Source: Halovenus rubra (GTDB lineage Archaea; Halobacteriota; Halobacteria; Halobacteriales; Haloarculaceae). From it: a stretch of DNA of 64,000 nt. The notes beneath the pieces were generated by a model. The model was given only the letters and a program-made list of their open reading frames with translations, did not search any database and was not told the origin of the DNA. This document shows, one piece after another, positions 1 through 64,000 of this stretch. The position numbers were made by a program, and so were the translations under genes. Each line of letters opens with the position of its first letter. Within the stretch, counting starts at the first letter, position 1. The DNA is taken from assembly GCF_026586665.1 (NCBI RefSeq), contig NZ_JAODIY010000010.1:186001-250000 (forward strand). Direction: 5' to 3'.

Positions 1-3
1 ACC

Positions 4-1308
4 ATGGAATCGCGCACGTACACGACAGACGCCACGCCGGGTGACGAGGCGACCGTCGCCGGATGGGTCCACGAGATTCGAGACCTTGGTGGTATCGCGT
101 TCATCATTCTCCGGGACACGACCGGGAAGATTCAGATCAAATTCGAGAAAGACGAAATGGACGACGACCTTGTGGAAACAGGGCTGGGCGTTCATCGCGA
201 GAGCGTCATCGCTGTCACTGGCGCAGTCGAAAAAGAAGAACGCGCCCCAACAGGTGTCGAAATCGTCCCCGAAAACGTCGACGTTGTTGCTGAGGCTGAC
301 CCCGAACTGCCACTTGACCCATCTGGGAAAGTCGACTCCGAACTCCCAACGCGACTGGACAACCGAACACTTGACCTCCGAAAAGACGAGGTCAAAGCAA
401 TTTTCGAGATTCGCGCCGAGTTGCTGCGGTCCGTCCGCGAACAGTTCCGTGAGCTTAACTGTACAGAGATTAACACGCCCAAAATCGTCGCAACTGGGAC
501 CGAGGGTGGAACCGAGCTGTTCCCCATTACGTACTTTGGCGAAGAAGCCTTCATGAACCAGAGCCCCCAGCTATTCAAGCAGTTGATGGTTGGCTCCGGG
601 CTGGAGCGGGTCTTCGAAATCGGTCCAATCTTCCGTGCCGAAGAACACAACACGCCGCGACACCTCAACGAGGCGACCTCTATTGACTTCGAGTCCGCAT
701 TCTACGACGAGGCCGACGCGATGGATGCCTGTGAGTCAGTCGTTATTGCTGCCTACGAAGGAATTGCCGAGAACTGCCAGGAAGAACTCGAAGCACTCGG
801 GCTGGCTGAGACCTTTGAGGTGCCTGATGAGGGGTTCCCACGTCTGAGTTACGAGGAAGCCATCGAGCGTATCAACGCAACAGGCGAACTCGACGAGCAA
901 CTTGTCTGGGGCGACGACCTGCCGACCGAAGGTGAGCGCGCGCTCGGCGATGAGATGGGTCAGCACTATTTCATCACCGAGTGGCCAAGCGAGATCAAGC
1001 CCTTTTACATCAAGGACATGGACGACGACGAGCAGCTCTCGACTGGCTTTGACCTGATGCACCCGAGCATGGAGCTTGTTTCGGGCGGACAGCGTGAACA
1101 TCGGTTCGAGCACCTCGTCGAAGGCTTCGAGCAGCAGGGACTCGACCCCGAAGCCTTCGAGTACTATACGAAGATGTTCCGTTACGGCATGCCACCTCAT
1201 GCCGGCTGGGGACTTGGCGGTGAGCGTCTCGTGATGACGATGCTTGGATTGGACAACATCCGCGAAGCCGTTCTCTTCCCGCGAGACCGCCAGCGGCTCT
1301 CGCCGTAG
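4..1308 (+). CDS. aspS: Aspartyl-tRNA synthetase, archaeal type
   Basis: Class II aminoacyl-tRNA synthetase of 434 residues that charges tRNA-Asp (possibly also tRNA-Asn) in the cytoplasm. An N-terminal OB-fold anticodon-binding domain (about 1-105, with [14 protein letters not shown]) precedes the catalytic domain, where class II motif 2 ([15 protein letters not shown]) and motif 3 ([15 protein letters not shown]) are visible. The length is typical of archaeal AspRS without the bacterial insertion domain. Whether it is discriminating or non-discriminating is not settled by reading; many archaea use a non-discriminating form plus GatCAB. The start codon lies 3 bases inside the window, so its promoter is not visible. 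Confidence 0.96.
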
Positions 1309-1454
1309 CTGAAACCGACCCCGTCGAGCAAGAACACAGAAGTTCTAGCCCGCGCAGCGAAGTGAGAACGACGATTGTGACTCTTGAAGCCGTGAGCCAA
1401 GCGGGTCGCTGCCGACAGAAAAACTACTATACTCCGACCCGCCGTCTCCCAAAT

Positions 1455-1958
1455 ATGTCGCTCATCGTTCGTGACGCGGCTCCCGAGGACGCCCCGGCGA
1501 TTCGAGACGTTCATCTGGCGTCTATCGAGGGTCTGGCAGGGCAGAGCTACGCTGACGAACAGGTTGCTGCGTGGGCACACGACCGCGACCCCGACGAGTA
1601 CCCCATCGACTCACCCGAGACTCGGTTTCTCGTCGCTGAGAAGGCCCCCCACATCGTCGGATTGGGCTGGATGAGAGTCGACGCAGACGACTATCTCCAG
1701 TGTGACGCCGATGGCGAGATTACTGCCGTATACGTCCATCCGACCGTGGCTCGTGAAGGCGTCGGCTCCCAGCTCTACAACGACCTCGAAGCAGCTGCAC
1801 AGCTATGCGGGGTCGAATCACTCGGGCTCTGGGCCTCCCGGAACGCTGTCCCGTTTTACGCCAAAGAGGGGTACGAACGCGTCACGGAACACGTCCACGA
1901 GTTTGATGAGAGAGTTGAAGCAACCGTGGTAGAGATGTATAAGCCCCTCGACAAGTAG
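1455..1958 (+). CDS. GNAT-family N-acetyltransferase
   Basis: Predicted acetyl-CoA-dependent acetyltransferase of 167 residues; substrate unknown. The GNAT core is seen in the strand plus acetyl-CoA loop VYVHPTVAREGVGSQLYNDL and the later strand GLWASRNAVPFYAKEGY. An upstream in-frame extension exists, but the ATG at 1455 begins the usual family N-terminus (MSLIVRDAAPEDAPAIRDVH) and was chosen. It stands alone between aspS and the toxin-antitoxin pair on the other strand. Confidence 0.85.
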   Translation: MSLIVRDAAPEDAPAIRDVHLASIEGLAGQSYADEQVAAWAHDRDPDEYPIDSPETRFLVAEKAPHIVGLGWMRVDADDYLQCDADGEITAVYVHPTVAREGVGSQLYNDLEAAAQLCGVESLGLWASRNAVPFYAKEGYERVTEHVHEFDERVEATVVEMYKPLDK

Positions 1959-1964
1959 GCCGTG

Positions 1965-2477
1965 TTAGTCCATCTCACCAATTGCGCGCTCTCGCAGACG
2001 GCCAGTCATCTGGATCCCGTGGTGGTCGGTTCGGCGGATGACCCGCTTAGCCTGACTCGTCGGGAAATATTTATCTTCAAGCGACGCCCGCACGACGATA
2101 CCAAAGGTGCTCGTGACGGTCCCACCAAGGCCGTCAGCGACGGCCCGGAGCCGGCGGTCGTCCGAGATAAGTGCGAACTCCTCGCCGCGGTCCCGAGACG
2201 CTAGCAGACCGGCCACAAGATAAACGTCGCTGGTCTGTTCGCTGGCGTCGAGTAACTGAGCGGCAGCGTCGAGCCACTCCTTGGCCTCTGACTCGGTATC
2301 GACCGCGTACTCGGTGAGAAAGCGGTCGAGGTTCGTCGCCGCCGGCTCGACCGTGAGCTCGTCAGCGACAGCTGTCGGAATCGCAAGGTCGCCATCGACT
2401 ACATCAAACAGTTCGAGGTCGCCGATCTGGCCGAGGTTATAGAGAGGGGTCGCATCGACGTAGACATGCATGGTCAC
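1965..2477 (-). CDS. PIN-like (DUF3368-type) putative toxin nuclease
   Basis: Protein of 170 residues resembling the DUF3368/PIN-like toxins that pair with UPF0175 antitoxins. An N-terminal acidic strand (VYVDATPLYNLGQIGDLELF) and a C-terminal SDDRRLRAVADG element would supply the PIN metal-binding acids; the role would be metal-dependent RNA cleavage, by family analogy. The gene overlaps the upstream antitoxin by 4 nt if the GTG at 2477 is used (an internal ATG lies at 2471), indicating translational coupling. The target RNA cannot be predicted. Confidence 0.7.
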   Translation of the reverse strand: MTMHVYVDATPLYNLGQIGDLELFDVVDGDLAIPTAVADELTVEPAATNLDRFLTEYAVDTESEAKEWLDAAAQLLDASEQTSDVYLVAGLLASRDRGEEFALISDDRRLRAVADGLGGTVTSTFGIVVRASLEDKYFPTSQAKRVIRRTDHHGIQMTGRLRERAIGEMD

Positions 2478-2776
2478 AGCTCCGTCGCGCGCTCGGCGTC
2501 GAAAGAAAGTTCAGTCTCTCCAAGTTGTGTTGTCAACCCGCGCTCCTGGGCAATCTCAAGCCACTCAGCAATCGAGACACCTGCTAGCCGGGCAGCCTCG
2601 TTGACGGACACGTCGTCACTTTGGTAGCGTTCGACTGCGTGTCTCGTTCGCAACGTCTCGACGCCCTCACGCAACGCTTGACGCATCGTCGTGCTCCGGT
2701 CCTGTTCGAGCAACTGCGCAACTTCATCCAGTTCTGCCTTATCATCGTCGCCAATTCGGACGCTTACTGTCGGCAT
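2474..2776 (-). CDS. UPF0175-type ribbon-helix-helix antitoxin
   Basis: A 100-residue protein with a probable N-terminal ribbon-helix-helix region (MPTVSVRIGDDDKAELDEVA) followed by the UPF0175 pattern of a helix-turn-helix (SVNEAARLAGVSIAEWLEIA). Proteins of this kind are antitoxins and autorepressors of PIN-like toxins; here the toxin gene follows with a 4-nt overlap. The two form a compact operon transcribed leftward from the 2777-2900 region, which is AT-rich. Confidence 0.75.
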   Translation of the reverse strand: MPTVSVRIGDDDKAELDEVAQLLEQDRSTTMRQALREGVETLRTRHAVERYQSDDVSVNEAARLAGVSIAEWLEIAQERGLTTQLGETELSFDAERATEL

Positions 2777-2952
2777 GTATACGCACTGTTGAAACGTATA
2801 CTCTTGTAGTTATGGGGTCCGGTGGATAGTTCCGCCTCTCTGTATCAACACCGTTGTCTCCGTCTCAGAGAAGTCATATCAGAGAGCTACTGTGTATTAA
2901 ATAATAGTATTTGTGCTGTTCGTCTCGAATGTATGTATCCCCTGAACATATA

Positions 2953-3615
2953 ATGGCCCGTATCCAACCGGGGAGTATGCCAAATTATCCGACCCACGCA
3001 CGGTGGGGTCGCATCGGTGCAGTCGTGGTAGCTCTCGCAGTTGGGAGTGTATTATTCGGGGCCTTTGGCTCACCAGTGCTTGCACTCGCAGGCATGTTCG
3101 GTGCCGGCGCGGCGACGTTCGTTGGCGCGATTTTTCCCGACATTGACCACCACAAGTCGATACCGCGACGAAAGGCTGTCAAAGCGTTTCAATTTCTTGT
3201 CGCGTGTGGAATCATCGCGCTGGCGATTCTCTCATGGGACATACTCGTTGAGATGGTCGACACGGCTGTTGTCAGCCCTAGCGAGACAGCAGTCGCGGAG
3301 GGTCTTGGAAGCACGGTGGATATTCCACCTGCATTCGTCGCCACGCTGCTTGTCTTGCTGGTTGTCGCAGGTTTCACCACTATTGTTGACCCCTTCATCG
3401 GGCTGGTGACCCACCGTCACCGCGGCTGGACACACAGCGTTCCAGTGACGTTCGCCCTGACGACGGCTATCGCTGGGGCTCTCTGGCTGGCAACCAGTGA
3501 CTTTGTTCTGTCGGGCGGGTTGGCGTTCGAACGGCAAGTAACGGCGGTCAGCGTCATCGGCACGTTCTTCGTTGGCATTCTCATTCATCTCAGCCTCGAC
3601 GGAGAGATTGTCTGA
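2953..3615 (+). CDS. YdjM/DUF457-like membrane metal-dependent hydrolase
   Basis: Polytopic membrane protein of about 220 residues. It carries the YdjM-family signatures FPDIDHHKSIPRR (an Asp-x-Asp-His-His cluster after the second membrane helix) and THRHRGWTHS near the middle, which are thought to bind metal; the reaction in archaea is unknown. Four to five hydrophobic helices are seen. Starts at 2953 (MARIQPGS) and 2977 (MPNYPTHARWGR) are both possible; the second is closer to the usual family N-terminus. Confidence 0.75.
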   Translation: MARIQPGSMPNYPTHARWGRIGAVVVALAVGSVLFGAFGSPVLALAGMFGAGAATFVGAIFPDIDHHKSIPRRKAVKAFQFLVACGIIALAILSWDILVEMVDTAVVSPSETAVAEGLGSTVDIPPAFVATLLVLLVVAGFTTIVDPFIGLVTHRHRGWTHSVPVTFALTTAIAGALWLATSDFVLSGGLAFERQVTAVSVIGTFFVGILIHLSLDGEIV

Positions 3616-3774
3616 GGGCGTGTTTTGACGAGCACCTGTGGTCTCGACAGTCGCACAATCGCCGACAGCCTCCTCAGTAGCAGAACAGTTGTGTTCTAGT
3701 ACCTCAACAGCGAAGCCCTTCTGGTTCATCCGAGAGGGCGTGAATCTTTACCCCTGCCGCCCGCAGGCGCAGAT

Positions 3775-4530
3775 ATGAACCTCACAGAGCACGCCTGGAC
3801 CGATGCCACAGGCCTCGATACAAATCTGGCAGTTCTACCCGTTGGAAGCACCGAACAACATGGCCCTCACGCACCACTTGGGACCGACACGCTGACTGCG
3901 AAGGCTGTCACACAGGCGGGCATCGACCGATATAATCAAGAGGTCATCGTTGGTCCGGCCATCCCTGTTGGCGTTGCCGCCGAACACCGGCAATTTCCCG
4001 GGACACTATGGGTAAGCGAGGAAACGTTCCGCCGGTATGTCCGAGAAACCATCGAGAGTCTGGTGAGCCACGGCTGGAACCGGGTAGTCCTCGTCAACGG
4101 CCACGGCGGAAACGTCGACGCGTTGCGGGAACTCTGTGGAACGCTTGTCCGTGAAGAAACTGCCTACGCAGTCCCGTTTACTTGGTTCGACGCCGCCATC
4201 TACGATGATGTCGAGCCAGACATTCACATGGGTCATGGCGGACCAGTCGAGACGAGCGTCGTCCAACATGTTGACTCCGAGCTCATTCGGGAAGAGCGCC
4301 TTGAGGCGGCCGCCGAGGGAGCAGCCGATGGCTGGGGCCAGTGGCAGTCTGGCGTCAACCTTGCCTACGATTCGGCAGAGTTCAGCGAGAACGGCGTTGT
4401 CGGCGACCCTCGTGAGGGTGGAGCCGACGTGGGCGAGCAACTGCTTGAGAGCACGGCGACGGCGCTGGCAGAACTGCTGGTTGCGGTTCGTGAACGGGAC
4501 GTGACACGACCGGCCAAGCGCGACGAGTGA
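3775..4530 (+). CDS. Creatininase-family amidohydrolase
   Basis: A 251-residue enzyme of the creatininase/formamide hydrolase superfamily. Metal-binding residues are seen in GSTEQHGPHAPLGTDT (Glu, His, Asp), VNGHGGNVDALRE (His) and MGHGGPVETS (Glu). The superfamily includes creatininase, the FAPy deformylase ArfB of archaeal riboflavin/F420 synthesis, and MftE peptidases; the sequence alone does not choose among them. No riboflavin or mycofactocin gene is adjacent. It is convergent with the leftward DUF5790-like gene. Confidence 0.85.
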   Translation: MNLTEHAWTDATGLDTNLAVLPVGSTEQHGPHAPLGTDTLTAKAVTQAGIDRYNQEVIVGPAIPVGVAAEHRQFPGTLWVSEETFRRYVRETIESLVSHGWNRVVLVNGHGGNVDALRELCGTLVREETAYAVPFTWFDAAIYDDVEPDIHMGHGGPVETSVVQHVDSELIREERLEAAAEGAADGWGQWQSGVNLAYDSAEFSENGVVGDPREGGADVGEQLLESTATALAELLVAVRERDVTRPAKRDE

Positions 4531-4536
4531 AAGCAA

Positions 4537-4956
4537 TCAGGCTTCAGCGGCTTCTGCATCGGCTTCGTCGTCTGTTTTTTCGAGTGTGTTTTTGAGCTGT
4601 GGGACCGTGCTGGCGAGGTCACCGACCTGTTCGCTGGCGTCTTCGATGTCGCCAAGCAGTTCCTCGACTTCCTCGATTTCTGTGGCAAGGTCGTCGCTAT
4701 CCTCGAAGGCGTCGGCTTTCTTGCCCATCGTAAACCATTTTTTTGCGTCGTGAAGGTCCTCCCGAGCGTCACCGACATCGAGTGCCGACCGGAGCGCGTT
4801 GAGGACACCAAGCGTGTTCTCGGAGTCGACATCCCAGACTGCTTCGGCCTCTGGCAGTGAGTCGCGTGCAGCTTCAAGCGAGGACTCAACGTCCTCACGC
4901 ATCTCCGAGGCCGCCTCGGTGAACAGTTCGTCGTCGTCGAGTGTTGCCTGTGACAT
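4537..4956 (-). CDS. Haloarchaeal conserved acidic protein (DUF5790-like)
   Basis: A 139-residue, highly acidic, mostly alpha-helical protein starting MSQATLDDDELFTEAASEMR. It resembles a widespread haloarchaeal family that I recall as DUF5790; the assignment is from memory. No catalytic motif is visible. The open frame continues further upstream, but the ATG at 4956 has the family N-terminus and typical codon use starts there. It lies 67 bp downstream of the Hsp20 gene on the same strand and may be co-transcribed. Confidence 0.8.
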   Translation of the reverse strand: MSQATLDDDELFTEAASEMREDVESSLEAARDSLPEAEAVWDVDSENTLGVLNALRSALDVGDAREDLHDAKKWFTMGKKADAFEDSDDLATEIEEVEELLGDIEDASEQVGDLASTVPQLKNTLEKTDDEADAEAAEA

Positions 4957-5023
4957 ACTGGATGCTACGCTACCGGGTAGCTTAAAAGGCCGCCTGAAAG
5001 TGAAAGTGAAACGAGATGCCGTC

Positions 5024-5533
5024 TCAGGCGTCGTCGCCGGTGTGTTCGTCGCCCTCGATATCTTCGGGTTCCGCTTTATCGTCTTCATGATTGTCGGCCT
5101 CGTTGTGGCCTGTTTCGTTGTTTCCGGTCTTGTCGTGACTGAGAGCATCGTCACTCTCATCTGTCGCTTTCGGGACGTGGACGTGAAGTGTGCCATTGTC
5201 TTTGAGTGTCGCACTCGCAGCAACCGCCTCAACAGAAGCATCGGAAGGGACGTTGACGTGTCCGTCGAGAGTGAGACCACGACCGGGGAACTGCATTTCG
5301 AACCCATCGTAGAAGTCCCTGAATCGGTCGACACGAACGACGACAGCACCGTCCTCATATTTGACTTGCACGTCGGCAGGATGTGCGCCGGGCGCGTCGA
5401 AGACAGCGAGGAACGCGTTATCGCTCTCATAAAGGTCGGCCGGCAGCGGACGCTGTTCCTGTGCACGCCCGAACACTCGCCCAACGGTCTCGAATACAGT
5501 CGACCCAACAGAACTGCCAATGTCCTGAATCAT
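5024..5533 (-). CDS. Hsp20/alpha-crystallin small heat shock protein
   Basis: A 169-residue cytoplasmic holdase-type chaperone. The alpha-crystallin domain spans about 30-130 (ESDNAFLAVFDAPGAHPADV through GTLHVHVPKA). A strongly acidic Asp/Glu-rich tail of about 40 residues follows, as often seen in haloarchaeal versions. The start codon overlaps the stop of the small zinc protein gene (ATGA at 5530-5533), so the two are translationally coupled. Confidence 0.88.
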   Translation of the reverse strand: MIQDIGSSVGSTVFETVGRVFGRAQEQRPLPADLYESDNAFLAVFDAPGAHPADVQVKYEDGAVVVRVDRFRDFYDGFEMQFPGRGLTLDGHVNVPSDASVEAVAASATLKDNGTLHVHVPKATDESDDALSHDKTGNNETGHNEADNHEDDKAEPEDIEGDEHTGDDA

Positions 5534-5688
5534 AGCTCGACCTCCGAGAGACAGTCAGTCCCACAACAGTACGGACACTGGAAATCCGTCACACCGACCT
5601 CCTCTGGCATGTCGTAGGTGTAATGAAGCTCGAACATGTCGACTTCGCAGTCGTTGGCCGTACAGACGACTTCGAGCGTTGCTGGCAT
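5530..5688 (-). CDS. 52-residue zinc-binding protein (DUF7559-like)
   Basis: Translation gives a 52-residue protein starting MPATLEVVCTANDCEVDMF and ending CPYCCGTDCLSEVEL. Cysteines at CTANDC and CPYCCGTDC form a small zinc ribbon. It resembles a conserved haloarchaeal micro-protein family that I recall as DUF7559. Its TGA overlaps the ATG of the Hsp20 gene, which supports real translation and a two-gene operon. Function unknown; a co-chaperone or regulatory role is only suggested by position. Confidence 0.75.
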   Translation of the reverse strand: MPATLEVVCTANDCEVDMFELHYTYDMPEEVGVTDFQCPYCCGTDCLSEVEL

Positions 5689-5813
5689 GTCTCTGCGTTA
5701 GGTTGGAAGCGTAATCAATTGCCGGGTATGGCTCCAAAGAGCGAAACAGTGTACAGATTAATCACCATATCAACAATAAGATTCAATTAGGCGGGGTTTG
5801 AATAGAGAGAGTA

Positions 5814-6053
5814 ATGGCAGAAATACTTGCAGAAAACCTCTCCGGTAAAGCAGTCATGGGCTCGGACGGAGCCGAAATCGGCATGTTGTACAACGTCACG
5901 ATGGATATGGACACTGGGAATCTCAAGAATCTCGTTATTACGCCCGATGAAGGAGCCGACCCAACGGAGTTCGAGAAAGACGAACAGGGCCGAGCGTTGG
6001 TTCCTGTCCGGCGTGTACAGGCTGTTAAAGACCACATGATTATCGAGCGCTAG
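5814..6053 (+). CDS. PRC-barrel domain protein
   Basis: A 79-residue single PRC-barrel (MAEILAENLSGKAVMGSDGAEI...VPVRRVQAVKDHMIIER). Small PRC-barrel proteins are common in archaea; the fold is shared with the RimM ribosome-maturation domain. It ends 4 nt before the start of nob1 on the same strand. The operon with an rRNA-processing nuclease suggests, but does not prove, a role in ribosome assembly. Confidence 0.88.
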   Translation: MAEILAENLSGKAVMGSDGAEIGMLYNVTMDMDTGNLKNLVITPDEGADPTEFEKDEQGRALVPVRRVQAVKDHMIIER

Positions 6054-6057
6054 TTGA

Positions 6058-6516
6058 ATGTATATTCTCGACTCCTCCGCATTTATTCACGAGTATCACA
6101 CTGACGAGCCGATTGCTTCGATCCCCCTCGTCCGCGAAGAGCTCGAAGATGAGAGTGCCTACCGATTCGACGCACTCGAAGGGTCGGGCATGCACCTCCA
6201 CCTCCCCGACGAAGAGACAGTTCTCCGCATCGAGCGAGCTGCAGACGAGACGGGAGACCTTGAGGAGCTTTCAGACCCCGATATCCGGCTTGTTGCCGCT
6301 GCCTTCGAACTCGATGGCCGACTTGTTACCGACGACTACGCGATGCAAAATGTCGCCGAGAAGCTGAACGTCACCGTCGAGGTTATTGCCCGCGATGGCA
6401 TCGAAGAGCAACGCGAGTGGCTATTCCAGTGTCAGGGCTGTGGCCGCGAATTCGACGAACACCACGACCGCTGTCCCATCTGTGGGAGCGACCTCTCCAG
6501 AAAGAATCCCGCCTGA
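6058..6516 (+). CDS. nob1: Ribosome maturation endonuclease Nob1
   Basis: A 152-residue homologue of the PIN-domain nuclease that cleaves the 3' end of pre-16S rRNA. The PIN domain is at about 1-115 (YILDSSAF with the first Asp; DPDIRLVAAAFELDGRLVTD with later acids). A C-terminal zinc ribbon follows (CQGCGREFDEHHDRCPICG, four cysteines). This order and length are diagnostic of archaeal Nob1. It is the second gene of an operon with the PRC-barrel protein. Confidence 0.93.
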   Translation: MYILDSSAFIHEYHTDEPIASIPLVREELEDESAYRFDALEGSGMHLHLPDEETVLRIERAADETGDLEELSDPDIRLVAAAFELDGRLVTDDYAMQNVAEKLNVTVEVIARDGIEEQREWLFQCQGCGREFDEHHDRCPICGSDLSRKNPA

Positions 6517-6540
6517 GCGCCGTTTGGATACGACCGGTAC

Positions 6541-6693
6541 TTACGCAAACGGTTCCTCTTCAGTGATTGTGTCGAGCCCAATGTCGACGAGTTGGCGTAA
6601 CACCTCTTCCTCTGTTACTCCGTGCTCTCGGGCCAGTGCACTGACCTGCTGTGAGACATCGTCATCACACACCAGCGTGTACCGAACGTCCAT
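6541..6693 (-). CDS. Small ribbon-helix-helix-like protein (50 residues)
   Basis: Reading the minus strand gives MDVRYTLVCDDDVSQQVSAL...EEPFA, 50 residues. A beta strand (VRYTLVCDD) followed by two helices (VSQQVSALAREHG, TEEEVLRQLVDIGLDTI) matches the ribbon-helix-helix pattern, so it may be a DNA-binding regulator or an orphan antitoxin. It is a separate short gene between nob1 and the CPBP protease gene. No toxin lies next to it. Confidence 0.55.
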   Translation of the reverse strand: MDVRYTLVCDDDVSQQVSALAREHGVTEEEVLRQLVDIGLDTITEEEPFA

Positions 6694-6750
6694 AAATCAT
6701 GCTAGTACGTAGCACATATTAAGAGTGTGTCAGACAGACAGCAGACACAC

Positions 6751-7530
6751 TCAAAGTAGGTTGGTCGCGCCAACGTAGAGGTTGAGATAGATAACGACGT
6801 TCCAGCAGGCATGGACAGAAACCGGAACGAGGAGGTTCTCAGTGTACTCATGGAGCGCTCCGAGTACCAGCCCGGAAACAAACGCAACGAGAACGTACGC
6901 GATGCGGCTTCCAGTGCCGACGAGGGCAACGTAGTGAACTGCCCCAAAGATAACCGCTGCCCCGATGATACCAGGGATAACGCCGTAAGAGGTTCGGAGA
7001 ACCCCCTGAACGACGCCCCGGAACAGCAGCTCCTCACCGGGTGCGTTCAGCAAGATAACTAGTGGAATATAGTAGAGAAACAGCTCGGGTTGGTCGTTGC
7101 CAATCTCGACAGATGTGTTCTGAGCTGGTTCAAGCCCAAGCTGTGAGAGCACGAATTCAAGAGTAACCAGAGAGGCGACGAGCACTGCAAAGCCAAGCAG
7201 AATCCAGCGCACGTCGTGGCTGGTGGGGAACCTAAATGGAACGAGGCCACGGTCGTTACGCCAGAGGAGATAGCTGGTGCCAACGAGAATGAACGTAGCA
7301 AAATGAAGCGCCATCGGGACGAGTTGTGTAAGCAGCGGTGCGCTCTCCTCAGTCAGTCCGAGTCCGTCTAGCGCCAAAAGACCAAACTGCTGGACAACGC
7401 CTGCTGCCAAGAATGCGCCAGCGACTAGCAATAACGCGTGGGTGAGACTCTGGAGACGCTGGTTTGGGTCGGCAACCTGCACAAGGTCCGGGTCATCTCT
7501 TGGAGGGTCTTCTTGGGCTGTTGTCGGCAT
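6751..7530 (-). CDS. CPBP-family intramembrane metalloprotease
   Basis: A 259-residue polytopic membrane protein with about eight hydrophobic helices. The three CPBP (Abi/Rce1) motifs are present: NAPGEELLFRGVVQG (Glu-Glu-x3-Arg), VHYVALVGTG (His) and HACWNVVIYL (His-x3-Asn). These residues form the glutamate/histidine active site in Rce1-type proteases. Substrate unknown. It follows dihydrofolate reductase on the same strand after about 120 bp. Confidence 0.85.
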   Translation of the reverse strand: MPTTAQEDPPRDDPDLVQVADPNQRLQSLTHALLLVAGAFLAAGVVQQFGLLALDGLGLTEESAPLLTQLVPMALHFATFILVGTSYLLWRNDRGLVPFRFPTSHDVRWILLGFAVLVASLVTLEFVLSQLGLEPAQNTSVEIGNDQPELFLYYIPLVILLNAPGEELLFRGVVQGVLRTSYGVIPGIIGAAVIFGAVHYVALVGTGSRIAYVLVAFVSGLVLGALHEYTENLLVPVSVHACWNVVIYLNLYVGATNLL

Positions 7531-7650
7531 ACACTGGGTCTGGCTAGTGGCTTCAGTGTCATCATTGCACCGGTTATCGGTACTAGTGGGAGAGGCGGCG
7601 TCGAAGCAGACAGAACAGAATAGGCGGTCGCTACGGATGTGTGTCTCCAG

Positions 7651-8130
7651 TCACTCCACACGGACCCATTCTTCGAGCGTGAATCGGTCGAATAAGGTCT
7701 CATCGACGAGGTTCCATTCTCTCTCATTCCAGTCCGGGTAAAAAGAGTCGCCCTCGTAGTCACCGTGAACGCGGCTGAGTACCATTCTAGTGACAGTAGG
7801 CTGAAACAGCGCGTAGATAGCGCCACCCCCGATGACGTATATGGTCTCGGCCTCGGCACGGTTTGCTTGCTTGAGTGTCTCTTCGACACCCTCTACGTGG
7901 GTTGCTGTTTCTACATCAAACTCGCGCTCGGTCCGACTCAAAACGAACTGTTTCGAGCCGGGGAGGTCGTCACGCATCGCGTCGAAGGTACGTCGACCAA
8001 GGACGATTGGATTGTCAGCAATCCGGTTCCGATACTGCTGTTTATCTTTGGGGATGCTCGGCCAGGGCAGTTCACCATCATCTCCGATGACACCGTTTTC
8101 TGCAACGGCGGCTACCGAGACAAGTTCCAT
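7651..8130 (-). CDS. folA: Dihydrofolate reductase
   Basis: A 159-residue enzyme reducing dihydrofolate to tetrahydrofolate with NADPH. Diagnostic elements are [20 protein letters not shown] at the N-terminus, the active-site acid region KDKQQYRN, and the NADPH-binding [10 protein letters not shown] and [13 protein letters not shown]. No thymidylate synthase gene is adjacent, unlike some haloarchaeal hdr-thyA arrangements. It may be transcribed with the MATE gene just upstream (gap about 60 bp). Confidence 0.93.
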
Positions 8131-8189
8131 ACGTCAGGGAACGGGTGGGTTTCGGATAGCAGTTTCTCTCGACAGCGCAGGACTCGGTT

Positions 8190-9683
8190 TCAGTCATCGA
8201 TGTTCGGGCCGGAGTCAGTTTGCCGTTCGGAGTCAGGGACTGTTTTGGAGACGGTATCACCGACCACCTCGCTTTCATCGTCGTCGATGACGCCCTCGGT
8301 CCAGCGCCCGAGACGGAACCAAGCGGCCGCCATGACGAACGTTATCGACGCGCCGATAGCGTACGAGACCCAGATGCCGACGATGCCGATATCAAGCGCT
8401 CTGAACTCGATACCAAGAATAGGTATCGGGACAGTAAACGCAAACGCTAGTGCGAGCGCAACAGGGATTCGGAACACCCAGCGTGCGAGAAAAGAGAGTC
8501 CCATGGCGACTTTGGTCTGCCCAGCGCCACGGAACGCTCCCTGAATGACCATCGTTCCCCCGAAAAGGGCCCAGAATGGAGCGACGATGCGCAGAAACGT
8601 TCGGCCCTCAGCAACTGTGTCGGGATTGTCATCAAAAAGGCCAATAAGAAAATCGGGGAACAAGACACAGATACCGCCCGCAACGAACAGGAACACCATT
8701 GTCCCGGCGGTGGCGACCCACGTCACGGTGCTGGCACGGTCGGGCGTACCAGCGCCAAGATTCTGTCCAACGCCGGTAGACGTAGCCTGTCCAACAGCGC
8801 CAGCAACGGACCACGAAACAGACATCAGCCTGACACCGATACCGTAAGCGGCGACAGCAGCTGTGCCAAATGGGGTGACGAATGCAGCCATCGTAACCGA
8901 GGCGAAACTGCGTGCCCAACCATCGAGCGTTGCGGGATACCCGATACCGACGAGTTTCCGAAGAATCGCCAAATCAGGAACGAGGTCGCGCAGGTAGAGT
9001 TTTACGCCGAACCGACCGTCAAGTAAGATGGCGATACCCACAACAGTGGCGAACGCGCGGGAGATGAACGTTGCCCAAGCGGCACCGCTGGTTCCCATTG
9101 CGGGGAACGGACCCCAGCCGAGGATGAAAAAGGGGTCGATGAGTACGTTCAGACCCGCCGAAAGGAACACAAGCCACATCGCTGTCATCGTGTCGCCTGC
9201 ACCCTGCAGAGACGCGCGAAAGGCAAAAAACAGGAACGTGAAGGGCAAAACAAGGAAGATTACCTCGATGTACTGAAGTGCTGCATCGAAGACACCGTCT
9301 TTGGCCCCCATGAGAGTCAACAAATCGTGGCGGAATGTGTATCCAAGTGTCGCGAGTACCAGCGAGACACCAAGCGCAAGTAAGAGCGTCTGGGCGACGA
9401 TATGGTCTGCCTTCCGTCGGTTGTCAGCACCGACGTGTTGTGAGACAAGTGCGATAGTCGCCGCTGTCAGCCCCATTGCTGTCGAGACAAACATCCACGA
9501 CAGCGGAAACATCAGCGAAACACCGGCGACGGCATCAGAATTGAGGCGGCCTACCCAGAAGATATCCGCCAAATTGTAGGCGGTCTGAAGCAGGTTCCCT
9601 AGCACAAGAGGCAACGATAGTGCGAGAAGCTTCGGGGCAATCGCCCCTGTTGTCATATCCACTCCTTTACGATTTGTTGGCAC
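8190..9683 (-). CDS. MATE-family efflux transporter
   Basis: A 497-residue 12-helix membrane exporter, expected to move organic cations or toxins out in exchange for Na+ or H+. The two homologous halves begin near LSLPLVLGNLLQTAYNLADI and LVGIGYPATLDGWARSFASV. A GTG at 9683 gives PTNRKGVDMTTGAIAPKLL, which matches the family N-terminus better than the ATG at 9656. Two near-identical 26-bp repeats lie directly upstream. Confidence 0.88.
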   Translation of the reverse strand: MPTNRKGVDMTTGAIAPKLLALSLPLVLGNLLQTAYNLADIFWVGRLNSDAVAGVSLMFPLSWMFVSTAMGLTAATIALVSQHVGADNRRKADHIVAQTLLLALGVSLVLATLGYTFRHDLLTLMGAKDGVFDAALQYIEVIFLVLPFTFLFFAFRASLQGAGDTMTAMWLVFLSAGLNVLIDPFFILGWGPFPAMGTSGAAWATFISRAFATVVGIAILLDGRFGVKLYLRDLVPDLAILRKLVGIGYPATLDGWARSFASVTMAAFVTPFGTAAVAAYGIGVRLMSVSWSVAGAVGQATSTGVGQNLGAGTPDRASTVTWVATAGTMVFLFVAGGICVLFPDFLIGLFDDNPDTVAEGRTFLRIVAPFWALFGGTMVIQGAFRGAGQTKVAMGLSFLARWVFRIPVALALAFAFTVPIPILGIEFRALDIGIVGIWVSYAIGASITFVMAAAWFRLGRWTEGVIDDDESEVVGDTVSKTVPDSERQTDSGPNIDD

Positions 9684-9692
9684 TGTCTATCC

Positions 9693-9791
9693 GTTGTCGA
9701 GAAACAATATCAAGGCGACGATATGTCGCAACTCGCCTACCCGCTCGGGGAGTTTGAACCGATCTGTTGTCGAGAAGCAATATCACGGCGA
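9693..9791. repeat. Pair of imperfect 26-bp direct repeats upstream of the MATE gene
   Basis: Copies at 9693-9718 and 9766-9791 match at 24 of 26 bases; both begin GTTGTCGAGAA and end CGGCGA or AGGCGA. Each contains a TTGT-N6 inverted element (TTGTCGAGAAACAA in the first copy). The first copy ends 10 bp before the GTG of the MATE gene and covers the position of its core promoter. Repressor operators or a small local duplication are the likely explanations. Confidence 0.7.
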
Positions 9792-9813
9792 TACCTCTCG
9801 CTGTCGGATACAG

Positions 9814-10116
9814 CTATTCGTCCGTATTCGTACTGCCTCGCAGCTGCGAAATCCGTCCCTTGCTTTCCGAAGACTGGCTGTCTTCATCGTCTCCAATCGT
9901 GGGTATTCGGCCCCCAGTCTCGCCTTCCTTGACATCTTGAACCATGTTGTCAAGCTCATGTCGTTTCTCCCCGATAACTGCGCCGACAAGCGCGCCGGTC
10001 GCGGCACCTGTACTCGCGGCGTTTCGGCTCAGGATACCGCCGAGGAACCCACCGAGAGCAGCCCCGATAGCTGCGTACTGTGCTCGACTAAACGCTCGCT
10101 TGATTCGTTCTTTCAT
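9814..10116 (-). CDS. Glycine-zipper protein, unknown function
   Basis: A protein of 100 residues: MKERIKRAFSRAQ, then a glycine-zipper hydrophobic stretch (AAIGAALGGFLGGILSRNAA, TGAATGALVGAVIGEK) and a polar acidic tail. Glycine zippers of this sort insert in or associate with membranes. The ATG at 10116 was chosen over an upstream in-frame ATG because a TATA-like TTTTATT at 10138-10144 lies about 25 bp before it, as expected for a leaderless haloarchaeal transcript. No family recognised. Confidence 0.6.
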   Translation of the reverse strand: MKERIKRAFSRAQYAAIGAALGGFLGGILSRNAASTGAATGALVGAVIGEKRHELDNMVQDVKEGETGGRIPTIGDDEDSQSSESKGRISQLRGSTNTDE

Positions 10117-10221
10117 AGTTGAATACACGATGAGAGTGAATAAAAGAATTGTCACGATGTTCATACTGTGAGACAGAGAGAAATCACAACAGCAAAGAGC
10201 GTTCTCTCGTCAGCAATATAT

Positions 10222-12255
10222 GTGCCAACATACCCCGAGACTGAACGAGAGACAGTCACTGAGACCCTCCATGGAGAGAGTATCGAGGACCCCTATCGAT
10301 GGCTCGAAGACAACAATGGGCGCGTCAAGGAGTAGGAACAGCGACAGAACGAATTTACCGACACGCTCATCGAGACCGACCGTCGGGACTCGCTCGAACC
10401 GGCATTCGAAGAGCTTGGCTGGCGTGAAAACTACTTCCTGCCAACGGTCCGAGGAGACCGCTACTTTCAGCGCATCGAGCCAGCAGAGGCCGAACAGCCA
10501 CGGCTGACCGTCAGAGACAGCCCTGACGCCGACGCGCGGACGCTCGTCGACCCAACGTCACTCGATGAGACAACCTCGCTCCAGTGGTTCGAACCAAACT
10601 GGGAGAGTTCACTCGTCGTCTATGGCCTGATGGACGCTGGAACTGAGCAGTACGACCTTCAAGTGCTCGATGTCGAAACCGGTGACGTTGTTGAGGAAAT
10701 CGACGCTGTCGGTCGCTGTAACGGTGCGTCGTGGGACGCTAATGGATTCTATTACAGCGCGACCGGCGCTGCAACCGAAGGTGGCCAACTCGACAAAGAA
10801 CTTCGATACCACGAACTCAGCGGAGAGGACCGCCTCATCACTGCAGACTTCGACCCCGAGCGGTGGCCCGGTGTCCAGGTGGGGCCAGATTCGGGTGTTG
10901 TTCTCGTTACCGTCGGGGAACTCGGAACTGACAGCGACCTGTTTGTCGTTGTCGACGGCGAACTCGAACCGGTGCTCACCGATCTTGATGCGCCACTCAT
11001 CCCAACAATCCACAGTGGTACCGTCTACGTCCATACGACGCATGACGCACCGCGTGGACAGGTGTTTGCTCTCGATATATCTGACATTGCGGACGCATCC
11101 GGCATTGCGGATTTCGAGACGCTCATCCCAGAAGGCAGTGACGTGATTCAGCAGATTGCGCCTGTCGGCGACGGGCTTGCGATCCACTCGATTCGCGACG
11201 CATACTCGGTTGTCTCGCTGTACGACACCGATGGGACCAAGCGATATGAACTCTCTCTCCCGGAGTTCTCGGGGATACCAAGAGGTGGCATCGGAGCCAA
11301 CCGTGGGTCTAACGAGTTGTTCCTGTTCGTTCAGGGGCTTGACCAGCCCACAAGTATCGTCTACGCCAACACCGGAGCCAATGCAGGCCCCGACAACTGG
11401 ACTGTACTTCAGTCTCCAACACTCCCCGCAGAGCTTGACCCACAAGATGGCCTCGATTTGACCGTCGAACAACACTGGGTCGATTCGAGTGACGCCGCCA
11501 GTCTCCCAGTTTACGTGGTCCACCGGGCAGATATCGACCCCGACGGGACCGCGCCAACGATTCTTTCCGGGTACGGCGGGTTCCGAATACCAAATCTTCC
11601 AAGCCTCGACCCGTACCGGCTCCCGTTTCTCGCTGACGGTGGTGTCTTTGCTCTGGCGTGCCTGCGTGGTGGCTCAGAGTTCGGCGAGGAGTGGCACGAG
11701 GACGGCTCACGAGAGCACAAAGAGCACACATTTGACGACTTCGAAGCCGCCGCAGAGAAGCTCGTCGACGCCGGATACACAACACCAGACCGGCTCGCGG
11801 CCTGGGGAGGCAGCAACGGGGGACTCACCGTCGGCGCAGCTCTTACTCGTCGTCCAGAACTGTTCGGCGCTATGGTCTGTAATGTTCCCTTGCTCGATAT
11901 GCTTCGATTTCAGCGATTTCTGCTCGGCCAGGCATGGACCGGAGAGTACGGTACCCCAGAAAAAGAAGAGGAGTTCAATTGGCTCCAATCGTACTCACCG
12001 TACCATCACGTCACAGAACGGGAGTACCCGGCGACACTGTTCGCCACCGCGGCGGGCGATACACGAGTTCACCCCGCTCATGCACGCAAGATGACCGCTC
12101 GCGTCCAGCAGGCGACGACCAGCGATGACCCAATCTGCTATCACAGCGTCCAAGAGACAGGCCACGGAACGGGGACGCCAACCTCAGTAGCAATCGAGCA
12201 GGCCCTCGACAAGTGGAGCTTCATCTACGAGACACTCGATATCAACCGCGAGTAG
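10222..12255 (+). pseudogene. Prolyl oligopeptidase (S9A), interrupted by one in-frame TAG
   Basis: Starting at the GTG at 10222 one frame runs 678 codons and reads as a full prolyl oligopeptidase: YPETERETVTETLHGESIED PYRWLED, then a beta-propeller, then the alpha/beta-hydrolase domain. The catalytic triad is present: Ser531 (GGSNGG), Asp613 (GDTRVHP) and His648 (ETGHGTGTP). The only defect is TAG at 10333-10335, codon 38, in the conserved context RVKE-stop-EQRQNEF. Family members usually have Trp there (VKxWxxxQN), so a TGG to TAG change is the simplest explanation. An internal ATG at 10630 could give only a headless 541-residue product. Recent pseudogene, sequencing error or readthrough all remain possible. 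Confidence 0.85.
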
Positions 12256-12270
12256 TAAGCCCCGACAGCC

Positions 12271-12606
12271 TTACACCGAAAACGTCGTCTCTGCTGTCGG
12301 CCGTGCGTCTGCGGTAAGCGTCCCGTGAGCGACATAATCACCCGCCTGTGGAGTCTCCCAGCGAACCGTTTCCCGTATTGTCTCACCCGGTCTGACTGTC
12401 TGCTCTCGGAGCGTTTGCGCGAATAGTTGTCCATCACTCCATCGCCAGACGAGGGTTTCGCTGTCTGCCTCGCGGACGGTAACATCAACCGTCTGTCCGG
12501 TCGGAAACTGCACCGTAGCTGCTGTGTCGCCAGTATTCTCGGCGTGCAGTTCGAAGACAGCAACCCCATCAACGATGTCGACATCGAGTGTCGCGGTGAG
12601 AGTCAT
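12271..12606 (-). CDS. BsuPI-type proteinase-inhibitor-like protein
   Basis: A 111-residue all-beta protein (MTLTATLDVDIVDGVAVFEL...GDYVAHGTLTADARPTAETTFSV) with the pattern of BsuPI, the intracellular proteinase inhibitor domain of Bacillus: FELHAENTGDTAATVQFPTG, then RWSDGQLFAQ and RWETPQAGDYVAHG. No signal peptide, so cytoplasmic. It is convergent with the interrupted prolyl oligopeptidase gene, separated by only 15 bp. Inhibition of that peptidase is speculative. Confidence 0.65.
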   Translation of the reverse strand: MTLTATLDVDIVDGVAVFELHAENTGDTAATVQFPTGQTVDVTVREADSETLVWRWSDGQLFAQTLREQTVRPGETIRETVRWETPQAGDYVAHGTLTADARPTAETTFSV

Positions 12607-12612
12607 TGGACG

Positions 12613-12861
12613 TTAGCCGCGATAGCGAAACGAAACCACAGTGGTCAACTCATTTTGGCTCTCCGAGGACGCTGTCGAGATATCTAACCCGAGCACGTCA
12701 GATTCATCGACAACATCATAGGTAATCTTGCGGAGGTCTTCGGCACTGGCCTCGTCGTCGAGTAACTCGACTCGCAGTTGCTTTCGATTGTGGCTAATCT
12801 CGGCGACATCGTACCCGCTCGATTCGTATGCCGATTCAAGTTCTGCATCAATCTCTGCCAT
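12613..12861 (-). CDS. Conserved haloarchaeal hypothetical protein
   Basis: An 82-residue acidic protein (MAEIDAELESAYESSGYDVA...NELTTVVSFRYRG), predicted alpha/beta. I do not recognise a named family. The stop lies 6 bp before the start of the BsuPI-like gene on the same strand, so the two are probably one operon. No cysteine cluster, membrane segment or catalytic motif is visible. Confidence 0.7.
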   Translation of the reverse strand: MAEIDAELESAYESSGYDVAEISHNRKQLRVELLDDEASAEDLRKITYDVVDESDVLGLDISTASSESQNELTTVVSFRYRG

Positions 12862-12910
12862 ATGTGGGTGTTCGATGGGTGGCTACTAAAAGCTCGCTCC
12901 CGAATGGGCG

Positions 12911-13393
12911 TTACAACTCTCGGGCAACCATCTCACCCCAGTGGTCGAAACCCCAGCGCTCGTAGAACGCCTGCGCCCGGTCGTTGTTCTGGTCCACGTC
13001 AAGCACCAGCCTGTTGAGTGGAAGGGACTGTTCGCGCGCGGCCTCAAGGGCAGCATCCATCAATTCATCACCACATCCAGAGCCGCGATATGCTGGCCGG
13101 AGGTAAAGTTCGTTCAGTACAGCAGCGTCCCAGATGTACGCCAACGATTCTGGCAGAATGAAGACGTAACCGGCAAGCGTACCACTGCGTTCGACGACCT
13201 GAACGCTCCGTTTACTGTCCTCGACACAACGCGTGACCCATGCGAGGTATTCGTCTCTGTACTCCGCATCGAGCTTTCCGTTATAGACCTCGGCTTTCGC
13301 CTCGCCGCCGGTCGACTCCCCCAGTTCGCGTTCGAACGCCTGCTTGAGTTCCCAGAGTTCGTCGCCATCGTCCACACGATAGGGTCTGACCAT
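12911..13393 (-). CDS. GNAT-family N-acetyltransferase
   Basis: A 160-residue predicted acetyltransferase. The acetyl-CoA-binding motif is LYLRPAYRGSGCGDELMDAA and motif B is VDQNNDRAQAFYERWGFDHW. The substrate is unknown. It is the last leftward gene before tRNA-Gly and has about 180 bp of upstream sequence to that tRNA. Confidence 0.85.
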   Translation of the reverse strand: MVRPYRVDDGDELWELKQAFERELGESTGGEAKAEVYNGKLDAEYRDEYLAWVTRCVEDSKRSVQVVERSGTLAGYVFILPESLAYIWDAAVLNELYLRPAYRGSGCGDELMDAALEAAREQSLPLNRLVLDVDQNNDRAQAFYERWGFDHWGEMVAREL

Positions 13394-13570
13394 ATCAGCT
13401 TCTTGACTCGGACGACTAAGAGTGTTCGTGCTTTTTCTCAGTCAGGGAACTCTCGGCAAAACGGACAGAGAGACATGCTCTCGGGTAGTCACGTCGAGAG
13501 TGTGCGCAAGTGGGACACGGCGTCGGTAAACAGAAATTCCCTTAAAGGTGGAACTGGTATGGACAAATGC

Positions 13571-13641
13571 GCGTGGTTGGTCTAGTGGTAGGACCTGAGC
13601 CTTCCAAGCTCATGGCCCGGGTTCAAATCCCGGACCGCGCA
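13571..13641 (+). tRNA. tRNA-Gly (anticodon TCC)
   Basis: A 71-nt cloverleaf reads directly from the sequence. The acceptor stem GCGTGGT pairs with ACCGCGC (one G-U), the D-arm contains TCTAGTGGTAGGA, and the anticodon stem GAGC/GCTC encloses loop CTTCCAA with anticodon TCC. The T-arm is CCCGGGTTCAAATCCCGG and the discriminator is A. The 3' CCA is not encoded. No intron. Confidence 0.96.
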
Positions 13642-13853
13642 TACCATTTTCCGCCCTCAGATATCCTCGCGAGCCGGTGGGTCGCTACGGAAACTCTCGG
13701 TCCCAAAACGCGGGGCAGCCGTTCTCGGCGCAGATACGCTGTTCCAGACTGCCCACAGTTCCGGACCACGCATTTTTCAGACACGCCATCGAAGCTGAAC
13801 CGTGACACGGTCGCGTTCACTGAGGCGGTCGGCATCTCCGCGGAGGTAATTCG

Positions 13854-14699
13854 ATGAAAACGCACCCATCTATTCCACAGATAAAGAACGCACCAGATGG
13901 TCTCTTCGACGGGGGCCATCTGTGGGTTCTCGAAAAAATCGACGGCGCACAGTTTCGTGTCCAGTTGCAGGAATCAGGACGCCTCCGCTTTGGTGGTCGG
14001 ACCCATGTCTACAACGACGCGACAGATGTTCCCGCGCCGTACCAGCATGCCGTTCGCCACGTCCAGGAACGGTTTGACCGTCAAGCACTTCGCAAAGCCG
14101 TCGACGATGTCGAAACTATTGTTTTCTTCGGCGAGGCCACGCATAAACAGACACTCGACTACGACTGGGCAACTATCCCCTCGTTTCTTGGCTTCGATAT
14201 CTGGTCGGCCACAGACGAGAGGTTTGTACAGCCTGATACCGCCGAGCAAATCTTTGAGCGTATCGGACTCTCGCCTGTCCCTGCGGTCGAACGTGAACTG
14301 CCCGCTCGCGATTTTGATCATAAAGAGTACACTGTTCCCCAGTCTGCGTGGTACGACGGTCCAGCGGCGGGTGTTGTCATCCGTGACAAGCGGGGCCACT
14401 GTGCGCTGCAGTACCATCCGGACTTCGAGGCAGATACAGAACCAAAACCAGCCGACGACTCCACAACAGCACTGACCGAGCGATACGCAACCGACCAGCG
14501 ATTCGAGCGGGTCGCAGCTTCTATTACCGAAAACGGGCAGTCTGTCACGTTTGAACGCCTCTATGAACGGATGTTAGAGGATATTACGCGTGAGGCACAC
14601 AAACACCTCTATCAGGCCCGAACAGATATCGAGATGGGGGAGTTTCGAGACGAGGTCGCTGCACGGACACGCACATTTCTCGACACAGAGATTCAGTAA
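13854..14699 (+). CDS. RNA ligase-family nucleotidyltransferase, divergent
   Basis: A 281-residue protein of the covalent nucleotidyltransferase (RNA ligase/Rnl2-like) superfamily. Motif I is EKIDGAQFRV with the AMP-accepting Lys28; motif III is VFFGEA and IIIa FLGFDIW. Motif IV reads PAAGVVIRDK where the family usually has EG-x-V, and no obvious Lys-x-Lys motif V follows (CALQYHPDFE). Thus adenylation looks possible but the full ligation chemistry is uncertain. It begins about 210 bp downstream of tRNA-Gly on the same strand. DNA ligase or RtcB-type activity is unlikely. Confidence 0.78.
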   Translation: MKTHPSIPQIKNAPDGLFDGGHLWVLEKIDGAQFRVQLQESGRLRFGGRTHVYNDATDVPAPYQHAVRHVQERFDRQALRKAVDDVETIVFFGEATHKQTLDYDWATIPSFLGFDIWSATDERFVQPDTAEQIFERIGLSPVPAVERELPARDFDHKEYTVPQSAWYDGPAAGVVIRDKRGHCALQYHPDFEADTEPKPADDSTTALTERYATDQRFERVAASITENGQSVTFERLYERMLEDITREAHKHLYQARTDIEMGEFRDEVAARTRTFLDTEIQ

Positions 14700-14743
14700 A
14701 AACCAACGAAACGTGAGCGAGTACCCCGAACAACGAGAGCGGG

Positions 14744-14953
14744 TTAGCGACGCGTTGGTGGCCGGACAAAGAGACCATCAACGACGAGAAGCGAGGCACA
14801 GAGGGCCGCAGAGATAAGCGCAACCGATTGCGCTCCAACAACAAGGAAACAGAGCAAGTATGTCCCAAAGAACACTAACGGAATCAAGAGTAAAACCCAG
14901 TCCGAGTGCGCAAGGTCAGTGACTGACCGGCCAAGCGAGTTAGATACCGACAT
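14744..14953 (-). CDS. Small two-helix membrane protein
   Basis: A 69-residue protein with two hydrophobic helices (WVLLLIPLVFFGTYLLCFLV and SVALISAALCASLLVV) and a basic C-terminus (RPPTRR). Not a recognised family. It starts 2 bp after the stop of the upstream ribbon-helix-helix gene, so the pair forms a tight operon. Confidence 0.6.
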   Translation of the reverse strand: MSVSNSLGRSVTDLAHSDWVLLLIPLVFFGTYLLCFLVVGAQSVALISAALCASLLVVDGLFVRPPTRR

Positions 14954-14955
14954 GG

Positions 14956-15156
14956 CTACTCCATATACCCGAGATCTCGGAGTTTCTGTGCCATCTGCCG
15001 GGCCTCTTCGTCGGAGATGCTGTCTTCTCGTTCCATCTCCTGTATCACAAGATGTTTCATGAACTCCTTGACTGAATCGAATGGCTCATCCTCGATGTAG
15101 GCCTCGACATCGCTAACAAACTCCTTGCGCAGTGAAACCGTCGTATACTCACTCAT
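14956..15156 (-). CDS. Ribbon-helix-helix DNA-binding protein
   Basis: A 66-residue protein (MSEYTTVSLRKEFVSDVEAY...QKLRDLGYME). The N-terminal strand TTVSLRKEF followed by two helices is a typical ribbon-helix-helix regulator; a C-terminal acidic helix follows. The ATG at 15156 was preferred to an upstream one at 15180 because it begins the domain. An AT-rich inverted repeat 37 bp upstream may be its own operator. The next gene encodes a small membrane protein rather than a toxin. Confidence 0.72.
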   Translation of the reverse strand: MSEYTTVSLRKEFVSDVEAYIEDEPFDSVKEFMKHLVIQEMEREDSISDEEARQMAQKLRDLGYME

Positions 15157-15192
15157 CTTGGTCCCGAATACAGTGGGCACGGTTATAAAATT

Positions 15193-15208
15193 TAATTATA
15201 TGTAATTA
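15193..15208. promoter_or_regulatory. Candidate operator TAATTA-TATG-TAATTA
   Basis: Two TAATTA palindromes separated by 4 bp lie between the leftward ribbon-helix-helix gene and the rightward GAPDH gene. The site is 37 bp from the regulator start and about 90 bp from the GAPDH start. It is also where a leftward TATA element would sit, so repressor binding would block the promoter. Inferred autoregulation only. Confidence 0.4.
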
Positions 15209-15299
15209 CAGCAAATTGGACGACGAAGGGTCAAATATTCCCGTCCCCGAACAGCGCCCTTCGTGAGGTATATACAGTGACCTTGTGAAAACTCAACCA

Positions 15300-16331
15300 A
15301 TGATTCACGTAGGCATCAACGGCTACGGAACCATCGGCAAGCGCGTCGCAGATGCGGTTCGGGCCCAGCCCGATATGGAAGTCGTCGGTGTAGCAAAGAC
15401 ACGACCAAACTTCGAGGCACAGACTGCCGTCGAGAAAGGGTTTGACCTGTACGCCGCAATCGAGGAGCGAAAGCCACAATTCGAAGAAGCAGGTATCGAC
15501 CTCGCCGGCGATGTCGAGGAGTTGGTTGAGGCGAGCGATATTGTGGTCGACGCCTGTCCCTCGGGCATCGGTGCCGACAACGCCGAGATGTACCGCGAGT
15601 ACGACACACCCGCACTCCTCCAAGGTGGTGAAGATAGCGAGGTTGTCGACGGAAGTTTCAATGCTCGCTCGAACTACGACACCGTTGAAGATGCCGACAT
15701 CGTACGTGTTGTCTCTTGTAACACGACGGGACTCTCTCGGCTGATTGCCCCGCTTCAGGAGGCCTACGGTATCGAGAAGGTTCGAACAACGCTCGTCCGG
15801 CGAGGCGGCGACCCCGCTCAGTCCGGTCGTGGTCCAATCAACGATATCCTCCCGAACCCGGTCAGCCTCCCATCACACCACGGGCCAGACGTGAACACCA
15901 TCTTCCCCGACCTCGATATCGACACCCTCGGGCTGAAAGTGCCAGCCACGCTTATGCACATGCACAGCGTGAACATCACACTTGAGGACGAACCGACCGC
16001 CGAGGCTGTTCGCTCCCTGCTTGAAGACGAGCGCCGTACGTTCGTAATTCCAGAGTGGATTGGTCTCGACGGCGCGGGAGCCATCAAAGAGCTTGCACAG
16101 GACGCTGGCCGCCCGCGGGCGGATATCTGGGAGAACTGCATCTGGGGCGAATCCATCTCGATGGAAGGGTCAGATCTCTACCTGTTCCAGGCAATCCATC
16201 AAGAGTCAGATGTTATCCCCGAGAATATCGACGCAATCCGTGCCGTCCTCGGCGAGGCCAAGCAAGAAGAGAGTGTCGTGATGACCAACGAAGCGATGGG
16301 GCTAGATACCTCTCTTGGACAGATATCATAG
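15300..16331 (+). CDS. gap: Type II (archaeal) glyceraldehyde-3-phosphate dehydrogenase
   Basis: A 343-residue cytoplasmic enzyme interconverting glyceraldehyde 3-phosphate and 1,3-bisphosphoglycerate with NAD(P). The Rossmann motif is [17 protein letters not shown] and the nucleophilic cysteine sits in [10 protein letters not shown]. The archaeal-type sequence differs from bacterial GapA; in Haloferax volcanii the archaeal-type enzyme works mainly in gluconeogenesis. The start is the ATG at 15300, although an in-frame GTG lies 15 nt upstream. Confidence 0.94.
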
Positions 16332-17673
<1,342 letters not shown>

Positions 17674-17692
17674 CGTCTACACGGAGTCACGC

Positions 17693-20200
17693 TCAGTTTT
17701 CTGAGAATGGTGTGAACAGGTCCGGATAGCTGCTCTCTTCGAAGTTGCTCGTCGTCGGGACCGTCGGATCACCGGCAAGGTTGTTGCTCTCGTCAGTGAC
17801 CGCATTGGTTGTAAACCCAACAGCCGCTCCAAGATCCGAAAGCAACGAATCGAAGTTCCCGAGCGCGTCAACGTCAGCACTGGTTCCAAGGAGGATAACC
17901 GAACCACCCACAGCAGCGTAGTCGGCAATTGCCGTCCGCTCGTCGGCAGTCAATTCTGTCACCGGTGTCGAGAGAATCAACGCGCTTGCAGCCGGCTCAC
18001 CATCCTCAAGCAACTGTGGCCCGGCGTCGCTGGTCACATCGTTGACGCCTTCGAAGCCAATCGCGGTGTTGGCCGTGGATAGCTGGCCTTCGAGATAACG
18101 GAGATAGTAGGCAGCATCCTCGGCAGAGACGGCGTAATCGGCACCGAACTGGCCGTGGCCGCCATCGATTAACACAGGACCGACACCATCGCCGAGAGTA
18201 TCGAGAACATTCGTCAAGAACGGGTAGACCCCGAAGCTGTCGATACCGGGACCGCCTTCGCCGCTCTCGAAGTTCTCTTCGATGAATGGTCCACCAACAA
18301 CCGCCACATTCGCATCGGTGTCGAGGGCGACAAGTGCCTCGCCACTCTCGGATTTGACCGGGACATCAGGACCTGTTACTTCGACAGGCTCCGGGAAGAA
18401 CAGGGAGTTGACTGGGTCGTCACCAACCGCAGGCGTTGAGGCGGGGTCAGAAATCTCCCAGATACCGTCATCAGCATCGCGTGCCGTCGCCTCGAGGTCG
18501 AGATACTCGTCGTGAGTCCCGAGCCCAGAGTCGTACACCCGCGCCCACCCGTCTTCGATAACCGACTCGTTGTAGACACTCCCGTCAGAGAGTTCAAGGA
18601 ACCCAAGCAGTCGGCCGAAGTTCCCTCGAAGCGGCTCGTTCTCGTCAAACGAGAGTGTGACTGTCTCGTCGGCGAGTTGGTCGCCCGCGTACGCCGCCGC
18701 GTCGTCGGCCTTGTCTTTGAGTGCTGGGCCGTCGTCGATACCTTCGTACTCCTGTAGTCGTTCGTCCGTGCTACCAGTTTCGGGGGTGTCGATGCCGACA
18801 ATTCGGACCGTTTCGACAGTTCCCTCCGAAAACTGGACGTTAGCCGTATCACCATCAGTCACGTCGACAACGTCAACCTCGTAACTTTTCGAAGGATCTA
18901 GTTCGAGGCCGAGTCCGTCACGGTTCGGAAAAAAATCGGGGAACCCTGTCTCGTTGAAGTTTGTCGTCGTCGGGACAAAGGGAACACCATCGTTGTTTTC
19001 GCTATCGGTCACCTGGTCGTCGTTGAATCGGAAAGAAGCTCCGATAGCTTCGGCAATCTCGTTGTGGTTGACCGTCTCGTCGAAGTTGTTGTAGTCTGCC
19101 TGGTCGTGGAGGAACACCGCGCCACCGTTATCGACGAAGTCAGCGAGTGCGGTGAGTTCACTGTCGGTGAAGGCTTCGGTAGGTGAGGTGATTGTGAGAC
19201 CATCAGCGTTTGCGAGGTCATTTTCGATATCAGTCGTGGCTTCGTAGGTGTAGCCGTTGTCCCCGACGTAGTCCGCGAACGCCTGGAAGTCATCGCCGCC
19301 GTTTGGTGACAGCGTGTAGAACTGGCCGTGCCCTTCGTCGTGAAGGATAGTTCCGCTGCCGTCAAGGAGTTGGTCGTAGGCGTTCAGCATGAACTCCTCG
19401 TTACCGTACGACCCAAAGTCAGTACTGGTCGTGATGAATGGTCCTGTCACGCCGAGGACAGAGCCATCGACCGCCGCGACCGGGATGTCGGTGTCGCTAG
19501 GATAGTCGACAGCGTCTCCGTTGCCGTCCTCGTCTGCGTTCTCTGCCGTCGACTCGGCCCAGATTGCAACCGGCCCGTCGTCGGTAAGGGGCTGTTCGTT
19601 CTCATCGAGCAAACTCGCAACCGAATCAAGCACCACGGATGGGATTGTCTCTTCAGGAGGGTCAGTTGGGTCGCCCGGTGAGCCACCGGGTGCGTCCGGG
19701 TCTTCATCGGCTGCCTCGACAGTCAATGTTGGACTGTAGTCGCCACTTTCCAAGCCAGTAGTATCAAGATACAGACCGACTGAGACCGATTCGCCGGCGG
19801 CGAGTTCAACTGCCGCGGCGTCCGAAAGCGGGGTGTTCGGGTCGTCAGCATACATGTACAGGCTGTCGTCGTCGAAAGCAGCACTGGACACGCCTGTCCA
19901 GATGTATTTCGAGTCCGTTCCCTGGTTGCCAATTTCGACGATTCCGTCAAACGTGTACTCTGTATCGACGCCAGCGCCGATATCGCCGTCGCTAATGCTA
20001 ATGACGAGTGCGTCGCCGCTCGTATCTGTGTATTCGCCATTCTCGTCGCCGGGTGTGAGTGAGACAAACGCGTTTGCGTCGTCTGCTACCTGTACGCTAA
20101 TCTGTCGTTCCGCCGATGCCGTCGAAAAAGCTCCGCTACCGAGAAGCGTGCCGGCACCTGCTGTTGCACCAAGTCCGATGATGAGTGTACGTCGTTTCAT
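17693..20200 (-). CDS. Tat-exported protein with SNase-type nuclease domain between two duplicated GIFT/DUF4350-like domains
   Basis: An 835-residue secreted or surface protein. A Tat signal (MKRRTLIIGLGATAGAGTLL, cleavage near residue 30) leads to a DUF1102-like beta domain (about 31-165) and a Pro/Gly linker. A first Rossmann-like domain with DEGHGQF (residues 288-294) follows at about 235-425. A staphylococcal-nuclease domain is at 440-582, with catalytic equivalents Asp451 (DGDT), Arg466, Asp471 and Glu474 (RIVGIDTPE) and Arg530 (FGRLLGF). A second copy of the Rossmann-like domain (605-835) has DGGHGQF and repeats the closing pattern TVPTTSNFEESSYPDLF seen at about 409-424. The ATG at 20200 is chosen for the Tat signal. 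Likely role: cutting extracellular nucleic acid; the repeats may bind polymer or the envelope. Confidence 0.82.
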   Translation of the reverse strand: MKRRTLIIGLGATAGAGTLLGSGAFSTASAERQISVQVADDANAFVSLTPGDENGEYTDTSGDALVISISDGDIGAGVDTEYTFDGIVEIGNQGTDSKYIWTGVSSAAFDDDSLYMYADDPNTPLSDAAAVELAAGESVSVGLYLDTTGLESGDYSPTLTVEAADEDPDAPGGSPGDPTDPPEETIPSVVLDSVASLLDENEQPLTDDGPVAIWAESTAENADEDGNGDAVDYPSDTDIPVAAVDGSVLGVTGPFITTSTDFGSYGNEEFMLNAYDQLLDGSGTILHDEGHGQFYTLSPNGGDDFQAFADYVGDNGYTYEATTDIENDLANADGLTITSPTEAFTDSELTALADFVDNGGAVFLHDQADYNNFDETVNHNEIAEAIGASFRFNDDQVTDSENNDGVPFVPTTTNFNETGFPDFFPNRDGLGLELDPSKSYEVDVVDVTDGDTANVQFSEGTVETVRIVGIDTPETGSTDERLQEYEGIDDGPALKDKADDAAAYAGDQLADETVTLSFDENEPLRGNFGRLLGFLELSDGSVYNESVIEDGWARVYDSGLGTHDEYLDLEATARDADDGIWEISDPASTPAVGDDPVNSLFFPEPVEVTGPDVPVKSESGEALVALDTDANVAVVGGPFIEENFESGEGGPGIDSFGVYPFLTNVLDTLGDGVGPVLIDGGHGQFGADYAVSAEDAAYYLRYLEGQLSTANTAIGFEGVNDVTSDAGPQLLEDGEPAASALILSTPVTELTADERTAIADYAAVGGSVILLGTSADVDALGNFDSLLSDLGAAVGFTTNAVTDESNNLAGDPTVPTTSNFEESSYPDLFTPFSEN

Positions 20201-20748
20201 GGTTATATACTGCCAGTGACATCTCGCGTCGAGTGTGCGTTCGGGTGACGACATCGAGTATTCGGGGGCACTGAGTAACCTCGATTGTCTGTATTTGCTC
20301 ACTGACTGCCGTGACGTCCCTGGCCTATCAGTAGATATATTCCGTATGTGTGTAGTAATACGGAGCCAGAGGTATCGGAGTAAAAGACAGAAAAATTATA
20401 TGTTGTATCATGCCAAGCCTGAAATCAGAAAAACAGTTCCAGACCAGAATTATGAGGTGATATAATGGCGAAAAATAACGGAATTGTATGTGACACAGAA
20501 TGTAATAGAACACAACAATAGTGTATATATCTCTATATTGTCAAGGAGTGTACAGATGTATAGTTTTACCGTCAGTTTGTACACAAAAAATGACAAATAA
20601 AATAGGGTAGAGAGAGTCAGTAATTAGCAATCGGCACTAATAGTAATATATCAAACAATTATGCGTGACAAGGTACGCTCACTGTCAGGCGATAATTACT
20701 GAGAGTAGAAACTGTTTTAGGTAAGCCTAAACTATTGAGAGCAGACAG
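20201..20748. other. 548-bp AT-rich intergenic region between divergent genes
   Basis: This spans the starts of the leftward secreted nuclease and the rightward iron-locus regulator and is clearly more AT-rich than its surroundings. It holds an inverted repeat GTGTACA/TGTACAC (20548-20554 and 20578-20584) and, at its right end, the iron box described separately. A possible 18-codon frame at 20465 (MAKNNGIVC) has no supporting features. I see no RNA gene. Confidence 0.6.
20716..20731. promoter_or_regulatory. DtxR/SirR-type iron box
   Basis: TTTAGGTAAGCCTAAA is a perfect inverted repeat (TTTAGG-N4-CCTAAA) 17 bp upstream of the ATG at 20749. It closely matches the TTAGG-N4/5-CCTAA core bound by iron- and manganese-sensing DtxR-family repressors (IdeR, SirR, Idr). 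Its place beside a siderophore-type ABC locus supports iron-dependent repression. The DtxR protein itself is not encoded in this window. Confidence 0.75.
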
Positions 20749-21627
20749 ATGGGTGCAATAAGTTCGGAGAAGCGTTCGACAGAAACCGTATCGAGTGACG
20801 CAGTCGAAGCTATCTCGTTTCTTGTTCGGTCGGAACATCGTGTTCGTGTGTTGGCACAGTTACAGACAGGAGACTGTTCGAGAGAGCAGCTGAACGAGGT
20901 TCTGGATGTAAGCCGTGTGACGCTCAGCCGCGTCTTGGGTGACCTAGAGGAGCGAGAATGGATTCGAAAGTCTCCCTCAGACCACCGGTACAGGTTGACT
21001 AGCTTCGGCGAGCGCATCTTCGGAGATTTGAGTCGCCTGATGCAGACCGTCTCAGTTGGACAACAGTACCCGGACATTATCAAGCGGCTACCCGCTGAGT
21101 GGTTCGGGTTCGACCTCCGCTGTCTGACAGAAGGAGAGCATATCGCCGGGAACGATGCAGACCCGTTAGCTGCTGCCCGAGTTGTCGCCGACGAGATTCA
21201 ACACGGATCGACGTGTCGGTCCCTCCTTGGGACGTTCATTGCCCTGCCGATGTACACGTTCGAGGCTTCGCTCCAGACCGGTACCGAACCGACGACAACC
21301 GTCATGTTTGACCCGGACCTGACCGAATCAATGCTTACTGACCAGTCCCTGCTGAATCGGTGGCAAAGCATCGAAGCCAAAAGCGAAAAGCTAGTCTACT
21401 ACAGCGTCGAAACACCGATTCCGTGTAGTATCGATCTCATCGATGAGAGTACCGTCTTTCTAACTGTAGAACAGGAGGGAGGGAGCGGTTTCGATATCAT
21501 CAAAAGTACCCACCCAGACGTTATTCGATGGGCAAAAGACACAATTGACGACCACTACGTGGCTGCGACGCCGCTAAAACAGTGCGCAGACGACAACTCG
21601 GGCTTGTCTGTCACGTGCGAGACATAA
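20749..21627 (+). CDS. Winged-helix transcriptional regulator with DUF1724-like effector domain
   Basis: A 292-residue regulator. The N-terminal winged helix (about 18-95) contains SREQLNEVLDVSRVTLSRVLGDLEEREW; the C-terminal half resembles the DUF1724 output domain of haloarchaeal and methanogen HTH regulators (FDIIKSTHPDVIRWAKDTID). It is not a DtxR or Fur protein. The gene is preceded by an iron box and sits 108 bp upstream of an iron-type ABC transporter, so it probably takes part in metal-uptake control, itself under iron control. Confidence 0.82.
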   Translation: MGAISSEKRSTETVSSDAVEAISFLVRSEHRVRVLAQLQTGDCSREQLNEVLDVSRVTLSRVLGDLEEREWIRKSPSDHRYRLTSFGERIFGDLSRLMQTVSVGQQYPDIIKRLPAEWFGFDLRCLTEGEHIAGNDADPLAAARVVADEIQHGSTCRSLLGTFIALPMYTFEASLQTGTEPTTTVMFDPDLTESMLTDQSLLNRWQSIEAKSEKLVYYSVETPIPCSIDLIDESTVFLTVEQEGGSGFDIIKSTHPDVIRWAKDTIDDHYVAATPLKQCADDNSGLSVTCET

Positions 21628-21716
21628 TCTAAAAGCCAGACGTTTATTCGACAGTAACACACCGTGTTCACTGTTCAAGGTGTGTTACACTGAAAGAGAA
21701 GAATTACTAATACGAA

Positions 21717-21731
21717 TTCGGCCCGCCTAAA
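21717..21731. promoter_or_regulatory. Degenerate iron box before the ABC transporter operon
   Basis: TTCGGCCCGCCTAAA lies 4 bp before the ATG at 21736. It matches 11 of 15 positions of the iron box at 20717-20731 when aligned (TTxGGxxxGCCTAAA), with an intact CCTAAA half. It could let the same repressor close the transporter promoter. Weaker evidence than the upstream box. Confidence 0.4.
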
Positions 21732-21735
21732 TTAC

Positions 21736-22926
21736 ATGGTACGAAGACGCCGATTACTTACTAGTGGCGCAACGCTAATCGCAGCAGGGCTAGCTGGCTG
21801 TATCGGAGGGGACTCAGACTCGGGCTCGGACTCGGAGACACCGAAAGCAACTGACCAAACGGATTCCAGTGCGGAGACAGACAAAAGCGGGGATGATGAG
21901 TCGTATACAGTCACCGTCAAGCCGAACCCACCGTACACGTTCGAACAGGTTCCCGAAACGTACGCAGTCATCCCGAGCGTCTGGATGGATATTGGGATGG
22001 CTCTCGGGAAACAACCGACTGCAACGGCAAGTCTCGGACGCGCACCGTCGAAGTTCTACAAGTGGTTGCCAGATGTGAGTTTCAACGAAGACGAAATAAC
22101 GAAACTCGCATCGGACTCCGAGGCGGGATTCGACAAGGAGAATTTCTACAAGGCTGACTGTGATGTGCATCTTATTGACCCGCAGATGTTGAAGTTCTAT
22201 GCTGATTGGAACGATGCTGATATCGAAGAAATCACGAACGGAGCGGGACCGTTTCTTGGTTCGAGTATCCGGTTTGCATCCTCCTCAGTTACAGAAGACA
22301 GCCCGAGCTATGACCTCTATGATGTCTTTGAGAAGGCTGCAAAGATTTTCCAGCGAACAGAGCGGTTCCACGCGTGGGAATCGTTCCATTCGGATGTTAT
22401 GGACAGTATCGAAGCAAAGCTGCCGCCCGAAGACGAGCGGCCGACTGTTGCTGCGGTTTGGCGTGGTGTGAACCCAGATTCAGGCCAGTTCCGTATCGCA
22501 GAACTGCATCCGCTGCAGAATAACACAGTTACCTACCGACGGCTCGGGATGAAAGACGCCTTCGCGGGGAACATTCCTGATGGCCCAATCGGCTACGAAG
22601 AGTTGCTACGTGTAGACCCTGACTATATCGGGGCAGTTGGTGGGCTTACCTCGCTTTCACAACAAGAGTTCATCGACACAGTTGTTGAGCCATTCGAGAA
22701 TAACGCAAACGGACAGGATCTGACAGCTGTTCAGGAAGGGAATCTCGTCCGAACAGGTGGCCAGTTCATGGGTCCGATTGTCGACCTTTTCTCGACGGAA
22801 GCCCTCGCCAAGATGGTCTATCCGGAGAAATTCGGCGACTGGCCGGGCTCATCCAACGATGTCCCTAATTCCGAGCAGCTGTTTGACCGCCAAGCTCTCG
22901 CAGACATTATCAACGGTAATCGCTAG
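21736..22926 (+). CDS. Iron/siderophore-type ABC transporter substrate-binding lipoprotein
   Basis: A 396-residue exported lipoprotein. The Tat-lipoprotein signal MVRRRRLLTSGATLIAAGLA is followed by the lipobox cysteine (LAGC) and a Ser/Asp/Glu-rich linker. The mature part resembles FecB/FepB-type periplasmic-binding proteins in haloarchaea (class III fold). It is the first gene of a three-gene operon with a FecCD permease (gap 6 bp) and an ATPase, and is preceded by a candidate iron box. Ferric siderophore is the likeliest ligand; cobalamin is an alternative. Confidence 0.85.
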   Translation: MVRRRRLLTSGATLIAAGLAGCIGGDSDSGSDSETPKATDQTDSSAETDKSGDDESYTVTVKPNPPYTFEQVPETYAVIPSVWMDIGMALGKQPTATASLGRAPSKFYKWLPDVSFNEDEITKLASDSEAGFDKENFYKADCDVHLIDPQMLKFYADWNDADIEEITNGAGPFLGSSIRFASSSVTEDSPSYDLYDVFEKAAKIFQRTERFHAWESFHSDVMDSIEAKLPPEDERPTVAAVWRGVNPDSGQFRIAELHPLQNNTVTYRRLGMKDAFAGNIPDGPIGYEELLRVDPDYIGAVGGLTSLSQQEFIDTVVEPFENNANGQDLTAVQEGNLVRTGGQFMGPIVDLFSTEALAKMVYPEKFGDWPGSSNDVPNSEQLFDRQALADIINGNR

Positions 22927-22932
22927 CTACCG

Positions 22933-24042
22933 ATGGGGAAGTTACTCGATACAGTCGCCGGAGTCCGGACAGCAGAGCCCAAAAGAGTTGATTCGAAGCT
23001 CACTGCGCTTGCCATCGCTAGCGTTGTCGTTCTTATCGGTGCAACACTTGTACAGGTGAGTTTTGGTGCCTTTCCGCTGACGCTACAGGAGGCATGGTCG
23101 ACAGTATTTGACCCAACAGTGCTTTTCAGCCAAGAGGTCTGGAACGCATTTCTTCTGGGAGGCGAGATTCCGGACTGGTTCTCACGTCGACAGCTCATTG
23201 TGTGGAATATTCGGCTGCCCCGAATTCTCGTCGGCATTCTCGTCGGTGCAAATCTCGCAGTCTCAGGAGCGATCTTCCAGATTGTGACACGGAACGAGCT
23301 TGCAAGCCCCTATATTCTCGGTGTGAGCGACGGTGCTGGTCTTGTCGTCCTTTTAACTCTCACGACATTTTCTGGATACCTCCCGTTCATGCCAATACTG
23401 GCAGCACTCGGCGGCGGCGCGGCGTTTTTGCTCGTCTATGCTATCGCGTGGAAAAACGGCACAAGCCCCGTACGACTCGTGCTCGCCGGTGTGGTCGTGG
23501 GAACAATCTTTGGCTCCGTCCAGCGAGCATTGTTTTTCTTTATCGACAATATTGCCGTGGTGATGTCTGCCCAAACGTGGCTATCTGGGTCGCTGATGGG
23601 TACAGACTGGGCACAGGTCAGAATTGCGCTTCCGTTTACTGTACTCGCGCTGGGCCTTGCGTTCGTCGTCACACAGGAATTAGACGTGTTGCTTCTCGGT
23701 GAAGACACTGCAGACTCACTCGGTATGCCCGTCGAGAAAGTTCGGTTCGCTGTCGCGGGTATCGCAATTATTTCGACGGCCGCAGCGATTGCCGTGGCGG
23801 GGCTTATCGGCTTCGTCGGGCTAATTGTCCCTCATATGGTTCGTAATATCATCGGCAGCGACTCCAAGCGTCTGCTTATTGGCTGTCTCTTTCTTGGCCC
23901 GGCGCTCCTCGTCGGTGCAGATATTGGTGCTCGACTTGCACTCAGCCCGGTGCAACTTCCGGTTGGTATCATCACCGGGATTGTGGGTGGTCCGTACTTC
24001 CTCTACTTGATGCGAAAAAAGGAGAATCTCGGTGAAGTCTAA
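22933..24042 (+). CDS. FecCD-family ABC transporter permease
   Basis: A 369-residue membrane protein with about nine to ten helices, of the BtuC/FecCD family that imports ferric siderophores or vitamin B12. Family signatures include IRLPRILVGILVGANLAVSG, NELASPYILGVSDGAGL and the C-terminal GLIGFVGLIVPHMVRNIIG with the coupling region for the ATPase. Its TAA stop overlaps the ATG of the ATPase gene by one base (TAATG). Confidence 0.93.
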   Translation: MGKLLDTVAGVRTAEPKRVDSKLTALAIASVVVLIGATLVQVSFGAFPLTLQEAWSTVFDPTVLFSQEVWNAFLLGGEIPDWFSRRQLIVWNIRLPRILVGILVGANLAVSGAIFQIVTRNELASPYILGVSDGAGLVVLLTLTTFSGYLPFMPILAALGGGAAFLLVYAIAWKNGTSPVRLVLAGVVVGTIFGSVQRALFFFIDNIAVVMSAQTWLSGSLMGTDWAQVRIALPFTVLALGLAFVVTQELDVLLLGEDTADSLGMPVEKVRFAVAGIAIISTAAAIAVAGLIGFVGLIVPHMVRNIIGSDSKRLLIGCLFLGPALLVGADIGARLALSPVQLPVGIITGIVGGPYFLYLMRKKENLGEV

Positions 24043-24962
24043 TGAGTGACCAACAGCCATCTACAAGCAAACAGACACGGGCAACGACACAGCGACAAAA
24101 CGGAGCTGCAGACAATGTGCTGGCCGATGACACCGCAATATCGCCAGCAGAGTTCAGTGGCACTGACCTCGTTGTCGGCTATCCGGGCAACGACGAGCCA
24201 GTTATCGATGGGGAGTCGGTGACTGTGTCCCCTGGAGAGGTAACAGCACTCATCGGCCCGAATGGAAGCGGAAAGAGTACGTTGCTGAAAGGTCTGGCTG
24301 ATAAGATTACGCCGGAGAGTGGCACTGTGTTACTGGACGGCGATGTGATTGACTCGCTCGGCTCGAAAGAGCTTGCGCGGAAGCTTGGCATACTCTCACA
24401 GCAAAATGTAGCGCCAGCGGGGATCTCTGTCGAAGACCTCGTCGAGCGTGGCCGGTATCCGTACTGTGGATTTTTCGAATCACTGACAGATGATGACCGG
24501 GCCGCCGTAGAGGAAGCAATCGAGTTAGCGGGCGTCGAACATCTCCGTGACCGAGAGGTCGGAAGTCTCAGTGGTGGACAAAAACAACTCGTCTGGATTG
24601 CAATGGCGCTCGCCCAGAACACAGACGTGGTGCTCCTTGATGAGCCGACGACGTTTCTGGACCCACATCATCAACTTGAGGTAATGGAGATTGTAGAGGC
24701 GCTTCGCGACGAAAATAACATAACCGTCGTTGTTGTGTTACACGATATCGTCCAAGCAGCCCGCCACGCTGATTATATCGTCGCACTCAGAGACGGGTCA
24801 GTTTACGATTGTGGCCCGCCAGAACAGATAATTACTGAGCAACTGCTCGCTGAAGTCTTCGAAATCGAAGCAGTGGTGACCGAGACTGAGCGTGGCCTAC
24901 AGGTGGAACCGCTTGAACCGATTAACGAGCCAGTGTCACGAGACGAAGAGGGAACCGGCTGA
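24042..24962 (+). CDS. FepC/BtuD-type ABC transporter ATPase
   Basis: A 306-residue ATPase that would power the iron/siderophore importer. The Walker A is GPNGSGKST, the signature LSGGQKQ and the Walker B VVLLDEPTTF; the D-loop His region is VVVLHDIVQA. A polar, Thr/Gln-rich N-terminal extension of about 40 residues precedes the domain. It is the last gene of the operon. Confidence 0.93.
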   Translation: MSDQQPSTSKQTRATTQRQNGAADNVLADDTAISPAEFSGTDLVVGYPGNDEPVIDGESVTVSPGEVTALIGPNGSGKSTLLKGLADKITPESGTVLLDGDVIDSLGSKELARKLGILSQQNVAPAGISVEDLVERGRYPYCGFFESLTDDDRAAVEEAIELAGVEHLRDREVGSLSGGQKQLVWIAMALAQNTDVVLLDEPTTFLDPHHQLEVMEIVEALRDENNITVVVVLHDIVQAARHADYIVALRDGSVYDCGPPEQIITEQLLAEVFEIEAVVTETERGLQVEPLEPINEPVSRDEEGTG

Positions 24963-25063
24963 ACGAATCATCACGTGGGTAAGGTATAGCCGGCAACATG
25001 TCTAGCAAGCTGAACGCAAAACGAGGGAATACGCGGAATCTGGTCCGCGAGATGCCCCGGTAA

Positions 25064-25453
25064 TCAGATGACGCGGTTCTGCAGGTAGTCGAGGTGTTTC
25101 GCGTTGTAGACGATTTTTACCTCGTCAGTTTCGGCGGAGCCGATACAAGTCAGGCGAACATTCTTCTCTTCGACTTCCTCGTCGGAGAGAATCTGCTGCA
25201 TGTCCATGTTGATTTCGCCCTCAATGACGATCGCAGCACAGTTTGCACACGCACCGGCACGACACGAGAACGGCCAGTCGTACCCTTGTGCTTCTGCAGC
25301 TTCGAGGATGTATTCTCCCTGGTTGACCTCAAGGGTCCCGTAATCTTCGTCGCTAAGACCTTCCTCAGCCGCGGTCTCGAAGACTTCGGGATCGTACATA
25401 TCCCAACCTTTGTCGTCGACAACGTCGTAGTTGAGGTATTCTACTGTAGGCAT
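25064..25453 (-). CDS. fdx: [2Fe-2S] ferredoxin, haloarchaeal type
   Basis: A 129-residue plant-type ferredoxin with the acidic N-terminal insertion found in halophiles. The cluster cysteines are in CRAGACANC and in the later RLTCIGSA. Haloarchaeal ferredoxin of this type is the electron acceptor of pyruvate and 2-oxoglutarate:ferredoxin oxidoreductases, whose genes also occur in this window (52.9-55.8 kb). Two ATG codons overlap at the start; the second (25453) gives the usual MPTVEYLNY. Confidence 0.95.
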
Positions 25454-25579
25454 CATTCATTTGTTTTTACCGGCGCCGGTTAGACTTTGCTATTGCGACC
25501 GATAACAATAGACAATTGTGAGGAATACAGGGCGACGCCAGAAGACGCCTGAAACAGCCAGTTATCGGGCAAACTGCGC

Positions 25580-25756
25580 TCAGAGTTCGACGAGGTCTTT
25601 GACTGGAACAATGCGGTGTTTCATCAGCGGCCTCGTATATCCTGGCGTCTCTTCGTCGACTCCTGATGTGTAGACTTTCATCTTTTGTTGGAGGACATGT
25701 GGTTCCCCGTTTTTGTTTTGCATGACGGATATCGATTTCCAGGCTTCCTCTTCCAT
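25580..25756 (-). CDS. Small hypothetical protein (58 residues)
   Basis: The minus strand encodes MEEEAWKSISVMQNKNGEPH through KHRIVPVKDLVEL, 58 residues. No family is recognised. The frame has plausible codon use, sits cleanly between the ferredoxin and pth2 genes, and both neighbours are on the same strand. No membrane helix or cysteine motif. Confidence 0.5.
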   Translation of the reverse strand: MEEEAWKSISVMQNKNGEPHVLQQKMKVYTSGVDEETPGYTRPLMKHRIVPVKDLVEL

Positions 25757-25854
25757 ATCTGCTGAATAGAGTTCCTATTGCTTATTTGTTAGTGCTGGTT
25801 CGCTCTCTGTACTCAAAAGCGGCTGTGTGTCACTCCAGAATAGCCCGCATGGCG

Positions 25855-26193
25855 TCAGTATAGCTGGAGGTCACCAGTAACGGTGTCAACAGCGTCTTCG
25901 GGAGCTGGCCCGACTGCCAGTGCTGTGACCGTTCCCGGTTCGAGTTGGGTGTGGCCAGCGTCGCGGATAATCGCATTCGGAACTCCCTCGACACGAGCAG
26001 TGTCCGCAAGCTCAAACAGGTCCGACTCGCTGTTTGCCTGCAACACGACTTTCTTTTGTCCGCCCCCTTTCCACTCGCGCTGGTCGGGTGGAGCGGCTTC
26101 TTCGTACGCCTGCAAAGAGGCGTGGGCGACCTGTGCGGCGAGTTTTCCTTCTCCCATCCCAATATCTGCCCGCGCAACGATTACTTGTTTCAT
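25855..26193 (-). CDS. pth2: Peptidyl-tRNA hydrolase, archaeal/eukaryal type
   Basis: A 112-residue Pth2 enzyme releasing tRNA from prematurely terminated peptidyl-tRNA. The hallmark motifs are [30 protein letters not shown] and [20 protein letters not shown]. The ATG at 26193 is chosen because the family starts with MKQVIVAR; an upstream in-frame ATG at 26220 adds MCQEIGGMG. Bacterial Pth1 is absent, as usual in archaea. Confidence 0.95.
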
Positions 26194-26327
26194 GCCCATT
26201 CCTCCGATTTCCTGGCACAAGAACGTATGGAGATTGAGTCAACAAAAAGAGAGTCGTCAGTTAGAGACCGGGAAACTGCTTCAGACGACACGTTTAGTTG
26301 TGGTGCCGTCGAACTCGTAGGAAAACC

Positions 26328-27092
26328 GTGTCCGAAAACGATAAACAAGAGCAGACAGCCACGGACAGCGATGAGAACGGGCACGTCAGAGACGCCAAGG
26401 AACAATCCTTGGCAGACAGAACACAGGGCGATGCCACAGACTCACCTCTCACAGCCGAGCAGGGACTCGACAGGATGAGTGAAGGGATGCAAATTCGGGG
26501 ACGGACTGTCGATGTTGAACAGATTCCAGCCGGTGAGGTTCCAGACGGGTATCCCGACGATGTCGGTCAAGATGACGTACTGTTACTCACGCTTGAAGTT
26601 GAGGGAATCGCGGATAAAACGGTGACAACATACGTTGGCTGGCCCGGCGAGGAGGCGGACGAACATCTTGAAACGCTTTTTGATTTGCATGACATACCAC
26701 TGGGCGAACTCGGGAAGCTCCACGGCGAGGAGCTGCTGTTAGAAGTCAAAGCCGGTCATTTCGTGCCGGTCCTCCCCACCGAAGAGCCACGCGGTGACGC
26801 GCGGGCGTACTGGGGTATCATCGCTGGAGTGTTCCCGAGCCTGCTCATCTTCGTCGGGGGGATGATGCAGGCTGGGAATACCCTGTTTACCCAGTCATTC
26901 ATCGTGGTCTGGCTGCTCGCAACCGTCGTCGTGTTGCCTCTCTCGGTCTATCTCGACGCCTTGGACCTGCGAACGACAACAAACTGGGGAGGGAGTCCAC
27001 TGTTTTGGGCATTTCTGTCGATACTACCAGCAATGAACGTCGTCACTGTCGCGGGCTATCTCATCGTCCGCCAGAACGCCGAGCCATTTTAG
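26328..27092 (+). CDS. Four-helix membrane protein with acidic N-terminal domain, unknown function
   Basis: A 254-residue protein, starting at a GTG (VSENDKQEQTATDSDENG). A disordered acidic segment precedes a soluble domain of about 40-140, followed by four membrane helices (IIAGVFPSLLIFVGGMM, FIVVWLLATVVVLPLSVYL, SPLFWAFLSILPAMNVV and the last near VAGYLIVRQ). Similar proteins occur across haloarchaea; no function is known to me. It is convergent with cca, which ends on the next base. Confidence 0.75.
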   Translation: MSENDKQEQTATDSDENGHVRDAKEQSLADRTQGDATDSPLTAEQGLDRMSEGMQIRGRTVDVEQIPAGEVPDGYPDDVGQDDVLLLTLEVEGIADKTVTTYVGWPGEEADEHLETLFDLHDIPLGELGKLHGEELLLEVKAGHFVPVLPTEEPRGDARAYWGIIAGVFPSLLIFVGGMMQAGNTLFTQSFIVVWLLATVVVLPLSVYLDALDLRTTTNWGGSPLFWAFLSILPAMNVVTVAGYLIVRQNAEPF

Positions 27093-28487
27093 CTACCACT
27101 GGCGGACAGTCGGAGAGAGATAGCGGGTCAACGCCTGTCCAAACTGGTCGGTGAGTGTCGCCATCTCGTCGCTATCAAGCAGCTCGTACTCATCCGCCAT
27201 CGCGTCGTCGATATGAACGCCAAGAGAAACATCGAAGAGCGCATCGCTTTCGAGGAACGACCGCGCACTCGTGACTGAGCGCTCGCGCTCGACGACGTAC
27301 CGGTCATCCTCGATAAACGGCCCGGACGCATCACCGTCGGCATAGGCGTCGTGGAACCGTTGGGCGTGTTTCCGGACCTGAACCGGCGGTCCAGTGTGGC
27401 GTTCAACCTGTGGCCGTTCGGCGACAGCTAATTCAAACAACAAAAGCAGGTCTTGCTCGGCAGCGAACGCGGCAGTCCGAAACACGTCGAAACCACAACG
27501 GTCGAGTTCGTCCGCAATCCCCTCACGGGACCGCTCTAGCTGGGGCCACAACTGGTCATCGACAATATCGGGCCGCTCAAACCGCAATGCCAGTGCCGTT
27601 GTCCCGCGGGCGTCAAACTCCGCGCGAATCTCGGTTGTCGAAAGTTGCTCGCGCTTTCGTGGAAAAAACAGGCTCTCGTGAGGGGTATCGACAACTTCGC
27701 GTGCAAAATGCTGAAATCGGGCGACATTGGCCCGAGAAAGGACGGCCGCGACGTTCCGGTCGGGGTCAGTCGGGTCGATGACGACAACCGGGTCGTCAAA
27801 CTGGTCGCCAGCAGCAGCAACTGTTTCACCACCGTGGTTTTCAGGGTCGAACGCAATCGGCGGTGACCAGTCGGCAGCGGCCTCGACAAGCGGTCGAAAG
27901 CCGTCGTATTCGAGGACGAGCAGTTCCGTCAGATAGCCCGAAAAACCCTCAGTTTTCAGGTCACTGCCATAGACGCCACTTCCACGCATGAACTGTTTGC
28001 AAATCCGGACATCTCTGGCGAGTTCAGGCGTCATTCGTTCACGCAGGTACCGCGTGTGAAACGGGGTTCGGTCGACTGACGACTGAATGTCGGCTGCCTC
28101 CTCGACAGCGTAGCACGGGACAAGGTCGACAGCAAACCCCTCGAATTCACCGACAACGTACGGATGTTCCGCGAACTCCTCGCGGCCCTCGGGGAGGACA
28201 GCGTGGCCAATCTCGAGACCATATTTCTCCAACTCGTCTGAATCGAGCGTCGGAGAAAAACAGACGAACAAATCGATATCCCGCCCGCCGGCGAGCCAGG
28301 TTCCGCGAGCAGTCGAGCCGGCCTGCATTACTTCAGCGTCAACTGGAAGAGTAGACAGTGCTTCGATAGTCCGTTCGGTGAGCCTCTCGACGGCAACGTC
28401 GAGGGCGGCGCGTTCATTCTCGTCTGGCACGACTTTGTCGGCGACACTGGCGACGACAGCGTCGAAATCGGTGTCCTCGTCGCTCAT
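27093..28487 (-). CDS. cca: CCA-adding tRNA nucleotidyltransferase, class I (archaeal)
   Basis: A 464-residue enzyme adding or repairing the 3' CCA of tRNAs. The nucleotidyltransferase motif is GSTARGTWLAGGRDIDLFVC (GS followed by Asp-x-Asp), with a third acid in FAVDLVPCYAVEE. Domain order and length match archaeal class I enzymes. It lies beside tRNA-Asn, and both tRNA genes here lack an encoded CCA, so its activity is needed for both. Confidence 0.95.
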   Translation of the reverse strand: MSDEDTDFDAVVASVADKVVPDENERAALDVAVERLTERTIEALSTLPVDAEVMQAGSTARGTWLAGGRDIDLFVCFSPTLDSDELEKYGLEIGHAVLPEGREEFAEHPYVVGEFEGFAVDLVPCYAVEEAADIQSSVDRTPFHTRYLRERMTPELARDVRICKQFMRGSGVYGSDLKTEGFSGYLTELLVLEYDGFRPLVEAAADWSPPIAFDPENHGGETVAAAGDQFDDPVVVIDPTDPDRNVAAVLSRANVARFQHFAREVVDTPHESLFFPRKREQLSTTEIRAEFDARGTTALALRFERPDIVDDQLWPQLERSREGIADELDRCGFDVFRTAAFAAEQDLLLLFELAVAERPQVERHTGPPVQVRKHAQRFHDAYADGDASGPFIEDDRYVVERERSVTSARSFLESDALFDVSLGVHIDDAMADEYELLDSDEMATLTDQFGQALTRYLSPTVRQW

Positions 28488-28577
28488 ACAGTGGCGTTGC
28501 CCACAAGTACGTGAAAGCGTGTCGATGCGTCCTCAAAGCGAAACGCCTATTTTACTCATGCGACTACCGAAGAGTAA

Positions 28578-28650
28578 GCCGCCGTAGCTCAGTTGGTAGA
28601 GCACCACGCTGTTAACGTGGTTGTCCCAGGTTCGAATCCTGGCGGTGGCG
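28578..28650 (+). tRNA. tRNA-Asn (anticodon GTT)
   Basis: A 73-nt cloverleaf. The acceptor stem GCCGCCG pairs with CGGTGGC, the D-arm contains GCTCAGTTGGTAGAGC, and the anticodon stem CCACG/CGTGG encloses CTGTTAA with anticodon GTT. The T-arm is CCAGGTTCGAATCCTGG and the discriminator is G. CCA is not encoded; a T5 run follows at once and may terminate transcription. No intron. Confidence 0.97.
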
Positions 28651-28952
28651 CTTTTTGCTTCCAACGAAGATGTGTGTAGAACTACTCTCATCGAGCAGTA
28701 ATAGCCCAATCCGGCGAGATTCGGGCAAATAGGTCCCAAGATCGCAACGACGTGAGCACCCCGGAACGTCTCGGCAAGTTCGAGTCCGGGCAGCGACGTA
28801 ATTTTTCGGGAGTGACTAACGCAACTTCTGACTGAATCCGTCGAGGTACTGTTCGATCCACGAGACTGTGAAGCTCAGCTGTTCAATCAATAACCTGAAA
28901 ATCGTATCGAGCCACCACGAGCCTTTTGTCGTCGCCACCAGAACACGGCGGT
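28651..28952. other. 302-bp non-coding interval between tRNA-Asn and pheA
   Basis: No gene is seen. It contains a hairpin-forming pair CCCGGA (28760-28765) and TCCGGG (28785-28790) enclosing TTCGAG, vaguely like a tRNA T-arm, followed by a T5 run near 28802. No full cloverleaf can be drawn. The right end holds the pheA promoter region. Confidence 0.5.
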
Positions 28953-29762
28953 ATGGAAACACTCACGCTGGGGCCGGCAGGGACATATTCTCACAGGGCG
29001 GCGCGTGCCGTTTCCGACGAGGACGCAATCCAGTTTACCGAATCTGTGACCGGTATCGTCGAGACGGTCGCACAAGAGAAGACAGCCCGCGGAGTCGTTC
29101 CGGTCGAAAACAGCATCGAGGGACCAGTGACTGAGACACTCGACGCCTTCACTGAACACGAAATTGCGGTCATCCGAGAAGTTGTGACGCCGATACGCCA
29201 CGCGTTACTCGCACAGAACGAGGAGTTCGAGATTATCGCCAGCCACGCGCAGGCGCTTGCGCAGTGTCGATCCGTGCTCGAAGAGAACTATCCGGAGGCT
29301 GAACTCGAAGCCGTTACCAGCACCGCGCGGGGCGTCGAGCGCGCACACGAAGACCCATCGGTTGCCGCAATTGGGCACCCAGACAACGCCAAGGAACCGT
29401 TACAGACACTCGCCGAAGATATTCAGGACCGCTCCTCGAACGCCACGCGCTTTCTCGTCGTTGCACCGCGGGCCGACTTAGCTAAGGCCGGGAGCAAGAC
29501 ATCGCTCATCGTCTACCCGAACCGCGATTATCCGGGCCTTTTGCTTGAGTTGCTCAACCCGCTCGCCGAGCAGGATATCAACCTTACCCGGGTCGAGTCT
29601 CGACCCAGTGGCGAGCGACTCGGCGACTATGTCTTCCACGTAGATATCGCGGCTGGACTCTATGAAGACCGAACAGTCGAAGCGCTTCGGGAGATTGAGG
29701 AGTTGGCAGATGCCGGCTGGGTCCGGCGACTCGGCTCTTATGATACCGAAACTATCGTTTAG
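28953..29762 (+). CDS. pheA: Prephenate dehydratase
   Basis: A 269-residue cytoplasmic enzyme converting prephenate to phenylpyruvate for phenylalanine synthesis. The catalytic domain (1-175) shows LGPAGTYSHRAA, VVPVENSIEGPVTETLD and SSNATRFLVV with the catalytic Thr-Arg-Phe. A C-terminal ACT domain (about 185-265) with RVESRPSGERLGDYVFHVD is the phenylalanine-binding regulatory site. No chorismate mutase fusion. The ATG at 28953 gives the family N-terminus (METLTLGPAGT). Confidence 0.95.
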   Translation: METLTLGPAGTYSHRAARAVSDEDAIQFTESVTGIVETVAQEKTARGVVPVENSIEGPVTETLDAFTEHEIAVIREVVTPIRHALLAQNEEFEIIASHAQALAQCRSVLEENYPEAELEAVTSTARGVERAHEDPSVAAIGHPDNAKEPLQTLAEDIQDRSSNATRFLVVAPRADLAKAGSKTSLIVYPNRDYPGLLLELLNPLAEQDINLTRVESRPSGERLGDYVFHVDIAAGLYEDRTVEALREIEELADAGWVRRLGSYDTETIV

Positions 29763-31462
29763 TTGATTTGAGCGTTCGGTACGGTATCGTCTTGCTCTGT
29801 TTCATCGGCGGCCGGAAACTGGAGCGTAACGACAGTGCCTCGTGGTTCGTTGTGTTCGAACTCGATTGTGCCATCTGTCGCAGAGACAAGCCAGTATGTG
29901 AGCCACAGTCCTAAACTGCTTCCGTGCTGGAGTGGGGTTTCCGACGGTTTACCCAGTATTTCATGCTCTTCAGGCGGGATGCCAGGCCCGTCATCACTCA
30001 CACGCACAGTGACTATCTCAGCGTCGATGGCGACGGTCACGACAACAGTCGGGTTATCACTGTCGTTGTGTTCAAGCGCGTTCTCGACAATGTTCCGAAC
30101 TATTGTCTTCAACGGGTCGCCACCAGCAACGAAGACCATCGCAGTCGACGGTCCCTCTTGCCGTATCTCGGCATCGGGGTACAACGTCCGGTACTGTTCG
30201 ATGACATCGTCAGTAATGTCGACTACATCGATAGCACGGCGATCATCTGCGCCGAGAGTCAGGGATGTCTGGATGTGACGTGCCTTTTGACCAACGTCGT
30301 TTAGGCGAGTCGCAGCCGAAAGAATTCGCTGGAGTGATTCCCGGTCCGTCTGGTTGTTTACTTTCGCTTCCAGCACGTCAGCTTCGCCAAGAATTATATT
30401 GATTTCGTTCCGAAGGTTGTGGCGTAAGACGCGGTTTGTGACGCTCAACCGTTGCTGGTGTTCCTTGAGAGCGGTCACCTCACGTAGCGCCAGCGCGTGG
30501 CCAACCCGCTCATCTCGCTTGTTGCAAAGCGGTGAGTACCGAACGGTGTACATACGCTGGGAGTTTTTATCTGCCGTCAGAACCGTCCCATCAAGTTCGT
30601 CGAACGGTGCATTAAACAGCTCCGTAACGTGGGTTCCTATCGATAACGGTGTCCCGAGAACGTCCGAAGCGTGGTCGTTTGCCTCGATCAGATGCTCGTT
30701 CTCATCAAAGACCAGTACCCCATCCGCGAACAGGTCCGGGACACTCCGATACGCTGCGGGCGTCAAGCCAAGCAAATTATACCGGAATAGTGCCACAGCG
30801 AACGCAGCTCCCGAGATTGCAAGCGAAGATGAGGTCAGGTCAATCGACGGAAATGGGCCGATGCCGAGGTTGAACAGGAAATTAAACAGAGTTGGCACAA
30901 TGCCGCCACTGAGCATCAGAGCGGCCTGGCGTCTGTGCATTGGGCCATCACGCAGGATGACGCCGATGAAAATCAGCCATGTGAGTCCAATGAGGAGGTA
31001 CGAAAAGAGCATATTCAGCAAGAATACCGGTCCCCGAGAAAACGAGATCGTTGCTGCGTTACCAACGTACTGAACATCGACAGACTGATAGAAGAGACCG
31101 GGGGCTGGGTCTACCCACGCGGTAACTGCGGAGATAAACGGCACGACACAGAGGACAGCGTACAACTGCCAAGAGAGCCACCGTTCATAGCCTGCATACC
31201 GAAGCGCGAAGACCAAATACGCAACCGGGACAAGTGATGCACTCGGGTAGACGAGCTTGTTCCAGAACACCACCTGTTCGAGGCCAGAGACCCCAAAACT
31301 GATCGCATGTGGAGTGGCCCACAGGAACCCCATAAATGTCAGTACTGCGAGAGGCCACGCCATCGGATCCGGACGATTTCGGAGCGCAAAGACAGTGATG
31401 CCAGCACAGAGAAGTGCGCTCATGAACACGACAACCGATACAACCGACACCGTCCACCCCAT
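29759..31462 (-). CDS. 7TM-PAS sensor histidine kinase
   Basis: A 567-residue membrane sensor kinase. Seven N-terminal helices (about 1-225, histidine-kinase 7TM domain) are followed by a PAS domain (about 235-330, DLFADGVLVFDENEHLIEAN), the H-box RVLRHNLRNEINI with the phospho-accepting His, and a HATPase domain (N-box RNIVENALEHND, G1 SDDGPGIPPEE, G2 SSLGLWLTYW). The signal is unknown and no response regulator is adjacent, which is common in haloarchaea. Its 3' end overlaps that of pheA by 4 nt in convergent orientation. Confidence 0.92.
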   Translation of the reverse strand: MGWTVSVVSVVVFMSALLCAGITVFALRNRPDPMAWPLAVLTFMGFLWATPHAISFGVSGLEQVVFWNKLVYPSASLVPVAYLVFALRYAGYERWLSWQLYAVLCVVPFISAVTAWVDPAPGLFYQSVDVQYVGNAATISFSRGPVFLLNMLFSYLLIGLTWLIFIGVILRDGPMHRRQAALMLSGGIVPTLFNFLFNLGIGPFPSIDLTSSSLAISGAAFAVALFRYNLLGLTPAAYRSVPDLFADGVLVFDENEHLIEANDHASDVLGTPLSIGTHVTELFNAPFDELDGTVLTADKNSQRMYTVRYSPLCNKRDERVGHALALREVTALKEHQQRLSVTNRVLRHNLRNEINIILGEADVLEAKVNNQTDRESLQRILSAATRLNDVGQKARHIQTSLTLGADDRRAIDVVDITDDVIEQYRTLYPDAEIRQEGPSTAMVFVAGGDPLKTIVRNIVENALEHNDSDNPTVVVTVAIDAEIVTVRVSDDGPGIPPEEHEILGKPSETPLQHGSSLGLWLTYWLVSATDGTIEFEHNEPRGTVVTLQFPAADETEQDDTVPNAQIN

Positions 31463-31644
31463 GGAGGAAACTATTACAGTAGCCTATTTACATATCACGG
31501 ACAACCATCCAGCTATCGGAAGATGGTATAACACAAAAATGGGCCCATCCGGAGCTAATAGAGACACTTAAACACCAGCTGTATGTTATCTAATACCACA
31601 AGCAGGCATCGCTTACACGCATCTCACTACTACCGCAATAGAAA

Positions 31645-31655
31645 CCTTTATATAG
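31645..31655 (+). promoter_or_regulatory. Strong archaeal promoter of the thermosome gene
   Basis: CCTTTATATAG forms an excellent TATA box (TTTATATA at 31647-31654) preceded by purine-rich BRE sequence GAAA. Transcription would begin about 25 bp downstream, a few bases before the ATG at 31681, giving an almost leaderless mRNA. This fits the high, heat-inducible expression known for haloarchaeal chaperonins. Confidence 0.75.
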
Positions 31656-31680
31656 AATCACATTCAATCTTCGAGTGACT

Positions 31681-33366
31681 ATGTCTCAGCAGATGGGTAA
31701 CCAGCCCCTTATCGTTCTCTCGGAGGAGAGTCAGCGAACGTCTGGAAAAGATGCACAGTCGATGAACATCACGGCCGGGACGGCCGTTGCAGAGGCTGTA
31801 CGTACAACACTCGGCCCGAAAGGGATGGACAAGATGCTCGTCGGTTCGACGGGCAGCGTTGTTGTCACGAACGACGGCGTCACTATTCTTGACGAGATGG
31901 ACATCGAGCACCCGGCCGCAAACATGGTGGTCGAGGTTGCCCAGACTCAAGAAGACGAAGTTGGCGACGGGACGACTACTGCAGTCGTCATCGCCGGTGA
32001 ACTTCTCTCGAAGGCAGAAGACCTGCTGGACCAGGATATCCACGCAACTATCCTCGCACAGGGATACCGTCAGGCAGCTGAGGAAGCCAAGAACATCGTC
32101 GAAGAGATCGCTATCGAGGTTGACGAAGACGATACTGAGATCCTCGAAAGCGTTGCTCGCACCGCCATGACTGGCAAGGGTGCCGAGAGCGCCAAAGAAC
32201 AGCTCGGCGAGCTTGTCGTGCGCTCGGTCCAGTCAGTCGCCGACGATGAAGGAATCGACACCGACAACGTTCAGATCGAGACGGTTGTCGGCTCCTCAAT
32301 CGACGAGTCCAGTCTCGTCGAGGGCGTTATCGTGGGCAAAGACCGTGTTCACGAGAACATGCCTAAATTCAAGGAAGACGCAGACATCGCGCTGCTGGAC
32401 ACCGCTATCGAAGTCCCCGAAACCGAACTCGACACCGAAGTCAACGTTTCTGACCCCGACCAGCTTCAGGAGTTCCTCGACCAGGAAGAAGAGCAGCTCC
32501 GCAACCTCGTCGACAACATCGTCGACTCCGGTGCTGATGTCGTCTTCTGCCAGAAAGGTATTGACGACATGGCACAGCACTACCTCGCCGAAGAAGGCAT
32601 TCTCGCAGCCCGACGCGCGAAGAAATCTGACATGCAGGCGCTTGCTCGCTCGACGGGTGCGCGTGCTATTTCGAACATCGAAGATATCAGCGAGGACGAC
32701 CTTGGCTTTGCTGGCTCGGTCACCGAAAAGGAACTCGCCGGCGACGAGAAGATTTTCGTCGAAGATGTCGACGACGCTCGTGCTGTCTCGCTCATCCTTC
32801 GTGGCGGTACCGACCACGTTGTCGACGAAGTCGAGCGCGCAATCGAAGACTCTCTGGGCGTTGTCGCCGCGACGCTTGAAGACGGCAAAGTCGTCCCCGG
32901 TGCCGGTGCACCGGAAACAGAGCTCTCGCTCCAGCTGCGTGACTTCGCTGACAGTGTTGGCGGCCGTGAGCAACTCGCTATCGAAGCCTTCGCCGACGCA
33001 ATCGACGTCATCCCGCGCACGCTCGCAGAGAACGCCGGGCTTGACCCGATCGACTCGCTCGTCGAGCTCCGTAGCGAGCACGACAGCGACAACACGTCCT
33101 ACGGACTTGACGCTGATAGCGGATCCGTTGACGACATGAGCGACGTGGCAGTCGAACCGCTGCGCGTCAAAACGCAGGCTATCGAGTCCGCGACAGAAGC
33201 TGCCGTTATGCTGCTGCGCATCGACGACGTCATCGCTGCTGGTGACCTCAAGGGTGGCCAGGGCGACGACGATGATGACGAGCCCGCAGGCGGCCCAGGC
33301 GGCATGGGCGGCGGCATGGGTGGCGGCATGGGCGGTATGGGTGGCGGCATGGGCGGCATGATGTAA
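31681..33366 (+). CDS. Thermosome (group II chaperonin) subunit
   Basis: A 561-residue subunit of the ATP-driven double-ring chaperonin. Diagnostic segments are [30 protein letters not shown] (phosphate-binding Gly-Asp-Gly-Thr-Thr) and [13 protein letters not shown]. The C-terminus is a Gly-Gly-Met repeat tail that projects into the chamber. The start is the ATG at 31681 (an in-frame GTG at 31675 is possible). Haloarchaea have several paralogues; the window does not show which one this is. Confidence 0.97.
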
Positions 33367-33528
33367 ATTCGGCGACGACCCACTTGCCACCTGACTATCG
33401 TCTCGATTGCTGACACGAAATCCGAATCTTTTCCGTTCTCGTTTCGTCCGCGTTGGACGCTGTTTTGAGTTGCTGTGAGCGAAAGCTATCGCTGTTGGCA
33501 GTTGAGTGTCGTCAAAAACGAGACTGGC

Positions 33529-33984
33529 TTAGGCGATATCGAGTTCGAACTGTTCGTGTTCCTTGGCGGGGTTAAGAACAACACTAGTATTGGACCCTTT
33601 AATTTCGGGGTCTGTAAGCAGGTTCTTGATTGTCTCGTTCATATCGTCTGTGTTACGGAACTTTCCAATAGCAATGATATCGTGGTCACCGGTTGTCTCG
33701 TAGACGCTGACCATCTGGTGGTGCTCACTGAGGGTTTCGGTTACTTCAACAAGAGAGCTTCCCTCAACCTTTAGTTGGAGGATGGCAGTTACATCGTATC
33801 CGACCGCGTCATAATCAATTTTCGGCGTGTACCCTTGGATGATTCCCTCGTCTTCAAGTTCCGATAAGTGGTTCGAAATGGTCGTGACTGACACGTCAAG
33901 GTCTTCAGCGAGGCTTCGGAGACTTGCTCGTCCATCACCAAGAAGCTCATTCACCAATTTCTCGTCTAAATTTTCGTACGTCAT
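33529..33984 (-). CDS. Lrp/AsnC-family regulator divergent from glnA
   Basis: A 151-residue regulator with an N-terminal HTH ([20 protein letters not shown], about 20-50) and a C-terminal RAM effector domain ([14 protein letters not shown]... [13 protein letters not shown]). The start is the ATG at 33984. It is divergent from glnA across 125 bp, an arrangement also seen in other haloarchaea, suggesting it regulates glutamine synthetase and itself in response to an amino acid. Confidence 0.92.
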
Positions 33985-34094
33985 CAACCAGAAAAACGAA
34001 CGCTACCCATTAGAATTTTACGAATATACAGTTCTCACGGATTCATGCAAGGATTGCTAAAGATGAGAGGGTTTTTGTAGTAGTAGCACGCTGA

Positions 34095-34104
34095 AACACG
34101 TGTT
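34095..34104. promoter_or_regulatory. Palindrome AACACGTGTT just before glnA
   Basis: A perfect 10-bp palindrome 5 bp upstream of the glnA ATG, in the shared lrp-glnA control region. The 14-mer CTGAAACACGTGTT recurs at 56481-56494 before the DHH phosphoesterase gene. It is a candidate operator for an Lrp-type protein; Lrp sites are usually imperfect palindromes, so this is inference. Confidence 0.35.
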
Positions 34105-34109
34105 GAAAG

Positions 34110-35465
34110 ATGACAAGCGAAAACCTATCAAGGGAGGCGGAGACGGTACTCGACCGCATCGACGAAGAGGACGTAGATTTCCTGCGGTTGCAGTTCACCG
34201 ACATTCTGGGGACAGTCAAGAACGTCTCGGTTCCGGCCGATCAGGCCGAGAAAGCGTTCGCCGAGGGAATCTACTTCGATGGCTCGTCCATCGACGGCTT
34301 CGTCCGGATTCAGGAGTCAGACATGCGCCTCGAACCGGACCCAAGTACGTTTGCGGTCCTTCCATGGCGGAACAACGGTCGTGTCACGAGCGCGCGGCTC
34401 ATCTGTGACGTAATCGATACAACATCGGGAGAGCCATTCTCGGGGGACCCACGGCGGGTCTTGAAAAACGCTATTGACCGTGCTCACGAGATGGGCTATA
34501 AAATTAACGCGGGTCCAGAGCCGGAGTTCTTCCTTTTCCAGGAAGATGAAGACGGTACCGCAACAACCGAAACCCACGACAGGGGAGGTTACTTCGATAT
34601 GGCCCCCAAAGACCTCGCTCAGGACGTCCGGAGCGACATCGTCTACGGGCTTGACGAGATGGGATTCGAGGTTGAAGCGAGCCACCACGAGGTTGCTGAA
34701 GGCCAACACGAGATTGACTTCAAGTACGAAGACGCGCTGACAACGGCTGACAACATTGCTACGTTCCGTGTCGCTGTCCGTGCGCTTGCGGCTCAACACG
34801 ACCTGCACGCAACGTTCATGCCAAAGCCGATTCCGCGCATCAACGGCTCCGGGATGCATACTCACCTCTCGCTTTTCACCGAGGACGGTGAAAACGTGTT
34901 CCACGATGACGACGACGAGTTCAATCTCAGCGCGATTGCAAAGAAGTTCCTTGCAGGCATCCTCGAACACGCGCCGGCGCTCACGGCGGTCTGTAACCCA
35001 ACGGTAAATTCGTATAAACGCCTTGTTCCCGGATACGAAGCTCCCGTCTACATCGCTTGGAGTGATGTCAACCGCTCGGCACTGGTTCGGAAGCCTGCGG
35101 CGCGTGTCCCAGCCGCCTCACGCATCGAACTCCGTTCGCCGGACCCGTCGGGCAACCCATACCTCGCGCTAGCAGCGATGATTCAGGCGGGTCTCGACGG
35201 CATCGAGAACGATCTCGACTGTCCCGACCCAGTCCGCGAAAACATCTACGAGTTCGACGAGGAAAAACGCGAGGAGTATGGCATCGAAACCCTTCCTGCG
35301 AACCTCGGCGAAGCCGTCGACGCGCTCGAAGCTGACGAAGTTGTCATGGACGCGCTTGGCCCACACACTTCCGAGAAGTTCGTCGAAGCGAAACGTCAGG
35401 AGTTCCAGGATTACCTCGTCGACGTCTCGCAGTGGGAAATCGACCGGTATCTCGAAACGTTCTAA
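34110..35465 (+). CDS. glnA: Glutamine synthetase, type I
   Basis: A 451-residue enzyme forming glutamine from glutamate, ammonia and ATP. Signatures are [20 protein letters not shown], the ATP/glutamate site [20 protein letters not shown], and [20 protein letters not shown]. The adenylylation-site motif NLYDLP of type I-beta enzymes is replaced by [10 protein letters not shown], so covalent adenylylation is not expected. Divergent from the Lrp-type regulator, its likely control protein. Confidence 0.97.
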
Positions 35466-35478
35466 CTGCGTCTTTCGT

Positions 35479-35943
35479 TTATCGAAGACTCCGTACCTTA
35501 TCCAGTATTCGTCCCGGTGTGTGGACTGCCTTTACTGTCACGCCAACCAACACCATTAGCGTATACAAGCCAAGCGTCGACAGCCAGATGACGAACATCG
35601 CGAGAATTGCCCAGCCACCGGCAAGGAAATAGAACGCACTAACAGTCATTACAGTTCCATAAAGCAAGACAAGATATGGCCCCCAGCCAGTGGCGTGGCC
35701 GCGTCGAAGGCGGGTCCGAATATACTGCTTGAGGTCGTGTTCAAGCTCATCACGGTGGACCGTTCGCTCATTGATATCTGACTCGAAGTCGTCGAGTCGC
35801 TGCTCCATGTCACGTAGCTCCTCACGCGTGACTCTCTGGCGTTCGCGCTGTGCTTGACTCGTTGGTTCATCGCTCTCTGCCGGCTGCCGGTTGCTATCCC
35901 TCTTTGTCATGTCATCGTCTGTCGGCCCATCAGCTTCACCCAT
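35479..35943 (-). CDS. Coiled-coil two-helix membrane protein
   Basis: A 154-residue protein. A charged N-terminal half with a coiled coil (REELRDMEQRLDDFESDIN) precedes two membrane helices (YLVLLYGTVMTVSAFYFLA, AILAMFVIWLSTLGLYTLMV). Similar proteins recur in haloarchaea; function unknown. It is convergent with glnA, ending 14 bp after it. Confidence 0.72.
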   Translation of the reverse strand: MGEADGPTDDDMTKRDSNRQPAESDEPTSQAQRERQRVTREELRDMEQRLDDFESDINERTVHRDELEHDLKQYIRTRLRRGHATGWGPYLVLLYGTVMTVSAFYFLAGGWAILAMFVIWLSTLGLYTLMVLVGVTVKAVHTPGRILDKVRSLR

Positions 35944-36066
35944 AGTCGCTCGTTGTGTAAGCTGTTAACGCGATACCTGTTGTAGTTGCCGGTCTTCTGT
36001 CCACGCTTGGTCCGGTACTGAGAGTCCAGACAAAAGTGCTTAAACACTCCACGAGTACGAACGTAT

Positions 36067-36465
36067 ATGGACCGGCATCGAGTAGCAATACGACGGATAA
36101 CCGCCGTCCTACTGGTGACCAGTGCGTTCCTCATCGCGCCAAGTCTTGTCGGTATCGGCGCGTCACTCCTGTTGACTGTCAGTTTTGGTGTTGCCAGCAT
36201 AGCCCTGTTTATCGTTCGTGACAGTCTGTCTGCTGTCCCGACAGTCGCCAGCTACAACCTTGGCCAGTACGCGTCCGATTTCTGGGTTGCCGGCGCACTC
36301 ACGACTGTCTTTCTCGTTGCATTTCCCACTGCCACAGCAGTCGAGTTACAGACATTGGGCGGTGTTTCTGGCTTTGTCGCAATGTTGAACTACTTTCTGA
36401 CGCCTGTCTATGCCATCGCCTACACGCTCGTAGTCGGCCTGCGTCGGACACTAAAGAGAGTCTGA
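36067..36465 (+). CDS. Small polytopic membrane protein
   Basis: A 132-residue protein with four hydrophobic helices and a short basic N-terminus (MDRHRVAIRRITAVLLVTSA) and C-terminus (RRTLKRV). No family recognised. It is divergent from the coiled-coil membrane protein and ends 18 bp before the end of trm1 on the other strand. Confidence 0.7.
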   Translation: MDRHRVAIRRITAVLLVTSAFLIAPSLVGIGASLLLTVSFGVASIALFIVRDSLSAVPTVASYNLGQYASDFWVAGALTTVFLVAFPTATAVELQTLGGVSGFVAMLNYFLTPVYAIAYTLVVGLRRTLKRV

Positions 36466-36483
36466 CTGGGACTGGTGGGATGG

Positions 36484-37584
36484 TTACTCGGCGGTCGCCG
36501 CGCGTATCTCGTCGACGGTTGCGGTCGTCTTGAATGTCGTCCCACCGTAGTGTGTTCGGGAAACATCGTGGCCGGCTTCGCTGAGTTTGTCGAGGAAGTC
36601 GTCCATCGCTGGTGCCGACCGAGTCCACCGTTTACAGAGCCGGTGTTGGTCGTAGTGTGTTGGCACCGACAGTTCAGCACCCAGCGTCTCCAGCAAGTCG
36701 GTTGCCTTGTCGGCTGTCCCCATCTCTTCAGTCACAGAGTCAGCTACTGTGGACACAAACTCGGGGTTACAGGTTGAGCCGAGGAAGACTGGTCCTGCCG
36801 TCTCGATTCCGTGGTCGCAGTTCGGACACGACGATGGTGCGTCGGCAATGAGCCCGGCTTCATTCTCGCGGTACAGGCAGTGCTCACAGTGATAAATATA
36901 CCCCAACTCGTCGACAGCCTTGTTTGCGACGGTCGCGCCACGGTCGAGTTCGAGATAGGTACGGACGTAGTGATTCGTCGCGTGAGTCACGAGCGGTCGC
37001 GGGGCGATATCGTAACGCGCCCCGGTCCTAATGAGTGCCGACAGCAACACACGGACGCCCATCTCGGCGTGGTACTCGGTGTTACGCGGAATGGTACTGT
37101 AGCTCCGGACGCCGCTCTCAAAATGTGCCCCACACAGCGGAGCGGTGTCCGTCGCGGTGACACATAGGAGATTCCGCGTACCCTGAAACGCGGCGTCAGC
37201 GAACGGAATTGGCGTCCCGAACGGGTCGAGGTCCACAACATCGAAGTAGTCGTCGTGTAACAAAGCATTGACATCCCGCTGGCGAACGTCGCCATCGAGG
37301 TCGTTGCGAGTGAGATTTTCCTGACAAAGGTCGATGGCGTCAGCATCGACATCACAGCAGGTTACATCCCAGCCATCAGCAGCGGCACGGACACCACGGA
37401 CGCCACTTGCGGTCATTGCATCGAGGTATGTCTCTACACGCGGTTCACGGTCACGATATGCACGCATAACGGCGACAGTGAGATCCCGGTTGAGTTCCTG
37501 AACCGGATTGAAAAATACCTCGTCGCCGGCACCTTCACCCTGTTCGGGGACGACGAGATCAACTGCGCCTTCCCGGACGTTCAT
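36484..37584 (-). CDS. trm1: tRNA (guanine26-N2)-dimethyltransferase Trm1
   Basis: A 366-residue SAM-dependent enzyme that methylates G26 of tRNAs. The Rossmann methyltransferase core has the catalytic [17 protein letters not shown], and [16 protein letters not shown] is part of the SAM site. A zinc-binding segment ([12 protein letters not shown]... CPNCDHG) lies at about 230-260, and the C-terminal region ([12 protein letters not shown]) is typical of archaeal Trm1. Confidence 0.95.
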
Positions 37585-37800
37585 ACGCTCACGATGGTGG
37601 CAACGCCGAAAAGGGGTGTGGTTTTCAGGTCAGCGAGTGAACAACCGACACGAGTCGGTGTCTTCGGGGCGACCTATCGGGCGTTCAACCCGCCCTGTGG
37701 CTGCTCATCAGATCAGACGGACGCCGGCTAGCTGCTTGTATATAAACGAGCGAGAGTAAGCGGTCGAAAACTCTATTGACGTGCCAGTAAATGTCCATAT

Positions 37801-37920
37801 ATGAACACAGCTATTGTCGTTTCGGTCCTGGCACTTATTTTGGGATTTATTTTCTTCGTGTTTTTGTTGCTTCGCCGGAGTGCACAGGGGTTCAAAGAAG
37901 GAATGGAAGGCGGTCGATAA
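37801..37920 (+). CDS. 39-residue single-span membrane protein
   Basis: Translation gives MNTAIVVSVLALILGFIFFV followed by FLLLRRSAQGFKEGMEGGR: one N-terminal membrane helix and a short charged cytoplasmic tail. Micro-proteins of this pattern are widely conserved in haloarchaea, as far as I recall. No clear link to the downstream livJ gene, which starts 290 bp later. Confidence 0.6.
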   Translation: MNTAIVVSVLALILGFIFFVFLLLRRSAQGFKEGMEGGR

Positions 37921-38173
37921 CGCAGTCACGGGATATCTGACACTCTCTTCTTTCGTGTGGTTACTGCGCCGACAAACTGCTGTCGGTATTGCTTGCTATA
38001 GCGGCTGTAATCGTCGATATGGGATATTTCTCCGCAGGACAGTTGGCTATGTCAGCTCCTTCATGATATCTGTTACAGGATTTGAGGTGGCTCTCTGGAT
38101 AGCGCCACTGTACTGTTTTGTACTTACGCATTGGGCCGATAGATAGACGTGGTTTATTGCCGGAAGTGGTAGG

Positions 38174-38183
38174 TTATTTATAC
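38174..38183 (+). promoter_or_regulatory. TATA box of livJ
   Basis: TTATTTATAC lies 27-36 bp upstream of the livJ ATG at 38211, the expected spacing for a short-leader haloarchaeal transcript. Confidence 0.55.
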
Positions 38184-38210
38184 TATGCGCTCGGTATGTA
38201 TCAACACACC

Positions 38211-39572
38211 ATGAGTGACAAAATAGATAGACGCAAACTTCTCAAACTTCTCGGGGCATCAGGGGCCACTGCAGCACTTGCTGGCTGTTCCGGTGGCGAT
38301 GGCGATGATGGCGGTGATGGAGACAGTGACGGCGGTGATGGAGACAGTGATGGCGGCAGTGATGGTGGCAGTGATGGTGGCAGTGATGGTGGCAGTGATG
38401 GTGGCAGTGATGGCGGCAGTGATGGCGGTGATGGTGGTGGCGGTCGTGAGATTAGGTACGGTGTGTTGATGCCGGAAACTGGTGACCTCGGCTCACTTGG
38501 TGGACCTATCGGCGACGGTGCCAGACTCGTGGGCCGCCAACTGGAGGGGCAGACAGAGTTCACATTTGATGTCAAATCCGCCGACACGCAGACTGACCCA
38601 CAAGCAGGTATCAGCGAGGCCAATTCGCTGGTCGATGGGGGCTATCCGGCAGTGGTCGGCTCGGCATCATCGAACGTCAACCTGCAGGTGACACGCCAAT
38701 CGTTCATTCCGAACGAGGTTGTCGGTATCTCGCCGTCCTCAACGGCACCGTCAGTGAGCCAGCTCGACGACAATGATTACATCTTCAGAACGGCACCGTC
38801 GGATGCACTGCAGGGACCGGTCATCGCACAGGTTGCAGTTGAGGAGTTCGACGCCAGTACGGTTTCGACGATGTTCCTTAATGACAATTACGGGCAGGCC
38901 CTCGAAAGCGCCTTTGTCGATGCCTTCGAAAACGAGCAAGGTGGCGAGGTGCTCGAACAGGTGTCCTTCGAGCCTGAGCAGCCCTCGTACTCATCACAGC
39001 TCAATACCGCGATGAGTGCCGACCCTGACTTCTTGTGGATTGTCGGCTTCCCGCAGTCGGGTATCCAGCTGTTCCGTGACTACTACAACAGCTACAGCGA
39101 GGACTTCCCGATTATCGTCCCTGACGGACTTATCGACGATACGCTTCCCGGTGAAGTCGGTAACTCGATGAACAACGTCTGGGGAACCGCACCGGCAGCC
39201 GGTGGTCCCGGTGCAGACCGATTTGCCGAACTGTACCAAGAGGAGTGGGGACGTGAGCCCGGCGTCTTCAACGCTCACGCCTACGACGCCGCCGCGTGTG
39301 TTGTCCTCGCGAATGCACGTGCCGGCGAGAACGATGGCACTGCAATCCGGGACAACATGCGCAATGTTGCTAACCCACCGGGAACGGAAGTCACTGCGAG
39401 CAACCTCGCCGAGGGACTCGAGATGGCTGCCGCCGGCGACGAGATACAGTACACCGGTGCCTCATCGGCAGTCGACTTCAACGATACCGGTGACATGCAG
39501 GCAGTCTCCTACGATGTCCTCCGGTATATGGAGGGAGAGGCCCAAGTGCAGCGGACAATCGACTTCAGCTAA
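38211..39572 (+). CDS. livJ: Branched-chain amino-acid ABC transporter substrate-binding lipoprotein
   Basis: A 453-residue Tat-exported lipoprotein (DRRKLLKLLGASGATAALAG then the lipobox Cys). A Gly/Ser/Asp tether of about 50 residues follows, built from DNA repeats. The binding domain is of the LivJ/periplasmic type I family (IRYGVLMPETGDLGSLGGPI through YMEGEAQVQRTIDF). It faces the livFGMH genes, which encode the matching permeases and ATPases. A ligand of the Leu/Ile/Val class is likely; related proteins can also carry short-chain amides or urea. Confidence 0.9.
   Translation: MSDKIDRRKLLKLLGASGATAALAGCSGGDGDDGGDGDSDGGDGDSDGGSDGGSDGGSDGGSDGGSDGGSDGGDGGGGREIRYGVLMPETGDLGSLGGPIGDGARLVGRQLEGQTEFTFDVKSADTQTDPQAGISEANSLVDGGYPAVVGSASSNVNLQVTRQSFIPNEVVGISPSSTAPSVSQLDDNDYIFRTAPSDALQGPVIAQVAVEEFDASTVSTMFLNDNYGQALESAFVDAFENEQGGEVLEQVSFEPEQPSYSSQLNTAMSADPDFLWIVGFPQSGIQLFRDYYNSYSEDFPIIVPDGLIDDTLPGEVGNSMNNVWGTAPAAGGPGADRFAELYQEEWGREPGVFNAHAYDAAACVVLANARAGENDGTAIRDNMRNVANPPGTEVTASNLAEGLEMAAAGDEIQYTGASSAVDFNDTGDMQAVSYDVLRYMEGEAQVQRTIDFS
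38310..38426. repeat. Tandem repeats encoding the livJ lipoprotein tether
   Basis: Two 21-bp units (GGCGGTGATGGAGACAGTGA plus C or T) at 38310-38351 are followed by six 12-bp units (GGCAGTGATGGT or ...GGC) at 38355-38426. They encode GGDGDSD and GSDG repeats. All units are multiples of three, so copy-number change would alter tether length without breaking the frame. Confidence 0.9.
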
Positions 39573-39590
39573 GCACTACTAACGACTCGC

Positions 39591-39597
39591 TTTTTTT
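39591..39597 (+). terminator. T7 tract terminating livJ
   Basis: A TTTTTTT run 19 bp after the livJ stop codon, preceded by GC-rich CGACTCGC. U-rich tracts are the core archaeal termination signal. A palindrome CGCCTGCAGGCG at 39673-39684 lies further down in the same convergent gap and may serve livF from the other side. Confidence 0.5.
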
Positions 39598-39733
39598 CGC
39601 GCTGGAGTGACTCACAGTGGCAAAGCTAGCTTGGTTTTGGTTTCACAGTTGTGTTACTCCGTCTGGTTCGTTCGCCTGCAGGCGTGTTCGCGTCTACGTG
39701 TTGATAAAAGAGTTGAGGGGGCGTACGATCCGG

Positions 39734-40570
39734 TTATCCGCCGAGGAACTGCTGGCGGACTTCTTCGTCGGCGAGAAGTCGGTCACCGGTATCGACGTAG
39801 CCGTTTTGTCCCTGTGCGAGCACGTACCCTCGGTCACACCGTCGTAACGCCTCCTTGGCGTTTTGCTCGACCATCAGTATCGCTGTCCCGTCGTCGTTGA
39901 TGCGGTCGATGCGGTCAAACATCTCGTCGACAAGGTCCGGGGCGAGCCCGGCAGAAGGCTCGTCAAGCAACAGCAGGTCGGGGTCAAGCATAAGAGCCCG
40001 GCCCATCGCAACCATCTGTCGCTGCCCGCCGGACATCGAACCTGCGTTCTGTGATTTTCGGTCTTCGAGAATTGGGAACCGGTCATAGACATCCTGAAGC
40101 CGCTCTGGGGGAACCTCGTCAAGGATGTACGCACCCATCTCAAGGTTCTCTTGAACCGAGAGGTTCGGAAAGACGTTATCATTCTGTGGGACGTAACTGA
40201 TGCCCTTGTAGATAATGTCTTCGGGCCGAAGTCCATGAATATCTTCGCCGTCGAAGATGACCGTGCCGCCCATGTACGTCGTGAGGCCGAACACAGATTT
40301 CATTACCGTCGACTTGCCCGCCCCGTTGGGTCCGACAATTGTGACGTACTCACCGCCGCCGACATTGAGATCAACGTCTTCGAGAATCTGGAGGTCGCCG
40401 TACCCCGCATCAAGATCTCGTACTTCGAGAATCGACTCCTCGGGCGCGGCCGCAATTGGGTCCGTCTTTGCTGATACGTCTTCACCAGTGTCGGTTGTGG
40501 CCGTCTCGTTTGTATCTTCGATTGTCGACGCCGCTTCAGTCGGTGACTCGGTGGTATCCTGTTCGCTCAT
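39734..40570 (-). CDS. livF: Branched-chain amino-acid ABC transporter ATPase LivF
   Basis: A 278-residue ATPase. Walker A GPNGAGKST, signature SGGQRQMVAM, Walker B LLLLDEPSAGLAP; the C-terminal EALRRCDRGYVLAQGQ is typical of LivF. An acidic, Thr-rich N-terminal extension of about 45 residues is present. Last gene of the livHMGF operon; its start overlaps the end of livG by 4 nt. Confidence 0.93.
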   Translation of the reverse strand: MSEQDTTESPTEAASTIEDTNETATTDTGEDVSAKTDPIAAAPEESILEVRDLDAGYGDLQILEDVDLNVGGGEYVTIVGPNGAGKSTVMKSVFGLTTYMGGTVIFDGEDIHGLRPEDIIYKGISYVPQNDNVFPNLSVQENLEMGAYILDEVPPERLQDVYDRFPILEDRKSQNAGSMSGGQRQMVAMGRALMLDPDLLLLDEPSAGLAPDLVDEMFDRIDRINDDGTAILMVEQNAKEALRRCDRGYVLAQGQNGYVDTGDRLLADEEVRQQFLGG

Positions 40571-41388
40571 ATATCTTCACCCAGGTACGCTTCAATAACC
40601 TGATCGTTCGATCTGATATCTTCTGGGTCACCATCAGCGAGTAACTTCCCTTGGTGCATGACGAGCACTCGCTCACAGTTCTCCATAATGATGTCCATGT
40701 CATGCTCGACCAGCAAGAACGTATAGCCATCTTCACGGAGAGAATGAATCCGGTCGAGAAGTTTTTCTTCCAGCGTCGGGTTGACACCGGCCATCGGCTC
40801 GTCGAGCAACAGCATCTCTGGCTCGGTCATCATCGCTCGTGACATCTCAAGGAGTTTTTGTTGCCCGCCAGACAGGTTTCCAGCCTCCTCGTAAGCGAGA
40901 TGGTCAATTTCGAAGAATTCGAGTGTCTCCCAGACACGCTCGCGCACCTCGTATTCTTGCTCGACGACACCACTTCGTGCACCCGGCATAACAGAGCGCC
41001 ACAGTGTCTCGCCGCTCTGTGCTTTCGGTGCGAGCATCAAATTCTCAAGCACGGTCATCTCCGATAACGCACGCGCAATCTGGAACGTTCGGACCATGCC
41101 GCGGTTCGCAATCTGTTCGGGCCGCATTCCGGTAACCTTCTCGCCCTGGAAGTAAACCTCTCCACCTGTCGGATTGAGTGCACCGGTGATACAGTTGAAC
41201 GTCGTCGACTTGCCGGCACCGTTTGGCCCGATAAGTCCGGTAATCGTCCCACGTTGTACGTCGAAGCTTGTGTCGTCGACCGCGACGATACCGCCGAAAC
41301 GTTTTTCGAGGTTCTCCACCCGAAGCGGTGCATCCTGATCGACGGTGGTTGTCTCCGTATCTGTCGTTGTTTCTACAGTTTCACTCAT
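40567..41388 (-). CDS. livG: Branched-chain amino-acid ABC transporter ATPase LivG
   Basis: A 273-residue ATPase paired with LivF. Walker A GPNGAGKST, LivG hallmark GMVRTFQIARALSEMTVLEN, signature LSGGQQKLLEM, Walker B LLLDEPMAGVNP. The ATG at 41388 is chosen because it begins MSETVETTTDTETTT and overlaps the livM stop by 8 nt; a longer in-frame extension upstream lies inside livM. Confidence 0.93.
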   Translation of the reverse strand: MSETVETTTDTETTTVDQDAPLRVENLEKRFGGIVAVDDTSFDVQRGTITGLIGPNGAGKSTTFNCITGALNPTGGEVYFQGEKVTGMRPEQIANRGMVRTFQIARALSEMTVLENLMLAPKAQSGETLWRSVMPGARSGVVEQEYEVRERVWETLEFFEIDHLAYEEAGNLSGGQQKLLEMSRAMMTEPEMLLLDEPMAGVNPTLEEKLLDRIHSLREDGYTFLLVEHDMDIIMENCERVLVMHQGKLLADGDPEDIRSNDQVIEAYLGEDI

Positions 41389-42724
41389 CGTTGCCCTCCT
41401 GTTTGCCGAGGTTGACTGCAGCGGCGGTTTCGGTCCGGTCACCGAACATGCCGTTTGGCCGTTTCTGAATGATGACAATCAACACAACTCCGAGCAACAC
41501 GAACTGGAGTGGTGCGATGTTATCAATGGCGTACGCGAGGAACGGCTGGAACGAGAAGTCTGCCAGTGGCGCGATGGCCCCGTCGAAGGTACCGGGCGCA
41601 TTACCAAGGTTGAACCGTGCGCTGATAATCGCACCAACTTGGCGTGGCCCTTCAAACAGCAGCCCCACGAACAGAAGCGAGCCGACGACGCTGCCAGTGT
41701 TTGATCCCGACCCACCGATAATCAGTGCGATAAACGCGTAGAACGTGATGACCGGCCGGAAAGAGTTTGGATTCGCAAACCCTTGGCTCCCCTGCCAGAG
41801 AATGCCGGCAAGGCCCATCAACGCACAGCCAACCATGAACACCTTGATTTTGAACCGCCGGGTGTCCTTGCCAAGCGACTGGGCGACGAGTTCATCTTCA
41901 CGGATTGCCTTGAGTACTCGTCCAAACGGCGAGTAACCGATGCGCCGAACCAGCCAGTACACCCCTGCCATAACCAGCAGCATGATCAACGACCAAAGAA
42001 AGTCGCTGAGTATCGACGAGCTGACCAGTGTTACTTCTTCGCCGCCGATTTCAAACAGTAACAAGTCGATTCTACCGGGATCGATGACGAACAACTCGGC
42101 GAATGATTCGCCAATTGAGGTATCAAGGATGGAATCCGTTGGTCGTCCGGGCAAGTCCATGCCACTGCCGCCGCCGGTACCGAACCCGAACGTGTTGGTC
42201 GTCCATTTCGAGAGCGTCCGGGAGCCTGCAGCGAGCCGGATAATCTCGGAAAGACCGAGCGTGACAATCGCAAAGTAGTCCGAGCTCACCCGGAGTGCAG
42301 GAATCGCGGCAAGTAGCCCGACAAGTGCCGCAGCAATCATTCCCCCGAGAATGCCAATAGGGAGTGGCAACCCAAGTCCCTGTCCGGAAAGAGCATCCGG
42401 AGATGTGCTCAACATCCCCATCGTGTAGATGCCAACAGCCATGAATCCAGCAATACCGATGTTGAACATGCCGGTGTACCCCCAGTGGAGGTTCAGCGCC
42501 AGCGTGATTAGCGCGTACGCGGCAAAGAGGAACGTGATGGTCCGCCAAGCACCGAAAATCGAGTTGACGGTCCCCAACCCAAGCCCCTGTTCAAGCACAA
42601 TCAGTATCGCGAACAGTCCGTAAACAAATGCTACCGTTGACGCGATGAAACGACGGTCTGTTTTTTTGACCCAGCCAGAAATCCGTGCACGCGCGGTTGC
42701 CGAGCCGGTTTCACTGGCTGTCAT
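41381..42724 (-). CDS. livM: Branched-chain amino-acid ABC transporter permease LivM
   Basis: A 447-residue membrane protein with about ten helices. The family core is LTLALNLHWGYTGMFNIGIAG and the coupling helix region RVLKAIREDELVAQSLGKDT that contacts the ATPases. A long periplasmic/extracellular loop separates helices in the middle. Its start overlaps the livH stop by 4 nt. Confidence 0.92.
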   Translation of the reverse strand: MTASETGSATARARISGWVKKTDRRFIASTVAFVYGLFAILIVLEQGLGLGTVNSIFGAWRTITFLFAAYALITLALNLHWGYTGMFNIGIAGFMAVGIYTMGMLSTSPDALSGQGLGLPLPIGILGGMIAAALVGLLAAIPALRVSSDYFAIVTLGLSEIIRLAAGSRTLSKWTTNTFGFGTGGGSGMDLPGRPTDSILDTSIGESFAELFVIDPGRIDLLLFEIGGEEVTLVSSSILSDFLWSLIMLLVMAGVYWLVRRIGYSPFGRVLKAIREDELVAQSLGKDTRRFKIKVFMVGCALMGLAGILWQGSQGFANPNSFRPVITFYAFIALIIGGSGSNTGSVVGSLLFVGLLFEGPRQVGAIISARFNLGNAPGTFDGAIAPLADFSFQPFLAYAIDNIAPLQFVLLGVVLIVIIQKRPNGMFGDRTETAAAVNLGKQEGNDE

Positions 42725-43878
42725 GCAGTTGTCACCCCCCCGAAGATACCCTCTGGACGGTACAGTAGAACGAGAATCATGATGGCGAACGCGGCAGCAG
42801 CGTTAAAGTCCGAAGAGATCCAGATCAATGAGACCTCCTGAACCATACCGATGACGAGTCCGCCAGCAATTGCCCCGTAAATCGACCCGATACCACCGAG
42901 AATGACTCCCGCGAAGATGAAAAGCAGGAGGAACCAACCGACGTTGAAGTTCATCGTTCCACGCTCAAGGACGTACAGGAAGCCGGCGACGCCAGCGAGA
43001 CCGGCACCGAGAATCCACGTTGCACGGACGATCCGCTCTGTCGGGATACCGGTGACCAGTGCAAGGTCTTTGTTGTCGGCCATCGCGCGCATTGCTTTCC
43101 CTAGTTTCGTTCGTTGGAGCAACAGGTGCATCCCAATCATCAGTGCCAGCGAAACGACCAACAGCGTGAGCTGGTGGAGGTCAACCGACATGCCAGTCCC
43201 AAGGAAGTTCTTTTCTTGAACACCCTCGATTGCGGTCACACCACGTGTCTGTGGACCATATACGAACTGGATGAAAGAACGGAGTGCAAGCGCGACACCG
43301 ATAGAGGCAATAAGCAGTGAGATTCCCTCACGGTCCCGCATCGGTCGATAAACGAAGCGGTCGGCAAGCAACGCGACAGCGACCGTCACGACTGCCGAAA
43401 CGACGACACCAATGAGGATTGCCAGCGGTGATGCCACGATTGATGCCCCTATCTCGTTTGGATTCGGTCCTGTTCCCGAGCGTGCCAGCAACAGGTAGCC
43501 TGCGTCGCCAGCCCCCCAACCAGCGATTAACAGTGCAACGCCCCACCCGGTGAATGCCCCTGTGGTGAATAGGTCACCGTGTGAAAAGTTCGCGAAGTTG
43601 AGTATGCTATACGTCATTGAAAGACCGATACCTGCGAGACCAAAGATCAGACCGACAATCAACCCGGTCCGCAGCCGATCTATGAGTGTGTCCAGTGCAA
43701 TATCGCCGCCGAGTGTTCGACCACCGACTTCAAGCAGTTCGACCCCCGCCAAGCCGGCAATAAGGTCGATGATTAACGTTACGAACACACCGAGAGCGAG
43801 TAGTAGTAAGACCCGCCCGCGGATTGCATTTATCACTGGGTTCTCAGATTCCCCTGGAAGCCACTGAGAGCTTGCCAT
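42721..43878 (-). CDS. livH: Branched-chain amino-acid ABC transporter permease LivH
   Basis: A 385-residue membrane protein with about eight to nine helices. Signatures are GLIFGLAGIGLSMTYSILNF (with ANFSHGDLF) and KLGKAMRAMADNKDLALVTG (coupling region). First gene of the leftward livHMGF operon. The start is taken as the ATG at 43878 (MASSQWLPGESEN); in-frame codons continue upstream to 43938 but include AT-rich promoter-like sequence. Confidence 0.9.
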   Translation of the reverse strand: MASSQWLPGESENPVINAIRGRVLLLLALGVFVTLIIDLIAGLAGVELLEVGGRTLGGDIALDTLIDRLRTGLIVGLIFGLAGIGLSMTYSILNFANFSHGDLFTTGAFTGWGVALLIAGWGAGDAGYLLLARSGTGPNPNEIGASIVASPLAILIGVVVSAVVTVAVALLADRFVYRPMRDREGISLLIASIGVALALRSFIQFVYGPQTRGVTAIEGVQEKNFLGTGMSVDLHQLTLLVVSLALMIGMHLLLQRTKLGKAMRAMADNKDLALVTGIPTERIVRATWILGAGLAGVAGFLYVLERGTMNFNVGWFLLLFIFAGVILGGIGSIYGAIAGGLVIGMVQEVSLIWISSDFNAAAAFAIMILVLLYRPEGIFGGVTTA

Positions 43879-43891
43879 GCTGTTTGCTAAA

Positions 43892-43950
43892 TCATGTTCA
43901 TCCTGTAAATAGTTCACGTTGTTGAGTGAGTATATCATGTCTCATGTTCA
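43892..43950. promoter_or_regulatory. Divergent livH/transducer control region with TCATGTTCA repeats
   Basis: The 153-bp AT-rich region between livH (leftward) and the first transducer (rightward) contains TCATGTTCA at 43892-43900 and again at 43942-43950, exactly 50 bp apart. Such spacing (close to five helical turns) could suit a regulator acting on both promoters. No protein is assigned. Confidence 0.35.
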
Positions 43951-44031
43951 CACATATTATCCTAAATAATAGTGTGACAGTTTTCGAAGAAGTACATAGA
44001 TTAAAGTGACATCCAGAAAACAGAGCATATC

Positions 44032-45861
44032 ATGGGTGAAAGTGCAGCAACGGACCCAGAAAGTCCAGAGGCAAGCGCGGATGCTAATATGTCTCAATCT
44101 GGGGCGCGGAGAATTGTTCCATCTGTAGTAGCTAGTAATCTCATAGTAAAGCTGGTTGTCGGGATCTTACTCATCGTGCTTTTGGCAGGGGGTATTGCGT
44201 TCTACTTCCAGAGTGGGATTGCTGACGAGCTCGATTCACAGGTCAAGACACAGGTCGAAGAGACCGCCGGCCTGCACTCGGATATTTATACAGCTTGGGA
44301 AGGCAATCGATTCGACGAGCTGAGATCAATTGCAGGTGAGGAGGTGCTCGACCAGAGCGCCGAACGCCCTCGGAGCGACCGACTCACACGGGCTCGAAAT
44401 AACCTGGATAGTTTCCAACAGTTGCATCTTGTCGATACCGAGAGTGGCGAGGTGATTGCAAGTTCTGCCGAGGAAGCAGTCGGTGAGAATATGTTCGAGA
44501 TGGTTGACGAGAGTTTCATCGGCGAATCAGGCGCGTTTACCACACCGTATCAGTACACATCGCTAACAGGAGAGACTGTCGTCGGCTTCGGACGACAGCG
44601 ACTTCTTGACGATACGCACGTGCTACTCGGCGAAGTGCCGGCTACGGGCGGCCCCAACTTCAGACAGACTATCGAGGGATCAAACACCGTTATTGCAAAC
44701 CAAGAGGGTGATGTTGTCTTCGGAGAGAGTGGCGTCGACCCGGCAGTCGTCGGGGAAGGATTAAGCATCACCGTCACACGGAACGATGGCGAAATTCATG
44801 CAAGTACGACGTTTGGCGAGCGCGGGCTTACCGTCGTCACGAGCAGTCCAGAGAGTGAAGCGTTCGCACTCAGGGATAGTGTTCTCCGGAGTTTCGTCAT
44901 CATGCTTGTGTTAGTGTTTGGCGTCTTGATTATCAGTACCGTCATCGGTGGCCGCTCAATCGCTAGCTCAATTACGAAACTCAACGACCGTGCAAAAGAG
45001 ATGGGAGAAGGAGATTTGTCTGTCGATCTTGAAACAAGTCGGAGAGACGAAATCGGCGAACTCTACGCCGGGTTCGCTAGCATGCGTGACTCACTCCAAG
45101 AACGCATCAGCGAAACAGAAGACGCACGTGACGAGGCCGAAACGGCCCGAAAAGAAGCAGAGGTCGCACGGGCAGAAGCCGAAGAGCTAGCGTCGTACCT
45201 CCAAGAGCGCACTGAGGAGTATTCCGAAATTATGCGACAGGTGGGAATGGGTGATATGACCCAGCGGATGACTCCCGACGGCGAAGAGGAGTCGATGGAT
45301 ACCATCGCAACGGAGTTCAACGACATGATTGAGGAGTTAGAGAAGACAACAGGCCAACTCAAAAGCTACGTCAATGAGGTTGAGGAGGCTGGCGCTGAAG
45401 TCGAGCAAAGTGCCCAGACTGTGCGCGACGCCAGCGAACAGGTGGCGGACTCGATTCAGAAGATCTCCGACGATGCCTACAATCAAAAAGAACGTCTGCA
45501 GGCAGTCTCGGAAACAATGGATAAGGTGACGACAGAACTCGAATCTATGGCAACCGTCGAAGGTGTCGACATCCAAGAGCCACTCGCAAATCTCCAAACG
45601 ATGGCGAGCAATATCAACGAGATTGCGGAGTTGAGTGAGGAGACGATGGCCGAAGCTGAAGATGTCGCCGGTGCTGCTGAGGAACAGGCCGCAGAGCTTA
45701 ACGAAGTCTCCAAACGGGCAAACGACCTCCAGCAGTACGCACAGCCACTCCGAGACATCCTTGGGCGCTTCGAAACCGAAGCCGAACACGAGTTTGTCTT
45801 CTCGGTTGGGCCGACCGGCGGCGCTCAGAGTCCAACCTCACGCTCACCGGACGAAGAATAA
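44032..45861 (+). CDS. Transducer-like membrane protein lacking the CheA-binding tip
   Basis: A 609-residue protein. A membrane helix at about 38-58, an extracellular sensor domain (60-280), a second helix (about 286-306), HAMP (SITKLNDRAKEMGEGDLSVD) and a long coiled coil are nearly the same as in the next gene. But the conserved transducer hairpin tip is missing: the two antiparallel helices join through ATVEGVDIQEPL near residue 508 and the protein ends with a short return helix (QPLRDILGRFETEAEHEF) plus a disordered tail. It thus lacks the site that contacts CheA and CheW. It might sense the same ligand without signalling directly, or modulate its paralogue in mixed clusters. Confidence 0.88.
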   Translation: MGESAATDPESPEASADANMSQSGARRIVPSVVASNLIVKLVVGILLIVLLAGGIAFYFQSGIADELDSQVKTQVEETAGLHSDIYTAWEGNRFDELRSIAGEEVLDQSAERPRSDRLTRARNNLDSFQQLHLVDTESGEVIASSAEEAVGENMFEMVDESFIGESGAFTTPYQYTSLTGETVVGFGRQRLLDDTHVLLGEVPATGGPNFRQTIEGSNTVIANQEGDVVFGESGVDPAVVGEGLSITVTRNDGEIHASTTFGERGLTVVTSSPESEAFALRDSVLRSFVIMLVLVFGVLIISTVIGGRSIASSITKLNDRAKEMGEGDLSVDLETSRRDEIGELYAGFASMRDSLQERISETEDARDEAETARKEAEVARAEAEELASYLQERTEEYSEIMRQVGMGDMTQRMTPDGEEESMDTIATEFNDMIEELEKTTGQLKSYVNEVEEAGAEVEQSAQTVRDASEQVADSIQKISDDAYNQKERLQAVSETMDKVTTELESMATVEGVDIQEPLANLQTMASNINEIAELSEETMAEAEDVAGAAEEQAAELNEVSKRANDLQQYAQPLRDILGRFETEAEHEFVFSVGPTGGAQSPTSRSPDEE

Positions 45862-46035
45862 CACAGTCGTCTGGGTTTGTCCCAGCTTTTTTACGGGTAT
45901 TTGTTTTCGGATGGTCCGCTCAGCCACATCCAGCGCGGTGAAACGGCCGAGAACGACCTCAATTGTTCGCTGGAAATATCGATTATGAATATAGTACGCC
46001 CAAATTAAAGTTTGGGGGTAAATATCATACAACAC

Positions 46036-48333
46036 ATGACCCAGAGTGAATCGGCCAAGGGGCAAACTGACGAGAAGACAACCGATAGTATCACGCAACG
46101 GTTGGACGGAGCGAAAAGTGTTGTTCCGGCTGTGATAACAGACAATTTGTTGGTGAAGTTCATTGTCGGTATTCTTCTTATCGTCCTTCTTATCGGCGGA
46201 ATCGCCGTATATTTCGAGAGTGGAATTGAGAGCGAACTCGATACACAAGTGACAACACAGGTCGAGGAAACCGCCGGTCTGCATTCGGATATCTACACGG
46301 CCTGGGAGGGTAACCGCTTTGATGATTTGCAGTCTATCGCGGGCGATGAAGGATTAGATATCAATAACGAACGGGTACAAAGTGACCTACTGGTACGGGG
46401 ACGCGACAATCTCGATAGCTTCGAGCAGCTACATCTTGTCGATACCGAAAGTGGTGACGTTCTTGCAAGTTCTGCTGAGGAGGCAGTCGGCGAGAATATG
46501 TTCGACCGAATCAACGAATCTCTTGTTAGTGAGTCACGCGAGTTTACCACACCATACCAGTATACGTCGCCGACAGGGGAGACTGTTGTTGGCTTTGGAC
46601 GACAGCGACTCCTTAACAATACACATCTTCTTGTCGGAGAGGTGCCCGCCGACGGCGGCCCAAAGTTTAGACAAACTATCGAAGGGTCAAACACCATCAT
46701 TGCAAACCAAGATGGCGATGTTATCTTCGGAGAAGAAAGTGTCAACCCATCAGTCGTCACGGACAGCACACCTGCCGACTCGGATTCGAACGTCACAGTC
46801 ACACAGATGGGTGGAGAAATACATGCAAGCAACACGCTCGGTGAGACAGAGCTAACGGTTGTCACGAGCAGTCCAGAAAGCGAAGCGTTTGCGCTCAGAG
46901 ACAGTGTCATCCAGAGTTTCATTATCATGCTCGTGCTGGCTTTTGGAGTGCTAGTTGTCGTCGGCGTCGTCGGCGGTCGGTCTATTGCCACCTCAATTAC
47001 AGAGCTTAACGACCGTGCAAAGGAAATGGAGAAAGGCAACCTATCGGTTGACCTCGAAACGAGCCGGACCGACGAAATTGGCGAACTCTACGACGGGTTC
47101 GCCAGCATGCGTGACTCGCTCCAGAGCCGGATTACGGAAGCTGAAGACGCCCTATCAGAAGCAACAAGTGCAAAAGAACAAGCCGAAGATGCCCGCGAAG
47201 AGGCCGCTACTGCCCGCGAGGAGGCAGAGACAATTAACGACCAAATCGAGTCCTCGGCAGACAGGTACAGCAACGTGATGCGGCAAGCCGCAAACGGTGA
47301 CCTCACAGTCCGGATGAATACTGACAAGGACAACGAGGCGATGGCAGCGATTGCAACCGATTTCAACGCGATGCTCGACGAGTTCGAGACAACCATCGAT
47401 GAGATAACGACCTTCGCAGATGAGGTGGAAACGGCGAGCGAAGGCGTCACCACCTCGAGCGAGGAGATTCGTATCGCCAGCGAGGATGTGAGTCAAGCGG
47501 TTCAGGAGATATCAAACGGGGCCATGGAGCAAAACGACGCCCTCCAACAAGTGACAAACGAGATGAACGATTTGTCCGCGACCGTCGAGGAAATTGCGGC
47601 GTCCTCAAACGAGGTCGCATCAGTCGCCGAGCAAACTGCCCAAACAGGTCGCGACGGTCGTGAGGCCGCTCAGGCCGCAATCAATGGGATGAATACCGTC
47701 CAGACCGAATCGAAGCGAGCAGTTGAGGAGATAGAACAGCTCGAAGAGCAGGTCCAACAAGTCGACGACCTGATTGCCAGGATGGCCGACATTGCCGACC
47801 AGACGAGCATCCTCGCACTGAACGCAAACATCGAGGCAGCCAGAGCTGGCGGCGGCACAGGGAACAGTGGTGATGGCTTTGCGGTGGTCGCAAACGAAGT
47901 CAAGGTGCTCTCAGAGGATGCTAAGGCGGCCGCGGACGAAGTCGAGAACCGCCTCGAAGCAATCCGGGGACAGACACAAGAGTCGGCACAAGCCGTTCAG
48001 GCAGCGAGCCAGAACGTCGACGAGCACACGCAGTCGGTTGAGGACGCTGCAGAGGCATTCTCGGAGGTTGCTAACTATGCCACCGAGACCAACAACGGGA
48101 TTCAGGAAATTTCAGCAGCGACAGACCAGCAGGCAACGACGACCGAACGAGTCGTGGCGATGGTCAACGAGGTCGCTTCGATTGCAAACAGCACGACGAC
48201 ACAGGCAGAAAGTACCGCGGCGACCGCAGAGGAACAGTCCGCATCGATGAGTGAAGTTTCCGAGAGCGTCTCTGACCTTGCCGAGCAAGCCACACAGCTA
48301 TCTGAGACGCTCGACCGATTCGAGACTACCTGA
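46036..48333 (+). CDS. Methyl-accepting chemotaxis transducer (Htr)
   Basis: A 765-residue transducer. Membrane helix at about 40-60, extracellular sensor domain, second helix near 295-318, HAMP (SITELNDRAKEMEKGNLSVD), and a full cytoplasmic four-helix-bundle subunit. The signalling tip (MADIADQTSILALNANIEAA, about residues 583-602) for CheA/CheW is intact, and Gln/Glu pairs suitable for methylation flank it. The sensor domain is close to that of the preceding gene, so the two arose by duplication. The ATG at 46036 is used. Position beside the liv genes suggests, but does not show, amino-acid sensing. Confidence 0.94.
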   Translation: MTQSESAKGQTDEKTTDSITQRLDGAKSVVPAVITDNLLVKFIVGILLIVLLIGGIAVYFESGIESELDTQVTTQVEETAGLHSDIYTAWEGNRFDDLQSIAGDEGLDINNERVQSDLLVRGRDNLDSFEQLHLVDTESGDVLASSAEEAVGENMFDRINESLVSESREFTTPYQYTSPTGETVVGFGRQRLLNNTHLLVGEVPADGGPKFRQTIEGSNTIIANQDGDVIFGEESVNPSVVTDSTPADSDSNVTVTQMGGEIHASNTLGETELTVVTSSPESEAFALRDSVIQSFIIMLVLAFGVLVVVGVVGGRSIATSITELNDRAKEMEKGNLSVDLETSRTDEIGELYDGFASMRDSLQSRITEAEDALSEATSAKEQAEDAREEAATAREEAETINDQIESSADRYSNVMRQAANGDLTVRMNTDKDNEAMAAIATDFNAMLDEFETTIDEITTFADEVETASEGVTTSSEEIRIASEDVSQAVQEISNGAMEQNDALQQVTNEMNDLSATVEEIAASSNEVASVAEQTAQTGRDGREAAQAAINGMNTVQTESKRAVEEIEQLEEQVQQVDDLIARMADIADQTSILALNANIEAARAGGGTGNSGDGFAVVANEVKVLSEDAKAAADEVENRLEAIRGQTQESAQAVQAASQNVDEHTQSVEDAAEAFSEVANYATETNNGIQEISAATDQQATTTERVVAMVNEVASIANSTTTQAESTAATAEEQSASMSEVSESVSDLAEQATQLSETLDRFETT

Positions 48334-48385
48334 CCGAGTGTACTCCCAGCGATACTGTTTTTTGGCTCCGCCCGGAACCGTGGGT

Positions 48386-48520
48386 ATGAACCTTCCAGCA
48401 CAGCTTGACCATCCATCGTTTGCAACTGCGGTGGGAACAATAGCCGGCTATCTGCTCATTTTGTCTGTTATGACTACGCTCATCTTCCTCGTCCCCTACG
48501 CATTATTCTTCCTCCTCTAA
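48386..48520 (+). CDS. 44-residue single-span membrane protein
   Basis: MNLPAQLDHPSFATAVGTIA followed by GYLLILSVMTTLIFLVPYAL and FFLL: a short N-terminus and one or two tightly packed hydrophobic helices. I recall near-identical small proteins in other haloarchaea, so it looks like a real conserved micro-protein. It lies 52 bp after the transducer gene. Function unknown. Confidence 0.6.
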   Translation: MNLPAQLDHPSFATAVGTIAGYLLILSVMTTLIFLVPYALFFLL

Positions 48521-48572
48521 GAACAACCCAGCCGAGCCACATTTATCTGTTCGCCGAGTAGTAGCAATATGT

Positions 48573-49103
48573 ATGTCATTCTCGACGGACAACCGGGGTG
48601 TCTCCGAGGGCGCAGGTGTACTCGCGCTCGTGGTGATAACCGTCGTCGCAACGGCGTCAGTCGGGATGACGGTCACATTGATATCGGACGACGGCCCCGG
48701 GTCAAACCCCTATAATGCGGAGTTTACGTTTGACCACAGCAAGGACCTCCAACAGCTTCTTATCTTCTACGACGGTGGGAAAGAGCTACGTGCCGGAAGT
48801 ATCACGATTACTGGACCCGAAAATGAGGTGACGTGGGCAGAAATCGAAGAAATAGAGCCCGGTGAGATGGTCTCACCGAGCAATCTTCCGACCCGCCTGA
48901 GTAAGGAGAACGCATATGGCTCTAAAGTCGGCGCACAGGACTTCATCGAAATTACTTACACCCCCCCAAGTGACGGTGAGGGTAGCGGAGACGGTGAGGA
49001 CAGTGCCGAGCCAGTTGTACTCGGGACGTGGAACAAACCCGGCGGAGGCGAGAGTGGAGGCGAGGGCGAAGAAGACGGCCCGGTTGAGGTGCCCGAGTCC
49101 TGA
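48573..49103 (+). CDS. Archaeal type IV pilin-like protein
   Basis: A 176-residue exported protein with a class III (prepilin) signal: the short N-terminus STDNRGVSEGAGVLALVVIT matches the archaeal pilin N-terminal domain, with PibD cleavage expected after the Gly of RG and a hydrophobic helix following. The exposed part is beta-rich and ends in a Gly/Glu-rich acidic tail (GGGESGGEGEEDGPVEVPES). No pilus ATPase or PilC gene is adjacent, so it would use machinery encoded elsewhere. Confidence 0.82.
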   Translation: MSFSTDNRGVSEGAGVLALVVITVVATASVGMTVTLISDDGPGSNPYNAEFTFDHSKDLQQLLIFYDGGKELRAGSITITGPENEVTWAEIEEIEPGEMVSPSNLPTRLSKENAYGSKVGAQDFIEITYTPPSDGEGSGDGEDSAEPVVLGTWNKPGGGESGGEGEEDGPVEVPES

Positions 49104-49114
49104 CTGATACGTCG

Positions 49115-50575
49115 CTATCCTTTGATGTTACAGACGGGATAAGTTCGGGCAACCTTGTCACCGATACCGAGCGTATCAGAGACTGTGACTACGTCGTCGA
49201 TATCTTTGTAGACGCCCGGAGCCTCCTCAGCGACGGTCGCACCGCTTTCAGCTTTGACGTATATCTGGTTTTGCTCGCGTAAATCATCCATCACGTCTTC
49301 GCCCCAGTATTCGCTTTTCGCCTGCGTACGGGACATCAGCCGACCAGCACCGTGGGCAGTCGAGCCAAACGTCTCATCGAGCGATTGCTCGCCGCCACGG
49401 AGAATATAGCTTCCAGCGCCCATGCTTCCGGGGATGATGACCGGCTGGCCCACGTCACGGTAGGCTGGCGGTAGTTCGGGACGTCCGGCTGGGAATGCGC
49501 GCGTCGCCCCTTTGCGGTGGACAAACAGCTCTTTTTGTTCCCCGTCGATGGTGTGGAGTTCTTTCTTTGCGATATTGTGGGAGACATCGTACAGCAGCTC
49601 CATCTCCATTTCCTGCCAGGAACGGTCAAAGACCCGCTCGAACACCTGCCTGGTCTGGTGGGTGATAAGCTGGCGGTTCGTCCACGCAAAGTTGATTGCC
49701 CCACACATCGCGCGGTAATACTCCTCGGCGAGCCGTGAGCCGGCGGGTGCGGCAGCGAGTTCTTTGTCTGGGAGCTGATTGAGTAGCCCCTCGTGAGTCT
49801 GTTCGATGTCGCGCAGATAGTCTGTACAGACTTGATGGCCAAGACCCCGTGAGCCACAGTGGATGAGGACGACAATCTGGTCTTTTGAGAGGCCGAACTC
49901 GGCGGCAACGTTGTCGTCATAAATGTCAGTGACGCGCTGGACTTCGAGAAAGTGGTTGCCGCTGCCGAGGCTCCCTGCTTGGTTGCGCCCGCGATCTTTG
50001 GCCTTCTGTGAGACTGCGGTGGCGTCAGCCTCAGCTCGGAACCCTTCGTCTTCGCAGTGAGCGAGGTCTGTTTCGACGCCGTACCCTTCCTCGACGGCCC
50101 ACTCGACACCGCGTTCGAGAATCTCTTCGACAGGTGCGTTGTTGACGACCCCACCACCCCCCAGACCGGTCGGTACGTTTGCAAAGAGCGCGTTTACCAG
50201 GTCTTCTTCGGTGCCCTGGATGTCTTCGTACCGTAGATTGGTTTTCACCATTCTCACGCCACAGTTGATGTCATATCCGACCGCACCGGGGCTGATACAC
50301 CCGTCTTCGGCGTCGATACCAGCGACACCACCAACAGGGAACCCGTACCCCTGGTGGCCGTCGGGCATGCAGAGAGCATACTCCTGAATTCCCGGGAGCT
50401 GTGTAGTGTTGTGGAGCTGTGTGAGCGTTTTGTCCTCTTTGATTTCTGAAAGGAGTTCCTCGCTTGCGAGGACACGTGCCGGGACGCGCATATCTCCCTC
50501 CTGTGGCATCTCCCAGACGTACTCTTGAACCCGTTTGAGTGTAAATTCGCCAATTTCGATCGTTTTCGTGGTCAT
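49115..50575 (-). CDS. rtcB: tRNA-splicing ligase RtcB
   Basis: A 486-residue GTP- and Mn-dependent RNA ligase joining 2',3'-cyclic phosphate and 5'-OH ends, essential for tRNA exon joining in archaea. Metal-binding signatures are YDINCGVRMVKTN, GSLGSGNHFLEVQ and LIHCGSRGLGHQV; the GMP-accepting His is expected in the C-terminal FGSTAHGAGRLMSR segment. The ATG at 50575 gives MTTKTIEIGEFTLKR; an upstream extension to 50635 is unlikely. No inteins. Confidence 0.96.
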   Translation of the reverse strand: MTTKTIEIGEFTLKRVQEYVWEMPQEGDMRVPARVLASEELLSEIKEDKTLTQLHNTTQLPGIQEYALCMPDGHQGYGFPVGGVAGIDAEDGCISPGAVGYDINCGVRMVKTNLRYEDIQGTEEDLVNALFANVPTGLGGGGVVNNAPVEEILERGVEWAVEEGYGVETDLAHCEDEGFRAEADATAVSQKAKDRGRNQAGSLGSGNHFLEVQRVTDIYDDNVAAEFGLSKDQIVVLIHCGSRGLGHQVCTDYLRDIEQTHEGLLNQLPDKELAAAPAGSRLAEEYYRAMCGAINFAWTNRQLITHQTRQVFERVFDRSWQEMEMELLYDVSHNIAKKELHTIDGEQKELFVHRKGATRAFPAGRPELPPAYRDVGQPVIIPGSMGAGSYILRGGEQSLDETFGSTAHGAGRLMSRTQAKSEYWGEDVMDDLREQNQIYVKAESGATVAEEAPGVYKDIDDVVTVSDTLGIGDKVARTYPVCNIKG

Positions 50576-50740
50576 GTGACAGTATGCGCCGCGGACGCTC
50601 AAGAATGCTTTCGTGCACAACTGAGAGCTAGTCAAAGAGCGGCTACAGTCGAGAGGGTTGCCTTGGTGTGAGGTCCCGTGAGCACAATTAGTGAGCTATG
50701 GAGATAGCGGGTTGGGGTGACAACATCATAACGGTCCGTG

Positions 50741-51106
50741 TCAGTCCGCCTGTTGCCAGTACGGATTCGACACAAGACTAGAGAGGGCGGATTCACACTC
50801 AATTTGTGTCGTGCTGTAGTATCGTTCTCGTTCCACAGGCGTACGGAGGCAGAGAAGCACCGTGTTGCTCGTCGCCTCGTAGATGTCGAGGTCCCAGCTA
50901 CTGCTCGTGTGTGACCAGCTACTATGAAAAACGGTTTCGTTGTCATTGTCGACGACGCGCGTGCCGAGTTCCCAACTCACTCGCGTATAGCCCGTAAGTT
51001 CGAACGGAACAGCATCTGGAACACGAGATTCACTTTGCTCACTGTTGTGCGCTCCATGTGCACCCATACCAGGGCACTCGGTGTCCACAACTAAAAGTAC
51101 ACTCAT
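50741..51106 (-). CDS. Hypothetical protein, 121 residues
   Basis: MSVLLVVDTECPGMGAHGAH...LSSLVSNPYWQQAD. No domain recognised; Trp- and Ser-rich middle (TVFHSSWSHTSSSWDLDIYE). Codon use looks like coding haloarchaeal DNA, and no competing frame is better. It is isolated between rtcB and the GIDE-like gene. Moderate doubt remains that it is expressed. Confidence 0.45.
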   Translation of the reverse strand: MSVLLVVDTECPGMGAHGAHNSEQSESRVPDAVPFELTGYTRVSWELGTRVVDNDNETVFHSSWSHTSSSWDLDIYEATSNTVLLCLRTPVERERYYSTTQIECESALSSLVSNPYWQQAD

Positions 51107-51339
51107 TCCGTGTCAACTGTTTACTGTTAAAATACCCCTAGCAATCACAACACACGGTGGAGAACGGGACACTTTGGTCAGGAGGGTTGTGCCAGCGAGT
51201 GAGTCTCTTTTATCACGGGCTTACGTTCCGAGGTGCTCGATCTGAACTTGGAGGCTAACTTGGATATCGGCTGCCGGTGAGCAAACACCGCCCAAGGAAT
51301 ACCAACAGTATTTATTCTCGTCTGTGTCTGTCGACACGT

Positions 51340-52134
51340 ATGGACCCGACAACCGCGGCGGGGTACGGAATCGTTCTCACTCTCGTCGGTGGTATCGTAC
51401 TGGGATACGGTATGAGGGAGCTGCGTCCGGTCTACCACATCCTCACGAACGACCCAATTCCAGTCAAAGACCTGGTCTATCACGACGGGCCAGCGGAGGT
51501 TGAGGGGACAACGGCCCCGACTGAAGAAGAGAAACGAGTTACTGCGCCGTTTTCGGATGTCGACTGTCTCGCTTGCGAGTACAAAGCTCAAGAACTCCGC
51601 TCTAATGGCAAGAGTAACTACTGGAAGACACTAGATGAGGGTGCCACAGCAGCTCCGTTTCTCGTCGAGGACAGAACCGGAAGTGTGAGAGTTGACCCAG
51701 CGGGGGCTACGCTCAAGTTTGCACAGCAGGAAGTGAAAGTTCCAGGGGGTGAGGAACCGCCTGAGACGATAGCCCAGTATATCCGGCAAACCGACGAAGT
51801 CGAACCACAACACGACGAAACGGTTGATATCGTTGTGACAGAGCTTAACGTTGGCAACGACCAGCGCTTCATTGAGCGCCGTCTCGATATCAATGAGTCC
51901 GTCTACGTGTACGGTGACGTTGAGCGTGCGCCCCCGGGCGAATGGGGAGCCACTCTCGTTGATGCGATACTAACGCGAGGGCCATCGGACATTCTGATTA
52001 TCTCGGATACATCCGAGCGTGGGACCGCCTGGCGTCTTGCCAAGGGGCCACTGGTATGGGCGGTCGGCGGGCTCGCAATGGTTGGCCCGGGGATTGGCTT
52101 GCTTGGCTACTGGCTGTTGGCTTCCTTGGCCTGA
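51340..52134 (+). CDS. GIDE-like membrane protein
   Basis: A 264-residue protein with an N-terminal helix (TAAGYGIVLTLVGGIVLGYG), a soluble beta-rich domain (about 45-215) and two C-terminal helices (GPLVWAVGGLAMVGPGIGLL). The central part (SDVDCLACEYKAQELRS, then APFLVEDRTGSVRVDPAGA) matches the GIDE domain family known from the membrane region of MUL1/GIDE E3 ligases, but no RING finger is present. Archaeal members have no established role. The ATG at 51340 is chosen because it starts the first helix. Confidence 0.72.
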   Translation: MDPTTAAGYGIVLTLVGGIVLGYGMRELRPVYHILTNDPIPVKDLVYHDGPAEVEGTTAPTEEEKRVTAPFSDVDCLACEYKAQELRSNGKSNYWKTLDEGATAAPFLVEDRTGSVRVDPAGATLKFAQQEVKVPGGEEPPETIAQYIRQTDEVEPQHDETVDIVVTELNVGNDQRFIERRLDINESVYVYGDVERAPPGEWGATLVDAILTRGPSDILIISDTSERGTAWRLAKGPLVWAVGGLAMVGPGIGLLGYWLLASLA

Positions 52135-52186
52135 CAGGGGCACGTATTATATATGCGCGGCCTAAATACAGGAGTAACGTGTATCC

Positions 52187-52792
52187 ATGAGTTCGTTGAT
52201 GATCGACATCCGAAAACTTGGGCTGTTTAATAAGATGGCAAAAGAGGGGGGTAATACGGTTGCAGACCACCTGAGCCAGATGACGGGAATGGAAACCGAG
52301 ATGGAGATTACAAAGATTAATTTCATCGATATCCCGGATATCCGTGCCCACGTCGGTGACCAAAAACAGATTGGTATCAGCATCGAAATGGTTGAACGAC
52401 CGTACGGACATATCCTCTTCCTGTTCAACGCACCGGACGCCAAGAAGCTTGCTCACGGGATGATGGGTGACATGGCGGGTGCAGAGGAGTCCGAAGATGG
52501 GTTCACAGACATGGAGCGGTCGGCTGTTCAAGAGATTGGCAACATCATGACCAGCGGGTTCATCGACGGCTGGGCAAACGTGTTAAATACGACAATTGAT
52601 ATGTCGACGCCGACGTTCACATTCGGTCCCGGGAGCAGTATGGTCAACGACCTCGTCGGCGACCGTGAAGACGAGATGGCACTCATGTTCGACTCGCGGG
52701 TGCAGGCACTCGAAGAAGATATCAATGTCACCGTCTACACATTCCCTGAGCTACAGGAACTTGTCAGTTTGATGCAAGAGATAGAAGTCTAA
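52187..52792 (+). CDS. cheC: Chemotaxis protein CheC
   Basis: A 201-residue CheY-P phosphatase-family protein. The second active-site helix fits the CheC consensus S/D-x3-E-x2-N-x22-P exactly (SAVQEIGN with Pro 23 residues later). The first site keeps Glu and Asn (KEGGN) but is otherwise degenerate, so probably one site works. A TATATA promoter at about 52148-52155 lies upstream. It is the second taxis element in this region after the transducer pair at 44-48 kb. Confidence 0.92.
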   Translation: MSSLMIDIRKLGLFNKMAKEGGNTVADHLSQMTGMETEMEITKINFIDIPDIRAHVGDQKQIGISIEMVERPYGHILFLFNAPDAKKLAHGMMGDMAGAEESEDGFTDMERSAVQEIGNIMTSGFIDGWANVLNTTIDMSTPTFTFGPGSSMVNDLVGDREDEMALMFDSRVQALEEDINVTVYTFPELQELVSLMQEIEV

Positions 52793-52880
52793 AGACACGC
52801 GAAACGCTGTCTAAGCTGAGAACCGACGGATTTTTGAAATTGCTAGTGATAAATCATGTGGGTTGTTATAGTGTGACAAG

Positions 52881-52887
52881 TATTTAG
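52881..52887 (+). promoter_or_regulatory. TATA-like element of the porAB operon
   Basis: TATTTAG at 52881-52887 is about 24-30 bp upstream of the ATG at 52911. With standard archaeal spacing, transcription would begin at or next to that ATG, which opens a tiny ORF rather than porA itself. Confidence 0.45.
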
Positions 52888-52910
52888 TGGTGAAGTTCGT
52901 TCTTCTAACT

Positions 52911-52946
52911 ATGGGAGCCACACCCGAGTCGAGGTGGTATCGATGA
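52911..52946 (+). CDS. Mini-ORF (11 residues) overlapping the porA start
   Basis: ATG at 52911 begins MGATPESRWYR and ends with TGA at 52944-52946, which overlaps the porA ATG at 52943 as ATGA. A TATA-like element sits 24-30 bp upstream, so a leaderless transcript would be initiated here and porA would be reached by termination-reinitiation. Direct reading of the sequence; expression is inferred. Confidence 0.35.
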   Translation: MGATPESRWYR

Positions 52947-54838
52947 CAGGGAGCGAACTCAAGTGGCGAATCGCTGGCGGGTCGGGCGACGGTATCGACT
53001 CGACGAGTCAGAATTTCGCTAAGGCACTGATGCGTGCCGGCCTAGATGTGTTTACGCACAGACACTACCCATCGCGGATTCGCGGCGGCCACACGTATGT
53101 CGAGGTACGCGCACAGCCTGACGATGTTCGGTCGCGCGGCGACGGGTTCGACTTCCTCCTCTCGCTGGGTGACAGTTTCGCCCGGAACCCGGACGACGAG
53201 GCTTACTACGGCGAAGAGGAGCTAAAACCGCTCTACGAGCATTTCGATGACCTCAACGAAGGCGGCGTTATCGTCTATGACAGCGGTCTCATCGACGACG
53301 AGGCTGTCGAAGAGATCAATCTCTACGAGCGAGCTGAGGAGAACAACTGGCACGTCTACCCAGTTGACCTGCGCGGACTCGCCCGTGAGCACGGGCGCGA
53401 AGTCATGCGGAACACAGCTGGTGTGGGTGTCAGTGCGGCACTGCTTGGCGTCGACACAAGCTATTTCGAGGAGTTGATGCAGGAGGTAATGGGCGGCGAC
53501 ATCGCCGAAGCGAACATCGAGACGCTGAATGCGGCCTACGAGCAGGCCGCCGAATTCGACCACACCCACGACCTCGAAGTGCCAAAAGGAGACCACGACA
53601 GTGAGCAGGCACTCGTCACCGGGAGCGACGGGATTGCCTACGCGGCACTAGATTCGGGCTGTCGGTTCATCTCGGGTTACCCGATGACCCCGTGGACCGA
53701 CGTGTTCACAATTATGTCACAGAACCTGCCCCACTTTGGCGGTATCGCCGAGCAGGTCGAAGACGAGATTGCGGCGGCATCACTGGCAATCGGTGCCTCA
53801 CACACTGGTGTCAAAGCAATGTCTGGCTCGTCTGGCGGCGGGTTCGCACTCATGTCCGAGCCGCTCGGTCTCGCCGAGATGACAGAGACACCAGTCGTGC
53901 TGATTGAGGCGATGCGGGCCGGACCTTCGACAGGGATGCCGACCAAGCCAGAGCAGGCAGACCTAGAGCACGTCCTCTACACGAGTCAGGGAGATTCGTG
54001 TCGTGTCGTGTTCGCGCCGGGCAACCCACAGGAAGCCTACGAGCAGACCCGGAAGGCCTTCGAGTACGCGTACGATTATCATATCCCAGCGATTGTGCTC
54101 TACGATCAGAAACTCGGCGGCGAGATGCGAAGTGTGCCTGCCGAGTTCTTCGACCGTGAACCCGACTCGGACCCGGGTGCGGTCCTCACTGAAGACGAAC
54201 TGTCCGAAGCAGCTCACGACGCCGCAGGGAAGTTCAAGCGCTACTCACACGACGGTGAGGATGGCGTTGTCCCGCGGTCAGTACCCGGACAGGAAGGCGG
54301 TCGCTTCCTTGCGACCGGTAACGAGTCACAGGAGGTCGGCCATATCAGCGAAGACCCCGATAACCGCAAACACCAGATGGATCGCCGGATGGAGAAACTC
54401 ACGTCTATCCGTGAGGACCTAAACGCGGGCGACGATTCGAACCAAGCGTTCCACGGTCCCGCCGATGCCGACTACGGCATTCTCGTCTGGGGGAGTCAGC
54501 AGGATACCGTCTTCGAGGCAGTCGACCGGCTTAACGCTCGGGGCAGTTCAGTCAAGGCACTGGGCGTCAGCGACATGATGCCCTATCCCGAGAGCGAGGT
54601 GACTGCGTTCCTCGAAAGCGTCGAAGAATGCCTTGTCGTCGAGATGAACGCGACCGCCCAGTTCCGTGGGCTCACCCAAAAGGAGCTTGGACGGTTCGGG
54701 CCGAAAATGACCAGCCTTCTGAAATACGACGGCGAACCGTTCGAGCCCAGCGAAATCGTCGAGGGCTTCGAGGCTACCGTCGAGGAGACCGACCTCCCCG
54801 GCGGCAACATGGAACTCCGCCCTGCGGCGGGTGACTGA
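52943..54838 (+). CDS. porA: 2-oxoacid (probably pyruvate):ferredoxin oxidoreductase, alpha subunit
   Basis: A 631-residue subunit combining the gamma-type domain (about 1-190, WRIAGGSGDGIDSTSQNFAK) and the alpha-type pyrimidine-binding domains (about 215-620, ISGYPMTPWTDVFTIM, GVKAMSGSSGGGFALMSE). With the beta subunit it oxidatively decarboxylates a 2-oxoacid to acyl-CoA and passes electrons to ferredoxin. Pyruvate rather than 2-oxoglutarate is favoured by resemblance, from memory, to Halobacterium PorA. A GTG at 52934 is an alternative start. The beta gene follows. Confidence 0.85.
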   Translation: MTGSELKWRIAGGSGDGIDSTSQNFAKALMRAGLDVFTHRHYPSRIRGGHTYVEVRAQPDDVRSRGDGFDFLLSLGDSFARNPDDEAYYGEEELKPLYEHFDDLNEGGVIVYDSGLIDDEAVEEINLYERAEENNWHVYPVDLRGLAREHGREVMRNTAGVGVSAALLGVDTSYFEELMQEVMGGDIAEANIETLNAAYEQAAEFDHTHDLEVPKGDHDSEQALVTGSDGIAYAALDSGCRFISGYPMTPWTDVFTIMSQNLPHFGGIAEQVEDEIAAASLAIGASHTGVKAMSGSSGGGFALMSEPLGLAEMTETPVVLIEAMRAGPSTGMPTKPEQADLEHVLYTSQGDSCRVVFAPGNPQEAYEQTRKAFEYAYDYHIPAIVLYDQKLGGEMRSVPAEFFDREPDSDPGAVLTEDELSEAAHDAAGKFKRYSHDGEDGVVPRSVPGQEGGRFLATGNESQEVGHISEDPDNRKHQMDRRMEKLTSIREDLNAGDDSNQAFHGPADADYGILVWGSQQDTVFEAVDRLNARGSSVKALGVSDMMPYPESEVTAFLESVEECLVVEMNATAQFRGLTQKELGRFGPKMTSLLKYDGEPFEPSEIVEGFEATVEETDLPGGNMELRPAAGD

Positions 54839-54839
54839 C

Positions 54840-54872
54840 ATGACCGCAACCACACAAGGTGACCCACGATGA
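54840..54872 (+). CDS. Mini-ORF (10 residues) between porA and porB
   Basis: ATG at 54840, two bases after the porA stop, begins MTATTQGDPR and ends with TGA at 54870-54872, overlapping the porB ATG at 54869 as ATGA. It repeats the arrangement seen before porA, including the CGATGACA junction. It could keep ribosomes moving from porA into porB. Translation is inferred only. Confidence 0.3.
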   Translation: MTATTQGDPR

Positions 54873-55801
54873 CAGCATTCTCCGCTATCCACGAGGAACA
54901 CGAATCGGACAAAGAAGATTTCACACCCGGCGTCGAACCACAGCCGACATGGTGTCCTGGCTGTGGTGACTTCGCCGTACTGAAAGCGCTGAAAGGAGCG
55001 ATGCCCGAGCTGGGCCGCTCGCCTGAAGAAGTCATGCTCGTGACAGGCATCGGCTGTTCGGGCAAGCTGTCCAGTTACTTCGAGAGTTACGGTTATCACT
55101 CCATTCACGGGCGTGCCCTGCCGATTGCCCGTGCATCCAAGCTTGCCAACCCCGGCCTCGAAGTTGTCGCGGCCGGCGGTGACGGCGACGGCTACGGTAT
55201 CGGTGCAAATCACTTCATGCACACGGCCCGCGAGAACCACGATATGACCTATATCGTGTTCAACAACGAAATCTTCGGGCTAACAAAGGGTCAGACCTCG
55301 CCGACGAGTCCGAAGGGTCACAAATCGAAGACCCAGCCGTCGGGAAGCGCAAAAGACCCCGTTCGGCCACTAACGCTGTCGTTGGCCTCGGGCGCATCCT
55401 ATATTGCCCGGACAGCCGCGACGAACCCGCGGCAGGCCCAGCAGATTATCGCAGAGGCAATCGAGCACGACGGGTTTGCGCACATCGACTTCCTTACACA
55501 GTGTCCAACCTGGAACAAGGACGCAAAAGAGTATGTTCCGTACACTGATGTCCAAGAGGAGTACGACTTCGACAAGACTGACCGCCGCGAGGCCGCCGAC
55601 ATGATGTACGAAGCCGAGACGAAACTCTACGAGGGCGAGGTCCTGACTGGGCGATTCTTCCGCGAGGAGAACCGGCCATCGTACGGACAAGAAAAGCGCT
55701 CGACCGGCGAGATGCCCGAAGACCCACTCGCCGAACGGTATTACGACGATGACGACGGATTCGAGCGCGTCGCAGACCACCTTATCGAGCGTCACAAATA
55801 A
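54869..55801 (+). CDS. porB: 2-oxoacid (probably pyruvate):ferredoxin oxidoreductase, beta subunit
   Basis: A 310-residue thiamine-diphosphate-binding subunit. The N-terminal WCPGCGDFAVL gives two cluster cysteines, GIGCSGKLSSYF a third, and the TPP motif is GGDGDGYGIGANHF; GLTKGQTSPTSPKG and TQCPTWNKD are typical of this family. As in other two-subunit archaeal enzymes there is no ferredoxin-like delta subunit; a [2Fe-2S] ferredoxin gene at 25 kb could be the acceptor. A strong terminator follows. Confidence 0.87.
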   Translation: MTAFSAIHEEHESDKEDFTPGVEPQPTWCPGCGDFAVLKALKGAMPELGRSPEEVMLVTGIGCSGKLSSYFESYGYHSIHGRALPIARASKLANPGLEVVAAGGDGDGYGIGANHFMHTARENHDMTYIVFNNEIFGLTKGQTSPTSPKGHKSKTQPSGSAKDPVRPLTLSLASGASYIARTAATNPRQAQQIIAEAIEHDGFAHIDFLTQCPTWNKDAKEYVPYTDVQEEYDFDKTDRREAADMMYEAETKLYEGEVLTGRFFREENRPSYGQEKRSTGEMPEDPLAERYYDDDDGFERVADHLIERHK

Positions 55802-55804
55802 CTC

Positions 55805-55826
55805 AAACGGCCGCTTCGGGCCGTTT
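55805..55826 (+). terminator. Hairpin terminator after porAB
   Basis: A perfect 8-bp stem, AAACGGCC (55805-55812) with GGCCGTTT (55819-55826) around loop GCTTCG, begins 4 bp after the porB stop and runs into TT. It separates porAB from the Lrp gene, which has its own upstream region. Confidence 0.6.
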
Positions 55827-55905
55827 TAGCGGCTCTGACACGTAAGCCGAGAATACTTTTCCAGTTCGGAAGGTATTTTTTCCTTTAGCGTAAAGATAAC
55901 CATAT

Positions 55906-56334
55906 ATGAGCGTCGAGGCGACCGAAGAGCGAATCTTATCCGTGTTGGAGGAAGACGCAAAGGCGTCGTATGCGGAGATAGCAGAGCGAGCAGACGTCTC
56001 AAAACCAACTGTCCGCAAGTATATCAAAAAGCTCGAAGACGAGGGTGTTATCGTGGGGTACTCCGCCGATGTAGACCCCAAAAAGCTCTCAGGGCAGTCC
56101 ATCGCAATTGTGGGCGTCGATGTCGAAAGCGAGAGCTACGTCGACGTGACCCGCGAGCTCAAACAGTTCGACTCCATTGAAGAGCTGTACACCTCTAGTG
56201 GCGACCATACGTTGATGGCCGAAACCCGCGCCCCCGACGGCGACGCGCTCGGCAAAATCATCAACGAGGAGATCATGGGCTTAGACGGCGTCAACGCGGC
56301 ACATCCTTCCTTCCTCCAAGAGCGGTTGAAGTAA
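55906..56334 (+). CDS. Lrp/AsnC-family regulator
   Basis: A 142-residue regulator with an N-terminal HTH (SYAEIAERADVSKPTVRKYI) and a C-terminal RAM domain (QSIAIVGVDVESESYVDVTR). It lies immediately downstream of porAB in the same direction but beyond a terminator. This gene order recurs, to my memory, in Halobacterium, so control of 2-oxoacid oxidation by an amino acid is plausible. Confidence 0.92.
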   Translation: MSVEATEERILSVLEEDAKASYAEIAERADVSKPTVRKYIKKLEDEGVIVGYSADVDPKKLSGQSIAIVGVDVESESYVDVTRELKQFDSIEELYTSSGDHTLMAETRAPDGDALGKIINEEIMGLDGVNAAHPSFLQERLK

Positions 56335-56484
56335 CGCACCCAGACTGGCGAGGTTCCACGCTGTTATCACTGTGACTCGACGACAGCAACACACCCAAGC
56401 GTGAGAATCGTGTCGTTCGACGCTAAGCAACTGTTATCTAGTAGTGATTATCAGTTCGGCAGACTCCAATTGTGTGTGTACTGA

Positions 56485-56494
56485 AACACGTGTT
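56485..56494. promoter_or_regulatory. Palindrome AACACGTGTT upstream of the DHH gene
   Basis: The same 14-mer as before glnA (CTGAAACACGTGTT, here 56481-56494). Here it ends at the TATA-like TTTTTAGA, about 21 bp before the ATG at 56515. A shared regulator is possible; chance repeats of this length also occur in a window of this size. Confidence 0.3.
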
Positions 56495-56514
56495 TTTAGA
56501 AGGCGTGTCCCCGA

Positions 56515-58062
56515 ATGGCGAATATGGTAGACCGACTGGTTCTGGGAAGCGGGAAACTTGTACAGACCATCGTCGGGTCGCTCCGAGACCAGTCCGGTTC
56601 GGTTCGCGTCGTCACCGACGACGGGGCACTGGCAACGACGCTACAAAACGAGGGGACAGCAGTCGAAGAAAAAGACCCATCGAATCCGGACGCCCTCGAT
56701 GAGCTTGCTGCCGAGTTTGTGGTTGTGTTCGAAGAGACAACAAAACACGTACTCGCCACGACTCGCGCCGCACGGGAAGCCTTCCCGGAAGCGTACCTTC
56801 TCGCCTACGTCGGCAAAGAAGCCCCCCAATGCGAAGAGTTGGAGACCCTTACAGACCGCATCGCCAATCCGTATCGTGAGACGGCAGCGCATATCCTTGA
56901 GCGGGTCGGCGACGCGGGCCAGCAGATGCAACAACTTTCGCGGGTTCTCCGGGATATCGACCAGTTGGCAATTGTGGCTCATAACAACCCGGACCCCGAC
57001 GCCATTGCCAGTGGGACTGCGCTCGCTCGCCTCGCGTCGGCTGCGGGCTGTGACGCCCAAGTGTGTTATCACGGCGAGATTACCCACCAAGAGAATAGAG
57101 CGTTCGTCAACGTGCTCGACCTCGACTTGCGACAGCTAGCCCCCGAGGAAACGTTTGAGGCATTCGATGGGCTGGCACTAGTTGACCACTCGCGCCCGGG
57201 CGTCAACAATCAGATACCGGTCGACAGCACCGTCGACGTTGTCATCGACCACCACCCACCGCGTGCTCCTGTTGACGCGCGGTTCGTCGACCTTCGAAGC
57301 GCCGTCGGAGCGACGAGTACACTACTCGTCGACTATCTCGACCGCTTCGGGGTCGCACTCGACGAAACCGTCGCGACGGCGCTTCTCTTTGGCATTCACG
57401 TCGACACACAAGCGTTTACTCGGGAGGCATCAGCCGTCGACTTCGAGGCAGCAGCGGCGCTGACATCAGATGCTGACCTCGGGGTGCTCGAACGGATCGA
57501 ATCGCCATCGTTCACGTCGACAACCCTCGAAACCATCGCCAGCGCAATCCGGCATCGGCACATCGAAGGAGAACTGTTGATGAGTGGCGTCGGTGAGTTA
57601 CACGAACGAGATGCACTCGCACAGGCCGCCGACCGTCTGTTAACCCTCGATAACATCACCACAACGATGGTCTATGGCGTCAAAGACGGGACAATCTACG
57701 TTTCCGCTCGCTCTCGTGGGGTCGATGTCGATATCGGAGAGACGGTGCGAGAAGCGTTCGATCAAATTGGGAGTGCAGGCGGGCACGTCGATATGGCCGG
57801 CGCACAAATTGATCTTGGTATCCTCGATGCAGTCGAAGAACGCGAGCAATCCCTTCTGGAGGTTGTCAAACACGTTATCGAAGACCGGTTTCTCGATGCA
57901 GTCAAGGCAACGACAACGCTTCAGACAACGGCAGTGTTCGAAGAGTTCGACAGCGAACAGTATCTCGTCCGCAAAGAGAGAACAACAACAGAAAACGTCT
58001 CACTTGACAGGCTATCAAACTCTGGAGAAGACAACAACACAAGTCGAGAAGAAGAGACATAG
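56515..58062 (+). CDS. TrkA-N-like/DHH-DHHA1 phosphoesterase
   Basis: A 515-residue cytoplasmic protein. The N-terminal 120 residues look like a Rossmann TrkA-N/RCK domain (MVDRLVLGSGKLVQTIVGSL). A DHH domain (about 145-300) carries AHNNPDPDAIASGTALA, LVDHSRPG and VIDHHPPRAP, the Mn-binding acids and histidines. A DHHA1 domain (about 340-440) has GSAGGHVDMAGAQI. DHH-DHHA1 enzymes cleave nano-RNA or cyclic di-AMP; with an RCK-like domain a c-di-AMP role linked to potassium is attractive but unproven. An in-frame ATG at 56524 is an alternative start. Confidence 0.85.
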   Translation: MANMVDRLVLGSGKLVQTIVGSLRDQSGSVRVVTDDGALATTLQNEGTAVEEKDPSNPDALDELAAEFVVVFEETTKHVLATTRAAREAFPEAYLLAYVGKEAPQCEELETLTDRIANPYRETAAHILERVGDAGQQMQQLSRVLRDIDQLAIVAHNNPDPDAIASGTALARLASAAGCDAQVCYHGEITHQENRAFVNVLDLDLRQLAPEETFEAFDGLALVDHSRPGVNNQIPVDSTVDVVIDHHPPRAPVDARFVDLRSAVGATSTLLVDYLDRFGVALDETVATALLFGIHVDTQAFTREASAVDFEAAAALTSDADLGVLERIESPSFTSTTLETIASAIRHRHIEGELLMSGVGELHERDALAQAADRLLTLDNITTTMVYGVKDGTIYVSARSRGVDVDIGETVREAFDQIGSAGGHVDMAGAQIDLGILDAVEEREQSLLEVVKHVIEDRFLDAVKATTTLQTTAVFEEFDSEQYLVRKERTTTENVSLDRLSNSGEDNNTSREEET

Positions 58063-58143
58063 CCGCCCGTGTTGACCGGCCAAATCGAACCACAGCGGTG
58101 TGTGAATAGACAGACGAGAGGTTTTTGCCAGTACCACCCTTCG

Positions 58144-58944
58144 ATGCGGGTAATGACAGCGGACCGAAAGCCCAGGGTAGAGGACTACATGACGCGGGAC
58201 GTAGCGACGGTCTCCCCAGACGCGACCGTCGGTGAGGTTTCCCAACGTATCGCCGAAAGTGACGGTCACAGCGGGTTCCCTGTCTGTGACGGACGACACG
58301 TTGAGGGGTTTGTTGCCGCTCGGGACCTGCTACTCGAAGGAGATACTGAGCCGATTTTTAAGATTATGACGCGGGAGCTGCTGGTCGCACACCCGGAGAT
58401 GAAACTCGACGACGCCGCGCGAGTCATTCTTCGGTCCGGTATCCAGCGTTTGCCTGTGGTTGACGATGCCGGCAACCTCGTTGGTATCATCTCGAATGCA
58501 GACGTGATTCGGAGTCAAATCGAGCGAGCGACACCGGGTAAAGTCGACAAGCTGATGCGGACACTCGAAAACATCCACGAGGTCGGCGCTCGCGAAGAGC
58601 GCCGCGATATCGAACTAGAGAAAATCACGCCAACACAGGGGAAAGTGTACGCGGACGAACTCAAAGGTCGAAAGTACGAACTCCAGCGGGGGCTAGCAGA
58701 GCCATTGGTCGTCGTCGAGACCCCCGATGACTGCCTGCTTGCGGACGGCCACCACCGCGTGAAAGCTGCGACTGATCTCGATATCGAAGCAATGGACGCC
58801 TACGTCATCGTCATCGAGGAGGCAGTCGATATTGGCATGGCCAAAACCGCAAAAAAAGAGAATCTTGAAGAAATCTCAGATATCGAAGCAGTCGATTACG
58901 CCCATCACCCGCTTATCGAGACGACACAGCGCTTACAAGAGTAA
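58144..58944 (+). CDS. CBS-pair protein fused to a ParB/Srx-like domain
   Basis: A 267-residue protein. Two CBS motifs (about 12-65, YMTRDVATVSPDATVGEVSQ; and 75-130, IMTRELLVAHPEMKLDDAAR), which usually bind adenosyl nucleotides, precede a ParB/sulfiredoxin-type domain (about 160-230) with LLADGHHRVKAAT. The Asp-Gly-His-His-Arg motif is the nucleotide-binding hallmark of the ParB/Srx superfamily, which includes CTPases and an archaeal free-serine kinase. No parA gene is near. The ATG at 58144 is chosen; the downstream gene is the mutase. Confidence 0.82.
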   Translation: MRVMTADRKPRVEDYMTRDVATVSPDATVGEVSQRIAESDGHSGFPVCDGRHVEGFVAARDLLLEGDTEPIFKIMTRELLVAHPEMKLDDAARVILRSGIQRLPVVDDAGNLVGIISNADVIRSQIERATPGKVDKLMRTLENIHEVGAREERRDIELEKITPTQGKVYADELKGRKYELQRGLAEPLVVVETPDDCLLADGHHRVKAATDLDIEAMDAYVIVIEEAVDIGMAKTAKKENLEEISDIEAVDYAHHPLIETTQRLQE

Positions 58945-58998
58945 GGAAGCATATGTTTCATCGGAATTTTCATGCGGGACCCCTACATACAGTAGCGT

Positions 58999-60699
58999 AT
59001 GTTCGACGAGGATGAACTCGACACAATCCGCGAGTCAGCCGCTGACTGGGAAGACGAGCGGCTTGACCCGGTGCTCGACGCCTACGGGGAACGTCAGGAC
59101 CGGTTCGCGACAGTCTCCAATCTCGAAGTAGACCGACTCTACACGCCTGAAGACACCGCGGACATGGAGTTCGACGAGGAGTTAGGGTTTCCCGGTGAGC
59201 CGCCGTATACGCGCGGTGTCTACCCTACGATGCACCGTGGCCGGTCGTGGACAATGCGCCAGTTTGCCGGCTTCGGGACCGCTGAGGAGACGAACGAGCG
59301 CTTTCATTACCTTATCGACGAGGGCCAGACCGGACTCTCGACGGCCTTCGACATGCCAACCCTGATGGGTATCGATTCCGACCACAAGATGAGTCGCGGC
59401 GAAGTCGGCAAGGAGGGTGTGGCCGTCGACACGCTGCGAGACATGGAAATTCTGTTCGATGGTATCGACCTTGCTGAAGTCTCGACTTCCTTTACTATCA
59501 ACCCGAGTGCAGCAGTTATCTACGCGATGTATATTGCGATGGCGGACAAGCAGGGCGTTCCGCGCGAGGAGATTCGTGGGACCCTTCAAAACGACATGCT
59601 CAAGGAATTTATTGCACAAAAAGAGTGGGTCATTCCGCCGGAGCCGTCGCTGCGCGTCGTCACCGATATTATCGAGTTCTCCGTCGAAAACACACCAAAA
59701 TTCAAGCCGGTTTCCATCTCGGGGTACCATATCCGGGAAGCCGGCTCAACCGCAGTTGAGGAGCTTGCGTTTACGCTGGCCGACGGGATGGCCTACGTCG
59801 AAGACTGTCTCGACCGCGGTATGGCTGTTGACGAGTTCGGCCCCACGCTGTCGTTTTTCTTCAACTCACACAACTCCTTTTTCGAGGAGATTGCCAAGTT
59901 CCGTGCCTCCCGCCGCATCTGGTCGCGGGTCATGGACGAGTGGTACGATGCCGAGACCGACAAGGCTCGCCAACTCAAGTTCCACACCCAGACCGCAGGC
60001 CAGTCACTGACTGCACAGCAGCCACTCAACAACATCTCGCGGGTGACAATTCAGGCGCTGGCCGCTGTCCTCGGTGGGACACAGAGCCTGCATACAAACA
60101 GCTACGACGAAGCGCTGGCACTGCCAAGCGAAGAAGCGGTCCGCGTGGCGTTGCGCACTCAACAGATTATCGCCGAGGAGTCAGGTGCGGCCGACATCAT
60201 CGACCCGATGGGCGGCTCCTTTGCCGTCGAGTCGCTCACCAACGAGGTCGAAGAAGAGGCCATGGAGTACATCACGGAGATAAAAGAGATGGGCGACGGG
60301 TCGATGAAAGATGGCGTCTTAAAGGGGATTCAGGATGGGTACTTCCAGCGAGAGATTCAGGAGTCAGCCTACGAATACCAGCAACGCGTCGAGCGCGGTG
60401 AAGAAACAGTCGTCGGCGTCAACAAGTACGAAATCGAGGAGGATACCGAGCCGGAGCTATTGCATGTCGACGAAGAGACCGAAAACCGTCAAAAAGAGCG
60501 GCTCTCGACGGTCAAAGAGGAACGAGACGAGGCAGCGGTCGAGGCGGCACTCGACACGCTCGATGAAGCGATTCAAAACGGCGATAACGTCGTCGGTCCA
60601 ATTATTGACGCTGTGAAGGTGTACGCAACGATGGGTGAGGTTATGGGCGTCTTCGAGGACCAATATGGCTCCTATCAAGAAACACTCAACGTCGCGTAA
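58999..60699 (+). CDS. mcmA1: Methylmalonyl-CoA mutase, large (catalytic) subunit
   Basis: A 566-residue adenosylcobalamin-dependent subunit interconverting methylmalonyl-CoA and succinyl-CoA. Signatures include YTRGVYPTMHRGRSWTMRQF, STAFDMPTLMGIDSDHKMSR, SFTINPSAAVIYAMYIAMAD and GGTQSLHTNSYDEALALPSE. The B12-binding domain is absent, as in archaea that split the enzyme; the small subunit is not in this window. It follows the CBS-ParB gene by 54 bp. Confidence 0.95.
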   Translation: MFDEDELDTIRESAADWEDERLDPVLDAYGERQDRFATVSNLEVDRLYTPEDTADMEFDEELGFPGEPPYTRGVYPTMHRGRSWTMRQFAGFGTAEETNERFHYLIDEGQTGLSTAFDMPTLMGIDSDHKMSRGEVGKEGVAVDTLRDMEILFDGIDLAEVSTSFTINPSAAVIYAMYIAMADKQGVPREEIRGTLQNDMLKEFIAQKEWVIPPEPSLRVVTDIIEFSVENTPKFKPVSISGYHIREAGSTAVEELAFTLADGMAYVEDCLDRGMAVDEFGPTLSFFFNSHNSFFEEIAKFRASRRIWSRVMDEWYDAETDKARQLKFHTQTAGQSLTAQQPLNNISRVTIQALAAVLGGTQSLHTNSYDEALALPSEEAVRVALRTQQIIAEESGAADIIDPMGGSFAVESLTNEVEEEAMEYITEIKEMGDGSMKDGVLKGIQDGYFQREIQESAYEYQQRVERGEETVVGVNKYEIEEDTEPELLHVDEETENRQKERLSTVKEERDEAAVEAALDTLDEAIQNGDNVVGPIIDAVKVYATMGEVMGVFEDQYGSYQETLNVA

Positions 60700-60744
60700 T
60701 CGATAACTCCGTCTCGGATTCGAATTCGTTCTGTGGCCGCAAAG

Positions 60745-60750
60745 TATATA
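60745..60750 (+). promoter_or_regulatory. TATA box of the DUF7527-like gene
   Basis: TATATA within AAAGTATATAGT lies 26-31 bp upstream of the ATG at 60776, giving a leaderless transcript by standard spacing. Confidence 0.55.
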
Positions 60751-60775
60751 GTCCGCTTGGGGCTTGTGAAAGACA

Positions 60776-63115
60776 ATGAGCACACGCGTGGTCGACCGCG
60801 TTGACGAGTGGAGCGAGCGGCCCTTTACTGACGGCCACCGCACGCTTCACAAGTTCGCAGATGAAGAATTCTCCGGTGTCGTCCGAGCCGGCGGTGCAGA
60901 ACTCTACATGACCAAAGGTACCGTTGTCGGGGTTCGTCACGGTAGCATTGAAGAGTTCACAGAGTCGGGCACCGCTTACGAAGCGCCCTCTCCAGCCCTC
61001 CCATTACTCGCTGAGATGCAGGAGGCCAACGACGACGTGCGCGCGGAGTACTACAGCGAAAAAACGTCGATTGCCGAGGTCGATTCGACACTTAGCGACG
61101 GCGGCTTTACTGGCTTCGTCGAACTCTCGGATAACGTGTTGAGCGGTGACTATTATCAAGTATATCACGCCGGTCAATCGATGAGCGTCGGCTTCATCGG
61201 TGAGTCGAGTCGGCTTATCCACGGCGACGAAGCTTTTGAGACAGCAAACGACGAGGTTGGGATATATCAGGTTCGCCCGGCCGAGCTCTCTGTCATCGAG
61301 CTTCCGGACGTAGAACCGGTTCACGATGAGTCGGCTGATGCTGGCGCAGAGACCGAACAGACCGACGATGAGGACGAAGTAACAGAAACCGCGGCTGTGG
61401 AGGGAGCGACGACCAATGAGGAGGCCACAGCTACTAAAGAGACAGATGAAACGGACGCGACCAGCGAGACAGATCAAAAGCAAGACGACGAAGAGACAAC
61501 GGACGAACCGACTACTGGAGACCGGTCACGCGAAGCAAACAGCAACCAACAACACGACGACACTGCGGCGGCCGAGCAACTGCAGACAGAGGCAGATACC
61601 GAGTCAGGTCGTACTGAGAAAGAAGACGAGTCAGCCCAAACAGAGGTTGCCGCGAACAACACGGCCAACTCAACGGTTCAGGGAGCACAAGTAGCGAGCC
61701 AGTCACAGCCGACAGCGGGCGACAGTGAGAGTGTCGAGCGGTCGACAGATCAACGCGGAGCCAGCAGGCAACAAAAAGAGCAGTCGGCAGAGAGCCTTCA
61801 TGGCACCTCTCAGAGATCGTCAGCACAAAGTGGCCGCTCAACTGGAACGGCAGATGCAGACGTTGACCTCGAAACTCAGGCAATTCCATCCTTAGATCCG
61901 AGCAAAACAGAGGAACCCGAAAACAGTGGTACCAGCAGTCCGGCGGACTCGTTTGTGGACACACAAGAACAGCAGTCGTCGGGAACAGGCACAACACACG
62001 AAAAGCAATCAGTCCAGTCAGCCCAGCCAGTGGGGTCACCACAGGCAACACAAACAGTAGAGCCCACCCAGACGACACAGTCGGAGACAACCCAAACAAG
62101 AGAGCAACCAGAGAACACGCCAGACAAGTCCCAACAGAAGACAACAGACGAACCGTCAGTTGATACCGAGCGAGTGTCCGAGCTTGAGGCAGAAATCGAA
62201 GAGCGTGACGAGGAAATCGACCGTCTGGAGTCAGCACTCGACCAGAAGACGACGGAGTACGAAGATGTAAAATCTCAGCTCGAATCGGCCCGCACAGAGC
62301 GTGACGAGCTGGCGGCCGAAGTTGAAGAGCTAGAAGCGGACCTCGAACGGCTAGAAACAGAGCTTGGAGCAGCCACCGACGCTGAGCGACGGATGACAGC
62401 AGGTGAGGCCCTCTCAGGGACAGATATCTTCCCGCGGTACGCGTCGAAAGGTGACGCTACCCTTGAGAAAGCGCACAACGGGAGCAACCGCCGTGAGGAT
62501 GTACTCGGGAATCTGCGACTTGAGCAAAACACGCAGTTCGATGCAGACGCTGTCTCGGTCGGCGGCGAGGTATACGACACGTTCCTTGAATCCACGCTCG
62601 AATATCGCTTTGTCAACTGGGTTGTGGGCAACCTCTTGTTCGAGATCCGCGAGACCGGGCATGAGAAACCACTCAAGGACCTCTACGATTCGTTGCCGGT
62701 TATCGACTGGGCCGACCTGAAAGGGACCGTCGACGTGGTATACAGTGAAGACGGACAAGAGACGCGGTCACAGGAATCGTTCGACATCGTCCTGCGCAAC
62801 CGGATGGGCGAGCCGCTTATCGTTGCAAACCTGAACGACGCCCGGAAAGGTGCGACGGAGTCAATGATGGAAAACCTCGTACGCTCGGCCAAGCGCGTCG
62901 GCCAATCGAGTGATGCCTTCGCCGGTGCGTTCTTGGTCACGCGCAGTTTCTTCGAGCCGCCAGCGCTGGAAACAGCCGACGAAGCGACAAAAAGTGGGCT
63001 TCTCAGCCGGAGCAAACGCAAGAGCTTCGTCAATATCTCTAGAAAGAACGGCTATCACCTCTGTCTCGTCGAGGCGCGCAACGAAAACTTCACGCTGCTT
63101 GTGCCCGAGTTGTAG
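60776..63115 (+). CDS. Haloarchaeal multidomain protein (DUF7527-like)
   Basis: A 779-residue cytoplasmic protein. A conserved N-terminal domain (about 1-185, TRVVDRVDEWSERPFTDGHR) is followed by about 270 residues of low-complexity Thr/Glu/Gln/Ser/Asp sequence and a coiled coil (about 465-540, ELEAEIEERDEEIDRLESAL). A conserved C-terminal domain ends with FTLLVPEL. I recall this family as DUF7527 in haloarchaea; function unknown. The C-terminal strands FDIVLRNRMGEPLIVANLND recall the core of PD-(D/E)XK nucleases, but the second acid/Lys pair is not seen, so it may be an inactive relative. Confidence 0.8.
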   Translation: MSTRVVDRVDEWSERPFTDGHRTLHKFADEEFSGVVRAGGAELYMTKGTVVGVRHGSIEEFTESGTAYEAPSPALPLLAEMQEANDDVRAEYYSEKTSIAEVDSTLSDGGFTGFVELSDNVLSGDYYQVYHAGQSMSVGFIGESSRLIHGDEAFETANDEVGIYQVRPAELSVIELPDVEPVHDESADAGAETEQTDDEDEVTETAAVEGATTNEEATATKETDETDATSETDQKQDDEETTDEPTTGDRSREANSNQQHDDTAAAEQLQTEADTESGRTEKEDESAQTEVAANNTANSTVQGAQVASQSQPTAGDSESVERSTDQRGASRQQKEQSAESLHGTSQRSSAQSGRSTGTADADVDLETQAIPSLDPSKTEEPENSGTSSPADSFVDTQEQQSSGTGTTHEKQSVQSAQPVGSPQATQTVEPTQTTQSETTQTREQPENTPDKSQQKTTDEPSVDTERVSELEAEIEERDEEIDRLESALDQKTTEYEDVKSQLESARTERDELAAEVEELEADLERLETELGAATDAERRMTAGEALSGTDIFPRYASKGDATLEKAHNGSNRREDVLGNLRLEQNTQFDADAVSVGGEVYDTFLESTLEYRFVNWVVGNLLFEIRETGHEKPLKDLYDSLPVIDWADLKGTVDVVYSEDGQETRSQESFDIVLRNRMGEPLIVANLNDARKGATESMMENLVRSAKRVGQSSDAFAGAFLVTRSFFEPPALETADEATKSGLLSRSKRKSFVNISRKNGYHLCLVEARNENFTLLVPEL

Positions 63116-63189
63116 AATTGTCGGTAGAACAAAGCAAACGCTCTTGACGGCCAACTGACCGAGAAACGGTACGATATCGCTGTCTTGGT

Positions 63190-63495
63190 CTAGTTTTCAG
63201 CTTCTGGAGCGCTCTCGATTTTCATGCCGTCAAGCTTCTCGACGATATGGTCGATTTTGCCGTCGAGTTCCTCAACGAAATCATGAGTATCTTCAGTGGT
63301 GATGGCACCTTGGCTCGATGGCTCGATAAGGTTCTCTTCTTCGAGAACACGAAGCGAGTAGCGAACCTTGTGATGAGGGTATCCAGTTTCGTTTGACATT
63401 TTCACAATCCCAATGGGCTCGTTTTCGATCACCATTTGCAATACCTGCAGATGGCGCTCCAGCATATCGACTTCTTTCTCAAGCCTATCTATCAT
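63190..63495 (-). CDS. Small winged-helix protein, haloarchaeal
   Basis: A 101-residue protein: an N-terminal helix (DRLEKEVDMLERHLQVLQMV), a winged-helix core (GIVKMSNETGYPHHKVRYSLRVLEEENLI) and a C-terminal amphipathic helix for dimerisation (DFVEELDGKIDHIVEKLDG). It resembles short haloarchaeal transcriptional regulators. It is divergent from purA, across 255 bp that hold both promoters. Confidence 0.8.
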   Translation of the reverse strand: MIDRLEKEVDMLERHLQVLQMVIENEPIGIVKMSNETGYPHHKVRYSLRVLEEENLIEPSSQGAITTEDTHDFVEELDGKIDHIVEKLDGMKIESAPEAEN

Positions 63496-63750
63496 GGCAT
63501 TTGTTAACTAGTATTGGGCTCATTTAAAAGTTATTGTCGTATGAATGCCTTTCCGATTTCGGCGGCATTCTGTACCATCAGGCGACGAGGCATGGTATGT
63601 GGTGTCGTTTAATGGAAGTGGTTTGAATCCGCCGAACTGTACCATGACATTTCACCTAACAGGTATTTAACGGTTGGGAATAGTTGACAGCACAGCAGAC
63701 AGGAGAACGGACCGTAATCTGTTTAGCCCATTGGTGGGAATGTGGCTGTG

Positions 63751-64000
63751 ATGACCGTAACAATCGTCGGCGCACAGCTCGGTGACGAAGGCAAGGGCGG
63801 AATCGTCGACCTGTTCGGCGAGCCCGCTGACGTTGTTGTCCGTTACCAGGGTGGCGACAACGCTGGACACACCGTCGTTCACGAAGGAGCGGAGTATAAA
63901 CTCTCGCTCGTTCCCAGTGGCGTCGTCCGTGATAAAACGGGCGTGCTGGGCAACGGCTGTGTCGTCAACCCACGGACGCTGTTCGATGAACTCGAGATGC
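63751..64000 (+). CDS. purA: Adenylosuccinate synthetase, 5' part (cut by window end)
   Basis: The first 83 residues are visible. [20 protein letters not shown] carries the GTP-binding P-loop and catalytic Asp, and [12 protein letters not shown] the IMP-binding loop with the catalytic His; these are invariant in PurA. It makes adenylosuccinate from IMP, aspartate and GTP. A TATTTAA promoter element lies near 63662-63668. The rest lies beyond the window. Confidence 0.96.

Follow-up and report, generated by a model that had tools for sequence, protein, structure and literature searches.

A chimeric transducer of Halovenus rubra belongs to a tipless receptor family and may signal to a partner other than CheA

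The accepted view of chemoreceptors is that they signal via CheA and CheW, which are contacted at the tip of the cytoplasmic hairpin. The window analyzed here, a 64,000-nucleotide stretch of the Halovenus rubra genome to which all positions refer, holds two transducer genes in tandem on the forward strand, the upstream of which encodes a receptor without that tip, raising the question of how such a protein arose and to what it might signal. P0001, the short (tipless) transducer of 609 amino acids, is encoded at 44032–45861, and P0002, a full-length transducer of 765 amino acids, at 46036 (ATG)–48333, with an alternative TTG start at 46012. An earlier note made from the sequence had placed both open reading frames at these positions, and the tandem pair is real; the same note proposed that P0001 had lost its tip by deletion and could be a decoy, a heterodimer partner, or a sensor for another output.

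The tip sequence MADIADQTSILALNANIEAA was located in P0002 (residues 583–602; 47782–47841, forward strand), and its CheA/CheW-binding function is one that we take as established for methyl-accepting chemotaxis proteins (MCPs). This region is absent from P0001, and the Pfam MCPsignal model (PF00015; cut-off 34.6 bits) scored 10.2 bits in P0001 versus 115.7 bits in P0002, bearing out the proposed tip loss. HAMP is the sole Pfam domain above its cut-off in P0001 (56.3 bits), and no NCBIfam model matched at cut-off; thus, annotation based on MCP tip models misses proteins of this kind. The methylation consensus of MCPs follows the pattern [ASTG]2-x2-[EQ]2-x2-[ASTG]2. A scan with this pattern returned three matches in P0002—including SATVEEIAAS in the N-helix (residues 514–523; 47575–47604, forward strand), absent from P0001, and AATAEEQSAS in the C-helix (residues 728–737; 48217–48246, forward strand)—and none in P0001, in which the position of the C-helix motif of long receptors is occupied by AAEEQAAEL (residues 548–556; 45673–45699, forward strand).

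The shortened protein nevertheless retains the architecture of an MCP output module, with MCPs as the best PDB profile matches of this region. In the AlphaFold2 model, the end of the second HAMP domain (HAMP2) and the hairpin (45280–45765, forward strand) form a helix at residues 417–510, a turn at 511–514, and an antiparallel helix at 515–578, in agreement with the suggested fold-back through a short turn. Alignment with heptads marked showed the two arms to be shorter than those of P0002 by 83 and 85 residues, a total of 168 residues or 24 heptads, with the hydrophobic heptad phase retained in both helices, so that the loss is indeed symmetric and orderly. The GRFET motif described as the end of the protein does close the C-helix, but 27 further residues follow, leading into a conserved tail (EHEFVFSVGP...; residues 584–609, EAEHEFVFSVGPTGG...; 45781–45858, forward strand). 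This tail beyond GRFET was absent from the earlier note.

Comparison of the two proteins along their length showed an abrupt change in relationship. The string TQVEETAGLHSDIYTAWEGN occurs in both, starting at residue 73 in P0001 and 74 in P0002, and the near residue-for-residue likeness described previously holds for the extracellular sensor (residues 61–280; 44212–44871, forward strand; 74% identity) and the first HAMP domain (HAMP1, residues 308–360; 44953–45111, forward strand; 83%), with the second transmembrane helix at 66%, but not for the proximal coiled coil, since identity drops to 42% for the linker, 44% for HAMP2, and 30–32% for the hairpin arms. At informative sites, P0001 is P0002-like at 153 of 167 up to residue 364 and at only 6 of 152 from residue 366 on, with a chi-square for the joint of 244.6 versus a maximum of 15.0 across 1000 permutations. 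From residue 370 to 609, P0001 is 86% identical to C34, a tipless paralog encoded elsewhere in the genome, and its HAMP2 region (residues 401–445; 45232–45366, forward strand) is 95% identical to C34 and 44% identical to P0002. Thus, P0001 is a chimera of a P0002-like front and a tipless-family back, with one sharp joint at residues 364–366 (45121–45129, forward strand). Deletion in place of a P0002 copy is excluded by this joint and by the match of the back half to C34; P0001 was not trimmed from a P0002-like protein but received a ready-made tipless back, and the loss predates P0001, being ancestral to the whole family. A second swap was found in the same genome, namely C44, the front of which is closest to long receptors (36%) and the back of which is 60% identical to short ones.

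The output module of P0001 is under purifying selection, with a dN/dS of 0.083 between the back half and its paralog, and the open reading frame is intact with no internal stop, which excludes decay. A dying duplicate—P0002 copied, and one copy deprived of its tip by deletion in place—is therefore hardly credible, the back half not having come from P0002 and the module being conserved across Haloarculaceae. What speaks for such a duplicate is that the syntenic locus in two sister Halovenus species carries the long receptor only, which means that not every species of the genus has P0001. A tree of the sensors placed P0001 outside P0002 and its sister orthologs with a support of just 88/88, such that loss of P0001 in the sister species is as possible as gain here.

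The back half of P0001 is the complete output half of this family: a second HAMP domain, a hairpin shorter by 24 heptads in the same register, and a conserved tail. Short-form relatives are present in 69 of 146 Haloarculaceae genomes, including cultured Haloarcula and Halomicrobium species, and none was found outside Haloarculaceae among 243 genomes of the order; the short form is thus not unique to this genome. With a module profile (A1), short forms scored 255–346 bits in one scan, in which long receptors reached at most 130 bits, and down to 224 bits in another, P0001 scoring 338.8 bits as itself a row of the profile. The comparison set of 54 short forms was obtained from 56 by removing a long receptor caught by the pattern (L064) and a protein with an odd C-terminus (L078), while four further loci (L105, L112, L115, and L116) escaped the pattern and lie outside the set. 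Both AAEEQAAEL and the HEF[VY]F-type tail, each present in P0001, were counted in 51 of the 54 short forms and in none of 40 long receptors, whereas the methylation consensus, in the pattern given above, was found in one of the 54 and in 39 of the 40. A looser tail motif, [FY]x[FY], occurs in the last 40 residues of 6 of the 40 long receptors, and a tail common to both groups was rejected. The CheR-binding pentapeptide was likewise discarded as the source of the tail, the tail being different and such pentapeptides being described, in the parts of the source consulted, as absent from Halobacteriales receptors (PMC7390727). HVO_1357 and HVO_2248, as far as they are described in the sections consulted (PMC7824242), are unrelated. 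No description of the family was found among the open-access PMC papers searched.

In a tree of the module (49 short and 28 long rows), all short rows fell on one side of a branch with support of 100/99 and in 200 of 200 bootstraps, a clean split favored by the rows omitted: this tree excluded HAMP1, five short forms that were near-copies of others, and eight loci of long receptors, most of them on long branches and four of them from a group of eight beside C44, and three more long rows were lost to the length limit. A tree from HAMP1 to the arm, with 54 short and 39 long rows, gave no single short group and needed two changes, because eight long rows fall beside C44, whose front is long-like. 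As judged from the module tree, the tipless module itself is of single origin.

What these modules are joined to bears on their role. Fifteen of 49 named short genes overlap a solute-binding-protein gene or begin within 20 bp after one (representatives confirmed by Pfam), and in three genomes soluble tipless modules of 261–311 amino acids follow HNOB (heme-NO-binding) genes, with an overlap of 8 bp in two of the three. Solute-binding proteins and genes that are, judging from their sequences, presumably for sugar catabolism recur as neighbors, as does, in Haloarcula, a 140-residue coiled-coil protein without a Pfam match; no neighbor is common to all members, and a conserved neighbor was accordingly dropped as a candidate partner. 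The P0001 sensor groups with the dCache-type ligand-binding domains of Mlp24, CtaA, and PctA in Foldseek searches. Divergent from P0001 lie two ATPase and two permease genes (39734–43938, reverse strand), which we take from their sequences to encode a branched-chain-type ABC transporter and which in H. aranensis and H. salina are directly divergent from the long receptor. Near these is the gene for a LIV-type solute-binding protein (38118–39572, forward strand; Peripla_BP_6, 118 bits), with an 88.8% identical relative at the syntenic locus L052. The transporter and binding-protein genes lie near P0001 but outside any operon shared with it; the binding protein is a candidate ligand carrier for the sensor common to P0001 and P0002.

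The alike fronts, the tandem genes, and the equal heptad phase of the two hairpins might suggest that P0001 and P0002 pair into receptors with one tip and a weaker or different signal. Such heterodimers appear improbable, as HAMP2 and the arms, over which most of the pairing would occur, are just 30–44% identical. Of the four short forms encoded by H. rubra, three also have no similarly fronted counterpart among the 40 long receptors compared (identities of 25–40% at best), which weakens the proposed partner role further, and no long receptor was seen beside any tipless member other than P0001, which excludes heterodimerization as a general role of the family.

CheW was detected in 58 of 60 short-form carriers versus 33 of 56 non-carriers, and the short form is missing from 23 of 25 CheW-less family genomes, a co-occurrence that may stem from shared ancestry or from a role in taxis. 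Two drafts (G016 and G304), from the lineages of MAGs B1Sed10_238R1 and QS_4_62_28 and 88–89% complete, have an intact short copy, with no MCP above the cut-off, CheW, or archaellin detected. The module of G304 shows a dN/dS of 0.077 against its nearest relative, whereas the G016 receptor is 57% identical to that of H. aranensis versus 73–90% for five neighboring genes, a faster divergence that may reflect constraint relaxed once Che was lost. In favor of Che-independence, at least one MCP is present in each of nine carrier drafts of lower completeness (60–82%); against it, three other Halovenus drafts (77–79%) contain neither an MCP nor the short form.

These distributions bear on a further role, in which a tipless receptor would bind the ligand or binding protein that a full receptor also binds and would attenuate chemotaxis through competition for either the ligand complex or Che factors, the mode of action suggested for HtrM of Haloarcula marismortui. 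HtrM is described, in the parts of the source consulted, as a tipless one-HAMP transducer with two transmembrane helices that works with sensory rhodopsin SRM; it lowers SRI and SRII phototaxis in H. salinarum when coexpressed with SRM and was proposed to modulate taxis (PMC6450946). Compared with that description, the tipless family is set apart by its extracellular sensor, two HAMP domains, shortened hairpin, and conserved tail, and P0001, with two HAMP domains, a hairpin, and a dCache-like sensor, departs from the HtrM type, which combines a single HAMP and a rhodopsin partner with the lack of an extracellular sensor. Attenuation is the form in which the decoy idea survives; with CheW in 58 of the 60 carriers it has to be taken seriously as a rival, and P0001 shares its sensor with the adjacent P0002. 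Even so, we regard it as rather unlikely, given the two drafts in which the short copy is intact but neither Che genes nor archaellin were detected, the methylation consensus missing from 53 of the 54 short forms, which leaves no obvious sink for CheR or CheB, the three short forms here without a similar-fronted long receptor, and the soluble H-NOX-coupled members, which have no extracellular ligand in common with a receptor.

Of the three roles first suggested, a sensor for another output fits best, by virtue of the copies kept without a Che system and of the H-NOX and binding-protein partners. On balance, we lean toward P0001, a chimeric member of the tipless family, being rewired to a putative partner other than CheA. 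Its front is of the P0002 type (membrane helices, dCache-like sensor, and HAMP1) and its back, from about residue 365, is that of a family that lost 12 heptads per hairpin arm along with both the CheA/CheW tip and the methylation motifs, and whose module is joined to varied extracellular sensors, binding proteins encoded directly upstream, and a stand-alone heme-NO-binding protein. The sensor would be moved by a ligand, which is probably what the neighboring uptake system of the branched-chain amino-acid type transports; the two HAMP domains would relay this movement to the shortened four-helix bundle of a putative P0001 dimer; and bundle and tail could form a switchable surface for a cytoplasmic partner other than CheA/CheW. 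The P0002-type sensor of H. rubra would then have two outputs, taxis via P0002 and a second via P0001.

The family resembles canonical haloarchaeal MCPs (Htr; PF00015, e.g., P0002) in its TM-sensor-TM-HAMP-HAMP-antiparallel hairpin layout and heptad phase, and differs in having lost 24 heptads, the tip, and the methylation consensus and gained the HEF[VY]F tail. In bacteria, H-NOX proteins mostly work with kinases, cyclases, or MCPs; the soluble members of the family share with H-NOX systems a stand-alone heme-NO-binding protein encoded just before the signaling protein, but the partner here is a soluble tipless transducer module. Binding-protein-assisted input has a counterpart in BasT and CosT with their binding proteins BasB and CosB: according to the portions of the source consulted, BasT of Halobacterium salinarum senses Leu, Ile, Val, Met, and Cys, and BasT and CosT, along with BasB and CosB, copurified with the CheA/CheW1 core (PMC3579733). 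Tipless receptors, compared with that account, draw on input of this type but lack the CheA/CheW output.

More tentatively, and with somewhat less than even confidence, the chemoreceptor may have become, in Haloarculaceae, a general signaling device independent of Che. Its HAMP-hairpin-tail module, without tip or methylation sites, would be combined by shuffling with nutrient sensors, with binding-protein receptors, and with an H-NOX gas sensor and would speak to a putative cytoplasmic effector, P0001 being the fusion by which one nutrient sensor acquires an additional output outside taxis. A conserved tipless family—with whole-heptad loss, register kept, its own tail, and members in two drafts in which no Che genes were detected—would be evidence that a new output can be wired to the receptor scaffold. 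Members in cultured Haloarcula and Halomicrobium make the partner accessible to direct fishing, and the P0001/P0002 pair, with one sensor and two outputs, would constitute a natural domain-swap experiment.

Two transducer genes lie in tandem in the window, encoding P0001 (44032–45861, forward strand; 609 residues) and P0002 (46036–48333, forward strand; 765 residues). P0002 is an ordinary methyl-accepting receptor, with a Pfam MCPsignal match of 115.7 bits; in P0001 the Pfam HAMP match reached 56.3 bits and MCPsignal remained below threshold (10.2 bits vs. a cut-off of 34.6). No NCBIfam model matched at cut-off in P0001, in C34 (locus L031, another short, i.e., tipless, receptor of this genome), or in the short receptor of locus L091. 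The genome contains 17 MCPsignal matches, including one stop-containing fragment, and four tipless genes. A broken transducer (G000:C5:237552-237878; 90-bit MCPsignal match, 121-residue frame with one stop) lies about 7 kb from the short receptor C5.

The earlier note had described P0001 as a copy of P0002 with its tip deleted in place, sharing the front and proximal coiled coil almost residue for residue. This likeness was borne out for the sensor (164/220 identities) and HAMP1 (44/53), but not for the linker (17/40), HAMP2 (20/45), and hairpin arms (20/61 and 19/63). Against C34 the pattern was reversed—61/220 in the sensor and 28/53 in HAMP1, but 31/40 in the linker, 43/45 in HAMP2, and 52/61 and 53/63 in the arms—giving P0001 a P0002-like front and a C34-like back. 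The P0001 sites fitting only one of the two number 319: 167 lie at or before residue 364, of which 153 fit P0002, and 152 lie at or after residue 366, of which 6 do. The chi-square for this joint was 244.6, the maximum among 1000 permutations being 15.0. P0001 is, on these sequence comparisons, a fusion and not a deletion; a second chimera, C44, occurs in the same genome. At the syntenic place in the sister species H. aranensis and H. salina, the long receptor is directly divergent from the liv-type (branched-chain-type ABC) transporter, with no short gene between them. P0001 may have been either gained in H. rubra or lost in these species; the sensor tree placed it outside P0002 and its orthologues with a support of only 88/88.

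The proposal that the hairpin was shortened symmetrically was upheld by heptad counting. The distance between two landmarks shared by both proteins is 82 residues in P0001 and 250 in P0002, a difference of 168 residues or exactly 24 heptads; the arms are shorter by 83 and 85 residues, and the hydrophobic a/d phase is identical helix by helix. The arms were split at the AlphaFold2 turn of P0001 and at the glycine loop of P0002, taken as the tip centre from the position of the tip in MCPs. In the P0001 model (38 sequences, mean pLDDT 77, pTM 0.46), most of the hairpin is near pLDDT 82–85, the tail is disordered, and the sensor is similar to the dCache domains of receptors for amino acids. The landmark spacing is 81–83 in 49/54 short forms; of the other five, four have a shorter one and one could not be measured. 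The archaeal methylation consensus was found in the hairpin of 39/40 long and 1/54 short receptors; thus, the kinase tip and the adaptation motif were lost together. AAEEQAAEL at the C-helix methylation site and a HEF[VY]F-type C-terminal tail are each present in 51/54 short and 0/40 long receptors.

When 243 Halobacteriales genomes were scanned with a profile built from 22 aligned C-terminal halves, short matches of at least 255 bits all fell within Haloarculaceae, and nothing besides short forms scored above 130 bits. Relatives of the short form, which the earlier note had proposed seeking in haloarchaea, were found (E 1e-40 or better) in 60 of 116 Haloarculaceae genomes at least 85% complete and 69 of 146 at least 50% complete, named carriers including Halovenus, Haloarcula, Halomicroarcula, Halorhabdus, Halomicrobium, Halosimplex, and Halapricum. 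In one genome (G018), two short receptors stand in tandem (L044:7470-9413 and 9572-11551). The module-only tree placed 49/49 short rows on the same side of one branch (support 100/99); with HAMP1 included they do not form one group, because fronts have been exchanged, as in C44. Signs of decay were also sought, and no internal stops were present in the 14 genes tested. dN/dS was 0.083 between P0001 and C34 (last 210 codons) and 0.222 between P0001 and P0002; usable values for that C-terminal part in short pairs ranged from 0.015 to 0.239, the pairs of C34 with H. aranensis and with the draft genome G016 giving none owing to saturation at synonymous sites.

At 15 of 49 named short loci (L081, L085, L087, L090–L094, L097, L100, L103, L106, L113, L115, and L116), the receptor gene is immediately preceded, in the same orientation, by a solute-binding-protein gene that overlaps its start or stops no more than 20 bp short of it; the assignment was confirmed by Pfam for L091, L081, and L106, and is based on sequence clusters for the others, or on sequence likeness alone for L115 and L116. 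Outside the 49, a Pfam-confirmed SBP_bac_1 gene overlaps a short receptor gene by 4 bases (L156:12197-15537). Furthermore, a soluble short module of 261–311 residues directly follows a stand-alone HNOB protein (95–102 bits) in G286, G289, and G290, the genes overlapping by 8 bp in G286 and G289. This arrangement occurs at L112:7274-8585 (Haloarcula rara), L154:5748-7059 (G286, matching L112 and apparently the same locus), L155:5487-6798, and L153:5384-7119; the soluble modules of L154 and L155 have lost the HEF[VY]F tail. The stand-alone H-NOX and soluble tipless module could form an NO or O2 signalling pair.

At seven Haloarcula loci (L091:8648-9073 and L103:8673-9146, and also L090, L092–L094, and L097), a gene for a 140–157-residue coiled-coil protein, with no Pfam match over cut-off, lies 47–72 bp downstream of the short receptor; the protein is a candidate partner. 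In the window, a CheC-like protein (52199–52792; conserved at 95–96% in both syntenic loci) is encoded 3.9 kb downstream of the transducers and scored 57.6 bits to NCBIfam CheC_Thtogales, below the cut-off of 250. Between P0002 and an RtcB-like gene on the opposite strand, positions 48573–49103 encode a small protein that is hydrophobic near its N terminus, like an archaeal pilin; it is found in both sister loci (54–56% identity).

P0001 combines, by modular exchange, a sensor, two HAMPs, a short hairpin, and a tail, and lacks the tip and the methylation consensus. In MCPs the tip is the site of core-complex contact with CheA/CheW; its absence therefore precludes such contact, and the short bundle and tail would instead offer a switchable surface to another protein. 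By analogy with the binding protein and transducer BasB-BasT of H. salinarum (PMC3579733), the ligand of P0001 is probably the substrate of the neighbouring branched-chain-type transporter, or its binding protein in the loaded state. The sole tipless haloarchaeal transducer found in the open PMC literature is HtrM of Haloarcula marismortui (PMC6450946), which, coexpressed with SRM in H. salinarum, attenuated phototaxis. HtrM has one HAMP; the family described here, with two, differs from it in architecture but may work similarly.

CheW was present in 58/60 carriers vs. 33/56 non-carriers among the 116 genomes, and in 53/53 carriers among the 96 genomes with completeness of 90% or more and contamination of 5% or less. 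The only two carriers without it, the drafts G016 (88% complete) and G304 (89%), contained no MCPsignal over cut-off, CheW, or archaellin; incompleteness alone is an unlikely cause, because nine carrier drafts of 60–82% completeness all contain MCPs. A simple conclusion is argued against by the lack of the short form in 23/25 CheW-less Haloarculaceae genomes, by the Halovenus drafts G002, G008, and G017, with neither MCP nor short form, and by the G016 receptor, which diverged faster than neighbouring genes, although its module is intact. In our reading, Che is not needed for persistence of the tipless family, which may have a role in taxis elsewhere.
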